Positions 1 through 64,000 of a DNA stretch of 64,000 bases are shown piece by piece (positions within the stretch are counted from its first letter, which is position 1; every line of letters starts with the position of its first letter). The stretch spans positions 1 through 64,000 of the forward strand of contig DUBV01000050.1 of NCBI GenBank assembly GCA_012960105.1, given 5' to 3'. This DNA is from Thiotrichaceae bacterium (GTDB taxonomy: Bacteria > Pseudomonadota > Gammaproteobacteria > Eutrophobiales > Eutrophobiaceae). Under the pieces are notes generated by a model that did no database searches, was not told the origin of the DNA, and worked only from the letters and a program-made list of their open reading frames with translations. Made by a program: the position numbers and the translations under genes.

Positions 1-244
1 AAGGCATGGCTATCTCCTTCTCGTTGATAGCCATAGGTTAGTAAACTGTTACCTATGTACTTGTATTAATGTGTTACCGATGTGGGTGTATCGTACCCGG
101 CCTTTCTTTTCGTTAGTTTTCTTTGGCCACGCAAAAAGAAGTGACTCGCCTTCAGGCGAAACATGAACCCAATGTTTACATATATAGCCCGACAACCTAT
201 ATTTAAAAGTTCAATAACAAAACAATCTCAATTAGGAAAAAACA

Positions 245-511
245 ATGGCTAGTGGTTGGGCTCCCGAAGGAGCCGTTCAAGAACAAATCGATGCAAGCAT
301 CAAAGATGCGATCAAACAGGCTCAAAGCGAGATGCCTGTAGGCAAAGGCTTAACGCATTGCGAAGAATGCGAAGGCGAAATCCCTGAGGCTCGTCGTAAA
401 GCCATTGCTGGCGTTCGTTTGTGTGTTAATTGCCAATCTGAAGTCGATAAGAATAAAGAGACTTTCGCTGGATATAACCGTCGGGGCAGCAAAGACAGTC
501 AGCTTAGATAA
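245..511 (+). CDS. DksA/TraR family C4-type zinc finger protein
   Basis: ORF 88 aa with CEEC-x(n)-CVNC zinc finger and DksA/TraR-type context (GLTHCEECEGEIPEARRKA...VRLCVNCQ). Confidence 0.85.
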   Translation: MASGWAPEGAVQEQIDASIKDAIKQAQSEMPVGKGLTHCEECEGEIPEARRKAIAGVRLCVNCQSEVDKNKETFAGYNRRGSKDSQLR

Positions 512-720
512 GCCTTTGATTTATTTAATAAATTTGCAATAAAAAGCTTTTGATAACTTTCCTGTTTTATATCGTTTTACACTATACATAAAAAGCATTT
601 CTGCGATAATAGCGCCACTGACGCTAAGAATCGTAGAGCTGTGGAAATGCTGATTTCCACGATATTCTCTCTACCTATTTACAATCTATACTTATAATAA
701 TTCCATTAAGGAGACACATC

Positions 721-1326
721 ATGTCCGTATTAGTAGGCCGCGAGGCACCTGATTTTACTGCACCAGCTGTATTAGCCTGCGGTACCATCGTTGACGAATA
801 TAATCTGAAAAAAGAAATCAAAGGTAAGAATGCAGTTATTTTCTTTTATCCTCTGGATTTCACTTTCGTTTGCCCATCTGAATTAATCGCTTTTAGTAAG
901 CGCGTAGAAGAATTTGAAAAACGTAATACGCAAGTGATTGGTGTTTCAATTGATTCACATTTCACTCATAACGCATGGCGTAATACCGATGTTAATAGCG
1001 GCGGTATTGGTGCTGTTAAGTATCCTTTGATTGCGGATTTAACTCATAGCATCTGTAAAGACTATGATGTTGAAACCCCTGATGGTGCTGTTGCTTTCCG
1101 CGGTTCATTCTTGATTGATACCAATGGCGTTGTTCGACATCAAGTGGTTAACGATCTTCCTTTAGGCCGTAATGTTGATGAAATGCTTCGTATGGTTGAT
1201 GCATTACTATTCCACGAAGAGCATGGTGAAGTTTGTCCTGCTGGTTGGAACAAAGGTGATGCCGGCATGAAAGCTGATCCTGAAGGTGTTGCCGCTTATC
1301 TTTCTGAGAATGCTGACAAACTATAA
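721..1326 (+). CDS. Typical 2-Cys peroxiredoxin (AhpC/TSA family)
   Basis: FYPLDFTFVCPSE peroxidatic motif and C-terminal HGEVCPAGW resolving Cys motif. Confidence 0.93.
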   Translation: MSVLVGREAPDFTAPAVLACGTIVDEYNLKKEIKGKNAVIFFYPLDFTFVCPSELIAFSKRVEEFEKRNTQVIGVSIDSHFTHNAWRNTDVNSGGIGAVKYPLIADLTHSICKDYDVETPDGAVAFRGSFLIDTNGVVRHQVVNDLPLGRNVDEMLRMVDALLFHEEHGEVCPAGWNKGDAGMKADPEGVAAYLSENADKL

Positions 1327-1346
1327 GTAGCTTTCGAAGTAATTAT

Positions 1347-1373
1347 AAAAGCCCGGTTTATCCGGGCTTTTTT
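1347..1373 (+). terminator. Rho-independent terminator after the peroxiredoxin gene
   Basis: AAAAGCCCGG-TTTAT-CCGGGCTTTTTT hairpin followed by T-run. Confidence 0.9.
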
Positions 1374-1400
1374 ATTTGTACCTTATTTAAGGCTATTTAT

Positions 1401-2534
1401 TTAGCCCAGAGTAAGCTCATAGCTTATTCCATCTTCACTCTTTCCTGTTTTTCCTCTTTGCGAAGAAAAATAGAGTCGCTTTCCATCAGGCGTGAATGCT
1501 GGGCCGGTAATTTCTGATCTATCTTGACCCAATATTTGTACAAGTACATGTGGCTGGTAGTTATAATCCAGTGCAATGATTTGCATATTGCCACCGTCTT
1601 CTGCGATTAATAATTCGCCGGATTGCGAGACTTCAATATTATCAACGCCTGCAAGCAGGGGTTGCTTATAATTTGCAGCGTCATAAATTTTAGATATTAC
1701 ACCAGTATTAATATGATATTGCCAAACAACATTATCTATTTTTGTTGTAAATGAAATCTTTCCATCATGATATATAATACCTTCACCGCCTCTAAATCGC
1801 GCCGCTTGCATTACCTGATATCGAGCGGGTTTATCTGTAGCTAAAGGATCTTCGATCACTTCCCAATTTAATACACCTTTGTTTGGTACAGCAACTTGAA
1901 GTATACCTACGGTAAGATCATTTTTTACTTCTGGTTTAAAACGATATAAACAACCATCGCTACTGTCTTCTGTTAAATAAACATAACCGCTATTTGGATC
2001 TATCGCTGCAGCTTCATGATTAAATGATCCAAGTAAAGGTAATAGCTTTGCCTTTTGTTTTCCTTCGGGATCACATTCATAAACCTGTCCCTGATCACCA
2101 TATTCTTCGCATGACAACCATGTGTTCCAAGGCGTTATTCCACCGGCGCAATTACGTGATGTATTTTTAAGAATAGGGTAGGCATCAACTATATCGCTTT
2201 TATTATTAAAACGAATTGCACCAACGCCACCTTGTTGTTTAGTTACTTCACTATTAGAAACATAGATCCAACCATCGTCATCCGTAGAAAAACAGGCGCC
2301 ACCATCTGGTGCGTTATGCCAAATAAATGGTTTATTACTAATTACTGCTCTACTTGATTGAGCAACGATTCGAATCGAGCTACCTTCTGGGATAGCAATA
2401 TTATGTGTTTTATCGAGAACGAGATTTTTAATTATAGTAGTCGCTTGAGTAAATCCAACTCGCGGCATAAGCAAATGGCTTAAACCGAGCATAGCGTACT
2501 GTATGAATCTTCGGCGGGAAGTAATGGACTTCAT
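1401..2534 (-). CDS. PhoX-like (DUF839) secreted protein, Tat signal
   Basis: Twin-arginine N-terminus (SRRRFIQYAMLGLSHL); NCAGGITPWNTWLSCEEYG, FNHEAAAIDP and YLTEDSSDGCLYRF motifs typical of PhoX/DUF839. Confidence 0.82.
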   Translation of the reverse strand: MKSITSRRRFIQYAMLGLSHLLMPRVGFTQATTIIKNLVLDKTHNIAIPEGSSIRIVAQSSRAVISNKPFIWHNAPDGGACFSTDDDGWIYVSNSEVTKQQGGVGAIRFNNKSDIVDAYPILKNTSRNCAGGITPWNTWLSCEEYGDQGQVYECDPEGKQKAKLLPLLGSFNHEAAAIDPNSGYVYLTEDSSDGCLYRFKPEVKNDLTVGILQVAVPNKGVLNWEVIEDPLATDKPARYQVMQAARFRGGEGIIYHDGKISFTTKIDNVVWQYHINTGVISKIYDAANYKQPLLAGVDNIEVSQSGELLIAEDGGNMQIIALDYNYQPHVLVQILGQDRSEITGPAFTPDGKRLYFSSQRGKTGKSEDGISYELTLG

Positions 2535-2569
2535 TGTTCTAGTTTAATCAAAGGTTCCTATGTAAATAC

Positions 2570-4192
2570 TTAGTAATTAGGATCATACATATAATCTTTT
2601 ATTTTATTTTCCAGATCGTCAGGTCGTTTCGATTTTGTTGTCTTGCCTGCATAAGCATGTTCGGCAACTGCCAGAGCAATATTGTATGAGACTTCTCGAA
2701 TATTTTTTAGTGGCGGGTAGATCATGCCTTTATCAAAATCTTCCTGTGTCACTTGATCTGCCAATACTTGCGCCGCAGTTAAAAACATATCTTCTGTAAT
2801 AACCGTCGTTTCACTAATAATGGCACCTAGACCTATACCTGGGAAGATATATACATTATTACCCTGACCTGGCGTGAGTTCTTTATTACCATAATCTACT
2901 GGTGGAAATGGACTGCCACTGGCAAATATAACTCTACCCTCACTCCAATCATAAGCTTCCATTGCGGTACATTCCGCACGTGATGTAGGATTAGAAAGCG
3001 CGAAAATAGTTGGACGTTCATTTACTTTCGACATAGCTTCAACAACGTCATGCGTGAATGTGTTCGGCGAGCCTGTTGCGCCAATTAAGACATTAGGTTT
3101 GATATCATTAATCGCATCTATAAAGCCAAGCTGTTCATAGTCATGCATATAAGGCTCATTATGTGGCAATATGCCTTTGCTACGTCCCTTTACAAGTAAG
3201 CCTCCGGGATCAACAAACCATAGCCTTTGCCTGGCTTCATCCCCGGTAAGTCCTTCCTGTTGCAAGGCATAACATAATAAATCTGCAATCCCTGTTGCAG
3301 CGGATCCTGCTCCCAGGAACATGATCGTCATATCCTTGAATTTTGATCCTGAAATTCGTATGCTGGCATATATGCCAGCTAATGCTACGCTGGCCGTACC
3401 TTGTATATCGTCATTAAAACATAGCACCTCATTTCTATATTTATTTAGTAAGGCGTAAGCATTCGGCGTTAAAAAATCTTCAAATTGAATCAATGCTTCA
3501 GGGAAGGTCTCTTTTACGCCCTGTATAAATTCATCGATAAAATCATTGTATTCATCACCGACAATTCTATTTTGGTTCAAGCCTAGATAATATGCATCGT
3601 GATGAAACTCAACATTATTGGTTCCAACATCAAGCATGATAGGTAGACATTGATGTGGTTTGATTCCAGCACAGGCAACATATAAAGCTAACTTGCCGAT
3701 AGGAATACCAATGCCATTAGAACCTAAATCACCAAGCCCTAATATGCGCTCACCATCAGTTACAACAATAATTTTTATATCTCTATACGGCCAGTTTTCC
3801 AATACTTCTTTAATCTCACCTTTATCTTCAACTGTAATATACATACCTCTGGGTCGACGAAACATATGCGCATATTCTTTACACGCCTGTCCTACTGTTG
3901 GCGTATAGATTAATGGCATGACTTCTTCTATATGTTTAATGACCAGTGTATAAAACAATTTTTCATTTCTGGCCTGAAGCGCAGTTAAAAAAACATATTT
4001 TTCAATGTCGTCTTGTTTACGACGCATGTTTTTTAAAGTTCTTTCTAATTGTATTTCGGGAGAAACAACTTTTGGGGGGAGAAGGCCGCGCAATTTATGA
4101 TATTGTCGTTCTTCTAATGAGAAGGCCGTGCCTTTATTAACCGAGGCACTATTAAGCGCTGAAAATCCTGTTAGTGTTGTTTTCTTATCCAT
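2570..4192 (-). CDS. maeA: NAD-dependent malic enzyme
   Basis: 540 aa; YTPTVGQAC, TDGERILGLGDLG, FNDDIQGTASVALAG, LGAGSAATGIA motifs. Confidence 0.93.
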   Translation of the reverse strand: MDKKTTLTGFSALNSASVNKGTAFSLEERQYHKLRGLLPPKVVSPEIQLERTLKNMRRKQDDIEKYVFLTALQARNEKLFYTLVIKHIEEVMPLIYTPTVGQACKEYAHMFRRPRGMYITVEDKGEIKEVLENWPYRDIKIIVVTDGERILGLGDLGSNGIGIPIGKLALYVACAGIKPHQCLPIMLDVGTNNVEFHHDAYYLGLNQNRIVGDEYNDFIDEFIQGVKETFPEALIQFEDFLTPNAYALLNKYRNEVLCFNDDIQGTASVALAGIYASIRISGSKFKDMTIMFLGAGSAATGIADLLCYALQQEGLTGDEARQRLWFVDPGGLLVKGRSKGILPHNEPYMHDYEQLGFIDAINDIKPNVLIGATGSPNTFTHDVVEAMSKVNERPTIFALSNPTSRAECTAMEAYDWSEGRVIFASGSPFPPVDYGNKELTPGQGNNVYIFPGIGLGAIISETTVITEDMFLTAAQVLADQVTQEDFDKGMIYPPLKNIREVSYNIALAVAEHAYAGKTTKSKRPDDLENKIKDYMYDPNY

Positions 4193-4209
4193 GATTCACT
4201 AACCCTTAA

Positions 4210-4650
4210 TTACATTTCCGGAAAGTTACCTGCATGTTTTTCTATCCATTCTATTGCTGCTTCTTCACTCGTTATTTCTCGACCTTCATTGTGTATAAGC
4301 TCATTACGATAATGTTCGATATGACATATCTGTTCAACCATGCGCAGTAAAAACATTTTGTTCTTGCTTACAATAAATTCGATGGCGACCTCATAAATAT
4401 CGTTACTTGGTTTGCACCAAACAGCCCTGCCATTAATTTCAAAACCGGGGTCAATACATTCAACCTTCATTTTTACTGAACTGCCTTTATCGACAGGCTT
4501 TTCACAAAGACAACTAACGCCACCAAAACTAACATTACTTAATGTATTTATCTCTGATGTCACATCCCCGTCTTGTTTTGTTAATTGGACAGGAATGCTG
4601 GAGGGGTGACGAATAAACTCTCTCAATAAATCACTCCGATTAGTTTGCAA
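4210..4650 (-). CDS. PilZ domain-containing protein
   Basis: RHPSSIPVQ...LSNVSFGGVSCLCEKPVDKGSSVKM; PilZ-like R-x(n)-[ND]xSxxG motif. Confidence 0.8.
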   Translation of the reverse strand: MQTNRSDLLREFIRHPSSIPVQLTKQDGDVTSEINTLSNVSFGGVSCLCEKPVDKGSSVKMKVECIDPGFEINGRAVWCKPSNDIYEVAIEFIVSKNKMFLLRMVEQICHIEHYRNELIHNEGREITSEEAAIEWIEKHAGNFPEM

Positions 4651-4752
4651 ACCTAAACTTATACCCTGTTATCGACAAAGAGTTAACTTTATTAAATAAA
4701 AAAAGACCTGTTACGCCTTTTAATAAGTTAAAACAAAAATCTTATAATGCTA

Positions 4753-5808
4753 CTAACCAAAACTAATCTTGTTCTCAAGGTTAGTTCTTGAATCGGCATT
4801 TCTCAATGCTTCTTCAAGTTCAATACGACCATCTTTATATAAATTAAGTAGCGCCTGATCAAAAGTTTGCATGCCTTTCTGTCCACTTGAATCCATGGCC
4901 TCCTTAATTTCATCTATCTCACCCTTGAGGATAAGTTCTGCGATATGTGGCGTATTAATCAGGATCTCAATCGCTGCACAACGTTTTCCATCAACTGCCA
5001 ATACCAGTCGTTGCGAAATTATTGCTCGAACATTCAATGACAAGTCCATAAATAATTGTTTATGGTAATCTTGTGGAAACATATTAATCACGCGTTCCAT
5101 GGCCTGGTTCGAATTATTCGCATGCAAGGTGGAAATGGCCAGATGGCCGGTATTAGATAACTCAAGTGCAGCCTCCATGGTTAACCTGTCTCGAATTTCA
5201 CCGATCAGAATCACATCAGGTGCTTCACGTAGAGAGGCCTTTAGTGCATTCGCATAAGATTGCGTATCTACACCGACCTCGCGTTGATTAATTATAGACT
5301 TGATATTTGGATGACTGAATTCGACCGGATCCTCGATGGTTAATATATGACCTGTCATATTGGTATTACGATGATTGATCATCGCCGCCAGGGTGGTTGA
5401 TTTACCAGAGCCCGTTCCACCGACCATCAGGATAAGCCCTCGCTTGTTCAGAATGAGTTCATTTAATATATCAGGAACACCAAGCTGGTCTGTGGTCGGA
5501 ATTTCATTCGGAATGCGGCGCAAAACCATACCAACTGCACCTCGTTGGCGAAAGACATTTACCCGAAAGCGTGCTTTATCTGCTAGCGGTATAGCAAAGT
5601 CACATTCCATTGTTTCTTCAAAATGCTTTTTTTGATGATCATTCATTATTCCGTAGGCTGCGGCCTTGGTCAGATCAGCAGTTAATATCGTCTTGCCTAC
5701 GGGAGTCGCTTTACCTTCTATCTTAACCTTGATCGGAGAGTTTGTTGTCAGAAAAAGATCGGAGGCATCTTTTTCAACCATTAATTTTAGATAAGGAGTG
5801 ATATCCAT
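4753..5808 (-). CDS. PilT/PilU family twitching motility ATPase (PilU-like paralogue 2)
   Basis: GGTGSGKSTTLAAMI Walker A, EIRDRLTMEAALELSNTGHLAISTLHANNSNQA. Confidence 0.9.
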   Translation of the reverse strand: MDITPYLKLMVEKDASDLFLTTNSPIKVKIEGKATPVGKTILTADLTKAAAYGIMNDHQKKHFEETMECDFAIPLADKARFRVNVFRQRGAVGMVLRRIPNEIPTTDQLGVPDILNELILNKRGLILMVGGTGSGKSTTLAAMINHRNTNMTGHILTIEDPVEFSHPNIKSIINQREVGVDTQSYANALKASLREAPDVILIGEIRDRLTMEAALELSNTGHLAISTLHANNSNQAMERVINMFPQDYHKQLFMDLSLNVRAIISQRLVLAVDGKRCAAIEILINTPHIAELILKGEIDEIKEAMDSSGQKGMQTFDQALLNLYKDGRIELEEALRNADSRTNLENKISFG

Positions 5809-5863
5809 ATGAATTAATTACCGTATGTTATGTCTTTCTTTAATATATCCATCTGCAAAAATA

Positions 5864-7030
5864 TTAACGCACCATTCCTGATTCTTCATCTGTCTCTTCA
5901 AGAGCCAAGTGGTCAAGACCTTCTAAGGCATCTCTTCCTTTAGATTCTTTACCCTCGAGTTTAATTCTCAAGCGCAATTCATTCATCGAATCAGCATTAC
6001 GCAAGGCATCTTCAAGTTTAATTTTATCTGCTTCGTATAAATCATATAACGCCTGATCAAATGTTTTCATACCTAGTTCATTCGACTTGGACATGATACT
6101 TTTAATCTCATGTACTTCACCTTTTAAAATCAAATCTGAAATCAACGGTGAATTTAAAAGTATTTCAATTGCGGCAGCTCTGCCCTTACCATCCACTGTT
6201 TTTAACAAACGCTGAGCAATAACCGCTTTTAGATTAAGCGACAAATCCATCAACAACTGCATTTTACGTTCTTCAGAGAAGAAGTTAATAATCCGATCCA
6301 AAGCCTGGTTAGCACTATTTGCATGCAGAGTAGCCATAGCTAAGTGACCCGTTTCTGCAAAGGCAATACCAAACTCCATGGTTTCCTTATCACGAATTTC
6401 ACCAAGCAGGATGACATCGGGCGCCTGACGCAGCGTATTCTTTAATGCAATTTCCCAGTCATCACAGTCCACACCAACTTCGCGTTGCATAACGATGCAA
6501 TTTTTATGTGGGTGCACATATTCAATCGGATCTTCAATGGTAATAATATGGCCGTAGGTATTCTGATTACGATAATCGAGCATTGCTGCTAATGAAGTTG
6601 ATTTACCAGAACCGGTTCCACCCACCATGATCACCAGACCATTCTTGGTCATCACCACATCTTTTAGAACTTCGGGCAAACCTAGTTTATCAATCGTCGG
6701 CACATCGGTTTCAATGACACGCATGACCAAACCGCACCAGGTTTGTTGTATAAATGCATTTGCACGAAAACGTCCTATACCAACAGGCGCTACGGCAAAG
6801 TTACATTCCTTTGTTGCTTCATATTCCTTTAATTGCTTGTCGTTCATGACCGCATAAACAAGCGCTTTGGTGTTTTCTGGCGTCAGTTCAGTCTTGGAAA
6901 CTGGCGTCATCTTACCATCTATTTTCATGGCTGGTGGAAAGCCAACTGTGATGAACAAATCAGAACCACCCTTCTCAATTAATAACTTGAGAAGATCCCG
7001 CATGAATTTTATCGCCTGTTCTCTTTCCAT
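5864..7030 (-). CDS. pilU: PilU-like twitching motility ATPase
   Basis: GGTGSGKSTSLAAMLDYRN, GEIRDKETMEFGIAFAETGHLAMATLHANSANQALDRIINFF; downstream of pilT. Confidence 0.88.
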   Translation of the reverse strand: MEREQAIKFMRDLLKLLIEKGGSDLFITVGFPPAMKIDGKMTPVSKTELTPENTKALVYAVMNDKQLKEYEATKECNFAVAPVGIGRFRANAFIQQTWCGLVMRVIETDVPTIDKLGLPEVLKDVVMTKNGLVIMVGGTGSGKSTSLAAMLDYRNQNTYGHIITIEDPIEYVHPHKNCIVMQREVGVDCDDWEIALKNTLRQAPDVILLGEIRDKETMEFGIAFAETGHLAMATLHANSANQALDRIINFFSEERKMQLLMDLSLNLKAVIAQRLLKTVDGKGRAAAIEILLNSPLISDLILKGEVHEIKSIMSKSNELGMKTFDQALYDLYEADKIKLEDALRNADSMNELRLRIKLEGKESKGRDALEGLDHLALEETDEESGMVR

Positions 7031-7084
7031 CTAACCCTCTCCTGATTCAGGAATTAGTACAACTCTAATAATTAGGATATCTTA

Positions 7085-7238
7085 AACATAGTAATTTTTT
7101 CGTGAGTACGGAGAAGTACCACACGCAGAACCGCAGTGTATGAACTAATACATGAGAATTCGAGCATGGAACTGACAAAGCTACCATTAATCATTTTTAA
7201 TGAACGACATATTAAATTGCGAAAAATGTGCATTTTTT
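7085..7238. repeat. Copy A (short) of a dispersed hairpin-rich MITE-like repeat
   Basis: Shares about 85 recognisable positions with 31586-31817 (e.g. GAACCGCAGTGTAT, ATACATGAG, TTCGAGCA, TGCGAAAAA.TGTGCATTTTT) and imperfect terminal inverted repeats. Confidence 0.72.
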
Positions 7239-7246
7239 GGTATCCG

Positions 7247-8281
7247 CTAGAAGTTATCTTTATTGGCTGCTTTGGACATCGCCTCTTGACGTGTCACCAC
7301 ATTCTTTTTAACTAGCTCCATAAGATCTTGATCCAGTGTCTTCATACCAAACTGTTGACCGGTTTGGATTGCTGAATACATTTGTGCAATTTTATTTTCC
7401 CGAATCAAGTTACGAATAGCCGGTGTACCAATCATGATTTCATGTGCCGCTACTCGGCCACCACCTTGCTTTTTCAATAAGGTCTGAGAAATAACACATT
7501 TTAATGATTCCGATAACATCGCACGTATCATATCTTTTTCTGCAGCCGGAAATACATCGACAACACGGTCAATAGTTTTAGCTGCGGAACTGGTATGCAA
7601 TGTACCAAAAACCAAGTGACCTGTTTCCGCCGCTGACAGTGCCAATCGAATAGTTTCCAAATCTCGCATTTCACCAACAAGAATAACGTCTGGATCTTCA
7701 CGTAATGCTGAACGCAATGCTTCGTTAAAACCGAGTGTGTCGCGATGTACTTCACGTTGGTTAATTAGACATTTTTTACTTTTATGAACAAATTCGATGG
7801 GATCCTCTACCGTCAGAATATGGCCATATTCGTTGTCATTTTTATAATCAACCATTGCTGCTAATGTCGTTGATTTACCAGAACCGGTAGGCCCTGTAAC
7901 CAATACTACGCCGCGAGGGGTGTTAGAAATTTCTTCAAAAATCTTCGGCGCACCAAGTTGTTCAAGAGAAAGAATTTCCGAAGGAATGGTTCGAAACACA
8001 CCTGCTGCACCACGATTTTGGTTGAAGGCATTAACTCGAAAACGTGCCAAGCCAGGAATTTCGAAAGAGAAATCGCACTCCAGAAATTCTTCATAATCCT
8101 TACGCTGTTTATCATTCATGATGTCATACATCAAATCATGAACTTCCTTATGGTCCATTGTCGGAATGTTGATGCGGCGCATATCACCATCAACACGAAT
8201 CATTGGGGGCTCACCTGCAGATAAATGCAGATCCGAACTACCATTTTTAACACCAAAGGCTAAAAGTTCACCAATATCCAT
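7247..8281 (-). CDS. pilT: Type IV pilus retraction ATPase PilT
   Basis: GPTGSGKSTTLAAMVDYKN, GEMRDLETIRLALSAAETGHLVFGTLHTSSA, AIRNLIRENKIAQMYSAIQTGQQFGMKTLDQDL. Confidence 0.95.
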   Translation of the reverse strand: MDIGELLAFGVKNGSSDLHLSAGEPPMIRVDGDMRRINIPTMDHKEVHDLMYDIMNDKQRKDYEEFLECDFSFEIPGLARFRVNAFNQNRGAAGVFRTIPSEILSLEQLGAPKIFEEISNTPRGVVLVTGPTGSGKSTTLAAMVDYKNDNEYGHILTVEDPIEFVHKSKKCLINQREVHRDTLGFNEALRSALREDPDVILVGEMRDLETIRLALSAAETGHLVFGTLHTSSAAKTIDRVVDVFPAAEKDMIRAMLSESLKCVISQTLLKKQGGGRVAAHEIMIGTPAIRNLIRENKIAQMYSAIQTGQQFGMKTLDQDLMELVKKNVVTRQEAMSKAANKDNF

Positions 8282-8460
8282 TTATCTCTCCCATTTAACT
8301 AATGACATAGATGAGCATGCATGTTGCAATATTATTCTCTGTTTTACATGCAAAGGGGGTGAAACTAATAGATCATAATAATCGTTATAATTTCACCACG
8401 CATACTGTTGTTAATATTACTATATTTTAAGTTGTAGACTACTGAATAATACGTCTTTTT

Positions 8461-9144
8461 ATGAAAATCACAGCCAAACTCGATCAAATACGCAAAGATA
8501 TAAGTGTAGCTGAAAAACAATTCCATCGTGACCAAGGTTCGGTATGCTTATTAGCTGTAAGCAAAACTCGAACTACCGATGAAATAATAACGGCGATAAG
8601 TGCAGGCCAACGTCATTTTGGTGAGAATTATTGTCAGGAAGCTGTTGAAAAAATAGAGGAAATTAACAATCCTGAAGCAATTTGGCATTTCATCGGTCCA
8701 ATTCAATCAAATAAAACCAAACAAATTGCCTCCTGTTTCGATTGGGTTCACACAATCGATCGTATCAAAATAGCCCGTCGCCTTGATGAAGCCCGATCTG
8801 AAGATAAAGCAGCTTTAAATATATGTATTCAAATTAATATTAGCGGGGAAGATAGCAAATCAGGTATTACTCTTGATAATGCTGAGGATTTTATTAATCA
8901 ACTTGAGCAATTTAAACGGCTAAGAGTACGCGGATTGATGGCATTACCTGCACCGACTAATGATTTCGACGAACAAAGAGCTGCTTTTTCACTATTAAAT
9001 AAGAAGCTGCATGGCTTAAATCGAAATAAACCTGAACTAGATACCCTATCTATAGGCACGAGTCAGGATATGGAAGCTGCAATTGCCGAAGGCGCCACGA
9101 TCGTTCGTATAGGCACGGCTATTTTTGGAGCACGCAATGCGTAA
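8461..9144 (+). CDS. yggS: YggS/PROSC family PLP homeostasis protein
   Basis: LLAVSKTRTTDEI, FGENYCQEAVEKI, WHFIGPIQSNKTK, LSIGTSQDMEAAIAEGATIVRIGTAIFGAR. Confidence 0.95.
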   Translation: MKITAKLDQIRKDISVAEKQFHRDQGSVCLLAVSKTRTTDEIITAISAGQRHFGENYCQEAVEKIEEINNPEAIWHFIGPIQSNKTKQIASCFDWVHTIDRIKIARRLDEARSEDKAALNICIQINISGEDSKSGITLDNAEDFINQLEQFKRLRVRGLMALPAPTNDFDEQRAAFSLLNKKLHGLNRNKPELDTLSIGTSQDMEAAIAEGATIVRIGTAIFGARNA

Positions 9145-9254
9145 ATAGTTAGAAATACTCTTTAAATTGCCCCTTGAATTAACAATAGTAGCCCTGATAT
9201 TTTGTTTATACACCGTTATACTTTTCACCCTTAACATTTATAAAGTTATTAAAT

Positions 9255-10079
9255 ATGCAAAACTGCACAATAGCATTCATTGGCAGCGGCAATATGTCGC
9301 GTAGCTTGATTGGCGGCCTAATTACCAATGACGTTAAACCAGAACAATTGATCGCCACCGATCCCGATAGTGAACAGCGTGATGCCATTGCTAAGCAATT
9401 CGGCATCTCTACATTAGAAAATAATAACGAAGCTGTAGCCAAAGCTGATGTCATCCTTCTCGCTGTAAAACCACAAGTTATGCATGAAGTTGTTAGTAAC
9501 ATTGCAGATGCCGTTAAAGGAACGTCTAAACTAGTGATCTCTATTGCTGCCGGTGTAAGGCTAGCTTCAATTACAGAGTGGTTAGGAGAGTCTGCTGCTG
9601 CAATACGAGTGATGCCTAATACCCCAGCATTAATCCAGGCAGGCGCGGCGGCTTTATACGCCAATGAACACGCTACCGAAGCACAAAAAAATACTGCAGA
9701 AGCCATGCTACGTTCAGTTGGCACAGCAATCTGGCTAGACTCAGAAGATCAAATGGATGCGGTCACCGCATTATCCGGTAGTGGTCCAGCTTATTTTTTC
9801 TACTTCATGGAAGCCATGGAAAAAGCCGCTATAGAAATGGGACTAAGCAAAGAAAATGCAAGATTACTCACTATTGAAACAGCAGTTGGCGCATCGAAAA
9901 TGGCGCTATTATCTTCATCGGACCCAGCGACACTACGTAAACAAGTCACTTCACCTGGTGGCACAACAGAACAAGCTTTGAATACCTTTATACAAGGTAA
10001 AATGGATGAACTAGTACAAAAGGCAATGGAAGCAGCAAAGCAACGCTCCATTGAATTATCACAATCATTTGGTAAATAG
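9255..10079 (+). CDS. proC: Pyrroline-5-carboxylate reductase
   Basis: IAFIGSGNMSRSLIGGL; RVMPNTPALIQAGAAALYAN; SGSGPAYFFYFMEAM; VTSPGGTTEQAL. Confidence 0.95.
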   Translation: MQNCTIAFIGSGNMSRSLIGGLITNDVKPEQLIATDPDSEQRDAIAKQFGISTLENNNEAVAKADVILLAVKPQVMHEVVSNIADAVKGTSKLVISIAAGVRLASITEWLGESAAAIRVMPNTPALIQAGAAALYANEHATEAQKNTAEAMLRSVGTAIWLDSEDQMDAVTALSGSGPAYFFYFMEAMEKAAIEMGLSKENARLLTIETAVGASKMALLSSSDPATLRKQVTSPGGTTEQALNTFIQGKMDELVQKAMEAAKQRSIELSQSFGK

Positions 10080-10081
10080 AT

Positions 10082-10660
10082 ATGGGCGGAAGTTTTATAC
10101 AAGCAGCTGTTTTTTTAATTGAGATTATTTTCGGACTTTATATTCTCGCTGTTTTATTACGCTTCTTACTAGCAAGAGTACGCGCAGATTTTTACAATCC
10201 TCTATCTCAATTTATCGTCAAAATTACCAACCCACCGATAAAACCCTTACGTCGTTTAATCCCCGGTTATTTTGGAATCGATTGGCCATCAATCGTTTTA
10301 TTATTCTTAGTACAAGGACTGGAAATAATTTTAATCTCACTCGTAGCCAGCGGCCACGTGCCATCACCCCTGGGATTATTTGTACTCACCCTGGCTTATT
10401 TGATAAAAGAAGTAATATATGTGTACCTGTTTATTATTTTTATCCAAATTGTAATCAGTTGGATAAACCCTGGAGCATATAACCCTATCACTGTAATCAT
10501 GTATCAACTAAGTGAACCCATATTAAAACCCGCACGTAAATTAATTCCCTCAGCTGGAGGTTTCGACTTCTCACCGATGGTCGTTATCATCTGTTTGCAA
10601 TTGTTAATGATTTTACTAACTTCACCTTTGATGAAATTAGGTGCACAACTAGCAAGATAG
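10082..10660 (+). CDS. yggT: YggT family integral membrane protein
   Basis: Two YGGT-like repeats (NPLSQFIVKITNPPIKPLRRLIP; NPITVIMYQLSEPILKPARKLIPSAGGFDFSPM). Confidence 0.93.
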   Translation: MGGSFIQAAVFLIEIIFGLYILAVLLRFLLARVRADFYNPLSQFIVKITNPPIKPLRRLIPGYFGIDWPSIVLLFLVQGLEIILISLVASGHVPSPLGLFVLTLAYLIKEVIYVYLFIIFIQIVISWINPGAYNPITVIMYQLSEPILKPARKLIPSAGGFDFSPMVVIICLQLLMILLTSPLMKLGAQLAR

Positions 10661-10670
10661 TTTTATACCG

Positions 10671-10967
10671 ATGTCTTTTTATCAATGGCAAAATAAAGAC
10701 TTACTATTAAAACTACACGTACAACCCCGAGCAAAAGAAAATAGTATCACCGGCATACATGGTGAGATGTTAAAACTAAAAATTAAATCACCGCCGGTTG
10801 ATAATAAAGCGAATAAAGAAATTGTTTCTTATCTTGCTAAGGAATTTAATGTTACTAAATCGAGTGTTGAATTAATTAGTGGACAGATTAGTAGGGACAA
10901 GAGGTTTTTAATTAAGGAAGCAAAGGTTTTTCCGAAGTGGTTTAAAGAGTTATCAGAGCAGGCTTAA
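10671..10967 (+). CDS. yggU: DUF167/YggU family protein
   Basis: LHVQPRAKENSITGIHGEMLKLKIKSPPVDNKANKEIVSYLAKEF. Confidence 0.92.
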   Translation: MSFYQWQNKDLLLKLHVQPRAKENSITGIHGEMLKLKIKSPPVDNKANKEIVSYLAKEFNVTKSSVELISGQISRDKRFLIKEAKVFPKWFKELSEQA

Positions 10968-11003
10968 TTAGGCGAAACCAATACAAAAACTGCTTATTTG
11001 AAG

Positions 11004-11777
11004 CTAAAGCTTCAAATCATAATTAGTAATTAAAGGCGCATGATCAGAAAACCGTTCATCCTTATAAATCGATACCGATTTAATCTTATCCTTCAACCCT
11101 GGAGTAACAATCTGATAATCAATCCGCCACCCTGTATTATTTGCCCATGCCTGTCCGCGATTTGACCACCATGTGTATTGATCCGGTTCCTGATTAACCA
11201 CACGAAATGAATCCACCATACCGACTTCATCAAACAACTGATCCATCCATGCGCGTTCTTCAGGTAAGAAACCTGAATTCTTTTGATTTGCTTTCCAGTT
11301 CTTAAGATCAATTTCTTTATGCGCTATATTCCAATCGCCGCAAATAATATACTCACGTCTTTGGCGACGCATTTTTTTTAGTATGGGATTGAATTGATCT
11401 AGAAATTCATATTTAAGCAACTGTCGTTCTTCTTTTGATGAACCTGAGGGAAGGTATAACGACACGACGCTTAGTTTGCCAAAATCTGCTTGTAGATATC
11501 GGCCTTCTGTATCCGCAACTTCCCAACCAAGCCTGTCAGTAATTTTATCGGGTTTTTTCTTACTATAAATTGCTGTGCCGCTATAACCTTTTTTAACGGC
11601 ATCATTAAAACAGGCGTGATATCCCTTGGGTTGCAGTATTTCTTCTATAAGTTGTTCCGTGTGTGCTTTGGTTTCCTGTATACAGATTACATCGGCTTTT
11701 TCTTTTTGTATCCAGTCAAAAAAACCTTTTCGATGTGCGGCACGAATACCATTAACATTTGCACTGATTACTTTCAC
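11004..11777 (-). CDS. xthA: Exodeoxyribonuclease III
   Basis: ISANVNGIRAAHRKGFFDW, ICIQETKAH, GDWNIAHKEIDLKNWK, WRIDYQIVTPGL, SDHAPL. Confidence 0.93.
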   Translation of the reverse strand: MKVISANVNGIRAAHRKGFFDWIQKEKADVICIQETKAHTEQLIEEILQPKGYHACFNDAVKKGYSGTAIYSKKKPDKITDRLGWEVADTEGRYLQADFGKLSVVSLYLPSGSSKEERQLLKYEFLDQFNPILKKMRRQRREYIICGDWNIAHKEIDLKNWKANQKNSGFLPEERAWMDQLFDEVGMVDSFRVVNQEPDQYTWWSNRGQAWANNTGWRIDYQIVTPGLKDKIKSVSIYKDERFSDHAPLITNYDLKL

Positions 11778-11939
11778 TTCTGTCTCCCGTTTATTTTGTT
11801 ATTATACGACTACATAGATGTAGCCGGTAGGGCTAAGAAGGACGATGAACACGGAAGTTCGAGTGTCGCGTTCGCAGGAAGCGAAGGAGCGACTGCTAAA
11901 GCCGCATGATAAACAATTGTAAATATTATAGGAAAGCAG

Positions 11940-12590
11940 ATGGAACAGTATCAAAAAGAATTTATTGAGTTCGCTATCGAAAAGCAGGTGTTACGTTTTG
12001 GCGAATTCACACTAAAGTCAGGCCGAGTAAGTCCTTATTTTTTCAATAGCGGTTTATTTAATGACGGTAAAAGCCTGACAAAATTGGGGCAGTACTATGC
12101 CCGGGCAGTTATGCATTCTGGCATGGAATTCGACATGATTTATGGCCCTGCTTACAAAGGAATTCCTCTAGCTTCAACAATGGCAATTGCTTTTCAACAA
12201 GATCATCAAACTAATTACCCATTTTGCTTTAATCGAAAAGAGGTAAAGGATCATGGCGAAGGCGGTATTACCTTCGGCGCAGATATTAATGGCCGAGTCT
12301 TGATTATTGATGATGTCATTTCAGCCGGCACATCTATTAGAGAATCAATTGAAATTATTACATCAAAAGGTGGCTCAACAGTTGGTGCTGTTATTGCTGT
12401 TGATAGACAAGAACGCGGCTTAGGCGAGCAATCTGCAATTCAGGAAGTGGAACAACTACACAATATTAAGGTCATAAGTATTGTCAGCCTTGAGCACATC
12501 ATTACTTATTTGGCTGAACATAGTGAAATGCAAGCGCATCTTGATGCTATTAATGCTTACGAAAGTCAGTATGGCGCTGCTAAAGCATGA
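11940..12590 (+). CDS. pyrE: Orotate phosphoribosyltransferase
   Basis: [49 protein letters not shown]. Confidence 0.95.
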
Positions 12591-12658
12591 TTTGAGACGC
12601 GAGGCATACTATACTCACGCACTTGGATACAATTAAATACACAGTCAGGAGAAACGCT

Positions 12659-13288
12659 GTGAGAAAGCAATTATTTAGTACTTTAGTTATTCTGTTATCA
12701 CTAAGTGGACTAATTTTTTCAGGCTCTGTTCAAGCAAGGATGAAATGCTGGAAAAATGATGAAGGCGTTAGAGAATGTGGAGATAAAATTCCACCCGAAT
12801 TTGCACAGAAAAGTCATGAGGAACTAGGAAAAGGCGGTCTTGTAAGGGAAAAAACTAAACGCGCTTTAACGGACGAAGAATTAGTTGAACAACAGCGCTT
12901 GGATAAAATTAAAGCTGCTGAAGAAAAAGAGCTCGCAAAACAACAGAAAAAGGATGAAATACTACTTAATACTTTTAGTAATGTTGAAGATATCGAAAGA
13001 GCCAGAGATGAACGCGTCACTGCATTAGAAGCAGCTATTAGCTTGACTAAAGGTCGAAATGAAAAGATACATAGCGAACTTGATAAACGTATCCAAAAAG
13101 CAGCAGCAGCAGAAAGAGCAGGCAAAACACCTTCCGAAGCATTACTGAAAGATATTGAATCTTTAAATCGACAGCTAAAGAACAATGAGGTATTTATAGA
13201 AGGAAAACATGCTGAACAAGAAGTAATTAAAACCGAGCATGCTAAAGACATAGCCCACTTTAAAAAGCTTAAGGGAATAAGTGATTAA
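12659..13288 (+). CDS. DUF4124-like exported protein
   Basis: GTG start preceded by AGGAGAAA; signal peptide; MKCWKNDEGVRECGDKIPPEFAQ; coiled-coil tail. The listed ORF begins upstream at 12623. Confidence 0.72.
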   Translation: MRKQLFSTLVILLSLSGLIFSGSVQARMKCWKNDEGVRECGDKIPPEFAQKSHEELGKGGLVREKTKRALTDEELVEQQRLDKIKAAEEKELAKQQKKDEILLNTFSNVEDIERARDERVTALEAAISLTKGRNEKIHSELDKRIQKAAAAERAGKTPSEALLKDIESLNRQLKNNEVFIEGKHAEQEVIKTEHAKDIAHFKKLKGISD

Positions 13289-13303
13289 ATGTAAGTATTC
13301 GTA

Positions 13304-13894
13304 CTATCTGAATAAACCTGTACGCATAGCAACCCACTGATCAGCCCAATGTTCAGTGGGTTTTTTTGTGAAAGAACTACGCACAAACTGAGATAGTTTT
13401 CCTTCTATGTGAGTCAACATTTGATTCGATGCTGCTTCCATATTACTAATCGCCCTAGGACCGCCACTTAAATTAGCTTCTCGTAATATTTGTCTAAACT
13501 GCGTATCAAGTCGTTCAAAAAACTGCATCACTCGTGTTCGTAAACGTTCATTCTCTCCCAGCAAGGCATCGCCAATTAAGATACGTGTTATTCCCGGATT
13601 CTTTTCAGAAAACCCCAACATCAATTGGATAATTTTTTCACAACGCACTGTTGCATCAGTTTCATTATTAACAATTTTATTAATTAAACCAAAAACTGAT
13701 TCCTCAGCAAAATCTATCAACGCTTCAAACATTTTTGCCTTACTTGCAAAGTGTCTATATAAAGCAGCTTCCGAAACACCAACTGCTTTGGCAAGGCTTG
13801 CTGTTGTAATACGAGCCCCTGGATTTGTTTCCAGTTCGCTAGCCAGCACTTCAAGAATTTGTTGTCGTCTATTTAGTTTGTTATTTGTCGTCAT
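13304..13894 (-). CDS. slmA: Nucleoid occlusion factor SlmA (TetR family)
   Basis: RRQQILEVLASELE, ITTASLAKAVGVSEAALYRHFASKAKMFEALI; C-terminal HWADQWVAMRTGLF. Confidence 0.92.
   Translation of the reverse strand: MTTNNKLNRRQQILEVLASELETNPGARITTASLAKAVGVSEAALYRHFASKAKMFEALIDFAEESVFGLINKIVNNETDATVRCEKIIQLMLGFSEKNPGITRILIGDALLGENERLRTRVMQFFERLDTQFRQILREANLSGGPRAISNMEAASNQMLTHIEGKLSQFVRSSFTKKPTEHWADQWVAMRTGLFR
13332..13367 (+). terminator. Plus-strand terminator for 12659-13288, embedded in the 3' coding end of slmA
   Basis: ACCCACTGA-N12-TCAGTGGGT followed by TTTTTT. Confidence 0.72.
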
Positions 13895-13913
13895 TATTAA
13901 ATATTCTTAATTT

Positions 13914-14855
<942 letters not shown>

Positions 14856-14897
14856 TTAAAGTTACTTAAATATATTTACAAAAATAATAACCTATTT

Positions 14898-17426
14898 TTA
14901 AAATGGTATTTTAACATCCGGTAGAACGAGTTGAATTGCCCCACGAAATTCAGACTTGATACGTTCAAGCACTGCTTCGCTTTCTCCTTCAAACCTCAAA
15001 ATAATATAAGGCGAAGTATTTGAAGGCCTAGCTAATCCCCAACCATCACTATATTCAATTCGTAAACCATCAATATCAATAATTTCTGCATTTGACACCG
15101 CTATTTTTTTTGTTAATTCTTCCATAAAACTGGCATGCATTTCTTCATCTACAGGCAAACGCAATTCAGGAGTTGAAAACCCATCCGGGAGTTCAGCAAA
15201 CAACTCTGTTGGAGTTCCCTCACTATTGCCAAATATTTCAACAAAACGTGCCGAGGTATATAAAGCATCATCAAAACCATACCAACGTTCTTTAAAAAAG
15301 ATATGACCACTCATCTCGCCCGCTAGTGGCGAATCAACTTCTCTCATTTTATTTTTAATAAATGAATGGCCTGTTTTCCACATTAATGGTTCGCCACCAT
15401 TAGTTTCAATTATTGATTTTAAATAACGACTACATTTAACATCAAAAATAATTTTTCCGCCTTGATTACGAGAGAGTACATCTTTAGCCAATAACATTAA
15501 TTGGCGATCTGGCCAGATGATATTACCTTCTGCATCTACCACGCCTAGACGATCACCATCACCATCAAAAGCAAAACCAATATCTGCACCTTCTGCTTTG
15601 ACTCTTTCAATTAGTTCTTGCAGGTTTTCAGGTTGACTCGGATCAGGATGATGATTAGGAAAAGTACCATCAATATCACAATACATTTCAATGACATCAT
15701 GACCGACAGCATTGAGTAGTTGCGGCGCTAATGTGCCAGCTACACCATTGCCACAATCAACAACGATCTTTAATGATGAACCCAGAGCAACAGGAATGTC
15801 TTCTGAAATTCGTCGAACGTAATCTGCTGAAATATCAGTATGACGAAGATCGCCTTGTCCACTGTTGTGTTCGCCCGCTACTGCACGACTTTGAATTTCC
15901 TTGATCTCATCGCCACTTAGTGTTTTGCCCGCCAACATAATTTTAAGGCCATTATATTCAGCCGCATTATGACTCCCCGTAAGCATAACACCGCTACCAG
16001 TTTCCAGATGGTATGTTGCAAAATACAATACAGGCGTTGGCACAACACCTATATCAATCACATCGCGACCAGTACTACGTAAACCTTTTATTAACGAATC
16101 ACCTAGCATCGGGCTGGAAATTCGACCATCGCGAGCAACCACAAGAGCTTGCTGGCCTTGCTCATGAGCCATAGAACCAATGGCGCGACCAATTTCATAG
16201 ACGACTTCTTCCGTTAAAGTTTCACCTGCAATACCGCGGATATCGTAAGCACGAAAAATAACCGGAGCAATTTGTAATCGCTTGTCTTCTTTATCTGTTT
16301 CGCCCTGATTTACTTCATCTGCAAGAGGTTCTACAGTATCTGCTTCTGAATCAAAAAGAGGTGCTGCCATCATAGTCGCATCATCGCTAGCTAGTCCTTG
16401 CGAAACTGGCTTTAGGTTAGCTGTAATACGATCGCCTTTTGGTAATTGCGGGATCATATGTTCAACACCAGGGTGTGCGCCTTCGGCAATAGCACGTACA
16501 GCGCCTTCATAAGTTACTAAATCATCACCTGAATTACTTGCAGAAGATGAGCTGGCAGAAGCGAAACCTCTTTTTTGCATAACAAAATAAACAGCTCCGC
16601 CAATAAGTAACAATAAAACAATGATCGGTATGATTGGGAGACCAGAAGAAGTTTCTTCATTTGCAGCAACCATTTTTTCACCCGCAGACCAATAAGCAAT
16701 CGTCCAATGCGTATCATTAACACTAACCGTCGTCGCTTTACCATGCCTTAACGTAGCATCACCTATTTTTGTTAATACTAATGTCCTGCCTGAGGCACGT
16801 TGCGTCAATTCCGCGTAACCGCCTTCAATAGTTAAATCTTTCGCAAGCTCATCAAAATAATTAATGCTTATACTCAAATGCAAAAGACCAATTAGTTCAA
16901 AGGCGTTGTTAGTAACTCGTTCGACCATAACGATATGTTCATTTGGAGATCCAAACAGATGTACTTCTGTATTTATCTGACTTCTGGTTTCTGCTTTCTT
17001 GAGCATATCTATGGAAGCGTAACTAAATGGAGGCACCGAAGCATTATCAAGCTCATATGATTTCGGTTTTATATAACGTAATTTTAAAGCTTGCTCGAAT
17101 CTTGACTGCTTTTCTTCTGCAGCCGCAATCAGCGCTGTGTCTTCAGCGCCACTTGCAAATAAAGAAATGGTCTGTTGCTCTCTAGCAAGGACTGAAAGTC
17201 TGTCTTTTATTAAACCCAGGTCTTTTTGTACTTGAGTTGCTGTATCGCGCGCCTTTGCCTCTATCGCTTCACGCTTTGCTTTTTCTGCATCAGCAGAAAT
17301 TTTTGAATACAACGCCCAGCCACCACCGACAACGACAAAAAAGACAATAACACTTACCGATATAATAGCTGCCTGTCTGATAACTCGTCGGCTAAATCGC
17401 CTGTTAGTAACTGGCCCATCAACCAT
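14898..17426 (-). CDS. algC: Phosphomannomutase/phosphoglucomutase with N-terminal membrane/periplasmic sensor-like region
   Basis: [49 protein letters not shown]-terminal two-TM region. Start at 17426 preferred because of GGAGAAAG Shine-Dalgarno; the listed ORF opens at 17486. Confidence 0.9.
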
Positions 17427-17913
17427 TAACTTTCTCCACTGTCTTTGTGCTTGGGTCATGAGACACACCTGTATGACCAAAGCCACCTGCGCCTCTCATT
17501 GTCTCAGTAAATGAATCGACAAATTCGAAGCTCGCTTGTACAACAGGAACTATCACCATTTGTGCAATTCTGTCTCCCGGATTAATCGTAAATGACGACT
17601 CACTTCTATTCCAACAAGAAACAAAAATTTCGCCTTGATAATCCGAGTCAATTAATCCGGTTAAATTTCCTAAAACAATGCCATGTTTATGTCCTAGGCC
17701 TGAACGCGGTAACAACATAGCTGCGTATGCATTATCAGCAATATGAATAGCAAAGCCCGCGGGTATTAATATAGTTTCCCCGGGGGTTATATTAAGAACA
17801 TCATTAATGCATGCACAGAGATCCAGACCAGCAGAGCCTTCTGTTGCATAATTTGGCAAAGGAAATTCATTTCCCAAACGCTCATCAATGAGTTTTATTC
17901 GTATTTTTTCCAT
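17419..17913 (-). CDS. dut: dUTP diphosphatase
   Basis: [62 protein letters not shown]. Confidence 0.95.
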
Positions 17914-19099
17914 TATATTGATCAGCAATAAGACTTATCAGGTTTCTCGCCAATCTGTTTTTTGGCGCTTGTTGTAATTGTTTTTGTCCTGTTTTCCAGA
18001 ATACCGTCATTGCATTTGTATCAACATCAAATCCCGCATTATCTCCCACCAGATTAGCTGCAATCATATCCAGTTTTTTAGAACGTAATTTTAATTGTGC
18101 ATTTGACTCAAGATTTTCCGTCTCTGCAGCAAAGCCAACCGAAAAAGGTGCGCTTTGTAGTGCAGCAACTTCTAACAGAATATCAGGATTTTTCTTTAAC
18201 TTTAACTCAAATGAGTCACTGGATTTTTTTATTTTTTGTTGTGATATTGTTTCCAGACTGTAATCCGCTACCGCTGCGGCTGAAATAAAAATATCAGTAT
18301 CACTAATTTTTTGCATTACTGCACTATGCATCTCCGCTGCAGAACTTACATTTGTTACTTTTACTCTTTCCGGTTCCGGCAAATTAACTGGCCCAGAAAT
18401 AAGTGAAACATCTGCTCCCGCCTCAAGTGCTGCCATAGCTACGGCATAACCCATTTTTCCAGAACTACGATTACTAATATATCGTACCGGATCAATCGCT
18501 TCACGAGTGGGACCTGCAGTAACCAGAATTCGAGAGCCTGTAAGAATGTTTGTCTCAAATGTTTTTGCTGTTAATAAGGCAAGTTCATCTGCTTCGAGCA
18601 TACGGCCAGGACCATTTTCACCACAAGCCTGATCACCCTCTGCTGGACCAAGAATAACGACACCTCTGGTTTTCAATTTTTCCAGATTCTCTTGTGTCGC
18701 TGCGTTTAACCACATTTGCTGATTCATCGCTGGGGCAACTAATATTGGGACATCTGCAGCCAGACACAAAGTGCTTAATAAATCGTCAGCATAGCCATTT
18801 GCGACTCTGGCGATAAAATTTGCACTGGCAGGTGCAATCAGGATTACGTCCGCCCACCGAGCTAATTCAATATGCCCCATTGCTGACTCTGTTTCCAAAT
18901 CCAGCAATTCTGTGTGCACGACTTTTCCTGATAAGGCCTGAAAGGTTAATGGCGTAACAAATTCTGTGGCTCCGCGCGTCATAACGACTTGCACATCAGC
19001 ACCATTCTTTTGCAATAAACGCAGCAAAACGGCAGTTTTATAAGCTGCTATGCCTCCTGTCACCCCTAATAGAATTCGTTTACCGGTTAATCGATACAT
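17885..19099 (-). CDS. coaBC: Bifunctional phosphopantothenoylcysteine decarboxylase/phosphopantothenate-cysteine ligase
   Basis: [53 protein letters not shown]. Confidence 0.95.
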
Positions 19100-19195
19100 A
19101 TGTTTTTGATTTTACCTTATTATTACTATCAGTGATGTACATAATTATGGATTTAGCATGTACTCACATACATTTAAAAGTAACTGTAACAAGGA

Positions 19196-19879
19196 GTGTT
19201 ACCGATGCCCATATCCAGCTGGCCAGCTCAAGAGCGGCCTAGAGAAAAATTATTAGAAAAAGGGCCTGCTGCCCTGTCAGATGCCGAAATACTCGCTATT
19301 TTCCTAAGAATCGGTCGTAAAGGCTTATCTGCTCTAGGTCTAGCACGAGAATTATTAGACAAATTTGGTGGCTTACGCCAGCTTATCGATGCCGATGAAA
19401 ACCAGTTTTGCCAAATAAAAGGTCTGGGCATGGTCAAATACGCCCAAATCCAGGCTGCAATAGAGCTCGGTAGACGTTATTTACAAGCCGAATTGGAAGC
19501 AGGCGATATCTTCACTAGTCCGGAACAAACCCGTGAATTCCTTACTTTGAAGCTTCGGGCTTACCCTTATGAAGTATTTGCCTGCCTATATCTGGATAAT
19601 CGTCATCGATTAATCAGTTTTGACGAATTATTCAGGGGAACCATTGATAGCGCCCAGGTTCATGCCAGAGAAGTAGTTCGATCCGCCATTAAACATAATG
19701 CTGCTGCGGTGATTTTGTCGCATAATCACCCCTCAGGCGTTGCTGAACCTAGCCAATCCGATGTTAATTTAACTCAGGAATTGAAAAAAGCCTTACAATT
19801 AGTCGATGTCCGCGTGCTGGATCACCTGATTATTGGCAGCGGTGAAGCCATATCACTGGCTGAACGTGGCTTGTTATAG
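19196..19879 (+). CDS. radC: RadC/YicR family JAB-domain protein
   Basis: [41 protein letters not shown]. Confidence 0.95.
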
Positions 19880-19974
19880 AACAAATTGCATTAGAATTGC
19901 CCGAATGCTTGGATCCAGCGTTTATTACATGTACAATCCGCGCTCTTTTTTATTGTGAACAAACGAGAAGAATC

Positions 19975-20211
19975 ATGTCACGAGTATGTGAAGTAACGGG
20001 TAAACGCCCTATGGCTGGGAACAACGTTTCCCACGCAAACAACAAAACAAAACGTCGTTTTATGCCAAACCTCCAATCTAGACGCTTCTGGATTGAAAGT
20101 GAGAGTCGTTGGGTTAGATTACGCGTCAGCACAAAAGGTTTACGTATTATCGATAAAGACGGCATCGAAAGTGTCTTGGCTGACATTAAAGCTCGTAATA
20201 AAGCAAACTAG
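19975..20211 (+). CDS. rpmB: 50S ribosomal protein L28
   Basis: [32 protein letters not shown] extends upstream but the canonical start is the ATG at 19975. Confidence 0.97.
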
Positions 20212-20233
20212 GGGCGGACTAAGGTAAAATACT

Positions 20234-20389
20234 ATGCGTGAGAAAATCAAACTTGTTTCTTCTGAAGGTAACGGTCATTTCTATACAACGACCAAAAATA
20301 AACGCACCAATCCAGATAAGATCGAAATCAAAAAATACGATCCTGTCGCTCGTAAGCATGTGATTTATAAAGAAGCCAAAATCAAATAA
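20234..20389 (+). CDS. rpmG: 50S ribosomal protein L33 (missing from the supplied ORF track, 51 aa)
   Basis: Manual translation [51 protein letters not shown]. Confidence 0.96.
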
Positions 20390-20390
20390 T

Positions 20391-20420
20391 AAAAATAGCA
20401 CCTAAGGGTGCTATTTTTTT
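20391..20420 (+). terminator. Rho-independent terminator after rpmBG
   Basis: AAAATAGCACC-TAAG-GGTGCTATTTTTTT. Confidence 0.92.
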
Positions 20421-20564
20421 GCCTAAAAATTTCCGCAAACAATCTGTACCACCGTTCAATAACTTCTAGTTTAGGGCTTTCTGCAAGCCAATTGTTAAAT
20501 AAGCTTTTACTTTATATACAAAGAAACTTGCAACTTATGAAGTAATAAGAATAATAGCTCCGCA

Positions 20565-21545
20565 ATGGAGAACGAAATTCTTATATCAGTTAAAGAGCTA
20601 TCTCGTTTTTATGGACAACAACGTGCCATAGAGAACGTCAGCTTTAATGTTCATCGTGGAGAAATCCTCGGCTTTCTTGGACCAAACGGCGCGGGCAAAT
20701 CAACCACCATGCAGATCATTTGTGGTGTTCTGGCTGCGAGTCATGGCTCTGTCAGCATCGCTGGCTATGATATATATGAGCAACCGCAAAAAGCAAAAGA
20801 ACATATTGGCTTTTTACCAGAACAACCACCGCTATATGACGATCTCACTGTCGATGAATATTTAAGTTATGCCGGAAAATTACGCGGCATAAAAAAAGAA
20901 ACACTTACCGAAGCCATTGAATTATGCAAAAAGCGCTGCGGCCTGGAAAACAACGGTTCTCGACTAATCGCAAATCTTTCCAAGGGTTATAAACAACGGG
21001 TTGGTATTGCTCAGGCAATTATCCATTCGCCTTCAGTTATCATCCTTGATGAGCCAACTTCCGGACTTGACCCACTACAGATTCGAGAAATTAGAGAGTT
21101 AATGCTAGAGCTGGCAGAAGATCATAGCGTCATATTATCAACTCACATACTCTCAGAAGTACAAAGCTTATGTGACCGCGTGTTAATTATAAATAACGGT
21201 ACGATAGTGCTCGATCAAGCGATGGATCAACTACAAAATGAACCTGATAAAACGGATCATGTCGAAATAAGTTTACGCTATCCTCCCGCATTGGAAGCAT
21301 TACTTAATATAGAAGGTGTTGCTTCGGCTGAAAGTATCAACAAAGATACTTTGCGACTTAATTTTAATGCTGACTTAGATGCAACTGATAGCATTGTTGA
21401 AAAAGCTGCCGCTGAAAAATGGGGACTATATAAATTAAATACTAGCGACACATCGCTCGAAACTATATTTATGCGATTGACCCATAGTGACTTTGCCCCA
21501 AGCGATAATATTCAAGCTGAAGAGGGCAGCGAAAATAATGAATAA
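20565..21545 (+). CDS. ABC transporter ATP-binding protein (GldA-like)
   Basis: [54 protein letters not shown]. Confidence 0.92.
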   Translation: MENEILISVKELSRFYGQQRAIENVSFNVHRGEILGFLGPNGAGKSTTMQIICGVLAASHGSVSIAGYDIYEQPQKAKEHIGFLPEQPPLYDDLTVDEYLSYAGKLRGIKKETLTEAIELCKKRCGLENNGSRLIANLSKGYKQRVGIAQAIIHSPSVIILDEPTSGLDPLQIREIRELMLELAEDHSVILSTHILSEVQSLCDRVLIINNGTIVLDQAMDQLQNEPDKTDHVEISLRYPPALEALLNIEGVASAESINKDTLRLNFNADLDATDSIVEKAAAEKWGLYKLNTSDTSLETIFMRLTHSDFAPSDNIQAEEGSENNE

Positions 21546-22281
21546 TATTATTTTTATTGCTGCCAATGAATTACGTCGGATGTTCAAATCACCTTTGGCC
21601 TGGATCATTCTTGCTACGGTACAATTTCTGTTAGCGATATTCTTTTATTTATTATTATCACAATACATGCAGCCTGTTAACGCAAGCAGCGGTTTAACAG
21701 AAATAGTTGTGTCAGGCATGTATCAAATCTCTGGTGTAATTATGTTGTTAGTATCGCCTTTACTAACTATGCGCTTGATAACTGAAGAACGCCGCCTTGG
21801 TACAATAAAATTATTATTCTCATCTCCTATTAGCATTACTGAATTAGTACTAGGAAAATATTTTGGCATGATTGCCTTTTATTGTTTGATATTAGTCATG
21901 ATTAGCTTAATGCCGGCATCATTACTATTTGGCACGCAACTCGATCTCGGGCAAATCGCTTCTGGCCTTATAGGCTTGTTATTACTTACGTCCTCATTTG
22001 CAGCAATTGGTTTATTTATTTCTTCGCTGACCAAGCAGCCTTCTACAGCAGCGATAAGTACTTTTGGTGTTTTATTTTTACTCTGGATTATTAATGTTGC
22101 CGGCTCTAATTCTTCGGAAAACACAGCAGCAATACTTTCCTATTTATCTTTGCTTAAACACTATACCAATTTGCTAAATGGTATTTTTAATTCTGCCGAT
22201 GTGCTGTTTTATATTTTTGTTAGTTTGTTTTTTATATTACTCACAATATGGCGGCTTGATGCGGAGCGAACCCATGGATAA
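21538..22281 (+). CDS. ABC-2 type permease (GldF-like)
   Basis: NELRRMFKSPLAWIILATVQFLLAIFFY, multiple TM; overlaps the ATPase gene end; true start ATG at 21538. Confidence 0.88.
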   Translation: MNNIIFIAANELRRMFKSPLAWIILATVQFLLAIFFYLLLSQYMQPVNASSGLTEIVVSGMYQISGVIMLLVSPLLTMRLITEERRLGTIKLLFSSPISITELVLGKYFGMIAFYCLILVMISLMPASLLFGTQLDLGQIASGLIGLLLLTSSFAAIGLFISSLTKQPSTAAISTFGVLFLLWIINVAGSNSSENTAAILSYLSLLKHYTNLLNGIFNSADVLFYIFVSLFFILLTIWRLDAERTHG

Positions 22282-22287
22282 TTCAAT

Positions 22288-23661
22288 ATGTTCGTAACTG
22301 CAAAAACACGGCTGCAATCTCGCTTAAACAGTATTGTTATGTTTCTGTTACTTAGTATCGTTTTAGGTTTATTAGCCTGGCTTAGCCAAAAATATTCAAC
22401 AGAATACGATTGGACAGCTAATGGCAGACATACTTTGTCAGAAGCCAGTCGCGAACTATTGGCTCAAATGCCTGATCCGATCGAGGTCACATCCTACGCA
22501 CGTGAAAACTCTTTATTACGTGATACTATTAGAAAGTTCATTGGAAAGTATCAAACCCATAAAGCTGATATTGTATTACGCTTTGTAAACCCAGATGCAG
22601 TTCCTGATGAAGTTCGTAATCTTGGCATTAGTATTGATGGTGAAATTATCGTTCGTTATCAGGATCGCAGCGAACATGTAAGATCAGATAAAGAACAAGT
22701 TTTTACTAATGCCTTACAACGTCTAGCTCGTAATCAAGAAAGGTGGATAGCTTTTGTAGAAGGTCATGGCGAACGCAATGCACTTAGTGATGCAAATCAT
22801 GATTTAAGTAACTGGGTTAAACAACTTTTTAATAAAGGCTTTCGAGCACAACCGATTAACCTGAGTGAAATACAAGCTATCCCTGATAACACCAGTATTC
22901 TCGTTATTGCCGGACCCCGCATCGATTATCTCGCAGGTGAGATTGAGCTTATCCTTAATTATATTAATGCCGGCGGCAATTTATTGTGGCTACAGGAACC
23001 TGGGCCTCTTTATAAGCTGGAAGTATTAGCGGAACAATTATCCATACAGTTTTATCACGGCGCAATCATTGATTATGCCGGACAATTGATTGGCATTGAT
23101 GATCCAACTATTACATTAGTCACCAATAGTCTGTATTTGCCACATGCAATAACCGAAGGTTTCGAGTTCACCACATTGTATCCAATGGCCGGAGCCATTG
23201 AAATACTGCAATCTGATAAGTGGAATGCCAAACCTATACTGACAACAGGTGATCACACCTGGAACGAAACCGCCAAACTTGAAGGCACTGTTGAATTTAA
23301 TGAAGATAGCGATACTCAAGGGCCATTAACGATAGGTTTAAGTCTCGAACGTGAGTTAGATATAGAAAAGAGTGATGAGCTCATTAGCAAGCAACAACGT
23401 ATCGTTGTAATAGGCGACGGCGATTTTTTATCAAATACCTATCTCGCTAATAGCGGCAACAATGAACTCGGCACTCGTATCATTAACTGGTTAAGCAGTG
23501 ATGATGAATTCATTTCTATACCGCCAAAAATTGCTAACGATACCACGCTTAATATTTCGCAGACCGTTTTAGGGTTGATAGGCGTCTTCTTTTTATTCAT
23601 ATTGCCCGCAGCATTGATCGTTATTGGTATCACGATCGGAATTCGTCGAAAGAAACAATAA
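22288..23661 (+). CDS. GldG-like ABC-type uncharacterised transport protein
   Basis: YDWTANGRHTLSEASRELL, LVIAGPRIDYLAGEIELILNYINAGGNLLWLQEP; N- and C-terminal TM. Confidence 0.87.
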   Translation: MFVTAKTRLQSRLNSIVMFLLLSIVLGLLAWLSQKYSTEYDWTANGRHTLSEASRELLAQMPDPIEVTSYARENSLLRDTIRKFIGKYQTHKADIVLRFVNPDAVPDEVRNLGISIDGEIIVRYQDRSEHVRSDKEQVFTNALQRLARNQERWIAFVEGHGERNALSDANHDLSNWVKQLFNKGFRAQPINLSEIQAIPDNTSILVIAGPRIDYLAGEIELILNYINAGGNLLWLQEPGPLYKLEVLAEQLSIQFYHGAIIDYAGQLIGIDDPTITLVTNSLYLPHAITEGFEFTTLYPMAGAIEILQSDKWNAKPILTTGDHTWNETAKLEGTVEFNEDSDTQGPLTIGLSLERELDIEKSDELISKQQRIVVIGDGDFLSNTYLANSGNNELGTRIINWLSSDDEFISIPPKIANDTTLNISQTVLGLIGVFFLFILPAALIVIGITIGIRRKKQ

Positions 23662-23662
23662 A

Positions 23663-24538
23663 GTGAACAAACGTCTCTGGGTAAATATCGGCCTGCTTGG
23701 CTTAATAATTACTCTATGCCTTATTATTTTAAATAATGAGGAAGAAATAAAAAAAGAATTACCCCGTCTCTCAACAATAAATCAAAACGATATAAATCAA
23801 ATTAAAGTATTAAGAAAAAATCTTGATGACTTTACGTTCACAAAAGAGGGAGACATATGGCACCTAGATTCTCCACGACAATTTCGTGCCAATAATGCAC
23901 GTATCAATGCCATGCTACGGATGCTCAAAGTCGAATCGCACAGCCAACTAAAACCCGCTGAAGTTAAATTAGAAACCATTGGCCTTAGTGGGCCCATTGT
24001 TATTTTAAAACTAAATGATCATGAATTTAAATTTGGCATTACTGATGCGATAGATCAACGCCGCTATGTTTTGTTTGAAGGAAGAGTTCATTTAGTTAAC
24101 GATTTTCTCTATCATCAACTTATGACGAATATAGCTTTCTTTGCCGATCAAAAACTTTTGCCTGAAGCAACCGAAATTAACTCAATTAAATATCCAGATA
24201 ATAAAATTGAATTGATTAACGACAATTGGCAAATGCAAACATTAGTAGACATTAGCCCTGATAAGCTAGAGCGTATTTCCTACAACTGGGAAAATGCGTC
24301 AGCACTCACTGTTAGTATATATGAAGCACCTGAAACAGAATCGTTTATAAGCATATCAACGTCTAGAGGTGATACGTTCTCATTCGTTATCGTTTCAACT
24401 AAACCACATTTAATCCTTGGCCGTAAAGATTTAGATATTCAATATAATATGGCGAGTAACGAAATTACAAATTTATTATTAATTGAAAACGCAGAGATTA
24501 ATGAAAAATCTGAATCATTAGATTTTGAGTTACGCTAA
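23663..24538 (+). CDS. DUF4340 domain-containing protein
   Basis: Downstream partner of the GldG-like gene; N-terminal TM, FTFTKEGDIWHLDSPRQFRANNARINAMLRML; GTG start at 23663. Confidence 0.82.
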   Translation: MNKRLWVNIGLLGLIITLCLIILNNEEEIKKELPRLSTINQNDINQIKVLRKNLDDFTFTKEGDIWHLDSPRQFRANNARINAMLRMLKVESHSQLKPAEVKLETIGLSGPIVILKLNDHEFKFGITDAIDQRRYVLFEGRVHLVNDFLYHQLMTNIAFFADQKLLPEATEINSIKYPDNKIELINDNWQMQTLVDISPDKLERISYNWENASALTVSIYEAPETESFISISTSRGDTFSFVIVSTKPHLILGRKDLDIQYNMASNEITNLLLIENAEINEKSESLDFELR

Positions 24539-25354
24539 ATGCCTGAGCTGCCTGAGGTAGAGACCACACGCAAAGGCATCGCTCCTTATGTTGTTGGTGA
24601 AGTAGTAAAAGATGTCATTATCCGTGAACGACAACTACGCTGGCCAATACCAACAACACTTAAACGATCACTTAAAAATCAACTTATACGCAAACTACGT
24701 CGACGCGCAAAATATTTGCTCTTTTATACCGATAAAGGCTGCATGATTTTACATTTAGGTATGTCGGGTAATTTAAGAATCCTTGATAATAAACAAGCTC
24801 ATGAAAAGCATGATCATGTTGATATAATTTTTGAGTCCGGCAATTTATTACGTTTTCATGATCCGAGAAAGTTTGGCTCCATACTCTGGACTAAAGATGA
24901 TCCGCTAGAGCATAAGTTAATATCCCATCTCGGCCCCGAACCATTAAGCGATGAATTCAATATTGAGTACCTATTTTCTCTATCACGAAAACGCACAAAG
25001 GCTATAAAAACATTCATCATGGATAGTCATATCGTTGTCGGCGTCGGCAATATCTATGCAAGTGAAGCGCTGTTTCGCGCAGGCATAAAACCAACGCTAC
25101 AAACAGGAAAAGTCTCAAAAACACGTTATGAAAAACTAGTCATTGAAATTAAAAATGTTCTTGCTGAGGCAATAGAAAAAGGCGGAACAACTTTAAGAGA
25201 CTTTTTTAATAGTGATGGTAAACCCGGTTACTTTACTCAGGAACTACAGGTCTATAATCGCGAAGGCGAAGCTTGTAATAAATGTATGCGCAAAATAAAA
25301 ATGATTCGGCTAGGCCAACGTTCAACATTTTACTGCTCACATTGTCAAAGCTAA
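24539..25354 (+). CDS. mutM: Formamidopyrimidine-DNA glycosylase
   Basis: MPELPEVETTRKGI; HDPRKFGSILW; C-terminal zinc finger CNKCMRKIKMIRLGQRSTFYCSHCQS. Confidence 0.97.
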   Translation: MPELPEVETTRKGIAPYVVGEVVKDVIIRERQLRWPIPTTLKRSLKNQLIRKLRRRAKYLLFYTDKGCMILHLGMSGNLRILDNKQAHEKHDHVDIIFESGNLLRFHDPRKFGSILWTKDDPLEHKLISHLGPEPLSDEFNIEYLFSLSRKRTKAIKTFIMDSHIVVGVGNIYASEALFRAGIKPTLQTGKVSKTRYEKLVIEIKNVLAEAIEKGGTTLRDFFNSDGKPGYFTQELQVYNREGEACNKCMRKIKMIRLGQRSTFYCSHCQS

Positions 25355-25834
25355 ATGTATTGCCCACTTAAAAATATATTTATCCTTAGTTTCATTTTAT
25401 TATTTTCATTCAATACGTTTGCAGTAGAAACCCATAAGAATGACCGCTTAACTTGTTTTGCTAAACATCTGGACACGAATAAAGAAGTTCCCGTAAAAAC
25501 TATTTCTGCTATAACGAGTAAAAAGATTGCAACAGCGCAGTGGCCTTTAGGTTATCCAACTATTGCGATCGATTACCGTGCGTTTTTAAAACTACCTATA
25601 AATACCAGACAATTCATTTATTACCATGAATGCGCACATTTAAAGTTTAAACTTGATGATGAGTTTATCGCCGATTGCATAAGCCTTAATCTGACAGATG
25701 AAAAACATGAACTATCTGAAATCGACATCAGAAAACTAGTTAAAACTTTAGTAGAAAAATTCGGAATGAGTCGCCGCTGGAGTGAACTGCTTCATTGTGA
25801 TCTTATGCAAAAAGCAAAACCCACGACACAGTAA
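25355..25834 (+). CDS. Small exported protein with a putative metallopeptidase motif
   Basis: Signal peptide; YYHECAHLKFKLDDEFIADC (HExxH followed by ExxAD). Confidence 0.62.
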   Translation: MYCPLKNIFILSFILLFSFNTFAVETHKNDRLTCFAKHLDTNKEVPVKTISAITSKKIATAQWPLGYPTIAIDYRAFLKLPINTRQFIYYHECAHLKFKLDDEFIADCISLNLTDEKHELSEIDIRKLVKTLVEKFGMSRRWSELLHCDLMQKAKPTTQ

Positions 25835-25849
25835 GACTGTGTCATGGGT
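25819..25849 (-). terminator. Intergenic inverted repeat, probable terminator for tpx (minus strand)
   Basis: ACCCAcGACACAG-taaga-CTGTGTCaTGGGT, minus-strand T-rich tail TTTTGCTTTTT. Confidence 0.55.
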
Positions 25850-25859
25850 ACATCATTTG

Positions 25860-26489
25860 TTAAAGCAATTCTCGTGCAGCATTCATAGCTGCCTGCATAT
25901 CAGGTAACGCCGTCAATTCAGGGACGATTTGAAGATAACGTACAATGTTGTCCTTATCCGTAACAATGACCGCACGTGCTAATAGCGCAAGTGGTTCAAT
26001 CAATAAACCATTGTTATAACCAAACTCTCGGCCTTTATAATCTGATAAGAAAGTAACATTATTGATCTTGGCTTCTTTGGCAAAGCGCGATTGCGCGAAA
26101 GGAAGGTCCATGCTGACAGTAATAAGTTCGACTTTCTTATCTAGCCCATCATTTTCTTCTGATAATTCGTGGGTTTGCACATCACAAGTAGGTGTATCTA
26201 GTGAGGGCACTACACTAATTATACGAACCTTACCCCTATTAGCGGCAATATTAATTGTCTTAAGTTCATTAGAAGACAGTGTTGCTGCAGGCAAAGGTTT
26301 ACCAACTTCAATAACGCCTATCCCGGTAAGAGCAAGTGCATCTCCTTTCATAGTAACGTTACTGCCCATGCCTGCTACAACAGTTCCTTTATCGATAGGA
26401 AGATCTGCTTGAACCTGATTAGTTTCTTCTTCAGCACATCCGACAAGCAAAATAAACATCGCTATCGCTACTATTAGATGCTTCATCAT
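25860..26489 (-). CDS. tpx: Thiol peroxidase (Tpx), predicted lipoprotein
   Basis: Lipobox LLVGC; VPSLDTPTCDVQTHEL; VSMDLPFAQSRF; FLSDYKGREFG. Confidence 0.9.
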   Translation of the reverse strand: MMKHLIVAIAMFILLVGCAEEETNQVQADLPIDKGTVVAGMGSNVTMKGDALALTGIGVIEVGKPLPAATLSSNELKTINIAANRGKVRIISVVPSLDTPTCDVQTHELSEENDGLDKKVELITVSMDLPFAQSRFAKEAKINNVTFLSDYKGREFGYNNGLLIEPLALLARAVIVTDKDNIVRYLQIVPELTALPDMQAAMNAARELL

Positions 26490-26575
26490 TTGTTCCTCAT
26501 TAAAATAAATTTATAGATTCCTGCCTTAACAGCTGTACGCTGCTTAAGCCAAGTTCTACTACTAATTGCTTTTAC

Positions 26576-27477
26576 TCATTCAATGGATGCAATAGTAGAC
26601 TGCATTGGCTTTTTAACAATGGGCGTTTTTTTACTAAGCCAAACCGTGCAAACAACTAAAGATATAAAGACAATAGTTTCAACGTCAATGACTTCTCCGA
26701 GAAATAGTACAGAGGCCAATAAAGTAATAAAGGGCTGCAGTAGTTGTACCTGACTTACTCTGGCAATACCTCCTAAAGCAAGCCCCTTGTACCATACAAA
26801 AAATGCCAACCATTGACTAATTAATGACAAATATAAAAAAGAAATATAGCCTTTTGCAGGAATACTTGAGATCGATTCAGGCATTTTGTTAATGGTATAC
26901 ACCAATGCAAAAGGAAAAACCAAAACGAGCGCCCAACAAATTACTTGCCAACTACCGATTTTTTTTGAAAGTTTTGCGCCCACAGTATAACCAATAGCTG
27001 CTGAAATAACTGCGCCTAATAACGCGATATCCGCCACTTGAACACTTCCCGAACTCTGAAGTAAGGCATGTAAAATAACAAGAGCACTACCTAAAATACT
27101 GACTAACCAAAAAGAGATGCTTGGTTTTTCATTTCCGATAAAACCCCCATGACAGCCGTTGCAAGCGGTAATATTCCCAAGACTACACCCCCATGAGATG
27201 CAGGCACATATTGCATTGCCCATAACATGAGAATAGGAAAACCGACAACGACACCAAGTGAGACCCAAAAAAGTTGTTTCACTTGTTTTAAACTCGGAAG
27301 TTTTTGACGCTGATAAAATAGCAACGCTATTGCAAATATTGCTGCCAAAACAGCACGTCCCATACCCAATAATATAGGATCAATATAAGGAACAATAACT
27401 CTAGTTACAGGTAATGTTAGACCGAACGCACAGATAGCCAACAAACCAAAAACCATCCCTTTAGTTTCATTCTGCAT
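26576..27477 (-). pseudogene. EamA/DMT superfamily transporter split by a frameshift
   Basis: N-terminal half in ORF 27103..27477, C-terminal half in ORF 26576..27268; adding one G to the G5 tract (27144-27148 on the plus strand as C5) gives one continuous ~300 aa protein (LATAVMGGFIGNEKPSISFWL). Confidence 0.82.
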
Positions 27478-27524
27478 AAATGTTCCTGATAATTTAAACA
27501 GTATGTTATCCGTCTATAGCCAAG

Positions 27525-29204
27525 TTATTTTGAAACATTAATAACTTCTGCTGTTCCTTCTCCACGTGGATCACTGGCTGCAAAAGTTATGTTTTTACTT
27601 TTCCAGATCATGATCGCTTGCATGTTGCCGTACTTGCGATTCTTTTCATTTAGCATATGGCCTTTACTTTTTAGTTCATCTTGTTCGCGTAGTGTTAAGC
27701 CATCTTGTTCGTAGAGAACTTGGTCGGGAAGGTATTGATGATGGTAACGAGGTAAGCTTACCCATGATGCAGGTAAGTTACCTTCAGCAAAATCTAATAC
27801 GCCAAGTAAGACCATACTAATGATGCGACTACCACCGGGTGTGCCGAGTATGCCGATGCGTTCGTCTGTTTCGACAAAGGTCGGCGACATACTTGATAAA
27901 GGACGCTTACCTGGAGCAATAGCATTAGCATGATCGCCGACTAGACCATAAGCATTTGCTGTTAATGACTTAACAGAAAAATCATCCATTTCATTATTTA
28001 ATATGACACCCGTTCCCTTTGCGACAAAACCTGACCCAAAAGGCAGATTAATACTTAATGTTGCTGATACACGATTGCCTTCAGCATCAACCACAGAAAA
28101 ATGTGTCGTGTCATTGCCCGTGTTGTTATCAGCAATAATATCGCTTAACTCAGAACTTAGTGTTGCACGTTCGGTGTTAATCGTTAATGCCATACCTTCG
28201 GCATAATTTTTATCTAATAAACGCTTTATAGGCACATCAATAAAATCTGTATCACCAAGATAAGCCGCTCGATCTCTATATGCACGGCGCATTGCTTCGA
28301 TAATAATATGCTTACGCGTTATAGAGTCATGTTTATTTAGGTCCAATTGTTCAAGAATATTTAACGCTTGCCCCATAACAATACCGCCAGAAGAAGGTAA
28401 AGTCGCAGAGGTTACTTTTATACCGTTATAATTTATTACGATAGGATCACGTTCTACAATATTATAATTCTCGAGATCGCTCATTTCCCAAATGCCACCA
28501 TTCTTTCTAATGCTGTCGACCATCTGTCTTGCTAGCGTTCCAGTATAAAAACCTTTGCTCCCTTCTTTAGCTATCTTGCTTAAAGTTTTGGCTAAATCTT
28601 TTTGAACAATTAAATAGCCTTTAGGTGGCACATCATTATCCTTTAGAAACAATGATGCGGCGTATGGATATTTTTTTACTACATTACTTCTATAACCCAC
28701 TAGTTTTTGATAACGACTGGTTACTGCAAAGCCATCTTTTGCTTGTTTTATAGCTGGCGCTAATACTTCTTTCAAAGATAAGCGACCGTAGTTTTTTACA
28801 AGATGTTCTATACCTGCGGGAACACCGGGAATTCCTGCGGCCATCGGTCCATTTAATGACAAACCTTTAATGACATTGCCGGACCTATCCAGATACATAT
28901 CTTTATGGCTAAGCATTGGTGCTTTTTCACGACCGTCGATCATTGTTTGTTTATTATCGGAGGCACGATGGATCAACCAGAAACCACCACCGCCTAAGCC
29001 TGAACTATAAGGTTCAACGACACCTAATGAAGCGGTTATCGCTGCTGCGGCATCAAAGGCGTTGCCACCTATTTTTAGAATATCGATCCCAGCTTTTGTC
29101 GCCAAAGGATGGGCCGTTGCAACAGCAGCTTGATTATTTGATTCAGCTAAAACGGGAGAAGAAGATAAAATTAAAACGAAGACAAACGGAAAGATATATT
29201 TCAT
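27525..29204 (-). CDS. ggt: Gamma-glutamyltransferase
   Basis: GGNAFDAAAAITASLGVVEPYSSGLGGGGFWL, DTTHFSVVDAEGNRVSATLSIN, RPLSSMSPTFV. Confidence 0.93.
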   Translation of the reverse strand: MKYIFPFVFVLILSSSPVLAESNNQAAVATAHPLATKAGIDILKIGGNAFDAAAAITASLGVVEPYSSGLGGGGFWLIHRASDNKQTMIDGREKAPMLSHKDMYLDRSGNVIKGLSLNGPMAAGIPGVPAGIEHLVKNYGRLSLKEVLAPAIKQAKDGFAVTSRYQKLVGYRSNVVKKYPYAASLFLKDNDVPPKGYLIVQKDLAKTLSKIAKEGSKGFYTGTLARQMVDSIRKNGGIWEMSDLENYNIVERDPIVINYNGIKVTSATLPSSGGIVMGQALNILEQLDLNKHDSITRKHIIIEAMRRAYRDRAAYLGDTDFIDVPIKRLLDKNYAEGMALTINTERATLSSELSDIIADNNTGNDTTHFSVVDAEGNRVSATLSINLPFGSGFVAKGTGVILNNEMDDFSVKSLTANAYGLVGDHANAIAPGKRPLSSMSPTFVETDERIGILGTPGGSRIISMVLLGVLDFAEGNLPASWVSLPRYHHQYLPDQVLYEQDGLTLREQDELKSKGHMLNEKNRKYGNMQAIMIWKSKNITFAASDPRGEGTAEVINVSK

Positions 29205-29220
29205 TAATTTATGTAGATTT

Positions 29221-29700
29221 TTATTGTTGGTGTTTTTCTTTTAATGCAGTTAGAACTGATGCATCGACAAACTTACTAACATCACCATTAAACGATGAGA
29301 TTTCACGCACCAGACTAGAAGTAATAAAACTTAAATTTTCTGCCGGCGTTAAAAAAACAGTTTCGACATTGGAAATTAGCTGACGATTCATACCAGCCAT
29401 TTGAAATTCATAATCAAAGTCTGATACAGCACGGATACCGCGAACAATTACTTTCGCATCTTTATCTTTGGCAAGGTCAGTTATTAGAGAATTGAATGAA
29501 GCCACTTCGACATTTTTTATGCCCGACAAAACTTTTCTGGCAAGTTCTACACGTTCATCCACTGTAAACAAGGTTTTCTTACTCGAACTATCAGCTACGG
29601 CAAAGATGACTTTTTCAAACATACTCGCTGCTCGCGTTGCAATATCAGCATGGCCGTTTGTAATCGGATCAAAGGTACCGGGATAGATTGCTGTTACCAT
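29221..29700 (-). CDS. coaD: Phosphopantetheine adenylyltransferase
   Basis: AIYPGTFDPITNGHADI; VRGIRAVSDFDYEFQMAGMNR; FITSSLVREIS. Confidence 0.96.
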   Translation of the reverse strand: MVTAIYPGTFDPITNGHADIATRAASMFEKVIFAVADSSSKKTLFTVDERVELARKVLSGIKNVEVASFNSLITDLAKDKDAKVIVRGIRAVSDFDYEFQMAGMNRQLISNVETVFLTPAENLSFITSSLVREISSFNGDVSKFVDASVLTALKEKHQQ

Positions 29701-29702
29701 AT

Positions 29703-30260
29703 TTACTCTTGGCTTAACTCAATTAGTAATGATTGTACCTGACCTGCATTTTTTTGTTTCTTAATATGCCAGCCATCAGGTATTTCTAGATTTTTCTCAG
29801 ACTCAATATAAACTAAACCATTAGTATTCAACAATGATTCTTGCTTTATTATCGCACAACATTTTTCGATATAGCCCTGTTTAAAAGGTGGATCGAGAAA
29901 AATAATATCAAAACCTTTTACACCTTGTTTTAGCCAGCTCATGGCATCGGCAAGTTGTATCATCTGATTTTCGCTTTTCAAAAGCTCTGCGTGTTGCTTT
30001 AAATATTCTACCGCTTTTGCATCAGACTCAACCATGATTACTTCTGAGGCATCTCGTGACAAGGCTTCAAAACCTAACGCACCGGTACCAGCAAATAAAT
30101 CCAGACAACGTGCGCCAACAATTTCTTGTTGTATCCAGTTAAATAATGTTTCGCGCACACGATCTTGCGTTGGTCGCAAACCGGGAGCATCAATTACTTC
30201 CAGTTTTCTACCGCGCCATTTACCGGCAATTATGCGAATCCTGCTCGGCTTCACCCGCAT
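29703..30260 (-). CDS. rsmD: 16S rRNA (guanine966-N2)-methyltransferase
   Basis: RIIAGKWRGRKLEV, RPTQDRVRETLFNWI, CLDLFAGTGALGFEALSR, FLDPPF. Confidence 0.95.
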   Translation of the reverse strand: MRVKPSRIRIIAGKWRGRKLEVIDAPGLRPTQDRVRETLFNWIQQEIVGARCLDLFAGTGALGFEALSRDASEVIMVESDAKAVEYLKQHAELLKSENQMIQLADAMSWLKQGVKGFDIIFLDPPFKQGYIEKCCAIIKQESLLNTNGLVYIESEKNLEIPDGWHIKKQKNAGQVQSLLIELSQE

Positions 30261-30263
30261 AGT

Positions 30264-31580
30264 TTAAGGCGCTGTTTTTTTAGCGTCTTTTGATGAGCCG
30301 ACCATTACGGTAACTAATTTATCCGGCGTAACACGACGGTTAAACGCATCTTTAATCTGCTCAATAGTTACTGCCTCAACATTAGCATTAAAGGTATCAA
30401 GATAATCCAATGGTAATTTATAGTAAGCAATTACGACAAGATAACTAAGTATCTTACTGTTGCTGTCGATTCTAAGAGGATAACCGCCGGTAATATTTTT
30501 CTTGGAAGCGATTAATTCTTCTTCAGTAGGACCTGTCTCAATATAGCTATTAATATTTTCCATTAATACAGACAGAGCTTCATCAACCTGATCTGATTTT
30601 GTTTGTAAGCCCGCAAGAAAAGGGCCATTGAAACGCATAGGTGAAAAGTAACTATAAGCACTATAAGACAAGCCACGTTTTTCACGAATTTCTTCAAACA
30701 AACGCGACACCATGCCGCCACCACCTAGCACATGATTGCCAACATAAAGAGGGAAGTAATCAGGATCGCCTCGCTTCAAACCCGGTTGACCAACAAGGAT
30801 ATGTGTTTGTGTAGAAGGATGTTCAATAAAAATAGTCTCTGCTTTAGTCAACGCTTTTACATTTTCTAAAGGCTCCGCCTTATTACCTTCTTTAAGTTCA
30901 GAAGTGACTTCTTCCGCCAACTGTTCAGCCTGCTTACGATCAACCGCGCCGACAATCGCAACCATCGCATTTTTCGCAACATAGTATTTTTTATAAAACG
31001 CTAAAATATCTTTACGTTTAATTGCAGCGATAGATTTTTCAGTACCATCATTAGGGCTGGCATAAGGATGCGATTGATAAATCGCACTCATAAATTTATC
31101 TTTAGCTATTGCACCCGGAGATTGTTGTTTTGCTTTTAAACCAATTAAAGTCCGCGAACGATTTCTTTCCAATGCATCTTTAGGAAAGTCTGGTTTTGAA
31201 ATAAGCCACTTTAGATTTTCAATAGCTTTAGTTAAAAGGGTCTCGTCCGTTAATGTCCTTAACGATACAGAGGCAGAATCATAACCCGCACTAGCTCCAT
31301 AGTTTGCTCCCAATGATTCAAAAGCATTACTAATGGCATCAGCGTCAAGACCTGCTGCACCTTGACTCAACAAACCCGCTGTCATCGCAGCTAAGCCGGG
31401 CAGTTTGCCATTACGACTACCACCTGCATCAAAAATAATTTCAATATCCACCATGGGTAATTCAGGTGCATGCACATAATAGACTTCTGTGCCTTTACTG
31501 GTTTTCCATGTTTCGATCTTTGGTGAAGCTTGCACTGACCAGCTAGTAAATAACAATAATGTAACAATAACTTTTAACAT
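30264..31580 (-). CDS. M16 family metallopeptidase (non-catalytic-type partner)
   Basis: Signal peptide starting MLKVIVTLLLF; M16 fold motifs (GGMVSRLFEEIREKRGLSYSAYSYF). No HxxEH. The listed ORF start at 31886 runs through the repeat and is probably wrong. Confidence 0.88.
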   Translation of the reverse strand: MLKVIVTLLLFTSWSVQASPKIETWKTSKGTEVYYVHAPELPMVDIEIIFDAGGSRNGKLPGLAAMTAGLLSQGAAGLDADAISNAFESLGANYGASAGYDSASVSLRTLTDETLLTKAIENLKWLISKPDFPKDALERNRSRTLIGLKAKQQSPGAIAKDKFMSAIYQSHPYASPNDGTEKSIAAIKRKDILAFYKKYYVAKNAMVAIVGAVDRKQAEQLAEEVTSELKEGNKAEPLENVKALTKAETIFIEHPSTQTHILVGQPGLKRGDPDYFPLYVGNHVLGGGGMVSRLFEEIREKRGLSYSAYSYFSPMRFNGPFLAGLQTKSDQVDEALSVLMENINSYIETGPTEEELIASKKNITGGYPLRIDSNSKILSYLVVIAYYKLPLDYLDTFNANVEAVTIEQIKDAFNRRVTPDKLVTVMVGSSKDAKKTAP

Positions 31581-31585
31581 ATCTT

Positions 31586-31817
31586 TAAAAATAGTGATTT
31601 TTTTGTGAGTGCGAGGAAGACTCGCGCGGACGACTGCATGGATGCAGGAGGTAGAGCGACGCAGGAAGCCAAAGCCGAGAACCGCAGTGTATAAATCATA
31701 CATGAGGAAAGCTGGCCCCGACGTAGCTGCTTTGGATCTTCGAGCACGAGACTGACGAAGCCACCTTAAATTATTAATAGAGAACGGCGCATTGAATCGC
31801 GAAAAAAGTGCATTTTT
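31586..31817. repeat. Copy B (long) of the dispersed hairpin-rich MITE-like repeat
   Basis: Homologous to 7085-7238 with two extra internal segments that pair with each other. Confidence 0.72.
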
Positions 31818-31818
31818 A

Positions 31819-33228
31819 TTAACGACCATGACGACCTCCTGCTGCTGCGCGTCGTGGCGCAGCCTTATCCATTGGTTGCGGATCAAGTTCAGACACAGTC
31901 AATCTATTATCAACTAAATATTTTCTAGCAACGTGCATAACTTGTTCTGCCGTTACTGCACTAACTCGTTCAACATATTTATCTGCAAGATGATATGACA
32001 GACCAACTGTTTCTAATGTCCCTATGATCATTGCTTGATAAAAAACTGAATCTTTTTCATAAACATCACTAGAAATAACTTGCGCCTTAACGCGTTGAAG
32101 TTCGGCTTCGGAAACAGGTTTGGTTTGCAAATCAATAATCTCTTTTCTAAAAGCGACTTCCAATTCAGGAATACTTTTACCTTGAGCAGGCGTTCCAGAA
32201 AATATAAATAAATTATCTAATCGCGATACCATTCGATAACCGGCACTAGCAGATGCCGCGACTTCACTACCGCGAACCATACGACTCTCTAAACGTGCGC
32301 TATTACCACCGTCAATTATTCCCGCTAACATTTCCAATGCATACGGCTCCCAACTCCAGTTGCTATCATCTTCACTACCGGACTCTATCACCGGAGTTTT
32401 ATAAGCCATCATGAGATAAGGTAATTCAGCAGGGCGTTTTACTTTGATACGCTTTGCTCCCATTTGCTCAACTTCATTTAATACTTTCATTTCAATGGGA
32501 TCGCTTGAAGGTATTGCGCCAAAATATTCCTTGGCCAAAGTAAATACATCATCGGCAATAACATCACCAACGACAACAAGCGTGGCATTATTAGGCGCAT
32601 ACCATTTTTGATACCAGGCGCTTAAATCATCTATATTCATATTATCCAAGTCCTGCATCCAACCGATAACAGGAAAACGATAAGGACTAGTTTGGTAAGC
32701 CGTTGCCATTGCAACTTCATATAAATATGACTGCGGTTTGTCATCGGTACGCCAACGGCGTTCCTCTTTAACGACTTCTATTTCTTTTAGAAACTCTTCT
32801 TCTGGCAAAATTAAATTACGCATACGATCGGCTTCTAATTCAAAACTTATTTTCAAACGAGATTTTTCCATTGTTTGGAAATAGGTTGTGTAGTCCGCAC
32901 CGGTAAAAGCATTATCACGACCACCATTTTCTGAAATGATGCGAGAAAATTCACCCGGAGCATACAGCTGCGTACCTTTAAACATCATATGTTCCAAGGC
33001 ATGAGAAACACCGGTGATACCGTCGTGTTCATAACTACTGCCGACCTTGTACCAAACCTGCGATACAACGACTGGCGCACGATGATCTTCTTTTACCAGA
33101 AGTTTAAGTCCATTTTCGAGCATGTATTCGTGAACATTGGCAGCGGCAAGCCCTGGCGTGATTAAGGCCAAAGCTAATAAAGTGGTTTTTAGAGACATCC
33201 TGTTGTATTTCATTATTATATTTATCAC
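31819..33228 (-). CDS. M16 family metallopeptidase (catalytic)
   Basis: GVSHALEHMMFKGT (HxxEH) and inverzincin downstream Glu; signal peptide. Confidence 0.92.
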   Translation of the reverse strand: MINIIMKYNRMSLKTTLLALALITPGLAAANVHEYMLENGLKLLVKEDHRAPVVVSQVWYKVGSSYEHDGITGVSHALEHMMFKGTQLYAPGEFSRIISENGGRDNAFTGADYTTYFQTMEKSRLKISFELEADRMRNLILPEEEFLKEIEVVKEERRWRTDDKPQSYLYEVAMATAYQTSPYRFPVIGWMQDLDNMNIDDLSAWYQKWYAPNNATLVVVGDVIADDVFTLAKEYFGAIPSSDPIEMKVLNEVEQMGAKRIKVKRPAELPYLMMAYKTPVIESGSEDDSNWSWEPYALEMLAGIIDGGNSARLESRMVRGSEVAASASAGYRMVSRLDNLFIFSGTPAQGKSIPELEVAFRKEIIDLQTKPVSEAELQRVKAQVISSDVYEKDSVFYQAMIIGTLETVGLSYHLADKYVERVSAVTAEQVMHVARKYLVDNRLTVSELDPQPMDKAAPRRAAAGGRHGR

Positions 33229-33335
33229 TATTTAGGTAACTTAGAGTATATGTAGAGCGAATTTCTCTTCATGAGTTCGCTGTCAGATGATGGTAGGATA
33301 CCGCAAGTTTCACAGCATATTAAATATTTCACTTC

Positions 33336-34295
33336 GTGTTCGGTTTCAAGAAAAAAAAATCAGAAAAAGCTTCAGAGCAAACAAGCAATAGAGCTAGTCT
33401 TTCCGATCGTCTTCAACGTACTCGTACTGGTCTATTTGGCGACCTTTTTAGCCGAAACAAGTCAATTATCGACAATGCGACGCTAGAAGAGCTAGAAGAT
33501 CGCTTAATAATGGCAGATATCGGCATAAAAACGACCGATCAAGTTATCCAGCTTTTAAAAGCCGAGGTTAAAAATAATACCGACACAAACCCCCTCGAAC
33601 AACTAAAACAGGTCTTATTACCGGCACTTGAACCTGTAGAACAGGCGCTAAGCATTCCTGATAGCGCAAATAAACCTTTCTTAGTTCTAGTCATCGGCGT
33701 TAATGGTGTCGGAAAAACCACGACCATAGGTAAATTAGCTAAAAGATTTCAGAATCAAGGCAAAAGCGTCATGCTCGCTGCCGCAGATACATTTAGAGCG
33801 GCAGCAATAGAGCAATTACAAATCTGGGGCGAACGTAATGATATAACTGTCGTCGCACAGAGCCACGGCTCAGATTCAGGTGCGGTGATTTATGATGCTC
33901 TCGAATCAGCCAGAGCCAAGAATATCGATGTCTTAATTGCTGATACAGCGGGAAGACTGCACAACAAAGATAACTTGATGGAAGAAATGAAAAAAATCCA
34001 TCGACTCGGCAACAAGTTTGATCCCGACTTACAAAGAGAAGTGTTATTAGTATTAGATGCCGGAACAGGTCAAAATGCGCTGGTACAAGCAAAACAATTT
34101 AACGATAGCGTCGGTGTTGATGGTATTGTATTAACCAAGCTTGATGGAACGGCAAAAGGCGGCATTGTTTTTTCACTTGCTAATGAATTAAATATACCGA
34201 TACGCTTTATTGGTATTGGTGAACAAATTGATGATTTACGCCCGTTTAATGCTTCTGAATTTATTGATGCCTTACTAGTAAACGATAAAGAATAA
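33336..34295 (+). CDS. ftsY: Signal recognition particle receptor FtsY
   Basis: GVNGVGKTTTIGKLAKRF, AADTFRAAAIEQL, DTAGRLHNK, TKLDGTAKGG; GTG start. Confidence 0.95.
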   Translation: MFGFKKKKSEKASEQTSNRASLSDRLQRTRTGLFGDLFSRNKSIIDNATLEELEDRLIMADIGIKTTDQVIQLLKAEVKNNTDTNPLEQLKQVLLPALEPVEQALSIPDSANKPFLVLVIGVNGVGKTTTIGKLAKRFQNQGKSVMLAAADTFRAAAIEQLQIWGERNDITVVAQSHGSDSGAVIYDALESARAKNIDVLIADTAGRLHNKDNLMEEMKKIHRLGNKFDPDLQREVLLVLDAGTGQNALVQAKQFNDSVGVDGIVLTKLDGTAKGGIVFSLANELNIPIRFIGIGEQIDDLRPFNASEFIDALLVNDKE

Positions 34296-34996
34296 TGATC
34301 AGATTTACTAACGTTAATATGACTTATGCGGATGGCAACGAAGCCTTACGCAATCTCAATCTACACATTGCTCAAGGCGCAATGGTCTATATCACCGGTC
34401 GTTCCGGCGCGGGCAAAAGTACCTTATTACGTTTGATTGCATTAATTGATCGCCACACTCGTGGACAAATTATTATTAACGGTCAAAACCTTGATCGTGT
34501 ACGCAACAACCGTATTCCATTATTCAGACGTCATATTGGTTTTATGTTTCAAGATCATCGTCTGCTACAAGATCGTACTGTGTTTGATAATGTCGGCTTA
34601 CCTTTAGTAATTGCCGGTTACCGTCATCAGGAAATTCGCAAGCGTGTACAAGCCGCATTAGACAAGGTTAGTCTGTTACCAAAGATAAATAGTTACCCTA
34701 TGTCTCTCTCTGGTGGCGAACAACAACGCGTTGGTGTTGCACGCGCGGTAGTACATCGGCCCGCTATATTGCTTGCCGATGAACCAACCGGAAACCTAGA
34801 TCCAGCCTTGTCCTGGGACACGATGAAACTATTTGAACAGTTTAACCAGGTTGGTGTGACGGTACTAATAGCTAGTCACGATCTGGATATGATCAAGCGC
34901 TTACAAAAACGCATCATCACTTTAAAATCAGGTCGCATATTAACGCATGCCGGAACGCCAATGGAAAAACAAGCGCAGACTAATGAAACCGGTTAA
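34295..34996 (+). CDS. ftsE: Cell division ATP-binding protein FtsE
   Basis: GRSGAGKSTLLRLI, LSGGEQQRVGVARA, LLADEPTGNLDP. Confidence 0.94.
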   Translation: MIRFTNVNMTYADGNEALRNLNLHIAQGAMVYITGRSGAGKSTLLRLIALIDRHTRGQIIINGQNLDRVRNNRIPLFRRHIGFMFQDHRLLQDRTVFDNVGLPLVIAGYRHQEIRKRVQAALDKVSLLPKINSYPMSLSGGEQQRVGVARAVVHRPAILLADEPTGNLDPALSWDTMKLFEQFNQVGVTVLIASHDLDMIKRLQKRIITLKSGRILTHAGTPMEKQAQTNETG

Positions 34997-35966
34997 TAAA
35001 AGAAAAAATACGCGTCCAAATACAAGTTTTAAAAGCGAATTAAAACGTCGCTTTGATATGTGGCTGTTACAACACTTACAGGCGTTTATCTTTAGCCTAG
35101 GCCAATTCGCTAAATATCCTTTAAGCAGCCTTTTAACAAGCGCTGTCATAGGTATTTCACTCGCACTACCCGCCAGTTTTTATATGTTGTTTGATAATGT
35201 TCGTTTCGTATCTTCAAGTTGGGATGGTTCCGTACAAGTCACTTTGTTTTTACAAACAGAGATAAATGATGAACAAGCGGCAACATTCGCAAACAAACTA
35301 AAAGACAATAAAAATATTAACGAAACCACTTTTATTAAACGTGCCGATGCATTGGCCGAATATCAAAAACTTTCCGGCTTCGCAGATGCGCTTAATGCAT
35401 TAGACGAAAACCCATTGCCGAATGTTATTTTAGTTAAGCCTGAGCTCAACAATATTAACGAGTCTGATACGGAAGCGTTAATCAAAGAACTCGAGGCCAT
35501 GCCCGAAGTCGATGCGGCACAATACGACAGCCAGTGGTTCAAACGTTTACTGTATTTACTCGATATTGTTAATCGAGTCATCATCATTCTATCGACACTG
35601 TTGGCTGTTGGCGTATTACTGATTATTGGCAATACCATCCGTTTATCTATCTATAACCGTCGCGCTGAAATAGAAATAACCAAACTCTTTGGCGGTACAG
35701 ATAGTTTCATCCAAAGACCCTTCTTATACAGCGGCCTTTGGTACGGTGCGTTTGGAGGCATCATTGCCTGGCTATTAATTGGCATTTCCATGCAACTACT
35801 CCGAGGACCGGTAAAACAGCTCGCTAACCTGTACGCGAGTGATTTTCAGCTCATAGGTCTCGGTTTCTTCAATTCTCTACTTCTAGTTGGAACAGGCATT
35901 GCTTTAGGCCTATTCGGCTCTTGGATCTCTGTAAAACGCCATTTGCGTGATATAGACCCTGTATAA
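34983..35966 (+). CDS. ftsX: Cell division protein FtsX
   Basis: Overlaps ftsE; FtsX TM topology, LFGGTDSFIQRPFLYSGLWYGAFGG. Confidence 0.93.
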   Translation: MKPVNKRKNTRPNTSFKSELKRRFDMWLLQHLQAFIFSLGQFAKYPLSSLLTSAVIGISLALPASFYMLFDNVRFVSSSWDGSVQVTLFLQTEINDEQAATFANKLKDNKNINETTFIKRADALAEYQKLSGFADALNALDENPLPNVILVKPELNNINESDTEALIKELEAMPEVDAAQYDSQWFKRLLYLLDIVNRVIIILSTLLAVGVLLIIGNTIRLSIYNRRAEIEITKLFGGTDSFIQRPFLYSGLWYGAFGGIIAWLLIGISMQLLRGPVKQLANLYASDFQLIGLGFFNSLLLVGTGIALGLFGSWISVKRHLRDIDPV

Positions 35967-36021
35967 AGCCTTATATTTATCAATAACTTAGACAATAAGC
36001 TAAATTGAACTTTCCAAACTA

Positions 36022-36048
36022 TTAGCACTCATACTCTTGGAGTGCTAA
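36022..36048. promoter_or_regulatory. CIRCE element (HrcA operator) upstream of rpoH
   Basis: TTAGCACTC-ATACTCTTG-GAGTGCTAA: exact CIRCE consensus arms with 9-nt spacer, 41 bp upstream of the rpoH ATG. Confidence 0.88.
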
Positions 36049-36089
36049 AATTAACCCTAATAAAGCTGGTTTAAGGGAAGGAAAAGTTT

Positions 36090-36938
36090 ATGAATCAACT
36101 TACAAATCTACAATTCGCATTACCGACAGGCTCAATTGAGAGCTATATCTCGTCGGTCAATCAAGTGCCTATCCTGTCTTTGGAAGAAGAGCAGGTTCTC
36201 GCTCGACGTTTCCGCGCAGAAGAAGATATCGAAGCAGCGCGTCAATTAGTCATGTCGCATCTACGTTTTGTCGTAAAGATTGCTCGTGGCTATAGCGGCT
36301 ATGGTTTACAACAAGCGGACTTGATTCAAGAAGGCAATGTCGGACTGATGAAAGCGGTAAAACGCTTCGATCCAGGCGTAGGCGTACGACTGGTATCTTT
36401 CGCCGTACATTGGGTACGCGCTGAAATGCACGAATTCATTCTGAAAAATTGGCGCATCGTTAAAATTGCGACAACCAAAGCACAACGTAAATTGTTCTTT
36501 AACATTCGTTCATCAAAAAAACGTTTAGGTTGGTTAAACCAACAAGAGATCAAAGACGTTGCTGAAACGCTAGGCGTCAAAGCCAGCGAAGTTGTTGAAA
36601 TGGAAAAACGCATGAGCAACTACGATGCCGCTTTTGATGGCGCAGCAAGTGATGACGATGAAGAGTCAATTCATGCACCGGCTTTTTATGTAGAAAATAA
36701 AAACGCAGGCCCAGAAGAGTTAATCGAAACAGCGCAGCTTAATGAACAAAACCAAGACTCATTACACAAAGCAATTGCATTGTTAGATGACCGAAGCAAA
36801 GACATTATCGCTAAACGTTGGTTAGCCGAAGAAAAATCAACACTGCATGAACTCGCGGCAGTACACAGCGTCTCAGCAGAACGTATAAGACAAATAGAAA
36901 GTAACGCAATGAAGAAATTGCGGGAAGCAATCACGTAA
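36090..36938 (+). CDS. rpoH: RNA polymerase heat-shock sigma factor RpoH (sigma-32)
   Basis: SLEEEQVLARRF, LVMSHLRFVVKIARGYSGYGLQQADLIQEGNVGLMKAVKRFDP, RWLAEEKSTLHELAAVHSVSAERIRQIE; ftsYEX-rpoH synteny. Confidence 0.97.
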   Translation: MNQLTNLQFALPTGSIESYISSVNQVPILSLEEEQVLARRFRAEEDIEAARQLVMSHLRFVVKIARGYSGYGLQQADLIQEGNVGLMKAVKRFDPGVGVRLVSFAVHWVRAEMHEFILKNWRIVKIATTKAQRKLFFNIRSSKKRLGWLNQQEIKDVAETLGVKASEVVEMEKRMSNYDAAFDGAASDDDEESIHAPAFYVENKNAGPEELIETAQLNEQNQDSLHKAIALLDDRSKDIIAKRWLAEEKSTLHELAAVHSVSAERIRQIESNAMKKLREAIT

Positions 36939-36989
36939 ACATTACAAACTTGATACAGGACGAATCAAGGATGATTAATAAAATATACA

Positions 36990-37014
36990 AATGGCCCTTC
37001 GGGGCCATTTTTTT
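36990..37014 (+). terminator. Rho-independent terminator after rpoH
   Basis: AATGGCCC-TTCG-GGGCCATTTTTTT. Confidence 0.92.
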
Positions 37015-37099
37015 GTAATGAATAATGTCCACTTTTAGTAAATGTTATATCAAGTTGTGCTACTTTCGGCTCAACTTCATCTGCTACAAGACAATGCGC

Positions 37100-37363
37100 T
37101 TAATTGCCGTTCTTCGATATGTACTGTTCGGCATAATAGAGTGCGTTTTGCATATCCGCCGGATCATTAAAATTTCGTGTTCCCCTTCGCTCAAAGATGA
37201 TTAATTTGGTACCAGAGGACAAAGCTTTATTTACCTCCTTGACGTTCACGCGCGCTTGGGAACAAAGGGTTGCTCTATTACTGACATTGGCTAGATCTTG
37301 TTGCTGACCCGTCTGAATGATATCCGCATCGTCTAATATTTGAAGGCATGTTCGTCTCCTTAG
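37100..37363 (-). pseudogene. Possible decayed gene or frameshifted small ORF
   Basis: Stop-free minus frame without a convincing start codon: ...CLQILDDADIIQTGQQQDLANVSNRATLCSQARVNVKEVNKALSSGTKLIIFERRGTRNFNDPADMQNALYYAEQYISKNGN*. Confidence 0.4.
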
Positions 37364-37899
37364 TCAGCCAATTGATCACGGTCAATATGGAAAAAGAACC
37401 CTATTATGACCCTCATGGGCGACCAAGAATTGCAAAGTTAAGAACATAGCAGAAGAAAAATCCGAGGATATAGATGCTCACGCCGTAGGAGCAATAGGTT
37501 TGCTGCGCTGACTGAGACATTTCAAACTTCGAGCACACCATGTTGCCAGAGTTCACACTGCCATTCGTCATAGTCACTTCCTCGAGTCTTATCTGAACGT
37601 CTGCTGACTAAGCTTAGCAATCATTCGAGAACTTATCTATACATCCCTAATTTATAACGGTTTTTCAATTTTCTGACTACTTTTCCAGAAACAAGGCGCC
37701 TTGTAATCAGCGCCATGAAAATGAAGCTATCAATACTCCTGTCTTTGAACTTATTTTTACTCCCAAAACCGCTTCAAAATTATCATATAATTTCAATGAT
37801 CTGGATTAAAAGTATCAGAAAAATAGACATTTTATGCCTATAATTGCTTATGTACGCGTCCGTCAATGGACTACTCAATAAAAAGCAAGAGGAGTTATT

Positions 37900-38469
37900 A
37901 TGAAACTACTCAGACATTATTTTATAAGTGATAATTTGGACGATTTGGAAGTCTTTGAGGAACAGCTGGAAGCATGCGGCGTAACTACCCCTCAAATCCA
38001 CGTGCTAAGTAAGCATGATACGGAAATAGCACATCATGATCATTTGAACTATGTTCAGTCATTTATGAAAAAGGATGTTGTTCACTCCACCGAAGTTGGT
38101 GCCGTGGTTGGCGTTTGCCTAGCTATACTTTCTCTTATAGTTGCCAATCTTTTTGGCTGGACTGATTCACCGGCGGGCTGGATTCCATTTATCTTTCTAG
38201 CCATCATTTTGTTGGGTTTTTGTACTTGGGAAGGAGGTCTGATTGGTATGGAAAGGCCCAACTTTCACTTTGCGCGTTTTGCAGATGCACTGAAAGCGGA
38301 TAAGCACATATTCTTTATTGATCTGGAACCGAATCAAGAAGAGATCCTGACTCAGGTGATACAGAAACATTCGCAAGTGGAGCTAGCTGGAACAGGAGCG
38401 GCAACGCCCAACTGGTTGATCGCGCTGGAAAATAGAGTACCTTATTTCTTTAAGCACACGTTTCCCTAG
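37900..38469 (+). CDS. Conserved hypothetical membrane protein (two TM)
   Basis: AAGAGGAG ribosome binding site; 189 aa, two hydrophobic segments with flanking soluble regions. Confidence 0.75.
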   Translation: MKLLRHYFISDNLDDLEVFEEQLEACGVTTPQIHVLSKHDTEIAHHDHLNYVQSFMKKDVVHSTEVGAVVGVCLAILSLIVANLFGWTDSPAGWIPFIFLAIILLGFCTWEGGLIGMERPNFHFARFADALKADKHIFFIDLEPNQEEILTQVIQKHSQVELAGTGAATPNWLIALENRVPYFFKHTFP

Positions 38470-38637
38470 TAGAAAAGAAATCGTCATTGTTTAAAGAGGT
38501 GTTTGGCTGTTTTAATCTATAGTCTGGGTAAGAACCTGGAAAACGGATCGATCCGCGTCTCTGTCAAAATTTTAGCACTCGCTTCCATGTGAGTGACTGG
38601 GTGTCGCCTAAAGCGCCTACTGTTGGTGCTCGCTGTA

Positions 38638-39180
38638 TTATTTATCCAGCTTCGTCATCTTCGAACCTTCCAATGTCAGGTTGTACATCAAACCTTTATT
38701 ACTAAAGACAAAGCCAACGATAGGATCATCGTAGTTAACGCTGTTGATATCTTTACCTACGCCTAATTCAACCAAGGCAACTGAACCATCGACACCGGCT
38801 TCCCAACCATCGCTTTTACGAAATTTATCCAAAGCACTTTTCTTTAAGAATATTAATACGACGGTTTTAAATTGTGCGCCTAGTTGAAAACCAATAGAAG
38901 CAGCAGCGGTACTGTAGTAACCAACCGTTTTACCTTTGATTAACATCGCACCTTCACCATATTCACCACCGATACCAAAGCCTGCTTTGATGACATCAGG
39001 GAAGACTAATACTGCTTCTGATTTTGCCAAAAATTTCTCTGCGCCATTAACTTCCATTTTAAATTTTTTCATCGCGGCTTCTACGTTGATATCAATTTCT
39101 AATGAAGAAGCTGCGTAAGATGTATTTATCGATAAGATAAGTACAGATAACAAGATTATTAGTTTACTGAATATTTTCAT
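38638..39180 (-). CDS. SYLF/YSC84-domain lipid-binding protein
   Basis: Signal peptide; AEAVLVFPDVIKAGFGIGGEYGEGAMLIKGKTVGYYSTAAASIGFQLGAQ. Confidence 0.87.
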   Translation of the reverse strand: MKIFSKLIILLSVLILSINTSYAASSLEIDINVEAAMKKFKMEVNGAEKFLAKSEAVLVFPDVIKAGFGIGGEYGEGAMLIKGKTVGYYSTAAASIGFQLGAQFKTVVLIFLKKSALDKFRKSDGWEAGVDGSVALVELGVGKDINSVNYDDPIVGFVFSNKGLMYNLTLEGSKMTKLDK

Positions 39181-39352
39181 ATTAGATTCTCCTTGAGATT
39201 CGGTTCTATACTTGCCTATATCTTTGTATTGTATTTTGAACTAAAAATAACGTGATTCAAAGAAATTCACACTAGACAAGAACACATTTGAGAACTTGTT
39301 CCTCATTTGTTTTCCTGCGGAGAACAATAAGGAAATATCGAGGAAACGGACT

Positions 39353-39853
39353 ATGGCTAAAATTGATAATAGCTTCACCATTTCTCATGAATTTGATGCA
39401 TCTGTCGAGAAAGTATACGACGCATGGACTAAGGTTGAGCAACTTAAACTATGGATTGCACCTAAGGGCTATTCTATCTATTTTGCTGAATCCGACATTG
39501 TCGCGGGTGGCGTCAGTCATTACTGCATGACCTCTTCAATCGGCCTTGAAATATGGGGTATTTCTTTCTACAAAGACTTTATTCCTCCAGCTAAACTTTC
39601 CTTTACACAATGCTACTCCAATGAGAAAGGAGGCATCGAGCCACACCCAATGATTAAAGACTTTCCTATCGAAATACTCACTACAGTGATGTTAGATGAA
39701 AAGAATGATAAGACTATTCTTAATCTAATCTGGGAACCCAAAAATGCCAGTCTGGAACAGATTACCCGTTTTTCTGATGAAACTTTTGAGTTGAGTCAGG
39801 AATGGGGCGCCACTTTTGAACATCTAGCTGACTTTTTAGCTAGCAAAAAATAG
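39353..39853 (+). CDS. SRPBCC/AHSA1 domain protein
   Basis: FTISHEFDASVEKVYDAWTKVEQLKLWIAPKGYS; C-terminal WGATFEHLADFLA; ATG at 39353 after AGGAAACGG. Confidence 0.82.
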   Translation: MAKIDNSFTISHEFDASVEKVYDAWTKVEQLKLWIAPKGYSIYFAESDIVAGGVSHYCMTSSIGLEIWGISFYKDFIPPAKLSFTQCYSNEKGGIEPHPMIKDFPIEILTTVMLDEKNDKTILNLIWEPKNASLEQITRFSDETFELSQEWGATFEHLADFLASKK

Positions 39854-39891
39854 ATTTTAATATTATTACATATCAAATAAGAGGATAAATC

Positions 39892-40548
39892 ATGATTAAA
39901 CTTTATGGTTTTGAACTATCATTTCCGGTAAATAGAGTTCGCTTATGCCTAAATGCGATGGAAGTCGAATATGAATTTATTCGAATTAATCCACTTGCCG
40001 GGGAAAACCAAACGGATGATTACCTAAAGATCAATCCTGGCGCCAAGATACCGACGATAGATGATAATGGTTATACCCTGTTTGAAAGTAATGCCATCAT
40101 GAAGTATCTGTGTCGAAAATATAAATCTGATTTTTACCCCGATGGTATTAAAGTACAGGCGGATGTAGATAAATGGCTAGACTATATCGCCATTCATCTT
40201 GGCAATGGTTATGGCAAGGTTCTATTTAATAAATTTCTTGCTAAGCTTGTCGGCGCAGAGGTTGATGAACAATCATTGAAGGATGGCTATAGTTTTATTG
40301 AACGCTATCTCGGCATTATTGACCAGCAATTGGCAACTTCGACTTTTGTTACTGGCGATACTATGACCATTGCTGATTTCTGCCTGCTCTCTACCGTTGA
40401 CCCTTCTGAAGCTATAGAGATTAATATGAATGATTACCCCAACGTTAAAGCGTGGCAAACTAAACTTATAAAAGAATCTTTTTATACCGACATGCATGTT
40501 TCATTTGTTACAACTTTCGAAGATCTTAAACCGTTACTGGAAAAGTAA
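39892..40548 (+). CDS. Glutathione S-transferase family protein
   Basis: PVNRVRLCLNAMEVEYEFIRINPLAGENQTDDYLKINPGAKIPTIDDNGYTLFESNAIMKYLCRKY. Confidence 0.9.
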   Translation: MIKLYGFELSFPVNRVRLCLNAMEVEYEFIRINPLAGENQTDDYLKINPGAKIPTIDDNGYTLFESNAIMKYLCRKYKSDFYPDGIKVQADVDKWLDYIAIHLGNGYGKVLFNKFLAKLVGAEVDEQSLKDGYSFIERYLGIIDQQLATSTFVTGDTMTIADFCLLSTVDPSEAIEINMNDYPNVKAWQTKLIKESFYTDMHVSFVTTFEDLKPLLEK

Positions 40549-40677
40549 TAATCAGAAGGTCTAAATATACCTGTTTTTATACCAGGACTATTTGCTAACG
40601 GTGCGGCTAGTGACTTTTGAGCAGATTTATTACTAAGTTCTTTTATCTTTTGTTTATTCATGTTTCAACAAGATAAA

Positions 40678-41033
40678 AACCCAGGGCCTAAGCCTCATCT
40701 GTTTTTTGGCATGGGGATGAATCTTCCGGTGTTAGTGTACATTGGATAGACGAGGGCGTTGATACAGGAGCATTGGTTGCGAGACGGTCGTTTGTAATAA
40801 AGCCTGGAATGACCCAACAACGTGTACTGACAATAACTGCTATCATAGGCGCAAGATTATTAAAACGAATAGGGCAAAATTTATTATCAGGACAGATGCC
40901 TGATACTATAGAGGTAAATATCCAGAAGGCTTCTTACTAGCCTATGCTAGGCAATAATGACTTTAACGAATATTTTAAAACTCGTCGTGTTTTTAGAATT
41001 CGTGATCTACTACGATACATACTTAAAATCTGA
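40678..41033 (+). pseudogene. Remnant of a formyltransferase-domain protein gene
   Basis: NPGPKPHLFF (frame 1), then after loss of one T in a T6 tract FWHGDESSGVSVHWIDEGVDTGALVARRSFVIKPGMTQQRVL...; in-frame TAG at 40938; continues DFNEYFKTRRVFRIRDLLRYILKI*. Confidence 0.68.
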
Positions 41034-41039
41034 CAATAT

Positions 41040-41923
41040 ATGAAATCCGATTACTCGTGGAAAAGCTTATTCACGCCGGGCGACTCCAATGATTATTTTC
41101 ACTTATCAAACCCTGCACCATTACAGACTGGCACCAATGAATTTAGTCTTATTAATGCCTGGTGGTTAGCAAAGCATCTCGATTAATTTATCATCCAGAT
41201 TTATTTGATAATAGCGATATTAATCTTGGTTCTTTCAAGTATGAGAGTCTTGGCTATATTGATAACAAAGACACTTCTACACAAGTAGCCATACTGAAAA
41301 TCATTTCTGATACACCTGCTCTAGTCATCGTGTTCCGTGGTACAGATGAAATAGAGGATTGGCATACCAATATTCATGCTTATCAAACATCGTTTAATAA
41401 TACGGGAAAAGTACATGCCGGTTTTAAAAAAGCTTATTTAAGTATCAGGTCTGAATTATTTAATTATCTTAAAAATTATAATATCCCTATATTTATCACC
41501 GGGCATAGTTTGGGCGCGGCATTAGCAACTCTGGCATCCTCAGAGATATGTAACAATAATAACTTTGACTCTTGCTATACCTTTGGCTCACCTCGTGTAG
41601 GAAACCCGGCATTTAGTAACTCGATTAATTGCGCTCAAATTTATAGAGTTATTAATAATTGCGACATCGTTACTGCTGTGCCTTTAGATTTTTCTGTTAT
41701 TAAATATATACATGTTGGCTGTCCATATCTAATTAATGATGAGGGTGATCTGATAAGCAATATGAATGATGTTGAAATTTATAACTATAAAAAAGATAGA
41801 CTATACAATTTAAAGGAATATGCTAAATCAAAATTCCTTAGCAAAAGTTTTAGTTCTTTAAAATATGATCTTCCAGCTTTTCATGCTGATCATTCACCAT
41901 TAAATTATGTAATAGGATTATAA
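41040..41923 (+). pseudogene. Class 3 lipase with an apparent 1-nt frameshift near the N-terminus (downstream ORF 41162..41923 intact)
   Basis: GHSLGAALATLAS lipase motif, FGSPRVGNPAF; upstream frame MKSDYSWKSLFTPGDSNDYFHLSNPAPLQTGTNEFSLINAWWLAK joins ASRLIYHPDLF if one A is added at 41171-41173. Confidence 0.75.
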
Positions 41924-41943
41924 AATTTATTAAAGGCTTTAGA

Positions 41944-42570
41944 TTAAGAAAAGCTTGCTTGATCAAATACTGGCACTCGACCGACATAATTTTCTAATTG
42001 TCTAAGTTCATCATCGGTATGATATATAACTTTCATTACTTCCATGCCCATAACATGGCTCCCATCAAAATGTAGTTGATGTGCATTGTGGTGCGTAGCT
42101 TCAAACTCTTCTTTTATACTCTCAGCCCTTAATACTGTTTTTCCATAACAATTACAGTAATAGGTTTCTTCCGGCATTACATTTAGAAAGCAAGCGGTAC
42201 CACGTATGCCTATTGTTGCTGTACTGGTGACAATCTCTCTTTTTCTGCCTTTTTCAAAAACACTTAAAAGTTTTCCTGTAAATAACCGTAATACGTTTAT
42301 AACAGCACTTTGTTTTTCTCCAACTCTCAGTGAAGTTCGTTCTTTTAATAAAAAGGCATCGCCGTCAATACTAAAACTTATTCGCCCATTATGACTTGTT
42401 GTTACCAAATCTCCGGCACGTATCATTGAGCCCTGTGTTGCTACTTCATTATTGATATAAACTGTACCATGCAATTCTTGTATGTTTGCTGCTGTCGCCA
42501 TGCCAGGCAACATCAGACCGCAGCCTATGGCTGCGCTGCTCTGAATAAATTTTCTTCGTGATATTTTCAT
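41944..42570 (-). CDS. FecR domain-containing protein with Tat-type signal
   Basis: MKISRRKFIQSSAAIGCG; GSMIRAGDLVTTSHNGRISFSIDGDAFLLKERTSLRV; TATIGIRGTACFL. Confidence 0.85.
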   Translation of the reverse strand: MKISRRKFIQSSAAIGCGLMLPGMATAANIQELHGTVYINNEVATQGSMIRAGDLVTTSHNGRISFSIDGDAFLLKERTSLRVGEKQSAVINVLRLFTGKLLSVFEKGRKREIVTSTATIGIRGTACFLNVMPEETYYCNCYGKTVLRAESIKEEFEATHHNAHQLHFDGSHVMGMEVMKVIYHTDDELRQLENYVGRVPVFDQASFS

Positions 42571-42638
42571 GCTTGACCCTTTTGATTTATCAGTTTAGGA
42601 CAAGATATAAATATGATTAGTTCCTTTTTAAACGCGAG

Positions 42639-43400
42639 TTATGATTTTAATCTGTAACCTGTTTTAAATATCCACCATATCGTAGATAAACAAATCAACA
42701 TAAAGAGAAATACCATTCCCAAACTAACCCCAATTGCTACATCGGCAACGCCATAGAAGCTCCACCGAAAGCCGCTGATCAAATAAACAACAGGATTAAA
42801 CAAAGTAAGCTTTTGCCAAACTGGTGGCAACATATTGATGGAGTAAAAACTTCCGCCGAGAAAAGTGAGTGGCGTAACAATCATCATAGGTACTATTTGT
42901 AGTTTTTCAAAACTATCTGCCCAGATTCCAAGGATGAAACCAAATAAACTAAACGTGAGCGCAGTTAAGACTAAAAACCCAAACATATAGACTGGATGTT
43001 CTATCTCATAATCTACAAATATACTTGCCGTTAATATTATTAATATACCTAATGCCACTGATTTTGATGCTGCAGCACCGACATAACCAATTAATATTTC
43101 AATATAAGAAACAGGTGCTGAAAGTACTTCATAGATTGTACCGGTAAATTTTGGCATATATATTCCAAATGCTGCATTGGAAATACTTTCGTTTAGTAAT
43201 GACAACATGATTAAACCTGGAATAATAAATGCGCCATAACTTATTCCATCTATATTGCCCATGCGAGATCCTATTGCTGCACCGAATACGACAAAATATA
43301 ATGAGGTCGATATAACGGGCGAGGCAATACTTTGCATTATGGTTCGTCCTGTGCGCGCCATCTCCTTAAGATAGATTGCTTTAATTGCGTAAAAATTCAT
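42639..43400 (-). CDS. ABC-2 type transporter permease
   Basis: [67 protein letters not shown]. Confidence 0.92.
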
Positions 43401-44329
43401 TATTTACCCTTCACTAGATTTACGAATATATCTTCAAGCGAACTTTCTTTAGTATTAAGATCTTTGAACTCAATACTAGACTCTGATAAGCACTGCATAA
43501 GTCTGGCAATTCCGGTTTGTTCTTGTTGCGCATCAAATGTATAAAGTAGTTCATTACCATCAGCTATAATTTCAAGTTCATAATCAGATAATTCTGGTGG
43601 AATTCTTTCTAATGAATTTTGAAGATGAATGATTAACTGTTTTTTACCAAGTTTTTTCATTAACTCCGCTTTATCTTCAACAATTATGATTTCACCTTTA
43701 TTAATCACTCCAATACGATCAGCAATTTCCTCTGCTTCCTCTATGTAGTGGGTCGTCAATATAATAGTAACGCCATCCTCTCTCATTTTACGAACCATCT
43801 CCCACATATCACGACGTAGCTCTACATCAACACCCGCGGTAGGCTCATCAAGAAAAAGAATTTTAGGTTCATGCGATAAGGCTTTAGCGATCATTACTCG
43901 TCGTTTCATACCACCGGACAAGGTCATTATTTTTGAGTCTTTTTTATCCCATAATGAAAGATCTCGTAGTATTTTTTCAATATATTCTGGGTTTGGTGGT
44001 TTACCAAAAAGTCCTCTACTAAAATTTACTGTGTTCCAGACACTGTCAAACATGTCTGTAGATAATTCTTGAGGGACCAAACCGATCTTTGATCGTGAAG
44101 ACCGAAAATCTGAAATGATATTATGACTATCGGCGATTACTTCACCACTACTCGGATTAACTATGCCGCAGATAATACTTATTAAGGTTGTTTTCCCTGC
44201 GCCATTTGGCCCTAATAGTGCAAAAATTTCTCCCTTAACAATTTGTAGATCGATATTTTTTAGTACTTGAGAGCCTGAGCTATAAGTCTTATTCAGCTTG
44301 TTAATAGATATAATGGCTGGCATGGGCAT
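43400..44329 (-). CDS. ABC transporter ATP-binding protein
   Basis: [54 protein letters not shown]. Confidence 0.94.
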
Positions 44330-44422
44330 CCTTTCGTTATCATTTTTATGATTATAAATGATATGGAGCTAAGAGCTATATGTCGACAATAATTATTTAA
44401 AAACTAGCTCTTTAGTTTTTAA

Positions 44423-45013
44423 CTATTTACCATTAACTAATGCTTCAACTTTTTCCAGACGCTTATCTCTGCCACAACCATAACGATAATATCGATAACG
44501 CACGGGGTTCTTCTTATAATAATCCTGATGATATTCTTCAGCATCATAGAAACGTTTTGCCAGAAGTATTTCGGTAACAATGTTTGCTTTTCCGTTTAAC
44601 TTTGCTTGTAGTGCTTCTTTGCTTTTTGTTGCCAGTTCTTTTTCTTTATCATTTTTAGTAAAAATTGCAGCGCGGTATTGAGGACCTTTGTCACAGAACT
44701 GCCCTATCGCATCAAATGGATCTATATTTTTCCAGAATACTTCTAGTAATTTTTCATAGCTAACTTTTTCAGGGTCGTATTCGATTTGTAATGCTTCGTA
44801 ATGTCCTGTTGTTCCTGTAGAGGTTTGATTATATGTTGGGTTCTCTGTGTGACCTCCGGTATATCCAGAAATAGTAGCAATTACGCCATCTAACTTATCG
44901 AATGGTTTTTCCATACACCAGAAACAACCGCCAGCAAAAACGGAAAATTCATTTTCTGCGAACACATTAATCTGCATGCTGTATAACAATACAGCGATCA
45001 TTAAACGATTCAT
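44423..45013 (-). CDS. msrA: Peptide methionine sulfoxide reductase MsrA (predicted exported)
   Basis: Signal peptide; FAGGCFWCMEKPFDKLDGV, GYTGGHTENPTY, EEYHQDYYKKNP. Confidence 0.94.
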   Translation of the reverse strand: MNRLMIAVLLYSMQINVFAENEFSVFAGGCFWCMEKPFDKLDGVIATISGYTGGHTENPTYNQTSTGTTGHYEALQIEYDPEKVSYEKLLEVFWKNIDPFDAIGQFCDKGPQYRAAIFTKNDKEKELATKSKEALQAKLNGKANIVTEILLAKRFYDAEEYHQDYYKKNPVRYRYYRYGCGRDKRLEKVEALVNGK

Positions 45014-45015
45014 TA

Positions 45016-45534
45016 TTAACCTCGTAATTCGGGTAGTGGTTTATTGTCTGGAATAAACTTTAGAGCAAGACCGTTATTGCAATAACGCAATCCGGTAGGT
45101 GCGGGACCATCTTCAAAAATATGACCCTGATGACCTTCACAGCGAACACAGTGATATTCAGTACGTGGCCAAACCAAACTTAAATCTAGCTTGGTATCAA
45201 CACGTCCTTTAATGGGTTGATAGAAACTTGGCCAACCTGTACCGCTTTCATATTTTGTCTCGGACTCAAATAATGGCAAATAACATGCAGCACAAACAAA
45301 TGTGCCTTTTTCTTTTATTTTATTTAGTGGGCTGGAATTAGGACGCTCGGTGCCATCGTCGAACAAAATATGGAATTCTTGCTTAGACACCAACTCTCCC
45401 CACTCATTTTCGGAAGTGTCTAAAGGTGTGAGATCCAGGGCTTTATTGATAGTGTGGGCAAATACTTTTTGGCTAGATACTATAAGTGCACCGAACAAAC
45501 CACCTGCCTGTAAAATAAACTGCCTTCGTTGCAT
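45016..45534 (-). CDS. msrB: Peptide methionine sulfoxide reductase MsrB (predicted exported)
   Basis: N-terminal RR-type signal; FVCAACYLPLFESETKYESGTGWPSFY, EYHCVRCEGHQGHIFEDGPAPTGLRYCNNGLALKF. Confidence 0.94.
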   Translation of the reverse strand: MQRRQFILQAGGLFGALIVSSQKVFAHTINKALDLTPLDTSENEWGELVSKQEFHILFDDGTERPNSSPLNKIKEKGTFVCAACYLPLFESETKYESGTGWPSFYQPIKGRVDTKLDLSLVWPRTEYHCVRCEGHQGHIFEDGPAPTGLRYCNNGLALKFIPDNKPLPELRG

Positions 45535-45606
45535 TGCATATCTCCTGAGTTACCACTAGAGACCACCGATTTATAAATCAGTTCCGTAAAGCAAGTATAG
45601 ACAATC

Positions 45607-46515
45607 TTAGATAACGCTCGCGATTAATGGTATGTAATGATCAATTAGCAGGAATGCGAACATAAACATTAAATAGATTAATGAATAAGAAAAAGTTTGC
45701 ATTGCTAAACGATCAGCATGGTCATATTGCATACGAATAGCGTAATAGAGAAAACCTAACCCAAGAATGACAGCGCCCACCAGATAAAATAAACCTGACA
45801 TGCCAACTAAATAGGGTAGCAAAGACACAATGAACAATATGATGGTATATAGCAAGATTTGTAGCCGGGTAAATTCTACGCCATGCGTAACCGGCAGCAT
45901 TGGGATATCGACTTTGGCATAATCTTCACGACGATAGATGGCCAACGCCCAAAAGTGTGGTGGCGTCCAGGCAAAGATAATAAGAAATAATAATAAAGAA
46001 TTAGGATCTAATGTGCCGGTTACGGCTGTCCAGCCTAAAACGGGAGGTGCAGCACCAGCAGCGCCGCCAATGACGATATTCTGTGGCGTAGCTCGTTTAA
46101 GATACATCGTATAGATAAAAGCATAGCCAATTAATGACAGTGCGGTTAAGCCCGCGGTCAACGGATTGACCAAAAAGGCCAATATCCCCATGGAGATTGT
46201 CCCAAGGAACCAGGCAAATATAATGGCATTGAGCGGACTGATCTTGCCTTCCGGTAACGGTCGGTTTTTAGTTCTCGCCATGATGCTATCAATACGCTGA
46301 TCAACCACATGATTGATTGTTGCTGCAGATGATGCAGCCATACCGATGCCAACAGTGGCATAAATCAACACATCCCAGGGCACCATTGCAGGGGTTGCTA
46401 GAAACATCCCAACAATAGCTGTAAAGACAATAAGAGACACCACTTTTGGCTTACAAAGAGTTAAATAGTCCTGCCAGGCAATGGCGGACGCGTCTGTTAT
46501 TGATTGATCTTTCAC
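45607..46515 (-). CDS. ctaB: Protoheme IX farnesyltransferase
   Basis: [52 protein letters not shown]. Confidence 0.95.
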
Positions 46516-46653
46516 GATAAATTCCTGATTTAACTGTATTTTTTTGCTAAAAGTGATATAGCAGGGTTAGCAAAGACCGCAATAATAGCGCAGCTAACCC
46601 ATAGTGCGCCACTCTATTAATTAGTTGGTCTACTCCAAACGATTACAACGACG

Positions 46654-47028
46654 CTAATGTGATGACCCATGCTCCGTCACCATGACTCCGGACCCTTCAT
46701 CGAGGTATGTATCCCGTGTCATATTAGTGTTGTTTGCTTCTAACCACATCAGGCCAATCAGTACCGCCAAAAAGCTTGTCGGTATCAATATGGCACAAGC
46801 CAAAGCCAATCGCTCGTAAAACATGTGCATGAAGATGGCAATAATAAAGCCGGCTTTTAACAACATGAAAATAATGATCAGTGACCACCTTAGAAGACCT
46901 TGAAACTGCATGTAGTCAACCATATAAGACAAGGTACTTAGAACAAACAAGCCGCCCCAAACCCAGAAATAAGTAGAAATCGGGTGCTGTTGCTGTTCAA
47001 CTTTTGCTCCTTCTTGTGACTCACTCAT
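46654..47028 (-). CDS. Cytochrome c oxidase subunit IV family protein (accessory oxidase cluster)
   Basis: Three TM small protein with subunit IV signature (LLKAGFIIAIFMHMFYERL) in cox cluster. Confidence 0.82.
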   Translation of the reverse strand: MSESQEGAKVEQQQHPISTYFWVWGGLFVLSTLSYMVDYMQFQGLLRWSLIIIFMLLKAGFIIAIFMHMFYERLALACAILIPTSFLAVLIGLMWLEANNTNMTRDTYLDEGSGVMVTEHGSSH

Positions 47029-47037
47029 AACTGCCCC

Positions 47038-47763
47038 CTACCAAAGATAGAAAAATGCAAAGATAAACACCCACACCAGATCGACGAAATGCCAATACAA
47101 GCCCATGATTTCAACGACCTCGTAACCACCCCGACGAGTAGTGAAAAAACCTGGCTTCATGTTCTCAAGATCGCCTTTCCACACTTTTCTCGCGACAATT
47201 AGCAGAAAAATCACACCAATCGACACATGAAAGCCATGAAAACCAGTGATCATGAAAAAGCACGAGCCAAACTGTGTTGCACCCATCGGGTTACCCCAGG
47301 GACGTACACCTTCTTCAATAAGTTTGCTCCATTCAAAAGCCTGCATACCGACGAACGAGGCACCGAACATAGCAGTCACAACCAGCAAGATGGTGGTTAT
47401 TTTCCTGTTTTTTTCATAACCAAACTTAACCGCCATGGCCATGGTGCCGCTGCTACTGATAAGAATAAACGTCATAATGGCGATCAGGATCAACGGAATA
47501 GATTTGCCAAATAGTGTTAACGCGAATACTTCGCTGGGGTTGGGCCAGGCTGAGGTAGTCGATGAACGTACCATCATGTAGCCGACAAGAAAACAGGCGA
47601 AAATAAAAGTATCACTGAGCAAGAAAATCCACATCATCGCCTTGCCCCAAGGAACTCGCTTGAAGGCTTGCTGATCAGAAGACCAGTCGGTAACGACGCC
47701 TTGCAAACCTTCTACTACGGCTATAGAGCGCCCCGTATCATCTACAACTGCTTCGTTCGCCAT
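47038..47763 (-). CDS. Cytochrome c oxidase subunit III-like (copy b)
   Basis: FFMITGFHGFHVSIGVIFLLIVA, VEIMGLYWHFVDLVWVFIFAFFYLW. Confidence 0.93.
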   Translation of the reverse strand: MANEAVVDDTGRSIAVVEGLQGVVTDWSSDQQAFKRVPWGKAMMWIFLLSDTFIFACFLVGYMMVRSSTTSAWPNPSEVFALTLFGKSIPLILIAIMTFILISSSGTMAMAVKFGYEKNRKITTILLVVTAMFGASFVGMQAFEWSKLIEEGVRPWGNPMGATQFGSCFFMITGFHGFHVSIGVIFLLIVARKVWKGDLENMKPGFFTTRRGGYEVVEIMGLYWHFVDLVWVFIFAFFYLW

Positions 47764-47778
47764 AGTTTTATCCTTATT

Positions 47779-48453
47779 CTAAGTTGATAACATCAGACCA
47801 AACAAAATTAACCACACCACGAGCAGGAAGTGCCAGTAAATAGCGCACAGTTCTACGCTCAAACGTAAACGAGCCACTTCAGTGCCACCCATTAGTTTTA
47901 TCGTTGTCACGCCCCAAGCCACGACGCCACCTAACAAGTGCAGGGCATGAAGACCCGTGATCAGGTAAAAGAAGGCATTGGCGGGATTGGAGTGCACGTA
48001 ATAACCTGCATCGACCAGTTGTTGCCACGCCAGCAACTGTCCACCGATAAAAACAAAGGCAAAAAAACCACCGACAAACAAACCGTTACGCAAACTGTCA
48101 AGCTGCTCTCGTCTGGCGGCAACGTGCGCCCACTGTAATGCGATACTGCTCAAAATCAACACAGCCGTATTCAGCCATAACAAATCCGGGTCAGGTAGCG
48201 GACGCCAGTCGCTGGCCATTGTCATGCGCATGAGGTACGCGCTGATAAACAGAGCAAACAAGGAAGTAACCACCACAAGAAAAATAATCAGAACGAGCTT
48301 AGCATCGGGTTGGGGTAATGAACGACCACTGAAGTCTTCGCTCGCAGCATAGGGTGCATCCGCTTGCCAAGGACTGGTATCTACTGTTTGCTTCAGTAGC
48401 CACCAGGCGACCACGCCCATTATTACGCCCATAAATAGTAGAGAAATCGTCAC
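47779..48453 (-). CDS. Cytochrome c oxidase subunit III-like (copy a)
   Basis: FFYLITGLHALHLLGGVVAWG, LSVELCAIYWHFLLVVWLILFGLM. Confidence 0.9.
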   Translation of the reverse strand: MTISLLFMGVIMGVVAWWLLKQTVDTSPWQADAPYAASEDFSGRSLPQPDAKLVLIIFLVVVTSLFALFISAYLMRMTMASDWRPLPDPDLLWLNTAVLILSSIALQWAHVAARREQLDSLRNGLFVGGFFAFVFIGGQLLAWQQLVDAGYYVHSNPANAFFYLITGLHALHLLGGVVAWGVTTIKLMGGTEVARLRLSVELCAIYWHFLLVVWLILFGLMLST

Positions 48454-48472
48454 GAGTCAGTTCACCTCTTGC

Positions 48473-50254
48473 TTATTGATTGGTCTCATCGGTGCCTTTC
48501 TCTACACTGGATGGCGGAACATTTTGCGGAATAAAGTCCTTTTCAGCACCCGGTACGCTGTAATCGTACGCCCAGCGGTAGACCAAAGGCAGCGACTTAC
48601 CGAAGTTGCCGTGCTTCGGTGGGGTATCGGCGGTTTGCCACTCCAGCGTAGTGGCTTCCCATGGATTGCCTCCCGCTTCCTTGCCTCGCGAGTAACTGAT
48701 GAACAGGTTATAGATAAATATCAGCTGAGCGGCACCGACTATAAAGGCCGCGATGGAAATTCCTGCGTTCAGGCTCATGGCAGATTCCGGAATAAAATTA
48801 GTCCCTTCTATGGAGTAATAGCGCCGTGGCACACCCAGAAATCCTAGATAATGCATTGGATAATAGATGGCATAAGTACCAACAAAGGTAATCCAGAAAT
48901 GCCATCTACCCAAGGTTTCATCCATCATACGTCCGGTGATCTTGGGATACCAATGGTAGATGGCGCCAAACACCACTAGTACAGGTGATACTGCCATGAC
49001 CATGTGAAAGTGAGCGACCACAAACATCGTATCTGAAAGCGGCAAATCGATGGTCACGTTTCCGAGAAACAGACCCGTCAGTCCGCCGTTAATGAAAGTA
49101 AAAATAAAACCAATGGCAAACAACATCGGTACGTTAAGGCGGATGTTGCCTCGCCACAACGTCAGCACCCAGTTATAGACCTTGATGGCCGTGGGGACGG
49201 CGATGATCAGCGTAGTGGTGGCAAAAAAGAAACCGAAATTAGGGTTCATACCACTGACATACATATGATGCGCCCATACGACAAAACTGAGCGCACCGAT
49301 GATGATGATTGCCCACACCATCATGCGATAACCGAAGATATTTTTCCTGGCGTTAACAGATAGTAAATCAGAGACGATTCCGAAGGCCGGTAAGGCGACG
49401 ATATAGACTTCGGGATGACCAAAAAACCAGAATAGATGCTGAAACAGAATCGGGTTTCCGCCGGTATGGTCCAGTGGTTGCCCCATAGAGACAATAGCAG
49501 GCATGAAAAAGCTGGTACCCAGCAACATATCAAACAACATCATGATCGCACTGACTAGCAGGGCAGGAAAGGCCAACAGTGCCAGCACCGTAGCCATAAA
49601 AATACCCCACACTGTTAACGGCATACGCATTAGTGTCATTCCGCGGGTGCGCGCCTGCAGCACGGTCACGACGTAGTTCAGACCGCCCATAGTAAAGCCA
49701 ACTATAAAAATGGCCAGCGAGACAAGCATTAATACTATGCCCCATTCCGCACCCGGGGTTCCCTGTAAGATGGCCTGCGGAGGATACAACGTCCAACCGG
49801 CGCCGGTGGGGCCACCGGGGACAAAGAAACTCGCTACCAGTACCACAACTGCAAGAAAATACATCCAAAAACTAAGCATATTGAGATAAGGAAATACCAT
49901 ATCGCGTGCACCAACCATTAGTGGGATCAAATAGTTACCGAAACCACCCAAAAACAGTGCAGTGAGTAGGTAGATGACCATGATCATGCCGTGCATGGTA
50001 ACAAGTTGGATGTATACCGATGGGTTGATGAAGTCGAAACTGTCCGGAAAGCCCAGCTGTAGCCGCATCAACATAGACATCACTAACGCAATAAAGCCAA
50101 TTCCCATCGCGGTAACAGCATACTGAATGGCAATCACCTTGGCGTCCTGACTAAAGACATACTTGCCTAACCAGGTTTTCGGGTGGTAAAGCTCCATCTC
50201 CGGAATTTCGGCAGGTGCTACAAAATCATCCGCGTCGTGTGCAATAGTGGACAT
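48473..50254 (-). CDS. Cytochrome c oxidase subunit I (accessory aa3/caa3-type)
   Basis: 593 aa; FFGHPEVYIVALPAFGIVSD, VWAHHMYVSGM, DTMFVVAHFHMVMAV. Confidence 0.95.
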   Translation of the reverse strand: MSTIAHDADDFVAPAEIPEMELYHPKTWLGKYVFSQDAKVIAIQYAVTAMGIGFIALVMSMLMRLQLGFPDSFDFINPSVYIQLVTMHGMIMVIYLLTALFLGGFGNYLIPLMVGARDMVFPYLNMLSFWMYFLAVVVLVASFFVPGGPTGAGWTLYPPQAILQGTPGAEWGIVLMLVSLAIFIVGFTMGGLNYVVTVLQARTRGMTLMRMPLTVWGIFMATVLALLAFPALLVSAIMMLFDMLLGTSFFMPAIVSMGQPLDHTGGNPILFQHLFWFFGHPEVYIVALPAFGIVSDLLSVNARKNIFGYRMMVWAIIIIGALSFVVWAHHMYVSGMNPNFGFFFATTTLIIAVPTAIKVYNWVLTLWRGNIRLNVPMLFAIGFIFTFINGGLTGLFLGNVTIDLPLSDTMFVVAHFHMVMAVSPVLVVFGAIYHWYPKITGRMMDETLGRWHFWITFVGTYAIYYPMHYLGFLGVPRRYYSIEGTNFIPESAMSLNAGISIAAFIVGAAQLIFIYNLFISYSRGKEAGGNPWEATTLEWQTADTPPKHGNFGKSLPLVYRWAYDYSVPGAEKDFIPQNVPPSSVEKGTDETNQ

Positions 50255-50300
50255 CAGAACAGTCTCCTGGTAATAATTTCAAATTGGCTTGGTGATCTTA

Positions 50301-51422
50301 TCATTCAGATTTTTCTACCAGGCCTTCTTTTATATAGGCAATCAATGCATCCAATTCTTCATCCGTGACAACCGTCGGTGGCATGAGTGGCTGATAACCC
50401 TCCACCATCTTGGCATTCGGATTGAGAATAGATTCCTTCAGGTAGTCTGCATCGACGACAACGGTGGTGCCATCGGCAAGTGTTTCGGTTTTACCAAACA
50501 GGCCTTGCCATGTGGGTCCGATGCCAGTGCTTCCATCTATGCTATGACATGCCGTACAGGCATATAATTTTGACAACTCACGACCTTGTTCGACCAGACT
50601 GAGCCCCTCTGTTGCAGCTGCGGCACCTTCCCCTGAGAGAGTTTGTGCATAGGTCGGATATGTATTCAGCCACGTCTTGAAATCGTTTTCTTCGTCAACC
50701 ACAACGAGGCCACGCATATTGTAGTGACCCACACCGCACAACTCTTCACACAAAACATCGTATTCTCCTAACTTCGTAGGGGTAAACCACATCTGGGTAA
50801 CCATGCCTGGCACCATGTCCATCTTGACCCGGAACTCAGCCACTGCAAAATCGTGTAGTACATCATCAGAACGCATCAAGAGCTTGACCGGACGGTCTAT
50901 CGGCAGGTGCACCTCGCCGCTGGAGATGAGTACATCGTCTTGGCCGTTGGGATCATCAGAATTCATACCGAACGGATTGTCGGATGTAATATGGCGGGTA
51001 TCGACCGAACCCAGAATTCCATCGTCGCCCGGAAAACGATACTTCCACGACCATTGTTTGCCGACAATCTCGAAAACATCTGCGTCTTTCGGCGGATTGA
51101 CGAAATCGGCCCAGACATACAGCCCAGGCGTCAACATGGCGGCAACGCCTATCGCGGTGCCTACCGTGAGCCAGATTTCTAGCTTCTTGTTCTCGGGTTC
51201 ATAGTGCGCTCGCTTGTCCTTATTGTATCGAAACTTTATAACGCAATAAGCCAGGAATAGATTGATGACAACAAACAATATTCCTGTGATCCAAAGAGTG
51301 AGGCCCAACGTGTCATCGATGGTGCTCCAGTTAGAAGCAAGCGGGGTGAGATACCAGGGACTGAGAAAATGAAAGAGAACTGATCCAATGACCAGTAAAA
51401 TCAGTACTACAGCGAATACCAT
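50301..51422 (-). CDS. Cytochrome c oxidase subunit II with C-terminal cytochrome c domain
   Basis: CuA motif CEELCGVGHYNM; haem motif CTACH. Confidence 0.94.
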   Translation of the reverse strand: MVFAVVLILLVIGSVLFHFLSPWYLTPLASNWSTIDDTLGLTLWITGILFVVINLFLAYCVIKFRYNKDKRAHYEPENKKLEIWLTVGTAIGVAAMLTPGLYVWADFVNPPKDADVFEIVGKQWSWKYRFPGDDGILGSVDTRHITSDNPFGMNSDDPNGQDDVLISSGEVHLPIDRPVKLLMRSDDVLHDFAVAEFRVKMDMVPGMVTQMWFTPTKLGEYDVLCEELCGVGHYNMRGLVVVDEENDFKTWLNTYPTYAQTLSGEGAAAATEGLSLVEQGRELSKLYACTACHSIDGSTGIGPTWQGLFGKTETLADGTTVVVDADYLKESILNPNAKMVEGYQPLMPPTVVTDEELDALIAYIKEGLVEKSE

Positions 51423-51613
51423 ACTCTCCTCCTCTGCCTGCTAAGTGAGCAGGTTCTATAGTTAATCTAACGTCTAGAATTCTTATTAGGATCGATAATA
51501 CTACTCGCCTCCAGTATTGATGTACACCTGTTGACTGATCGGTTGGTTTTGGATCTTTGAAATTTTCTTGATCGGGTCTTGACTTTTCGTAGAAAATTAT
51601 TCTTAAAGGATAC

Positions 51614-52279
51614 TCAGGATCGTTTGCTAGAAATGAGCAATGTGGTAATCACGACTCCTGCAATGGATACCATCATTAGATAAATCCAGATTTCCTCGGG
51701 TATATAGATATCCTGTATGAAACCTTTACTGACACCCGGTATAGCCCATAGGTCACCACTGCCTTTACCGACTTTAAGCTGGGCCTTCATGCCCTTTTCC
51801 ATATGCTGCGACATATCACAATGCACTAGATAGGTTTTATTATCGCTCGGCACGATGAAGGTTCCGGTTTGGGAATGGCCACCTGCAGCTTCAAGATGGA
51901 ACATGCCGCCCGGGTAAAGATACCGAGGCAATCCATGGATCATCCACTGGTGACGTACTTCGTCCTCGTTGACAAATGTGACCGTGATGCGGCTGCAAGG
52001 TTCTACCTGATATTCGTGCTGATCCATGCCGAAAACGGTACCAGGATAGTCCGCTGCGTATTTCGTACCGGCATAAACCTTTATATTGTAATCGCGACTT
52101 AGCTTGTCGCAATCCTGAGGCAATGTATTGTCATTACTATTCATCACTAAACCACTGCTATCGAGTGTCATATTGTGATGATGATGTTCATCTTGCATAC
52201 TCTGCGTTTCAGCTTGTACGGGAATACTGAAATTCAGCGCAAGGATACAAAGAACGCAAAAGATTTTTATTATAACCAT
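51614..52279 (-). CDS. Membrane-tailed cupredoxin/copper-binding protein
   Basis: Signal peptide at MVIIKIFCVLCILALNF; RHQWMIHGLP and VHCDMSQHMEKGMKAQ copper-site motifs; C-terminal TM. The listed ORF opens at 52363. Confidence 0.82.
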   Translation of the reverse strand: MVIIKIFCVLCILALNFSIPVQAETQSMQDEHHHHNMTLDSSGLVMNSNDNTLPQDCDKLSRDYNIKVYAGTKYAADYPGTVFGMDQHEYQVEPCSRITVTFVNEDEVRHQWMIHGLPRYLYPGGMFHLEAAGGHSQTGTFIVPSDNKTYLVHCDMSQHMEKGMKAQLKVGKGSGDLWAIPGVSKGFIQDIYIPEEIWIYLMMVSIAGVVITTLLISSKRS

Positions 52280-52337
52280 GCAACTATTCCAATATGATGC
52301 AGTTGGTTTAGCACATCGTAATGCGATAATTTCATAT

Positions 52338-54014
52338 TTAAGGTCTGCGCTTATTGATGCCATTAATCACTAGTGCAACCATGACTCCCAGTGAAAGACC
52401 CAAACCCAGCAAGCGTATTAACATCCATAAATCAAACTCCACGTCTGAAAATTTACCATTAAGCAGATCACCCCACACCGGGACTTCTTTTCGATAATAA
52501 GCTGCAGTGAAAAACTTATTAAAATCCATCCCCTGTGTTTTAGGCCAGCCGTTTTCCTGCAAATAATTTTCGTAAACAATGGCACTGACATTACCACCCG
52601 GGCCTATGCCATCATTAGTGACACCTTTTTCCTGATGATCATGTAACAACCAGATACCGCTACCATATGAATGCAGACCATCATTTGTTGTTTCAAGATC
52701 CAAATCTACACGCTGTGCACTGGCAATCCACACTACATCGCGGGTGATACGTGCTGCAGGCTTGGCTTCTACACCATCATAATGAGTAGCGGTAACTTTA
52801 TGACCATGGGTGTGTAGTGCAATTCCAGTACTACCACCGTTAACAATACGTAATTTGATATGCTCATCGGGTTTTGTCACCACCAGTGACTCACGAAACG
52901 TGTAAGGAAAAGATCGACCGTTGAGTGTAAAGAAATCGCTTTTGGCATCGGTGATGTCATAGCGTCGATGCATGTCTCGAGTGATCAGGCGCGGATCATT
53001 ACTTTTTTGAATACGGTTATTCAGATCAATATCTATGTCGAGATACTGTAAATCGTATTCACGATCGAATTTCTCTGTCACCGCAACCGATGGTACGCGC
53101 ACGTGACCAGCGCCAACGTTGAGCGTTTGTAGCCAGTTGTTTGGTCGATTTTCCTCAACCACGAACAAGCCTTGTAGACCCATCATAATGTGCACATGAG
53201 GTTGTACATGACAATGATAAAACATGGTGCCACTTTGGCGCGGCTGCATGTTATATGTCCGAGAACTACCGGGCAGCACTGGCTTTTCGCTAGTCACAGG
53301 TACACCATCGTTACCTTCGCCGTCTTCATCAACAAAAGGATGATCCACACCATGGAAGTGAATTGTGTGTGGCATGTAATGACTGTTTTCCAGTGTAATC
53401 TTTACTATGTCGCCCTGTTCAACGCGAATCGCTGGTGACGGCAGACGTAACATTGAACGTGCCTTGGAAGATTCAAAGTTTTCGGTTGCCATGCCAAACA
53501 TCTTCGGTGCAAAAACCCAGAAGCCCGGACTGATACCTGGCGCGATGGCATACTGGGTCGTTGGTAAATCACTTTCCGGCGAACCACCATTCAATTCAAC
53601 AACCTCCAGGCGAATGTGAATTTCGTCCGGGTCGCCATCGCCATCTAGATCACGTCCTTTTTCTACTGCGTCCGGTGTCAAGCCACTGGCCATAAGAATC
53701 TGTTGAGAAACATTGTTCGTTCCGCGCACAAAAGCCGCAACTGCATTCGGGTTATCAACAATACAACCGGGAGAATGACGAACATCGACACCGGCAATGG
53801 TCTGTGCGTCCCTCCAGTTCAACAGATCTTCAGGGCAGGGTAGTTCTGTCGTTGTATCAGCGGCTATTTTCGCCATAGGTGGTGCACGATATTCATCTGC
53901 TCCTAACCACTGGCCTAATTGCAGGCGCAACGCCATCGGATACCACTGCAGTGGGAAACACATTAGTGCAACGAGGATTGAGAGAAAAAACAGCCAACGT
54001 GTGTACATGATCAC
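52338..54014 (-). CDS. Multicopper oxidase with N- and C-terminal TM segments
   Basis: HTIHFHGVDH, FYHCHVQPHVHIMMGLQGLF, LHTHGHKVTATHYDG, WLLHDHQEKGV. Confidence 0.88.
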   Translation of the reverse strand: MIMYTRWLFFLSILVALMCFPLQWYPMALRLQLGQWLGADEYRAPPMAKIAADTTTELPCPEDLLNWRDAQTIAGVDVRHSPGCIVDNPNAVAAFVRGTNNVSQQILMASGLTPDAVEKGRDLDGDGDPDEIHIRLEVVELNGGSPESDLPTTQYAIAPGISPGFWVFAPKMFGMATENFESSKARSMLRLPSPAIRVEQGDIVKITLENSHYMPHTIHFHGVDHPFVDEDGEGNDGVPVTSEKPVLPGSSRTYNMQPRQSGTMFYHCHVQPHVHIMMGLQGLFVVEENRPNNWLQTLNVGAGHVRVPSVAVTEKFDREYDLQYLDIDIDLNNRIQKSNDPRLITRDMHRRYDITDAKSDFFTLNGRSFPYTFRESLVVTKPDEHIKLRIVNGGSTGIALHTHGHKVTATHYDGVEAKPAARITRDVVWIASAQRVDLDLETTNDGLHSYGSGIWLLHDHQEKGVTNDGIGPGGNVSAIVYENYLQENGWPKTQGMDFNKFFTAAYYRKEVPVWGDLLNGKFSDVEFDLWMLIRLLGLGLSLGVMVALVINGINKRRP

Positions 54015-54103
54015 ATCATACAGTCATCGTGAGGATTTATGTTGTTGTTAATAGAAATCCTGGCATACGAGAAGTGCAGGATAGCTCAAAATAATATGAC
54101 ATT

Positions 54104-54694
54104 TTATTTAACAGGAACTCTGTTAATGAACCAATAGAGCGCCTGCGCAAGGATCAGCAAGAGAATAAAAAATGGTAGATAACCGTAGTCGGTCCCGCCC
54201 ACTTGAAAATAAAACACCGTATGATACGTTTTTTCTTTTTCGGGATGAACGGCTGTAACAATACCGATATAGCCCCCAGCTTGTTGAAAATCGTAATTTA
54301 CCGTGAGTACACCGTCTGATCGCTTTTCCGGCCGATGATAAAAAACCGTATCCTGTTCTATGTTATCGAGGCCAGTAATATCATCCCAGTTAGCAAACAC
54401 ACCGAAATTGTTGACGTCCTTGATAATACGAAAATCAACCTGCATCTCCTTGAGAAAATCGTGCAGATAATCGATCACAAATACACTGCTGGCAACTTCG
54501 GGAATATCTTCGCAAAACTCCTGTGTCCCGTTAGTTTTTGGTTGATAGACAGTAAAATGCGCTTCCAGAAACCCGATCTTGATCAGACAGACATCGTCTT
54601 CCATACCAACACCGCCGTGTGCAAATGCACCCTGGTACCAGTTCATCAGGACTACCAATGTCAATTGCAACAGTAAAATTCTGAATATCGTCAT
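54104..54694 (-). CDS. Uncharacterised exported/membrane-anchored protein of the accessory oxidase cluster
   Basis: 196 aa, signal peptide, His/Cys-containing N-terminal domain, C-terminal TM, co-oriented with the MCO. Confidence 0.65.
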   Translation of the reverse strand: MTIFRILLLQLTLVVLMNWYQGAFAHGGVGMEDDVCLIKIGFLEAHFTVYQPKTNGTQEFCEDIPEVASSVFVIDYLHDFLKEMQVDFRIIKDVNNFGVFANWDDITGLDNIEQDTVFYHRPEKRSDGVLTVNYDFQQAGGYIGIVTAVHPEKEKTYHTVFYFQVGGTDYGYLPFFILLLILAQALYWFINRVPVK

Positions 54695-54860
54695 ATTTCA
54701 TCTAGAGTAACAAGCCATGTTAATACTACGATGTTTTATTTACTCAAGGACACAAAAACCGATCGCATGAATGATAGTCATGTGTAGGATAGAATTTTTA
54801 AATAGAGTTCAGTCTTATGACTGGAAACCCCTTATGCTTCTCTAAGTTCACTTAAACTTA

Positions 54861-55868
54861 CTAATTAGGCTGTTTTTCTGGTAAACAGTGGTGTAACAGG
54901 GTCACTAAAGATAATAATAACAGTGCAGCGACTCCATTATGAGATACTGCAACTGGTAATGGTATATGAAATTTAATATTCGCAATACCTAGAGTTACCT
55001 GTGTAATTAGCAATATTAACGAAATAATGCCTGTCAATTTAAGCTGTTGCACACCAGAACGTATCGCCTGCATGGCTACGTAGAATATGGTAAAAAAGGT
55101 AATTATTGCGCCTATTCGGTGAGCCATATGAATAGCTGTTCTAGCGGGACCAAGTAACACGCCGCCTTCGTAATCAATACCGAGCCCACGCCAGAGTATA
55201 AAACCTTCTTTAAAATCCATGTTCGGCCACCAGACGCCCTGACAAGTTGGAAAATCAGGACAGGCGAGGGCGGCATAATTTGAACTGGTCCAACCGCCTA
55301 ACGATATTTGCAACACTAAAACTATAATTGCGAAGATAACGATGGGTAATAAATTACTATATCTAGCACTGACAAATACTCCTTGCTTAGATTGCTGACG
55401 TAATACGGTCCAACATAATAATGAGAGAATTGTTAAACCGCCTAGTAAATGCGACATGACAATAACGGGTTTTAATAACAACGTTACTGTCCACATTCCT
55501 AACATGCCCTGAAATATTACCAGGACTAATAAGGCTAACGAAAATCCACGCATGCCTGATAAAGAAGATTTTACCCCTGCCATGACGGCCATAATTAATA
55601 TTAGAAAACCCAAGGTACTGGCAACATAACGATGCACCATTTCTTTCCAGGCCTTCGCTTGCTCTAGCGGGCGTACCGCTAGATTTTCATTGCCCGCATC
55701 AACGTGATCGGGCACAAGTAAATTACCATAGCAACCCGGCCAGTCTGGACAACCTAAGCCAGCATCTGATAAACGCACATAGGCACCTAAGACTATAACG
55801 ACTAATGCCAGGACCAATGCTACACGCGCAATAATTAATAAAGGATTATTCATTTTATAAGTATTCAA
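54861..55868 (-). CDS. ctaA: Heme A synthase (COX15/CtaA)
   Basis: GAYVRLSDAGLGCPDWPGCYG, EMVHRYVASTLGF, GGWTSSNYAALACPDFPTCQ, HMAHRIGA. Confidence 0.95.
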   Translation of the reverse strand: MNTYKMNNPLLIIARVALVLALVVIVLGAYVRLSDAGLGCPDWPGCYGNLLVPDHVDAGNENLAVRPLEQAKAWKEMVHRYVASTLGFLILIMAVMAGVKSSLSGMRGFSLALLVLVIFQGMLGMWTVTLLLKPVIVMSHLLGGLTILSLLCWTVLRQQSKQGVFVSARYSNLLPIVIFAIIVLVLQISLGGWTSSNYAALACPDFPTCQGVWWPNMDFKEGFILWRGLGIDYEGGVLLGPARTAIHMAHRIGAIITFFTIFYVAMQAIRSGVQQLKLTGIISLILLITQVTLGIANIKFHIPLPVAVSHNGVAALLLLSLVTLLHHCLPEKQPN

Positions 55869-55882
55869 GAAATAAAAATTTA

Positions 55883-56494
55883 CTAGCCTATGCGTGATCC
55901 GCGCAATAATTTTTTCAAATCTTTATAAATATCTCTTGGGTTCGCGCCGAGCTCGTAACTCATCATTAAATTACCAAGTGGATCAATTATATAAAGGCGA
56001 TGCGCATCTAATGGTTTATCGCTTTCATTCAAACGAAATTTATTCAGCAATTCATCTACGTCGATTAAATCATTATTTATAATTTGCTGGCCTTTAAAAT
56101 CCGCGAGCAACTCTTTTAATTCACCAACTGGTTGTTCGGTTAATAACAACACTTTTTGAACACGTAAGGAATGCTTGTCCATTGAAACATGTGTTTGACG
56201 CATAAGATAAACATTATCCATACAGGCCTTGTTACAGTTTGCAGCAACATAAGCCAAACTCCATTTACCAAACAAGCTATCTTTGCGATCATTTTTAAAA
56301 GGGTCGAGTAATGTCAGATCACCTAAAGGTCTTGGTGGATCGATTAGTTGACCATTATTGGACATGCCTCGCATTTCAAGAAAATCAGTATAGTTAAAAA
56401 CATACCAGGACAAGATTAATGGACTAGTAAACATCAAGACGACCATAACAATCGTTAACTTATTATTCTTTTTAACCTCTACTTCTTCACTCAT
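55883..56494 (-). CDS. Cytochrome oxidase-cluster protein, putative thioredoxin-fold/SCO-like
   Basis: N-terminal TM; WSLAYVAANCNKACMDNVYLMRQTHVSMDK (CxxxC) and LYIIDPLGNLMMSY. Confidence 0.72.
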   Translation of the reverse strand: MSEEVEVKKNNKLTIVMVVLMFTSPLILSWYVFNYTDFLEMRGMSNNGQLIDPPRPLGDLTLLDPFKNDRKDSLFGKWSLAYVAANCNKACMDNVYLMRQTHVSMDKHSLRVQKVLLLTEQPVGELKELLADFKGQQIINNDLIDVDELLNKFRLNESDKPLDAHRLYIIDPLGNLMMSYELGANPRDIYKDLKKLLRGSRIG

Positions 56495-57249
56495 GTCTTT
56501 AATCCTGTCTTGTCTATTTTCTTAATATTTAAAACTAGATATATAATCAGTAAAACTATTGCAAATGCGAACCATTGGAACGCATAGCCATTATGCATGT
56601 TCACACCTGAGCCGGGCAAGCGCCACTTCCTAAGATAACCATGTTCAGACTCTGGCTCTAATCTTATTACGTAAGGCAGTAACTTAATGCTTGTTAATTT
56701 TTCCAACTCTTCAATATTTATTCGTTGTACACGGTATATTGTTTCTGTTATTTGTTCTGGCGGCATATCTTTTAATATCAAGCCGGTTTTTGGCAGTTCT
56801 TTTACAACAGCATTAATTTCTATTAAGCCATTTGTCATTACTAATTTTGGAGTTACTTTGCGATCAGCATTAGCAAGCAACCAACCACGATTTACCAGAA
56901 CGACCTTTTCACTTTGATCTATAACAAAAGGGGTATAGATAAAGTATCCTGCACGTGTATCTTCTACCTGATTGTCCAACAGTATTTGATATTGCTCTAA
57001 AAACGCACCTGTTAATTTAACGCGTTTCCACAATAGCGCTTCTTTATCTAACTCATTATTTTGTACTTTATTAAAATCAATTGCTGCAGCTGATTGTCTA
57101 GCTTCAAATTCGGCAAATATATTTCTTTTTTGTTTAACACGATCAAGTTGCCAAAACCCTAACGAAATAAATAAATAAGTACAAACTAAGGCTAACAAAC
57201 TTGTAAAAAGCCTGGGGCTAAAACACCAGTTTCCAATAATTAGTTTCAT
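56491..57249 (-). CDS. SURF1 family protein
   Basis: LGFWQLDRVKQKRNIFAEF, ILLDNQVEDTRAGYFIYTPF, VLVNRGWL, GYAFQWFAFAIVLLIIYLVLN. Confidence 0.92.
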   Translation of the reverse strand: MKLIIGNWCFSPRLFTSLLALVCTYLFISLGFWQLDRVKQKRNIFAEFEARQSAAAIDFNKVQNNELDKEALLWKRVKLTGAFLEQYQILLDNQVEDTRAGYFIYTPFVIDQSEKVVLVNRGWLLANADRKVTPKLVMTNGLIEINAVVKELPKTGLILKDMPPEQITETIYRVQRINIEELEKLTSIKLLPYVIRLEPESEHGYLRKWRLPGSGVNMHNGYAFQWFAFAIVLLIIYLVLNIKKIDKTGLKT

Positions 57250-57307
57250 AAAAAAATGTTTGCTAGTTATACTGCACGAATATTCTCAATCATATAAAAC
57301 TAAACCT

Positions 57308-57526
57308 ATGGCCACATTACTTTTTAAAATATACATCGTGATCATACTTTTCTCGATAGCTGCTTCATTGATAGCTGGTGGATTTTTTCTCGTTAAGGAT
57401 GATTCTAAATCAAAACGCCTTGTCACCTCACTTACTTTTAGAATATCTCTTTCGGTTATTCTCTTTATTTCTCTATTCGTTGGTTTCAGGTTTGGTTGGA
57501 TTCAGCCACACAGTGCCGGCTTTTAA
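57308..57526 (+). CDS. DUF2909-like twin-TM small protein
   Basis: Two TM, conserved location between SURF1 and ctaE; RVLISLTFRISLSV-type region, C-terminal RFGWIQPH. Confidence 0.75.
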   Translation: MATLLFKIYIVIILFSIAASLIAGGFFLVKDDSKSKRLVTSLTFRISLSVILFISLFVGFRFGWIQPHSAGF

Positions 57527-57553
57527 AACCACTTAAACTTTATAATAACCCAA

Positions 57554-57584
57554 ATAAAAAAGGCGCTGCAAAAGCAGCGCCTCC
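57554..57584 (-). terminator. Minus-strand terminator downstream of ctaE
   Basis: AGGCGCTGC-TTTT-GCAGCGCCTTTTTT on the minus strand. Confidence 0.85.
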
Positions 57585-57605
57585 TTATGCTGTTTCTCTG
57601 TTTAA

Positions 57606-58499
57606 CTATATCCAGTAAACAAAGATATATAAACCTAACCAGACGACGTCAACAAAGTGCCAATACCAGGCTACGCCTTCAAAAGCGAAGTGATCTTTTG
57701 AAGAGAAATGACCCTTCATGGATCTAATCAGAATAATAAAAATCATGGTTGCACCCATAGTCACATGAAAACCATGAAAACCCGTCAACATGAAAAAGGT
57801 TGAACCATAAACGCCAGACTTCATGGTTAAATCAAGTTCATGATACGCATGTGCATATTCACCAATTTGAAAATAAACAAAAACGATACCTAATAAAACC
57901 GTTGCCGCCAACCACCAACATAAAGGAGCACGGTGATCCTTCCTTAAGGCATGGTGAGCCAAGGTAATGGTTACGCCGCTAGATAGCAGAAGTATTGTGT
58001 TCACAAGAGGGACATCAAACGCAGGGATGACATCTTTAATCGCTGTATATTGCGACTCAACACCAGCTAAAGCCATATCGGGCGTCGTCAGTAATGGCCA
58101 TACTGCTTTAAAATCAGGCCATAAGAACATATGTGTCGCAAAACCAGCTCCTTCGCCACCTAACCATGGCACTGATAACACTCTTATGTAGAAGAGAGCG
58201 CCAAAGAATGCTGCGAAGAACATCACTTCAGAAAAGATAAACCAACTCATGCCCCAACGGAAACTGATATCAACCTGCTTGCTGTAATTTCCCGCCATGC
58301 TTTCTCTGATAACATCAGAAAACCAGCCAGAGAACATATAGATAACTGCAGCAATACCCATACCTAGTATGAAAGTACCGAAGCCCGACCCATTCAGCAT
58401 CATGCCACCACCGATAAAGGTGAGAAACAACGCCAAGGTACCAACTATCGGCCAACGACTTGGTTCCGGGATAAAATATGTGTCACTAGAATCTGACAT
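57606..58499 (-). CDS. ctaE: Cytochrome c oxidase subunit III
   Basis: RWGMSWFIFSEVMFFAAFFGALFY, FFMLTGFHGFHVTMGATMI, YWHFVDVVWLGLYIFVYW. Confidence 0.95.
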   Translation of the reverse strand: MSDSSDTYFIPEPSRWPIVGTLALFLTFIGGGMMLNGSGFGTFILGMGIAAVIYMFSGWFSDVIRESMAGNYSKQVDISFRWGMSWFIFSEVMFFAAFFGALFYIRVLSVPWLGGEGAGFATHMFLWPDFKAVWPLLTTPDMALAGVESQYTAIKDVIPAFDVPLVNTILLLSSGVTITLAHHALRKDHRAPLCWWLAATVLLGIVFVYFQIGEYAHAYHELDLTMKSGVYGSTFFMLTGFHGFHVTMGATMIFIILIRSMKGHFSSKDHFAFEGVAWYWHFVDVVWLGLYIFVYWI

Positions 58500-58535
58500 A
58501 ACTATTCCTCTTAAATATTTATTATTTTACTTAAA

Positions 58536-59108
58536 CTAACTAATCGTCTTAACTGCTTTAGTGTCAGATGCTGCTACATCAGCATTATCTGTTACTAGAA
58601 AAAATGTATATGACAAAGTCATAATCAAAATATCTTCTGGCAACTCCGAACCGACAATAAAACGCACAATCATTTCTTTACGTTCGCCAGGCTCTAATAG
58701 CTGCTTGGTAAAACAAAAACACTCGGTTTTATTAAAATATACCGAGGCTTTCTCTGGTGCCACACTAGGTACTGCTTTGCCGACTACAGCCTTGTCCGAT
58801 TTATTTTCTACAATAAAAATAGCTTCAGACATTTCTCCAGGATGAACACTCATCTTGTATTTCAGCGCCTTAAATTTCCAAGGCAAATCCGGGTGTACAT
58901 TTGAATCAAACTCAACCGTAACTAAACGATCGGCATCCACTTCATCAGCGCTTGCCTCTGACTGAGAAATTACCCCAGTCTTACCGCCGATGCCGGTTAC
59001 TTCGCATAGCACTGAGTAAATCGGCACCATGGCAAAGCCAAAACCAAACATTGCAACTGCAAACAAACCTAATTTCTTAGCAGTTTTTATTACGCCCTGT
59101 TGCGCCAT
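58536..59108 (-). CDS. ctaG: Cytochrome c oxidase assembly protein CtaG/Cox11
   Basis: FGFGFAMVPIYSVLCEVTGIGGKTG, YFNKTECFCFTKQLLEPGE. Confidence 0.95.
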   Translation of the reverse strand: MAQQGVIKTAKKLGLFAVAMFGFGFAMVPIYSVLCEVTGIGGKTGVISQSEASADEVDADRLVTVEFDSNVHPDLPWKFKALKYKMSVHPGEMSEAIFIVENKSDKAVVGKAVPSVAPEKASVYFNKTECFCFTKQLLEPGERKEMIVRFIVGSELPEDILIMTLSYTFFLVTDNADVAASDTKAVKTIS

Positions 59109-59233
59109 CACTTCATATACGTCAGGACGATAGCAGCATAAAATCCAAATGCCGCGACACCAACGATAATAGCGATGCGCATGTTTTTTGCTGCCAATTC
59201 CTTTTCAGCTGCTGTTTTATCATTATTACTCAT
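59108..59233 (-). CDS. Small single-TM cytochrome oxidase cluster protein (41 aa, missing from ORF track)
   Basis: Manual translation MSNNDKTAAEKELAAKNMRIAIIVGVAAFGFYAAIVLTYMK*; overlaps the ctaG start (ATGA). Confidence 0.75.
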   Translation of the reverse strand: MSNNDKTAAEKELAAKNMRIAIIVGVAAFGFYAAIVLTYMK

Positions 59234-59252
59234 AGTCTTTAAAACTCGTCGC

Positions 59253-60845
59253 TTATGAATGCGCTGACGCTTCCGTTACTTCTGGCGGAGTAGTAAAACT
59301 GTGGAACGGAGGAGGCGATGGAAGGGTGAATTCCAACCCATGCGCACCTTCCCAAACTTCGTCAGTTGCTTTTTCACCACCACGAATACACTTGATAACG
59401 ACCCAAACCATGATTAGTTGGCTCAAACCAAAGACGATGCCACCAATACTGATAATCGCATTCCAATCAGCAAATTGCGTACTGTAATCAGGAATACGTC
59501 GCGGCATGCCTGCTAGACCAATAAAGTGCATTGGAAAGAACAGAACGTTAACCGAAATCGTCGACAACCAGAAATGCCACTTGCCCAACGTTTCGTCATA
59601 CATATGACCGGTCCATTTTGGCAACCAGTAATAAATACCACCGATAATGCCGAAGATAATTCCAGGAACAATGACGTAATGAAAATGCGCCACGATGAAA
59701 TAGGTATCATGGTATTGAAAATCAACCGGGGTGATACCCATCATCACACCAGAGAAACCACCAATAGAGAACATAAATAAAACACCGATAGCAAATAACA
59801 TCGGTGTTTCAAATGTCATCGAACCTTTCCACATCGTCGCCGTCCAGTTAAAAATCTTCACGCCGGTAGGTACCGCAATCATCATGGTGGCATACATGAA
59901 GAACAACTCGCCTGCCAAAGGCATGCCCACTGCAAACATATGATGCGCCCATACAAAGAAAGACAAGAACGCAATCGATGCAGTTGCATAAACCATTGAG
60001 GAATAACCAAACAACGGCTTACGAGCAAAGGTTGGAATGATCTGCGAGATAATTCCGAAAGAAGGTAATACCAAAATATAAACTTCAGGGTGGCCAAAGA
60101 ACCAGAATACATGTTGGAACAATAATGGATCACCGCCACCGGCTGCGTCGAAGAAAGCAGTACCGAAAAATTTATCTGTCAACAACATGGTTACGCCACC
60201 TGCTAACACAGGCATTGCCGCGATTAACAAGAATGCGGTAATAATCCAGGTCCAGACAAACAAAGGCAATCTCATGAAAGTCATACCAGGGGCACGCATA
60301 TTAAATACCGTAGCAATAATATTAATCGCACCCATGATTGAAGAGATACCGAGTAGATGCACGGCAAATATCAAGAACGGAAAACCATCGCCTAACTGGA
60401 ATACCAACGGTGGATACATGGTCCAGCCACCGGCTGGTGCTCCGCCTTCCATGAAAAATGTTGATAACAACAAGGTAAATGAGAATGGAAGCAACCAGAA
60501 ACTCATGTTGTTCATTCTTGGCATTGCCATATCAGGCGCACCAATCATCAGTGGAATCATCCAGTTGGCTAGACCTACGCCTGCTGGCATTAATGCACCG
60601 AAAATCATGACTAGTGCATGCACTGTCGTCATAGAATTGAAAAACTGTGGATTTACAAATTGTAATCCAGGCTGAAATAATTCAGCGCGAATTACCATTG
60701 CCATAGCGCCACCGACAAAAAACATTGTCAGAGCGAATATCAGGTACATAGTACCGATGTCTTTATGGTTTGTTGAAAATAACCAACGGCCTATGCCGGT
60801 AGGCTTATGATCGTGATGATCGTCGTGGACAGCTGCGTCGCTCAT
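59253..60845 (-). CDS. ctaD: Cytochrome c oxidase subunit I
   Basis: FFGHPEVYILVLPSFGIISQ, WAHHMFAVGMPL, DTYFIVAHFHYVI. Confidence 0.97.
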   Translation of the reverse strand: MSDAAVHDDHHDHKPTGIGRWLFSTNHKDIGTMYLIFALTMFFVGGAMAMVIRAELFQPGLQFVNPQFFNSMTTVHALVMIFGALMPAGVGLANWMIPLMIGAPDMAMPRMNNMSFWLLPFSFTLLLSTFFMEGGAPAGGWTMYPPLVFQLGDGFPFLIFAVHLLGISSIMGAINIIATVFNMRAPGMTFMRLPLFVWTWIITAFLLIAAMPVLAGGVTMLLTDKFFGTAFFDAAGGGDPLLFQHVFWFFGHPEVYILVLPSFGIISQIIPTFARKPLFGYSSMVYATASIAFLSFFVWAHHMFAVGMPLAGELFFMYATMMIAVPTGVKIFNWTATMWKGSMTFETPMLFAIGVLFMFSIGGFSGVMMGITPVDFQYHDTYFIVAHFHYVIVPGIIFGIIGGIYYWLPKWTGHMYDETLGKWHFWLSTISVNVLFFPMHFIGLAGMPRRIPDYSTQFADWNAIISIGGIVFGLSQLIMVWVVIKCIRGGEKATDEVWEGAHGLEFTLPSPPPFHSFTTPPEVTEASAHS

Positions 60846-60898
60846 GAATCTATCCTCTATTTACTTAATCTAAATAATTAATGTTATTAATGTTGTTA

Positions 60899-62029
60899 TT
60901 ATCGTGCTGCTTTTACATCTGATGGCTGAACCATATCGCCAGCATCATTGCCCCATGAATTTCGTTCATAGGTAATTACAGCAGCAAGATCGACATCGTT
61001 TAACTGGCCTTTGAATGCTGGCATTAAATTCTTACCATCAAGTACCTTGCTTATATGGTCGCCAGCAGGACCTGTAGCAATCGGACTGCCCGCTAATGCA
61101 GGGAATAAACCGGCAGCGCCTTCACCTTGTGCCATATGGCAAGCAGCACAGTTGGCTGCATAAACAGTAGCGCCTTTTTCCATTAACTCAGCCATGGTCA
61201 TGTCTTTACCAAGTGCTGCTTCAGCTTTTTCAGCCTTCTTTTCTTCAATCCAAACTGCGTAATCTTCTTTTGTTACCGCGTGTACAACAATAGGCATGAA
61301 ACCATGGTCTTTACCGCAAAGTTCTGTACATTTGCCTCGGTATGTACCGACTTTCTTGATGTTGGTCCAGTTATCATTGATAAAACCAGGAATCGCATCT
61401 CGCTTCCAACCCAAATCAGGCACCCACCATGAGTGGATAACATCCGATGCTGTTGTCAAAATTCGTATTTTTGTATCGATTGGTAGAACTATTGGGTTGT
61501 CGACATTATTCAAATAATTATCGATTGACTCTGGATTGATACCTGAGTCAATTTGAGCGGCTGCTCGATCATCTGCATGTAAAGCACTGACGATAGTGAT
61601 ATCTTCATCAAGATAATCATATTGCCATTTCCATTGATGACCTGTGACTTTCAATGTCATTTCCGCATCACCTGTCTTTTCCATAAAAATTAAAACTTGC
61701 GTAGCAGGAATAGCCATACCGATTAAGATTAAGATAGGAATAACGGTCCAGATGATTTCAGCGGTCGTACTGTGATGAAATTGCGCTGCAACCGCACCTT
61801 TTGATTTTCTATGATGGAAAATCGACCAAGTCATGACCGAAAAGACTACGATGCCGATAACGGTCACAACATACAAAATAATCATATGTAATTCATAGAC
61901 TCTGTGACTGGTTTCAGTGACACCTTCTGTCAAATTGAGCGGATATTCGGCCAGCACTGCCCCGCTCACTAGAAATAATGAAACTGCAATTAGACCAAGC
62001 ACAGTTCGTTTTAATTTATCGACTGACAT
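60899..62029 (-). CDS. ctaC: Cytochrome c oxidase subunit II with C-terminal cytochrome c domain
   Basis: CTELCGKDHGFMPIVV CuA motif; CAACH haem motif. Confidence 0.96.
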   Translation of the reverse strand: MSVDKLKRTVLGLIAVSLFLVSGAVLAEYPLNLTEGVTETSHRVYELHMIILYVVTVIGIVVFSVMTWSIFHHRKSKGAVAAQFHHSTTAEIIWTVIPILILIGMAIPATQVLIFMEKTGDAEMTLKVTGHQWKWQYDYLDEDITIVSALHADDRAAAQIDSGINPESIDNYLNNVDNPIVLPIDTKIRILTTASDVIHSWWVPDLGWKRDAIPGFINDNWTNIKKVGTYRGKCTELCGKDHGFMPIVVHAVTKEDYAVWIEEKKAEKAEAALGKDMTMAELMEKGATVYAANCAACHMAQGEGAAGLFPALAGSPIATGPAGDHISKVLDGKNLMPAFKGQLNDVDLAAVITYERNSWGNDAGDMVQPSDVKAAR

Positions 62030-62325
62030 ACAACATTCCTCAGCATTGATGGTTTTTGTAATATTTCTTTAAAATTTTTGTAATTCTTATTGAAGGCTAC
62101 CTTGCCGTGGTTAATTTGCGCTATACCCATAGTCGCTACCACATTGTCATCTACTATTAAAATGACACAACACCCTGATATCTTTAAATCTATTTCAAAA
62201 CTAAAGAACTCAAAACATTGTCGAGTCGAGCTAACTGCTCTCTCTCGGTGCGACAATATGCCATATTCGCCATTGTTTGCAACCTTCTTGATCTTGATCA
62301 ATTTATTATTGCAATAATAAAATAT

Positions 62326-63003
62326 CTAGGAGATATCAGATAGGTCGATATTTTCAAATAATTTGTCTGGTTCAAAATTTACCATATAGGGTAAATCTGC
62401 AATATGCGGACATTCTAAAGCTGCTTTTATCGTTTCAATTGTTTCTTCATGAAACAGGTAGTCTTTATCTAACCGATTGCTCACCCAGCCCTTTAAAATC
62501 AAGCCATCAGCCTTGATTGCCTCAGCGGTTAGCAGGGCATGATTTATACAGCCTAGCTTTAATCCCACCACCATAATTACTGGCAATTCTAAAGACCGGA
62601 CTAAATCTACAAGGCTTTCCTTGTTTGAAAGAGGAACCCGCCATCCACCTACGCCTTCAACTATCACATTTCTGCTATTAGATGCTAGCTCTCTATAGCA
62701 TGCAATAATTTGATTTAGATCAATTTTTTCATTTTTTTTACTCGATGCGATGTGTGGCGCGACAGCTAATTCAAATACCGCAGGGTTTATTAAATGATAG
62801 TCCGTTGATTTGCTGCAATACCGCATTATTAATTCGGCATCTTCGTTTATTATCCTGCCGTTTTTAAGCCTAGCTCCTGACGCTATCGGTTTCATTCCAG
62901 AAACTTGATGCCCCTGGTTTTTTAAAGCTGTCATTAGAGCAAGTGTAAACCGGGTTTTTCCTATCCCTGTATCTGTTCCTGTAATAAAAATACCTTTGGA
63001 CAT
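62326..63003 (-). CDS. bioD: Dethiobiotin synthase
   Basis: FITGTDTGIGKTRFTLAL, GMKPIASG, VEGVGGWRVPL. Confidence 0.95.
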   Translation of the reverse strand: MSKGIFITGTDTGIGKTRFTLALMTALKNQGHQVSGMKPIASGARLKNGRIINEDAELIMRYCSKSTDYHLINPAVFELAVAPHIASSKKNEKIDLNQIIACYRELASNSRNVIVEGVGGWRVPLSNKESLVDLVRSLELPVIMVVGLKLGCINHALLTAEAIKADGLILKGWVSNRLDKDYLFHEETIETIKAALECPHIADLPYMVNFEPDKLFENIDLSDIS

Positions 63004-63005
63004 GA

Positions 63006-63911
63006 TTACTTTGGTTTTCGACTTGCCAGATCTTTCTTTAGATCTGCTAGTGATATGGTTTGAATATTTGTATCTGTCTTTATATTTTTTACCGTTTCAG
63101 ACTTCCAGGCATGCCCATATATGACTTCGTAAGTTGCCGGCAATTTATTATTCTTTCTATACGACTCGTAATGTTTCATGACTTTTTGCAGGCGTTGCTT
63201 TCCCGTTAGCGTCTTTCTTCGGCCATTATTAACATTGTGTGCGCCTATATTTTTTAACTCACGCATTAATTGCTTACATCCATCATAAGTTAAAATAATA
63301 TGCTCGATGCTCAGTACGGGAGCATCCATACCATTTCGCATTAATGAGTCACCTATGTCATGCATATCTACAAACGCATTCACATGTACTTTGTTATCGA
63401 CCTTGCGCCAACTCTCTCTTAGTTCCTTTAAGGTATCTGGACCAAAGCTGGCAAACATAAACACACCGCCAGGTTTTAGTACGCGTTTAATTTCAGAAAA
63501 CACCTGATCGAGATCATTGCACCACTGCAACATTAGGCTGCTAAAAACACAATCAACACTATTATTTACTAAAGGAATTTTATTTGCATCGGCACATAAA
63601 AAATGATTATTTGAGAAAAATCTCGGTGTGTGTGTACGTGAGTTTTTTATCATCTCCACAGAAATATCAACTTGATATATCTGCGCTTTTTTAAACAGTT
63701 GTTTTAATAGTCTTGATCCATATCCTGTGCCCGCACCTAATTCTAGTATTGTTTTAGGCTTAATCTTTATATGTTCAAAAGATTCAATTAACCGATCAGC
63801 TACTGTTTGTTGTAATAGAGCAGCATCATCATACTTTGTAGCGGCGACATTAAATGCCTCGCGCACACTTTTACTATCAAGCTGATAATTATTTTGTATT
63901 GAATCTTTCAT
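63006..63911 (-). CDS. bioC: Malonyl-[acp] O-methyltransferase BioC
   Basis: FNVAATKYDDAALLQQTVADRL, ILELGAGTGYGSRLL, DCVFSSLMLQWCNDL, FASFGPDTLKELRESW. Confidence 0.94.
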   Translation of the reverse strand: MKDSIQNNYQLDSKSVREAFNVAATKYDDAALLQQTVADRLIESFEHIKIKPKTILELGAGTGYGSRLLKQLFKKAQIYQVDISVEMIKNSRTHTPRFFSNNHFLCADANKIPLVNNSVDCVFSSLMLQWCNDLDQVFSEIKRVLKPGGVFMFASFGPDTLKELRESWRKVDNKVHVNAFVDMHDIGDSLMRNGMDAPVLSIEHIILTYDGCKQLMRELKNIGAHNVNNGRRKTLTGKQRLQKVMKHYESYRKNNKLPATYEVIYGHAWKSETVKNIKTDTNIQTISLADLKKDLASRKPK

Positions 63912-64000
63912 TTAAATTGCTCATTGATGAATTCATCAATTATTTTGATGGTTTCGTGTTGTTTACTAATGAATGGTGCGTGACCACAATTATTTATAAC
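63908..64000 (-). CDS. bioH: C-terminal end of a BioH-like alpha/beta hydrolase (runs off window)
   Basis: Manual translation ...VINNCGHAPFISKQHETIKIIDEFINEQFK*; GHAPF motif, ATGA overlap with bioC. Confidence 0.75.
   Translation of the reverse strand, partial: VINNCGHAPFISKQHETIKIIDEFINEQFK

Follow-up and report, generated by a model that had tools for sequence, protein, structure and literature searches.

The textbook account of rpoH control comes from E. coli, where it works through translation and protein stability, and the locus described here raises the question of whether rpoH can also be governed at transcription by the repressor HrcA. The window, by which we mean the whole stretch of 64,000 nucleotides that was analysed, contains an rpoH gene preceded by a CIRCE element, and the locus is laid out as follows.

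34947–35966, + strand: ftsX, the upstream neighbour (TIGR00439)
36022–36048, + strand: CIRCE operator, predicted HrcA site (exact match; one of three in the genome)
36022–36030, 36031–36039 and 36040–36048, + strand: left arm, loop and right arm of the CIRCE element
36073–36082, + strand: Shine-Dalgarno-like stretch AAGGGAAGGA (sequence reading)
36090–36938, + strand: rpoH, heat-shock sigma factor of 282 aa (TIGR02392 and NF005143; sigma-70 regions 1.2, 2 and 4)
36989–37010, + strand: terminator-like stem-loop and T run 3′ of rpoH (9-bp stem with T tail)

The encoded protein scored 397.8 bits against TIGR02392, above the curated cut-off of 323.1, and 418 bits against NF005143, and sigma regions 1.2, 2 and 4 are all present; its closest named relative is the RpoH of the uncultured gammaproteobacterium isolate OFTM63 (85% identity). 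The gene order is ftsY-ftsE-ftsX-rpoH, and ftsE-ftsX-rpoH stand in the same order in E. coli. Downstream, ∼850 bp separate rpoH from the next gene, and positions 37040–37890 hold no ORF longer than 59 aa, a stretch that is perhaps non-coding or the remains of a gene. The initial annotation had reported an exact CIRCE at 36022–36048, 41 bp before a sigma-32 gene, and both parts were borne out: the 27-bp element matches TTAGCACTC-N9-GAGTGCTAA with 0 mismatches, 41 bases lie between it and the rpoH ATG, and TIGR02392 identifies the gene at 36090–36938 as rpoH. The element sits in the upstream region of a heat-shock gene, where it overlaps predicted −10 elements. It is the sole CIRCE match in the window even when 3 mismatches are allowed, and at this tolerance dinucleotide shuffles led us to expect 0.06 chance matches there, which already argues against a chance 18-base palindrome.

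The source genome (2.54 Mb, 98.5% complete) encodes the regulator that such an operator would need. An hrcA gene and further CIRCE sites were what the initial annotation had proposed to look for, and both were found. A single hrcA lies at C20:20904-21917 in an hrcA-grpE-dnaK-dnaJ cluster, with no internal stop and a score of 350.7 bits (cut-off 197.2) for the whole-protein NCBI model. The HrcA domain is present in its product; the Pfam model of the N-terminal HrcA DNA-binding domain fell slightly under its cut-off (20.0 versus 21). At up to 3 mismatches the genome has three CIRCE sites in total, before rpoH, before groES of groESL (0 mismatches) and in the divergent region between hrcA and nadK (2 mismatches). 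An rpoE gene is also present (TIGR02939, 303 bits), with rseA (RseA_N) adjoining it.

The initial annotation had further suggested checking whether the site is conserved in relatives, and for this we used rpoH and its upstream DNA from 96 genomes related at the level of genus, family or class, in which the presence of hrcA was scored independently of the rpoH CIRCE. Among genomes at least 90% complete, the site was kept in 53 of the 56 that carry hrcA and in 1 of the 12 that do not, leaving three hrcA-bearing genomes without it. With one genome per family and the window's own family excluded, the figures were 21/24 with hrcA versus 1/12 without (p = 6.5e-6; the compared sequences are related, so that p-values in this analysis are inflated and only indicative). 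Within the window's family, all 32 usable genomes of at least 90% completeness have both hrcA and the rpoH CIRCE. A separate sample comprised 80 rpoH genes from named gammaproteobacterial species, of which 47 have a CIRCE with no more than 3 mismatches in the 250 bp upstream; the species without it belong mostly to Acinetobacter, the Halomonas and Aeromonas groups, Alteromonadales and Legionella. A CIRCE before rpoH is thus the usual state in the sampled hrcA-bearing Gammaproteobacteria and no rarity of one genome. Judged by this distribution, control of rpoH by HrcA would appear to be widespread in the class, a difference from E. coli. Some relatives do lack the rpoH site, as would be expected if it were a relic that is no longer bound in this organism. 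Against this, the arms are perfect here and in most of the genus while the spacer varies freely, and hrcA is intact, as are its two further sites, making a relic very improbable.

Several individual loci depart from the common pattern. Genomes with a site before rpoH but no hrcA are mostly incomplete. G068 (L195) differs in being nearly complete; no hrcA was detected in it, and its rpoH is preceded by a CIRCE with one mismatch (arm GGGTGCTAA), possibly an early stage of decay after hrcA loss or the sign of an undetected hrcA. Genome G084 has two rpoH copies (L162 and L165), with a CIRCE before just one. At L181 (G062:C61:202382-202982) tandem CIRCE-like repeats precede rpoH, in which TTAGCAGTC-N9-GAGTGCTAA is followed after a few bases by TTAGCACTC-N9-GAGTGCTAA. 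At L055, L122, L130, L132 and L140, some of them named Pseudoxanthomonas or Luteimonas, the operator itself is altered and pairs TTAGCAGTC with GACTGCTAA, GATTGCTAA or CACTGCTAA; since both arms have changed, the HrcA of this lineage may have a shifted specificity.

We aligned 114 distinct rpoH CIRCE sites and compared them with 30 groES CIRCE sites. Beyond the arms, the rpoH sites are conserved in three places: GGAACTTT at bases 16 to 9 before the repeat; loop positions 1–3, which are TAA and with the left arm give TCTAA; and the three bases that follow the repeat, A, A/C and T, giving TGCTAAAAT, TGCTAAACT or TGCTAATAT. The first two places, 16 bp apart, are read as a sigma-E promoter and the third as an extended −10 element, which places the following putative elements in the window.

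36005–36013, + strand: predicted sigma-E −35 element, TTGAACTTT (GAAC conserved at this offset; letters and spacing as in the E. coli rpoH element)
36029–36033, + strand: predicted sigma-E −10, reading TCATA where the class consensus has TCTAA, 16 bp after GAACTT
36043–36051, + strand: predicted sigma-70 extended −10 element, TGCTAAAAT (consensus scan; right arm plus AAT), predicted start ∼36058

These signatures set the rpoH sites apart from the groES sites. GAAC occurs at −15 or −16 in 79/114 rpoH sites, with at most three at any other offset, and in 0/30 groES sites. The left arm contributes its final two bases to the putative sigma-E −10 and the loop its opening three, and TCNWA is found at this −10 in 71/114 versus 3/30 sites. 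On the other side of the operator, TGCTANNNT is present in 105/114 rpoH sites versus 5/30 groES sites, and T at position 29 in 107/114 versus 5/30. As a group the groES sites show none of the three signatures; they have TTGACA ∼27 bases before the repeat, TATA(A/T)T ending at its first base, and the loop consensus ACT. Hence the operator is placed differently at the two genes: at groES it lies at or just after the −10 of a TTGACA/TATATT promoter, whereas at rpoH it forms the −10 elements. In the window, TGCTAAAAT matches the TGnTAtaaT-like form of an extended −10, and no good sigma-70 −35 was found, TTAGCA at 18 bp being a poor match; a search of the window for a sigma-32 promoter gave no match.

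It could be argued that HrcA controls only the housekeeping promoter with the extended −10, and that the GGAACTT block belongs to a different promoter or is bound by some other factor, or that the sigma-E promoter has degenerated in this genus. The right-arm −10 is indeed far better conserved, TCNAA is seen in just 51 of the 114 rpoH sites, and the sigma-E −10 is weak both in the window and in its genus: set against the sigma-E standard of GGAACTT, ∼16 bp and TCTRA/TCAAA, the window has TGAACTT and a weak TCATA. However, the class-wide consensus (GGAACTT, 16 bp, TCTAA) fits that standard, among the features specific to rpoH sites are a −35-like block and a loop TAA whose 16-bp separation is exactly that seen before E. 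coli rpoH, and the genome encodes rpoE-rseA. We therefore regard control of the housekeeping promoter alone as unlikely, though the most serious of the alternatives, and favour the reading in which the CIRCE is a genuine HrcA operator controlling rpoH transcription and superimposed on both a sigma-E and a sigma-70 extended −10 promoter, to which we would assign, from the sequence comparisons, a probability of about 0.8.

Instead of serving as a DNA operator, the inverted repeat could work chiefly at the RNA level, as a hairpin in the rpoH leader that influences translation or the stability of the mRNA. At position 3 the change of A to G, which keeps a G-U pair, is found in the left arm of 25/114 rpoH sites and its mirror change in the right arm of only 3/114, as a paired RNA might show. 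However, groES sites, whose promoter is placed differently, show the same left bias (5 versus 0 of 30); from both predicted starts transcription would begin within the repeat or beyond it, leaving neither transcript with both arms; and the presence of the site follows hrcA. A hairpin function is accordingly very hard to credit. The same groES bias led us to drop arm asymmetry as proof of overlap with the −10, and a search of the region against Rfam returned only a chance match. We also considered an RNA thermometer of the E. coli type, in which the start region is hidden at low temperature and opened by heat. The predicted accessibility of the start region between 20 and 50°C is flat in the window (0.55 to 0.64) and rises from 0.14 to 0.52 in E. 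coli, so the window looks less structured; yet rpoH genes with and without CIRCE did not differ as groups (accessibility at 37°C, p = 0.18; change with temperature, p = 0.06), and we draw no conclusion from the contrast.

The preferred arrangement, an operator interlocked with two promoters, can be written as a strict composite of GAAC, 14 bp, GCACTC-N9-GAGTGCTA, 3 bp and T, with no mismatch allowed. This composite was found in 116/369 genomes spread over the class, a sample that partly overlaps the sequences from which the pattern was derived, and its reversed control in 0/369. Most of the sites that defined the pattern are from other families, so that the window's fit is largely an independent observation. 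A sample covering the whole phylum gave the composite in the window's genome and 6 further members of the class, and not once in ∼260 genomes from elsewhere in the phylum. Thirty-three of the 35 composite loci that we inspected lie before rpoH, one before clpB and one before hrcA; at L243 (G374:C8:47854-47898) the sigma-E/CIRCE/extended −10 composite precedes a clpB-like gene. Conservation of the position over dozens of families, together with the empty reversed control, refutes a chance origin of the palindrome.

Comparison with known systems separates what is shared from what is particular here. Upstream of E. coli rpoH lies TTGAACTT-N16-TCTGA, which we take to be the sigma-E promoter P3, and the window has TTGAACTT-N16-TCATA, with the GAACTT block and spacing common to both. 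E. coli thus shares the ftsE-ftsX-rpoH order and the sigma-E element but has no CIRCE before rpoH; read from its letters, the E. coli element lacks the operator alone, with the spacing retained, and a search of the E. coli control genome for hrcA gave no match. With the classical HrcA/CIRCE regulon of Bacillus subtilis and others, this genome has in common the operator, the repressor family and the hrcA-grpE-dnaK-dnaJ and groESL targets, and differs in that its third predicted target is the gene for the heat-shock sigma factor. The nearest precedent is Geobacter sulfurreducens, for which an exact CIRCE was predicted computationally at position −51 relative to the start of rpoH (Rodionov et al. 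2004, PMC545781, Table 8), with further sites before hrcA-grpE-dnaK-dnaJ and groESL; the genomes of Geobacter metallireducens and Desulfuromonas, also tabulated in that paper, show no rpoH CIRCE. As in the window, the Geobacter sulfurreducens site is exact and a computational prediction only, so that a bare CIRCE before rpoH is already known in kind. Geobacter is, however, a Deltaproteobacterium, and the portion of that paper covered here describes no promoter overlap, whereas the present case extends across the class in hrcA-bearing Gammaproteobacteria. The promoter interlock, the link to hrcA across families and the restriction to the class were not found in the literature searched, although the 2003 survey covering gamma-proteobacteria, whose profiles PMC545781 uses, may list gammaproteobacterial rpoH sites. 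In the same literature, which included few subscription papers, we found no report of HrcA being tested on rpoH in any gammaproteobacterium.

In the regulation that we propose, HrcA bound to the CIRCE would sterically occupy the −10 regions of both promoters and hold rpoH expression down, so that rpoH would be transcribed when sigma-70 or sigma-E is available and HrcA is absent. GroEL activates HrcA in Bacillus. If the same holds here, misfolded protein occupying GroEL, or heat inactivating HrcA, would open both promoters, the sigma-E promoter opening most when the envelope is also stressed. Derepression would then raise rpoH from the housekeeping start (∼36058) and the sigma-E start (∼36038–36040), and sigma-32 together with derepressed groESL and dnaKJ would restore GroEL, re-activate HrcA and close the loop. 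The initial annotation had proposed that HrcA represses rpoH, and site position, co-occurrence with hrcA and an operator lying on conserved promoter elements now lend this comparative support. Its idea that the two heat-shock circuits are stacked as a cascade keeps the HrcA-rpoH link but loses its simple form, since HrcA sites also stand at hrcA-grpE-dnaK-dnaJ and groESL; HrcA would act on the chaperones both directly, in parallel, and via sigma-32, with the sigma-E promoter as a further input. It had also held that a transcription start downstream of the element would speak against repression. This argument is not valid, because the best predicted sigma-70 start is downstream precisely for the reason that the right arm is its −10, and an operator on a −10 still represses.

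The composite lends itself to precise mutational analysis, in which HrcA binding, the sigma-E start and the sigma-70 start should each depend on bases of their own within the one palindrome. We put at roughly even odds the wider proposal that in HrcA-keeping Gammaproteobacteria one 45-bp element places rpoH under the joint control of envelope stress and of a repressor that senses the chaperonin, and that the E. coli layout is a remnant after hrcA loss. Should most of the gammaproteobacterial families that have kept HrcA use it to gate rpoH, the two classical heat-shock circuits would form one network with GroEL feedback, and the E. coli mode of rpoH control would be a special case.
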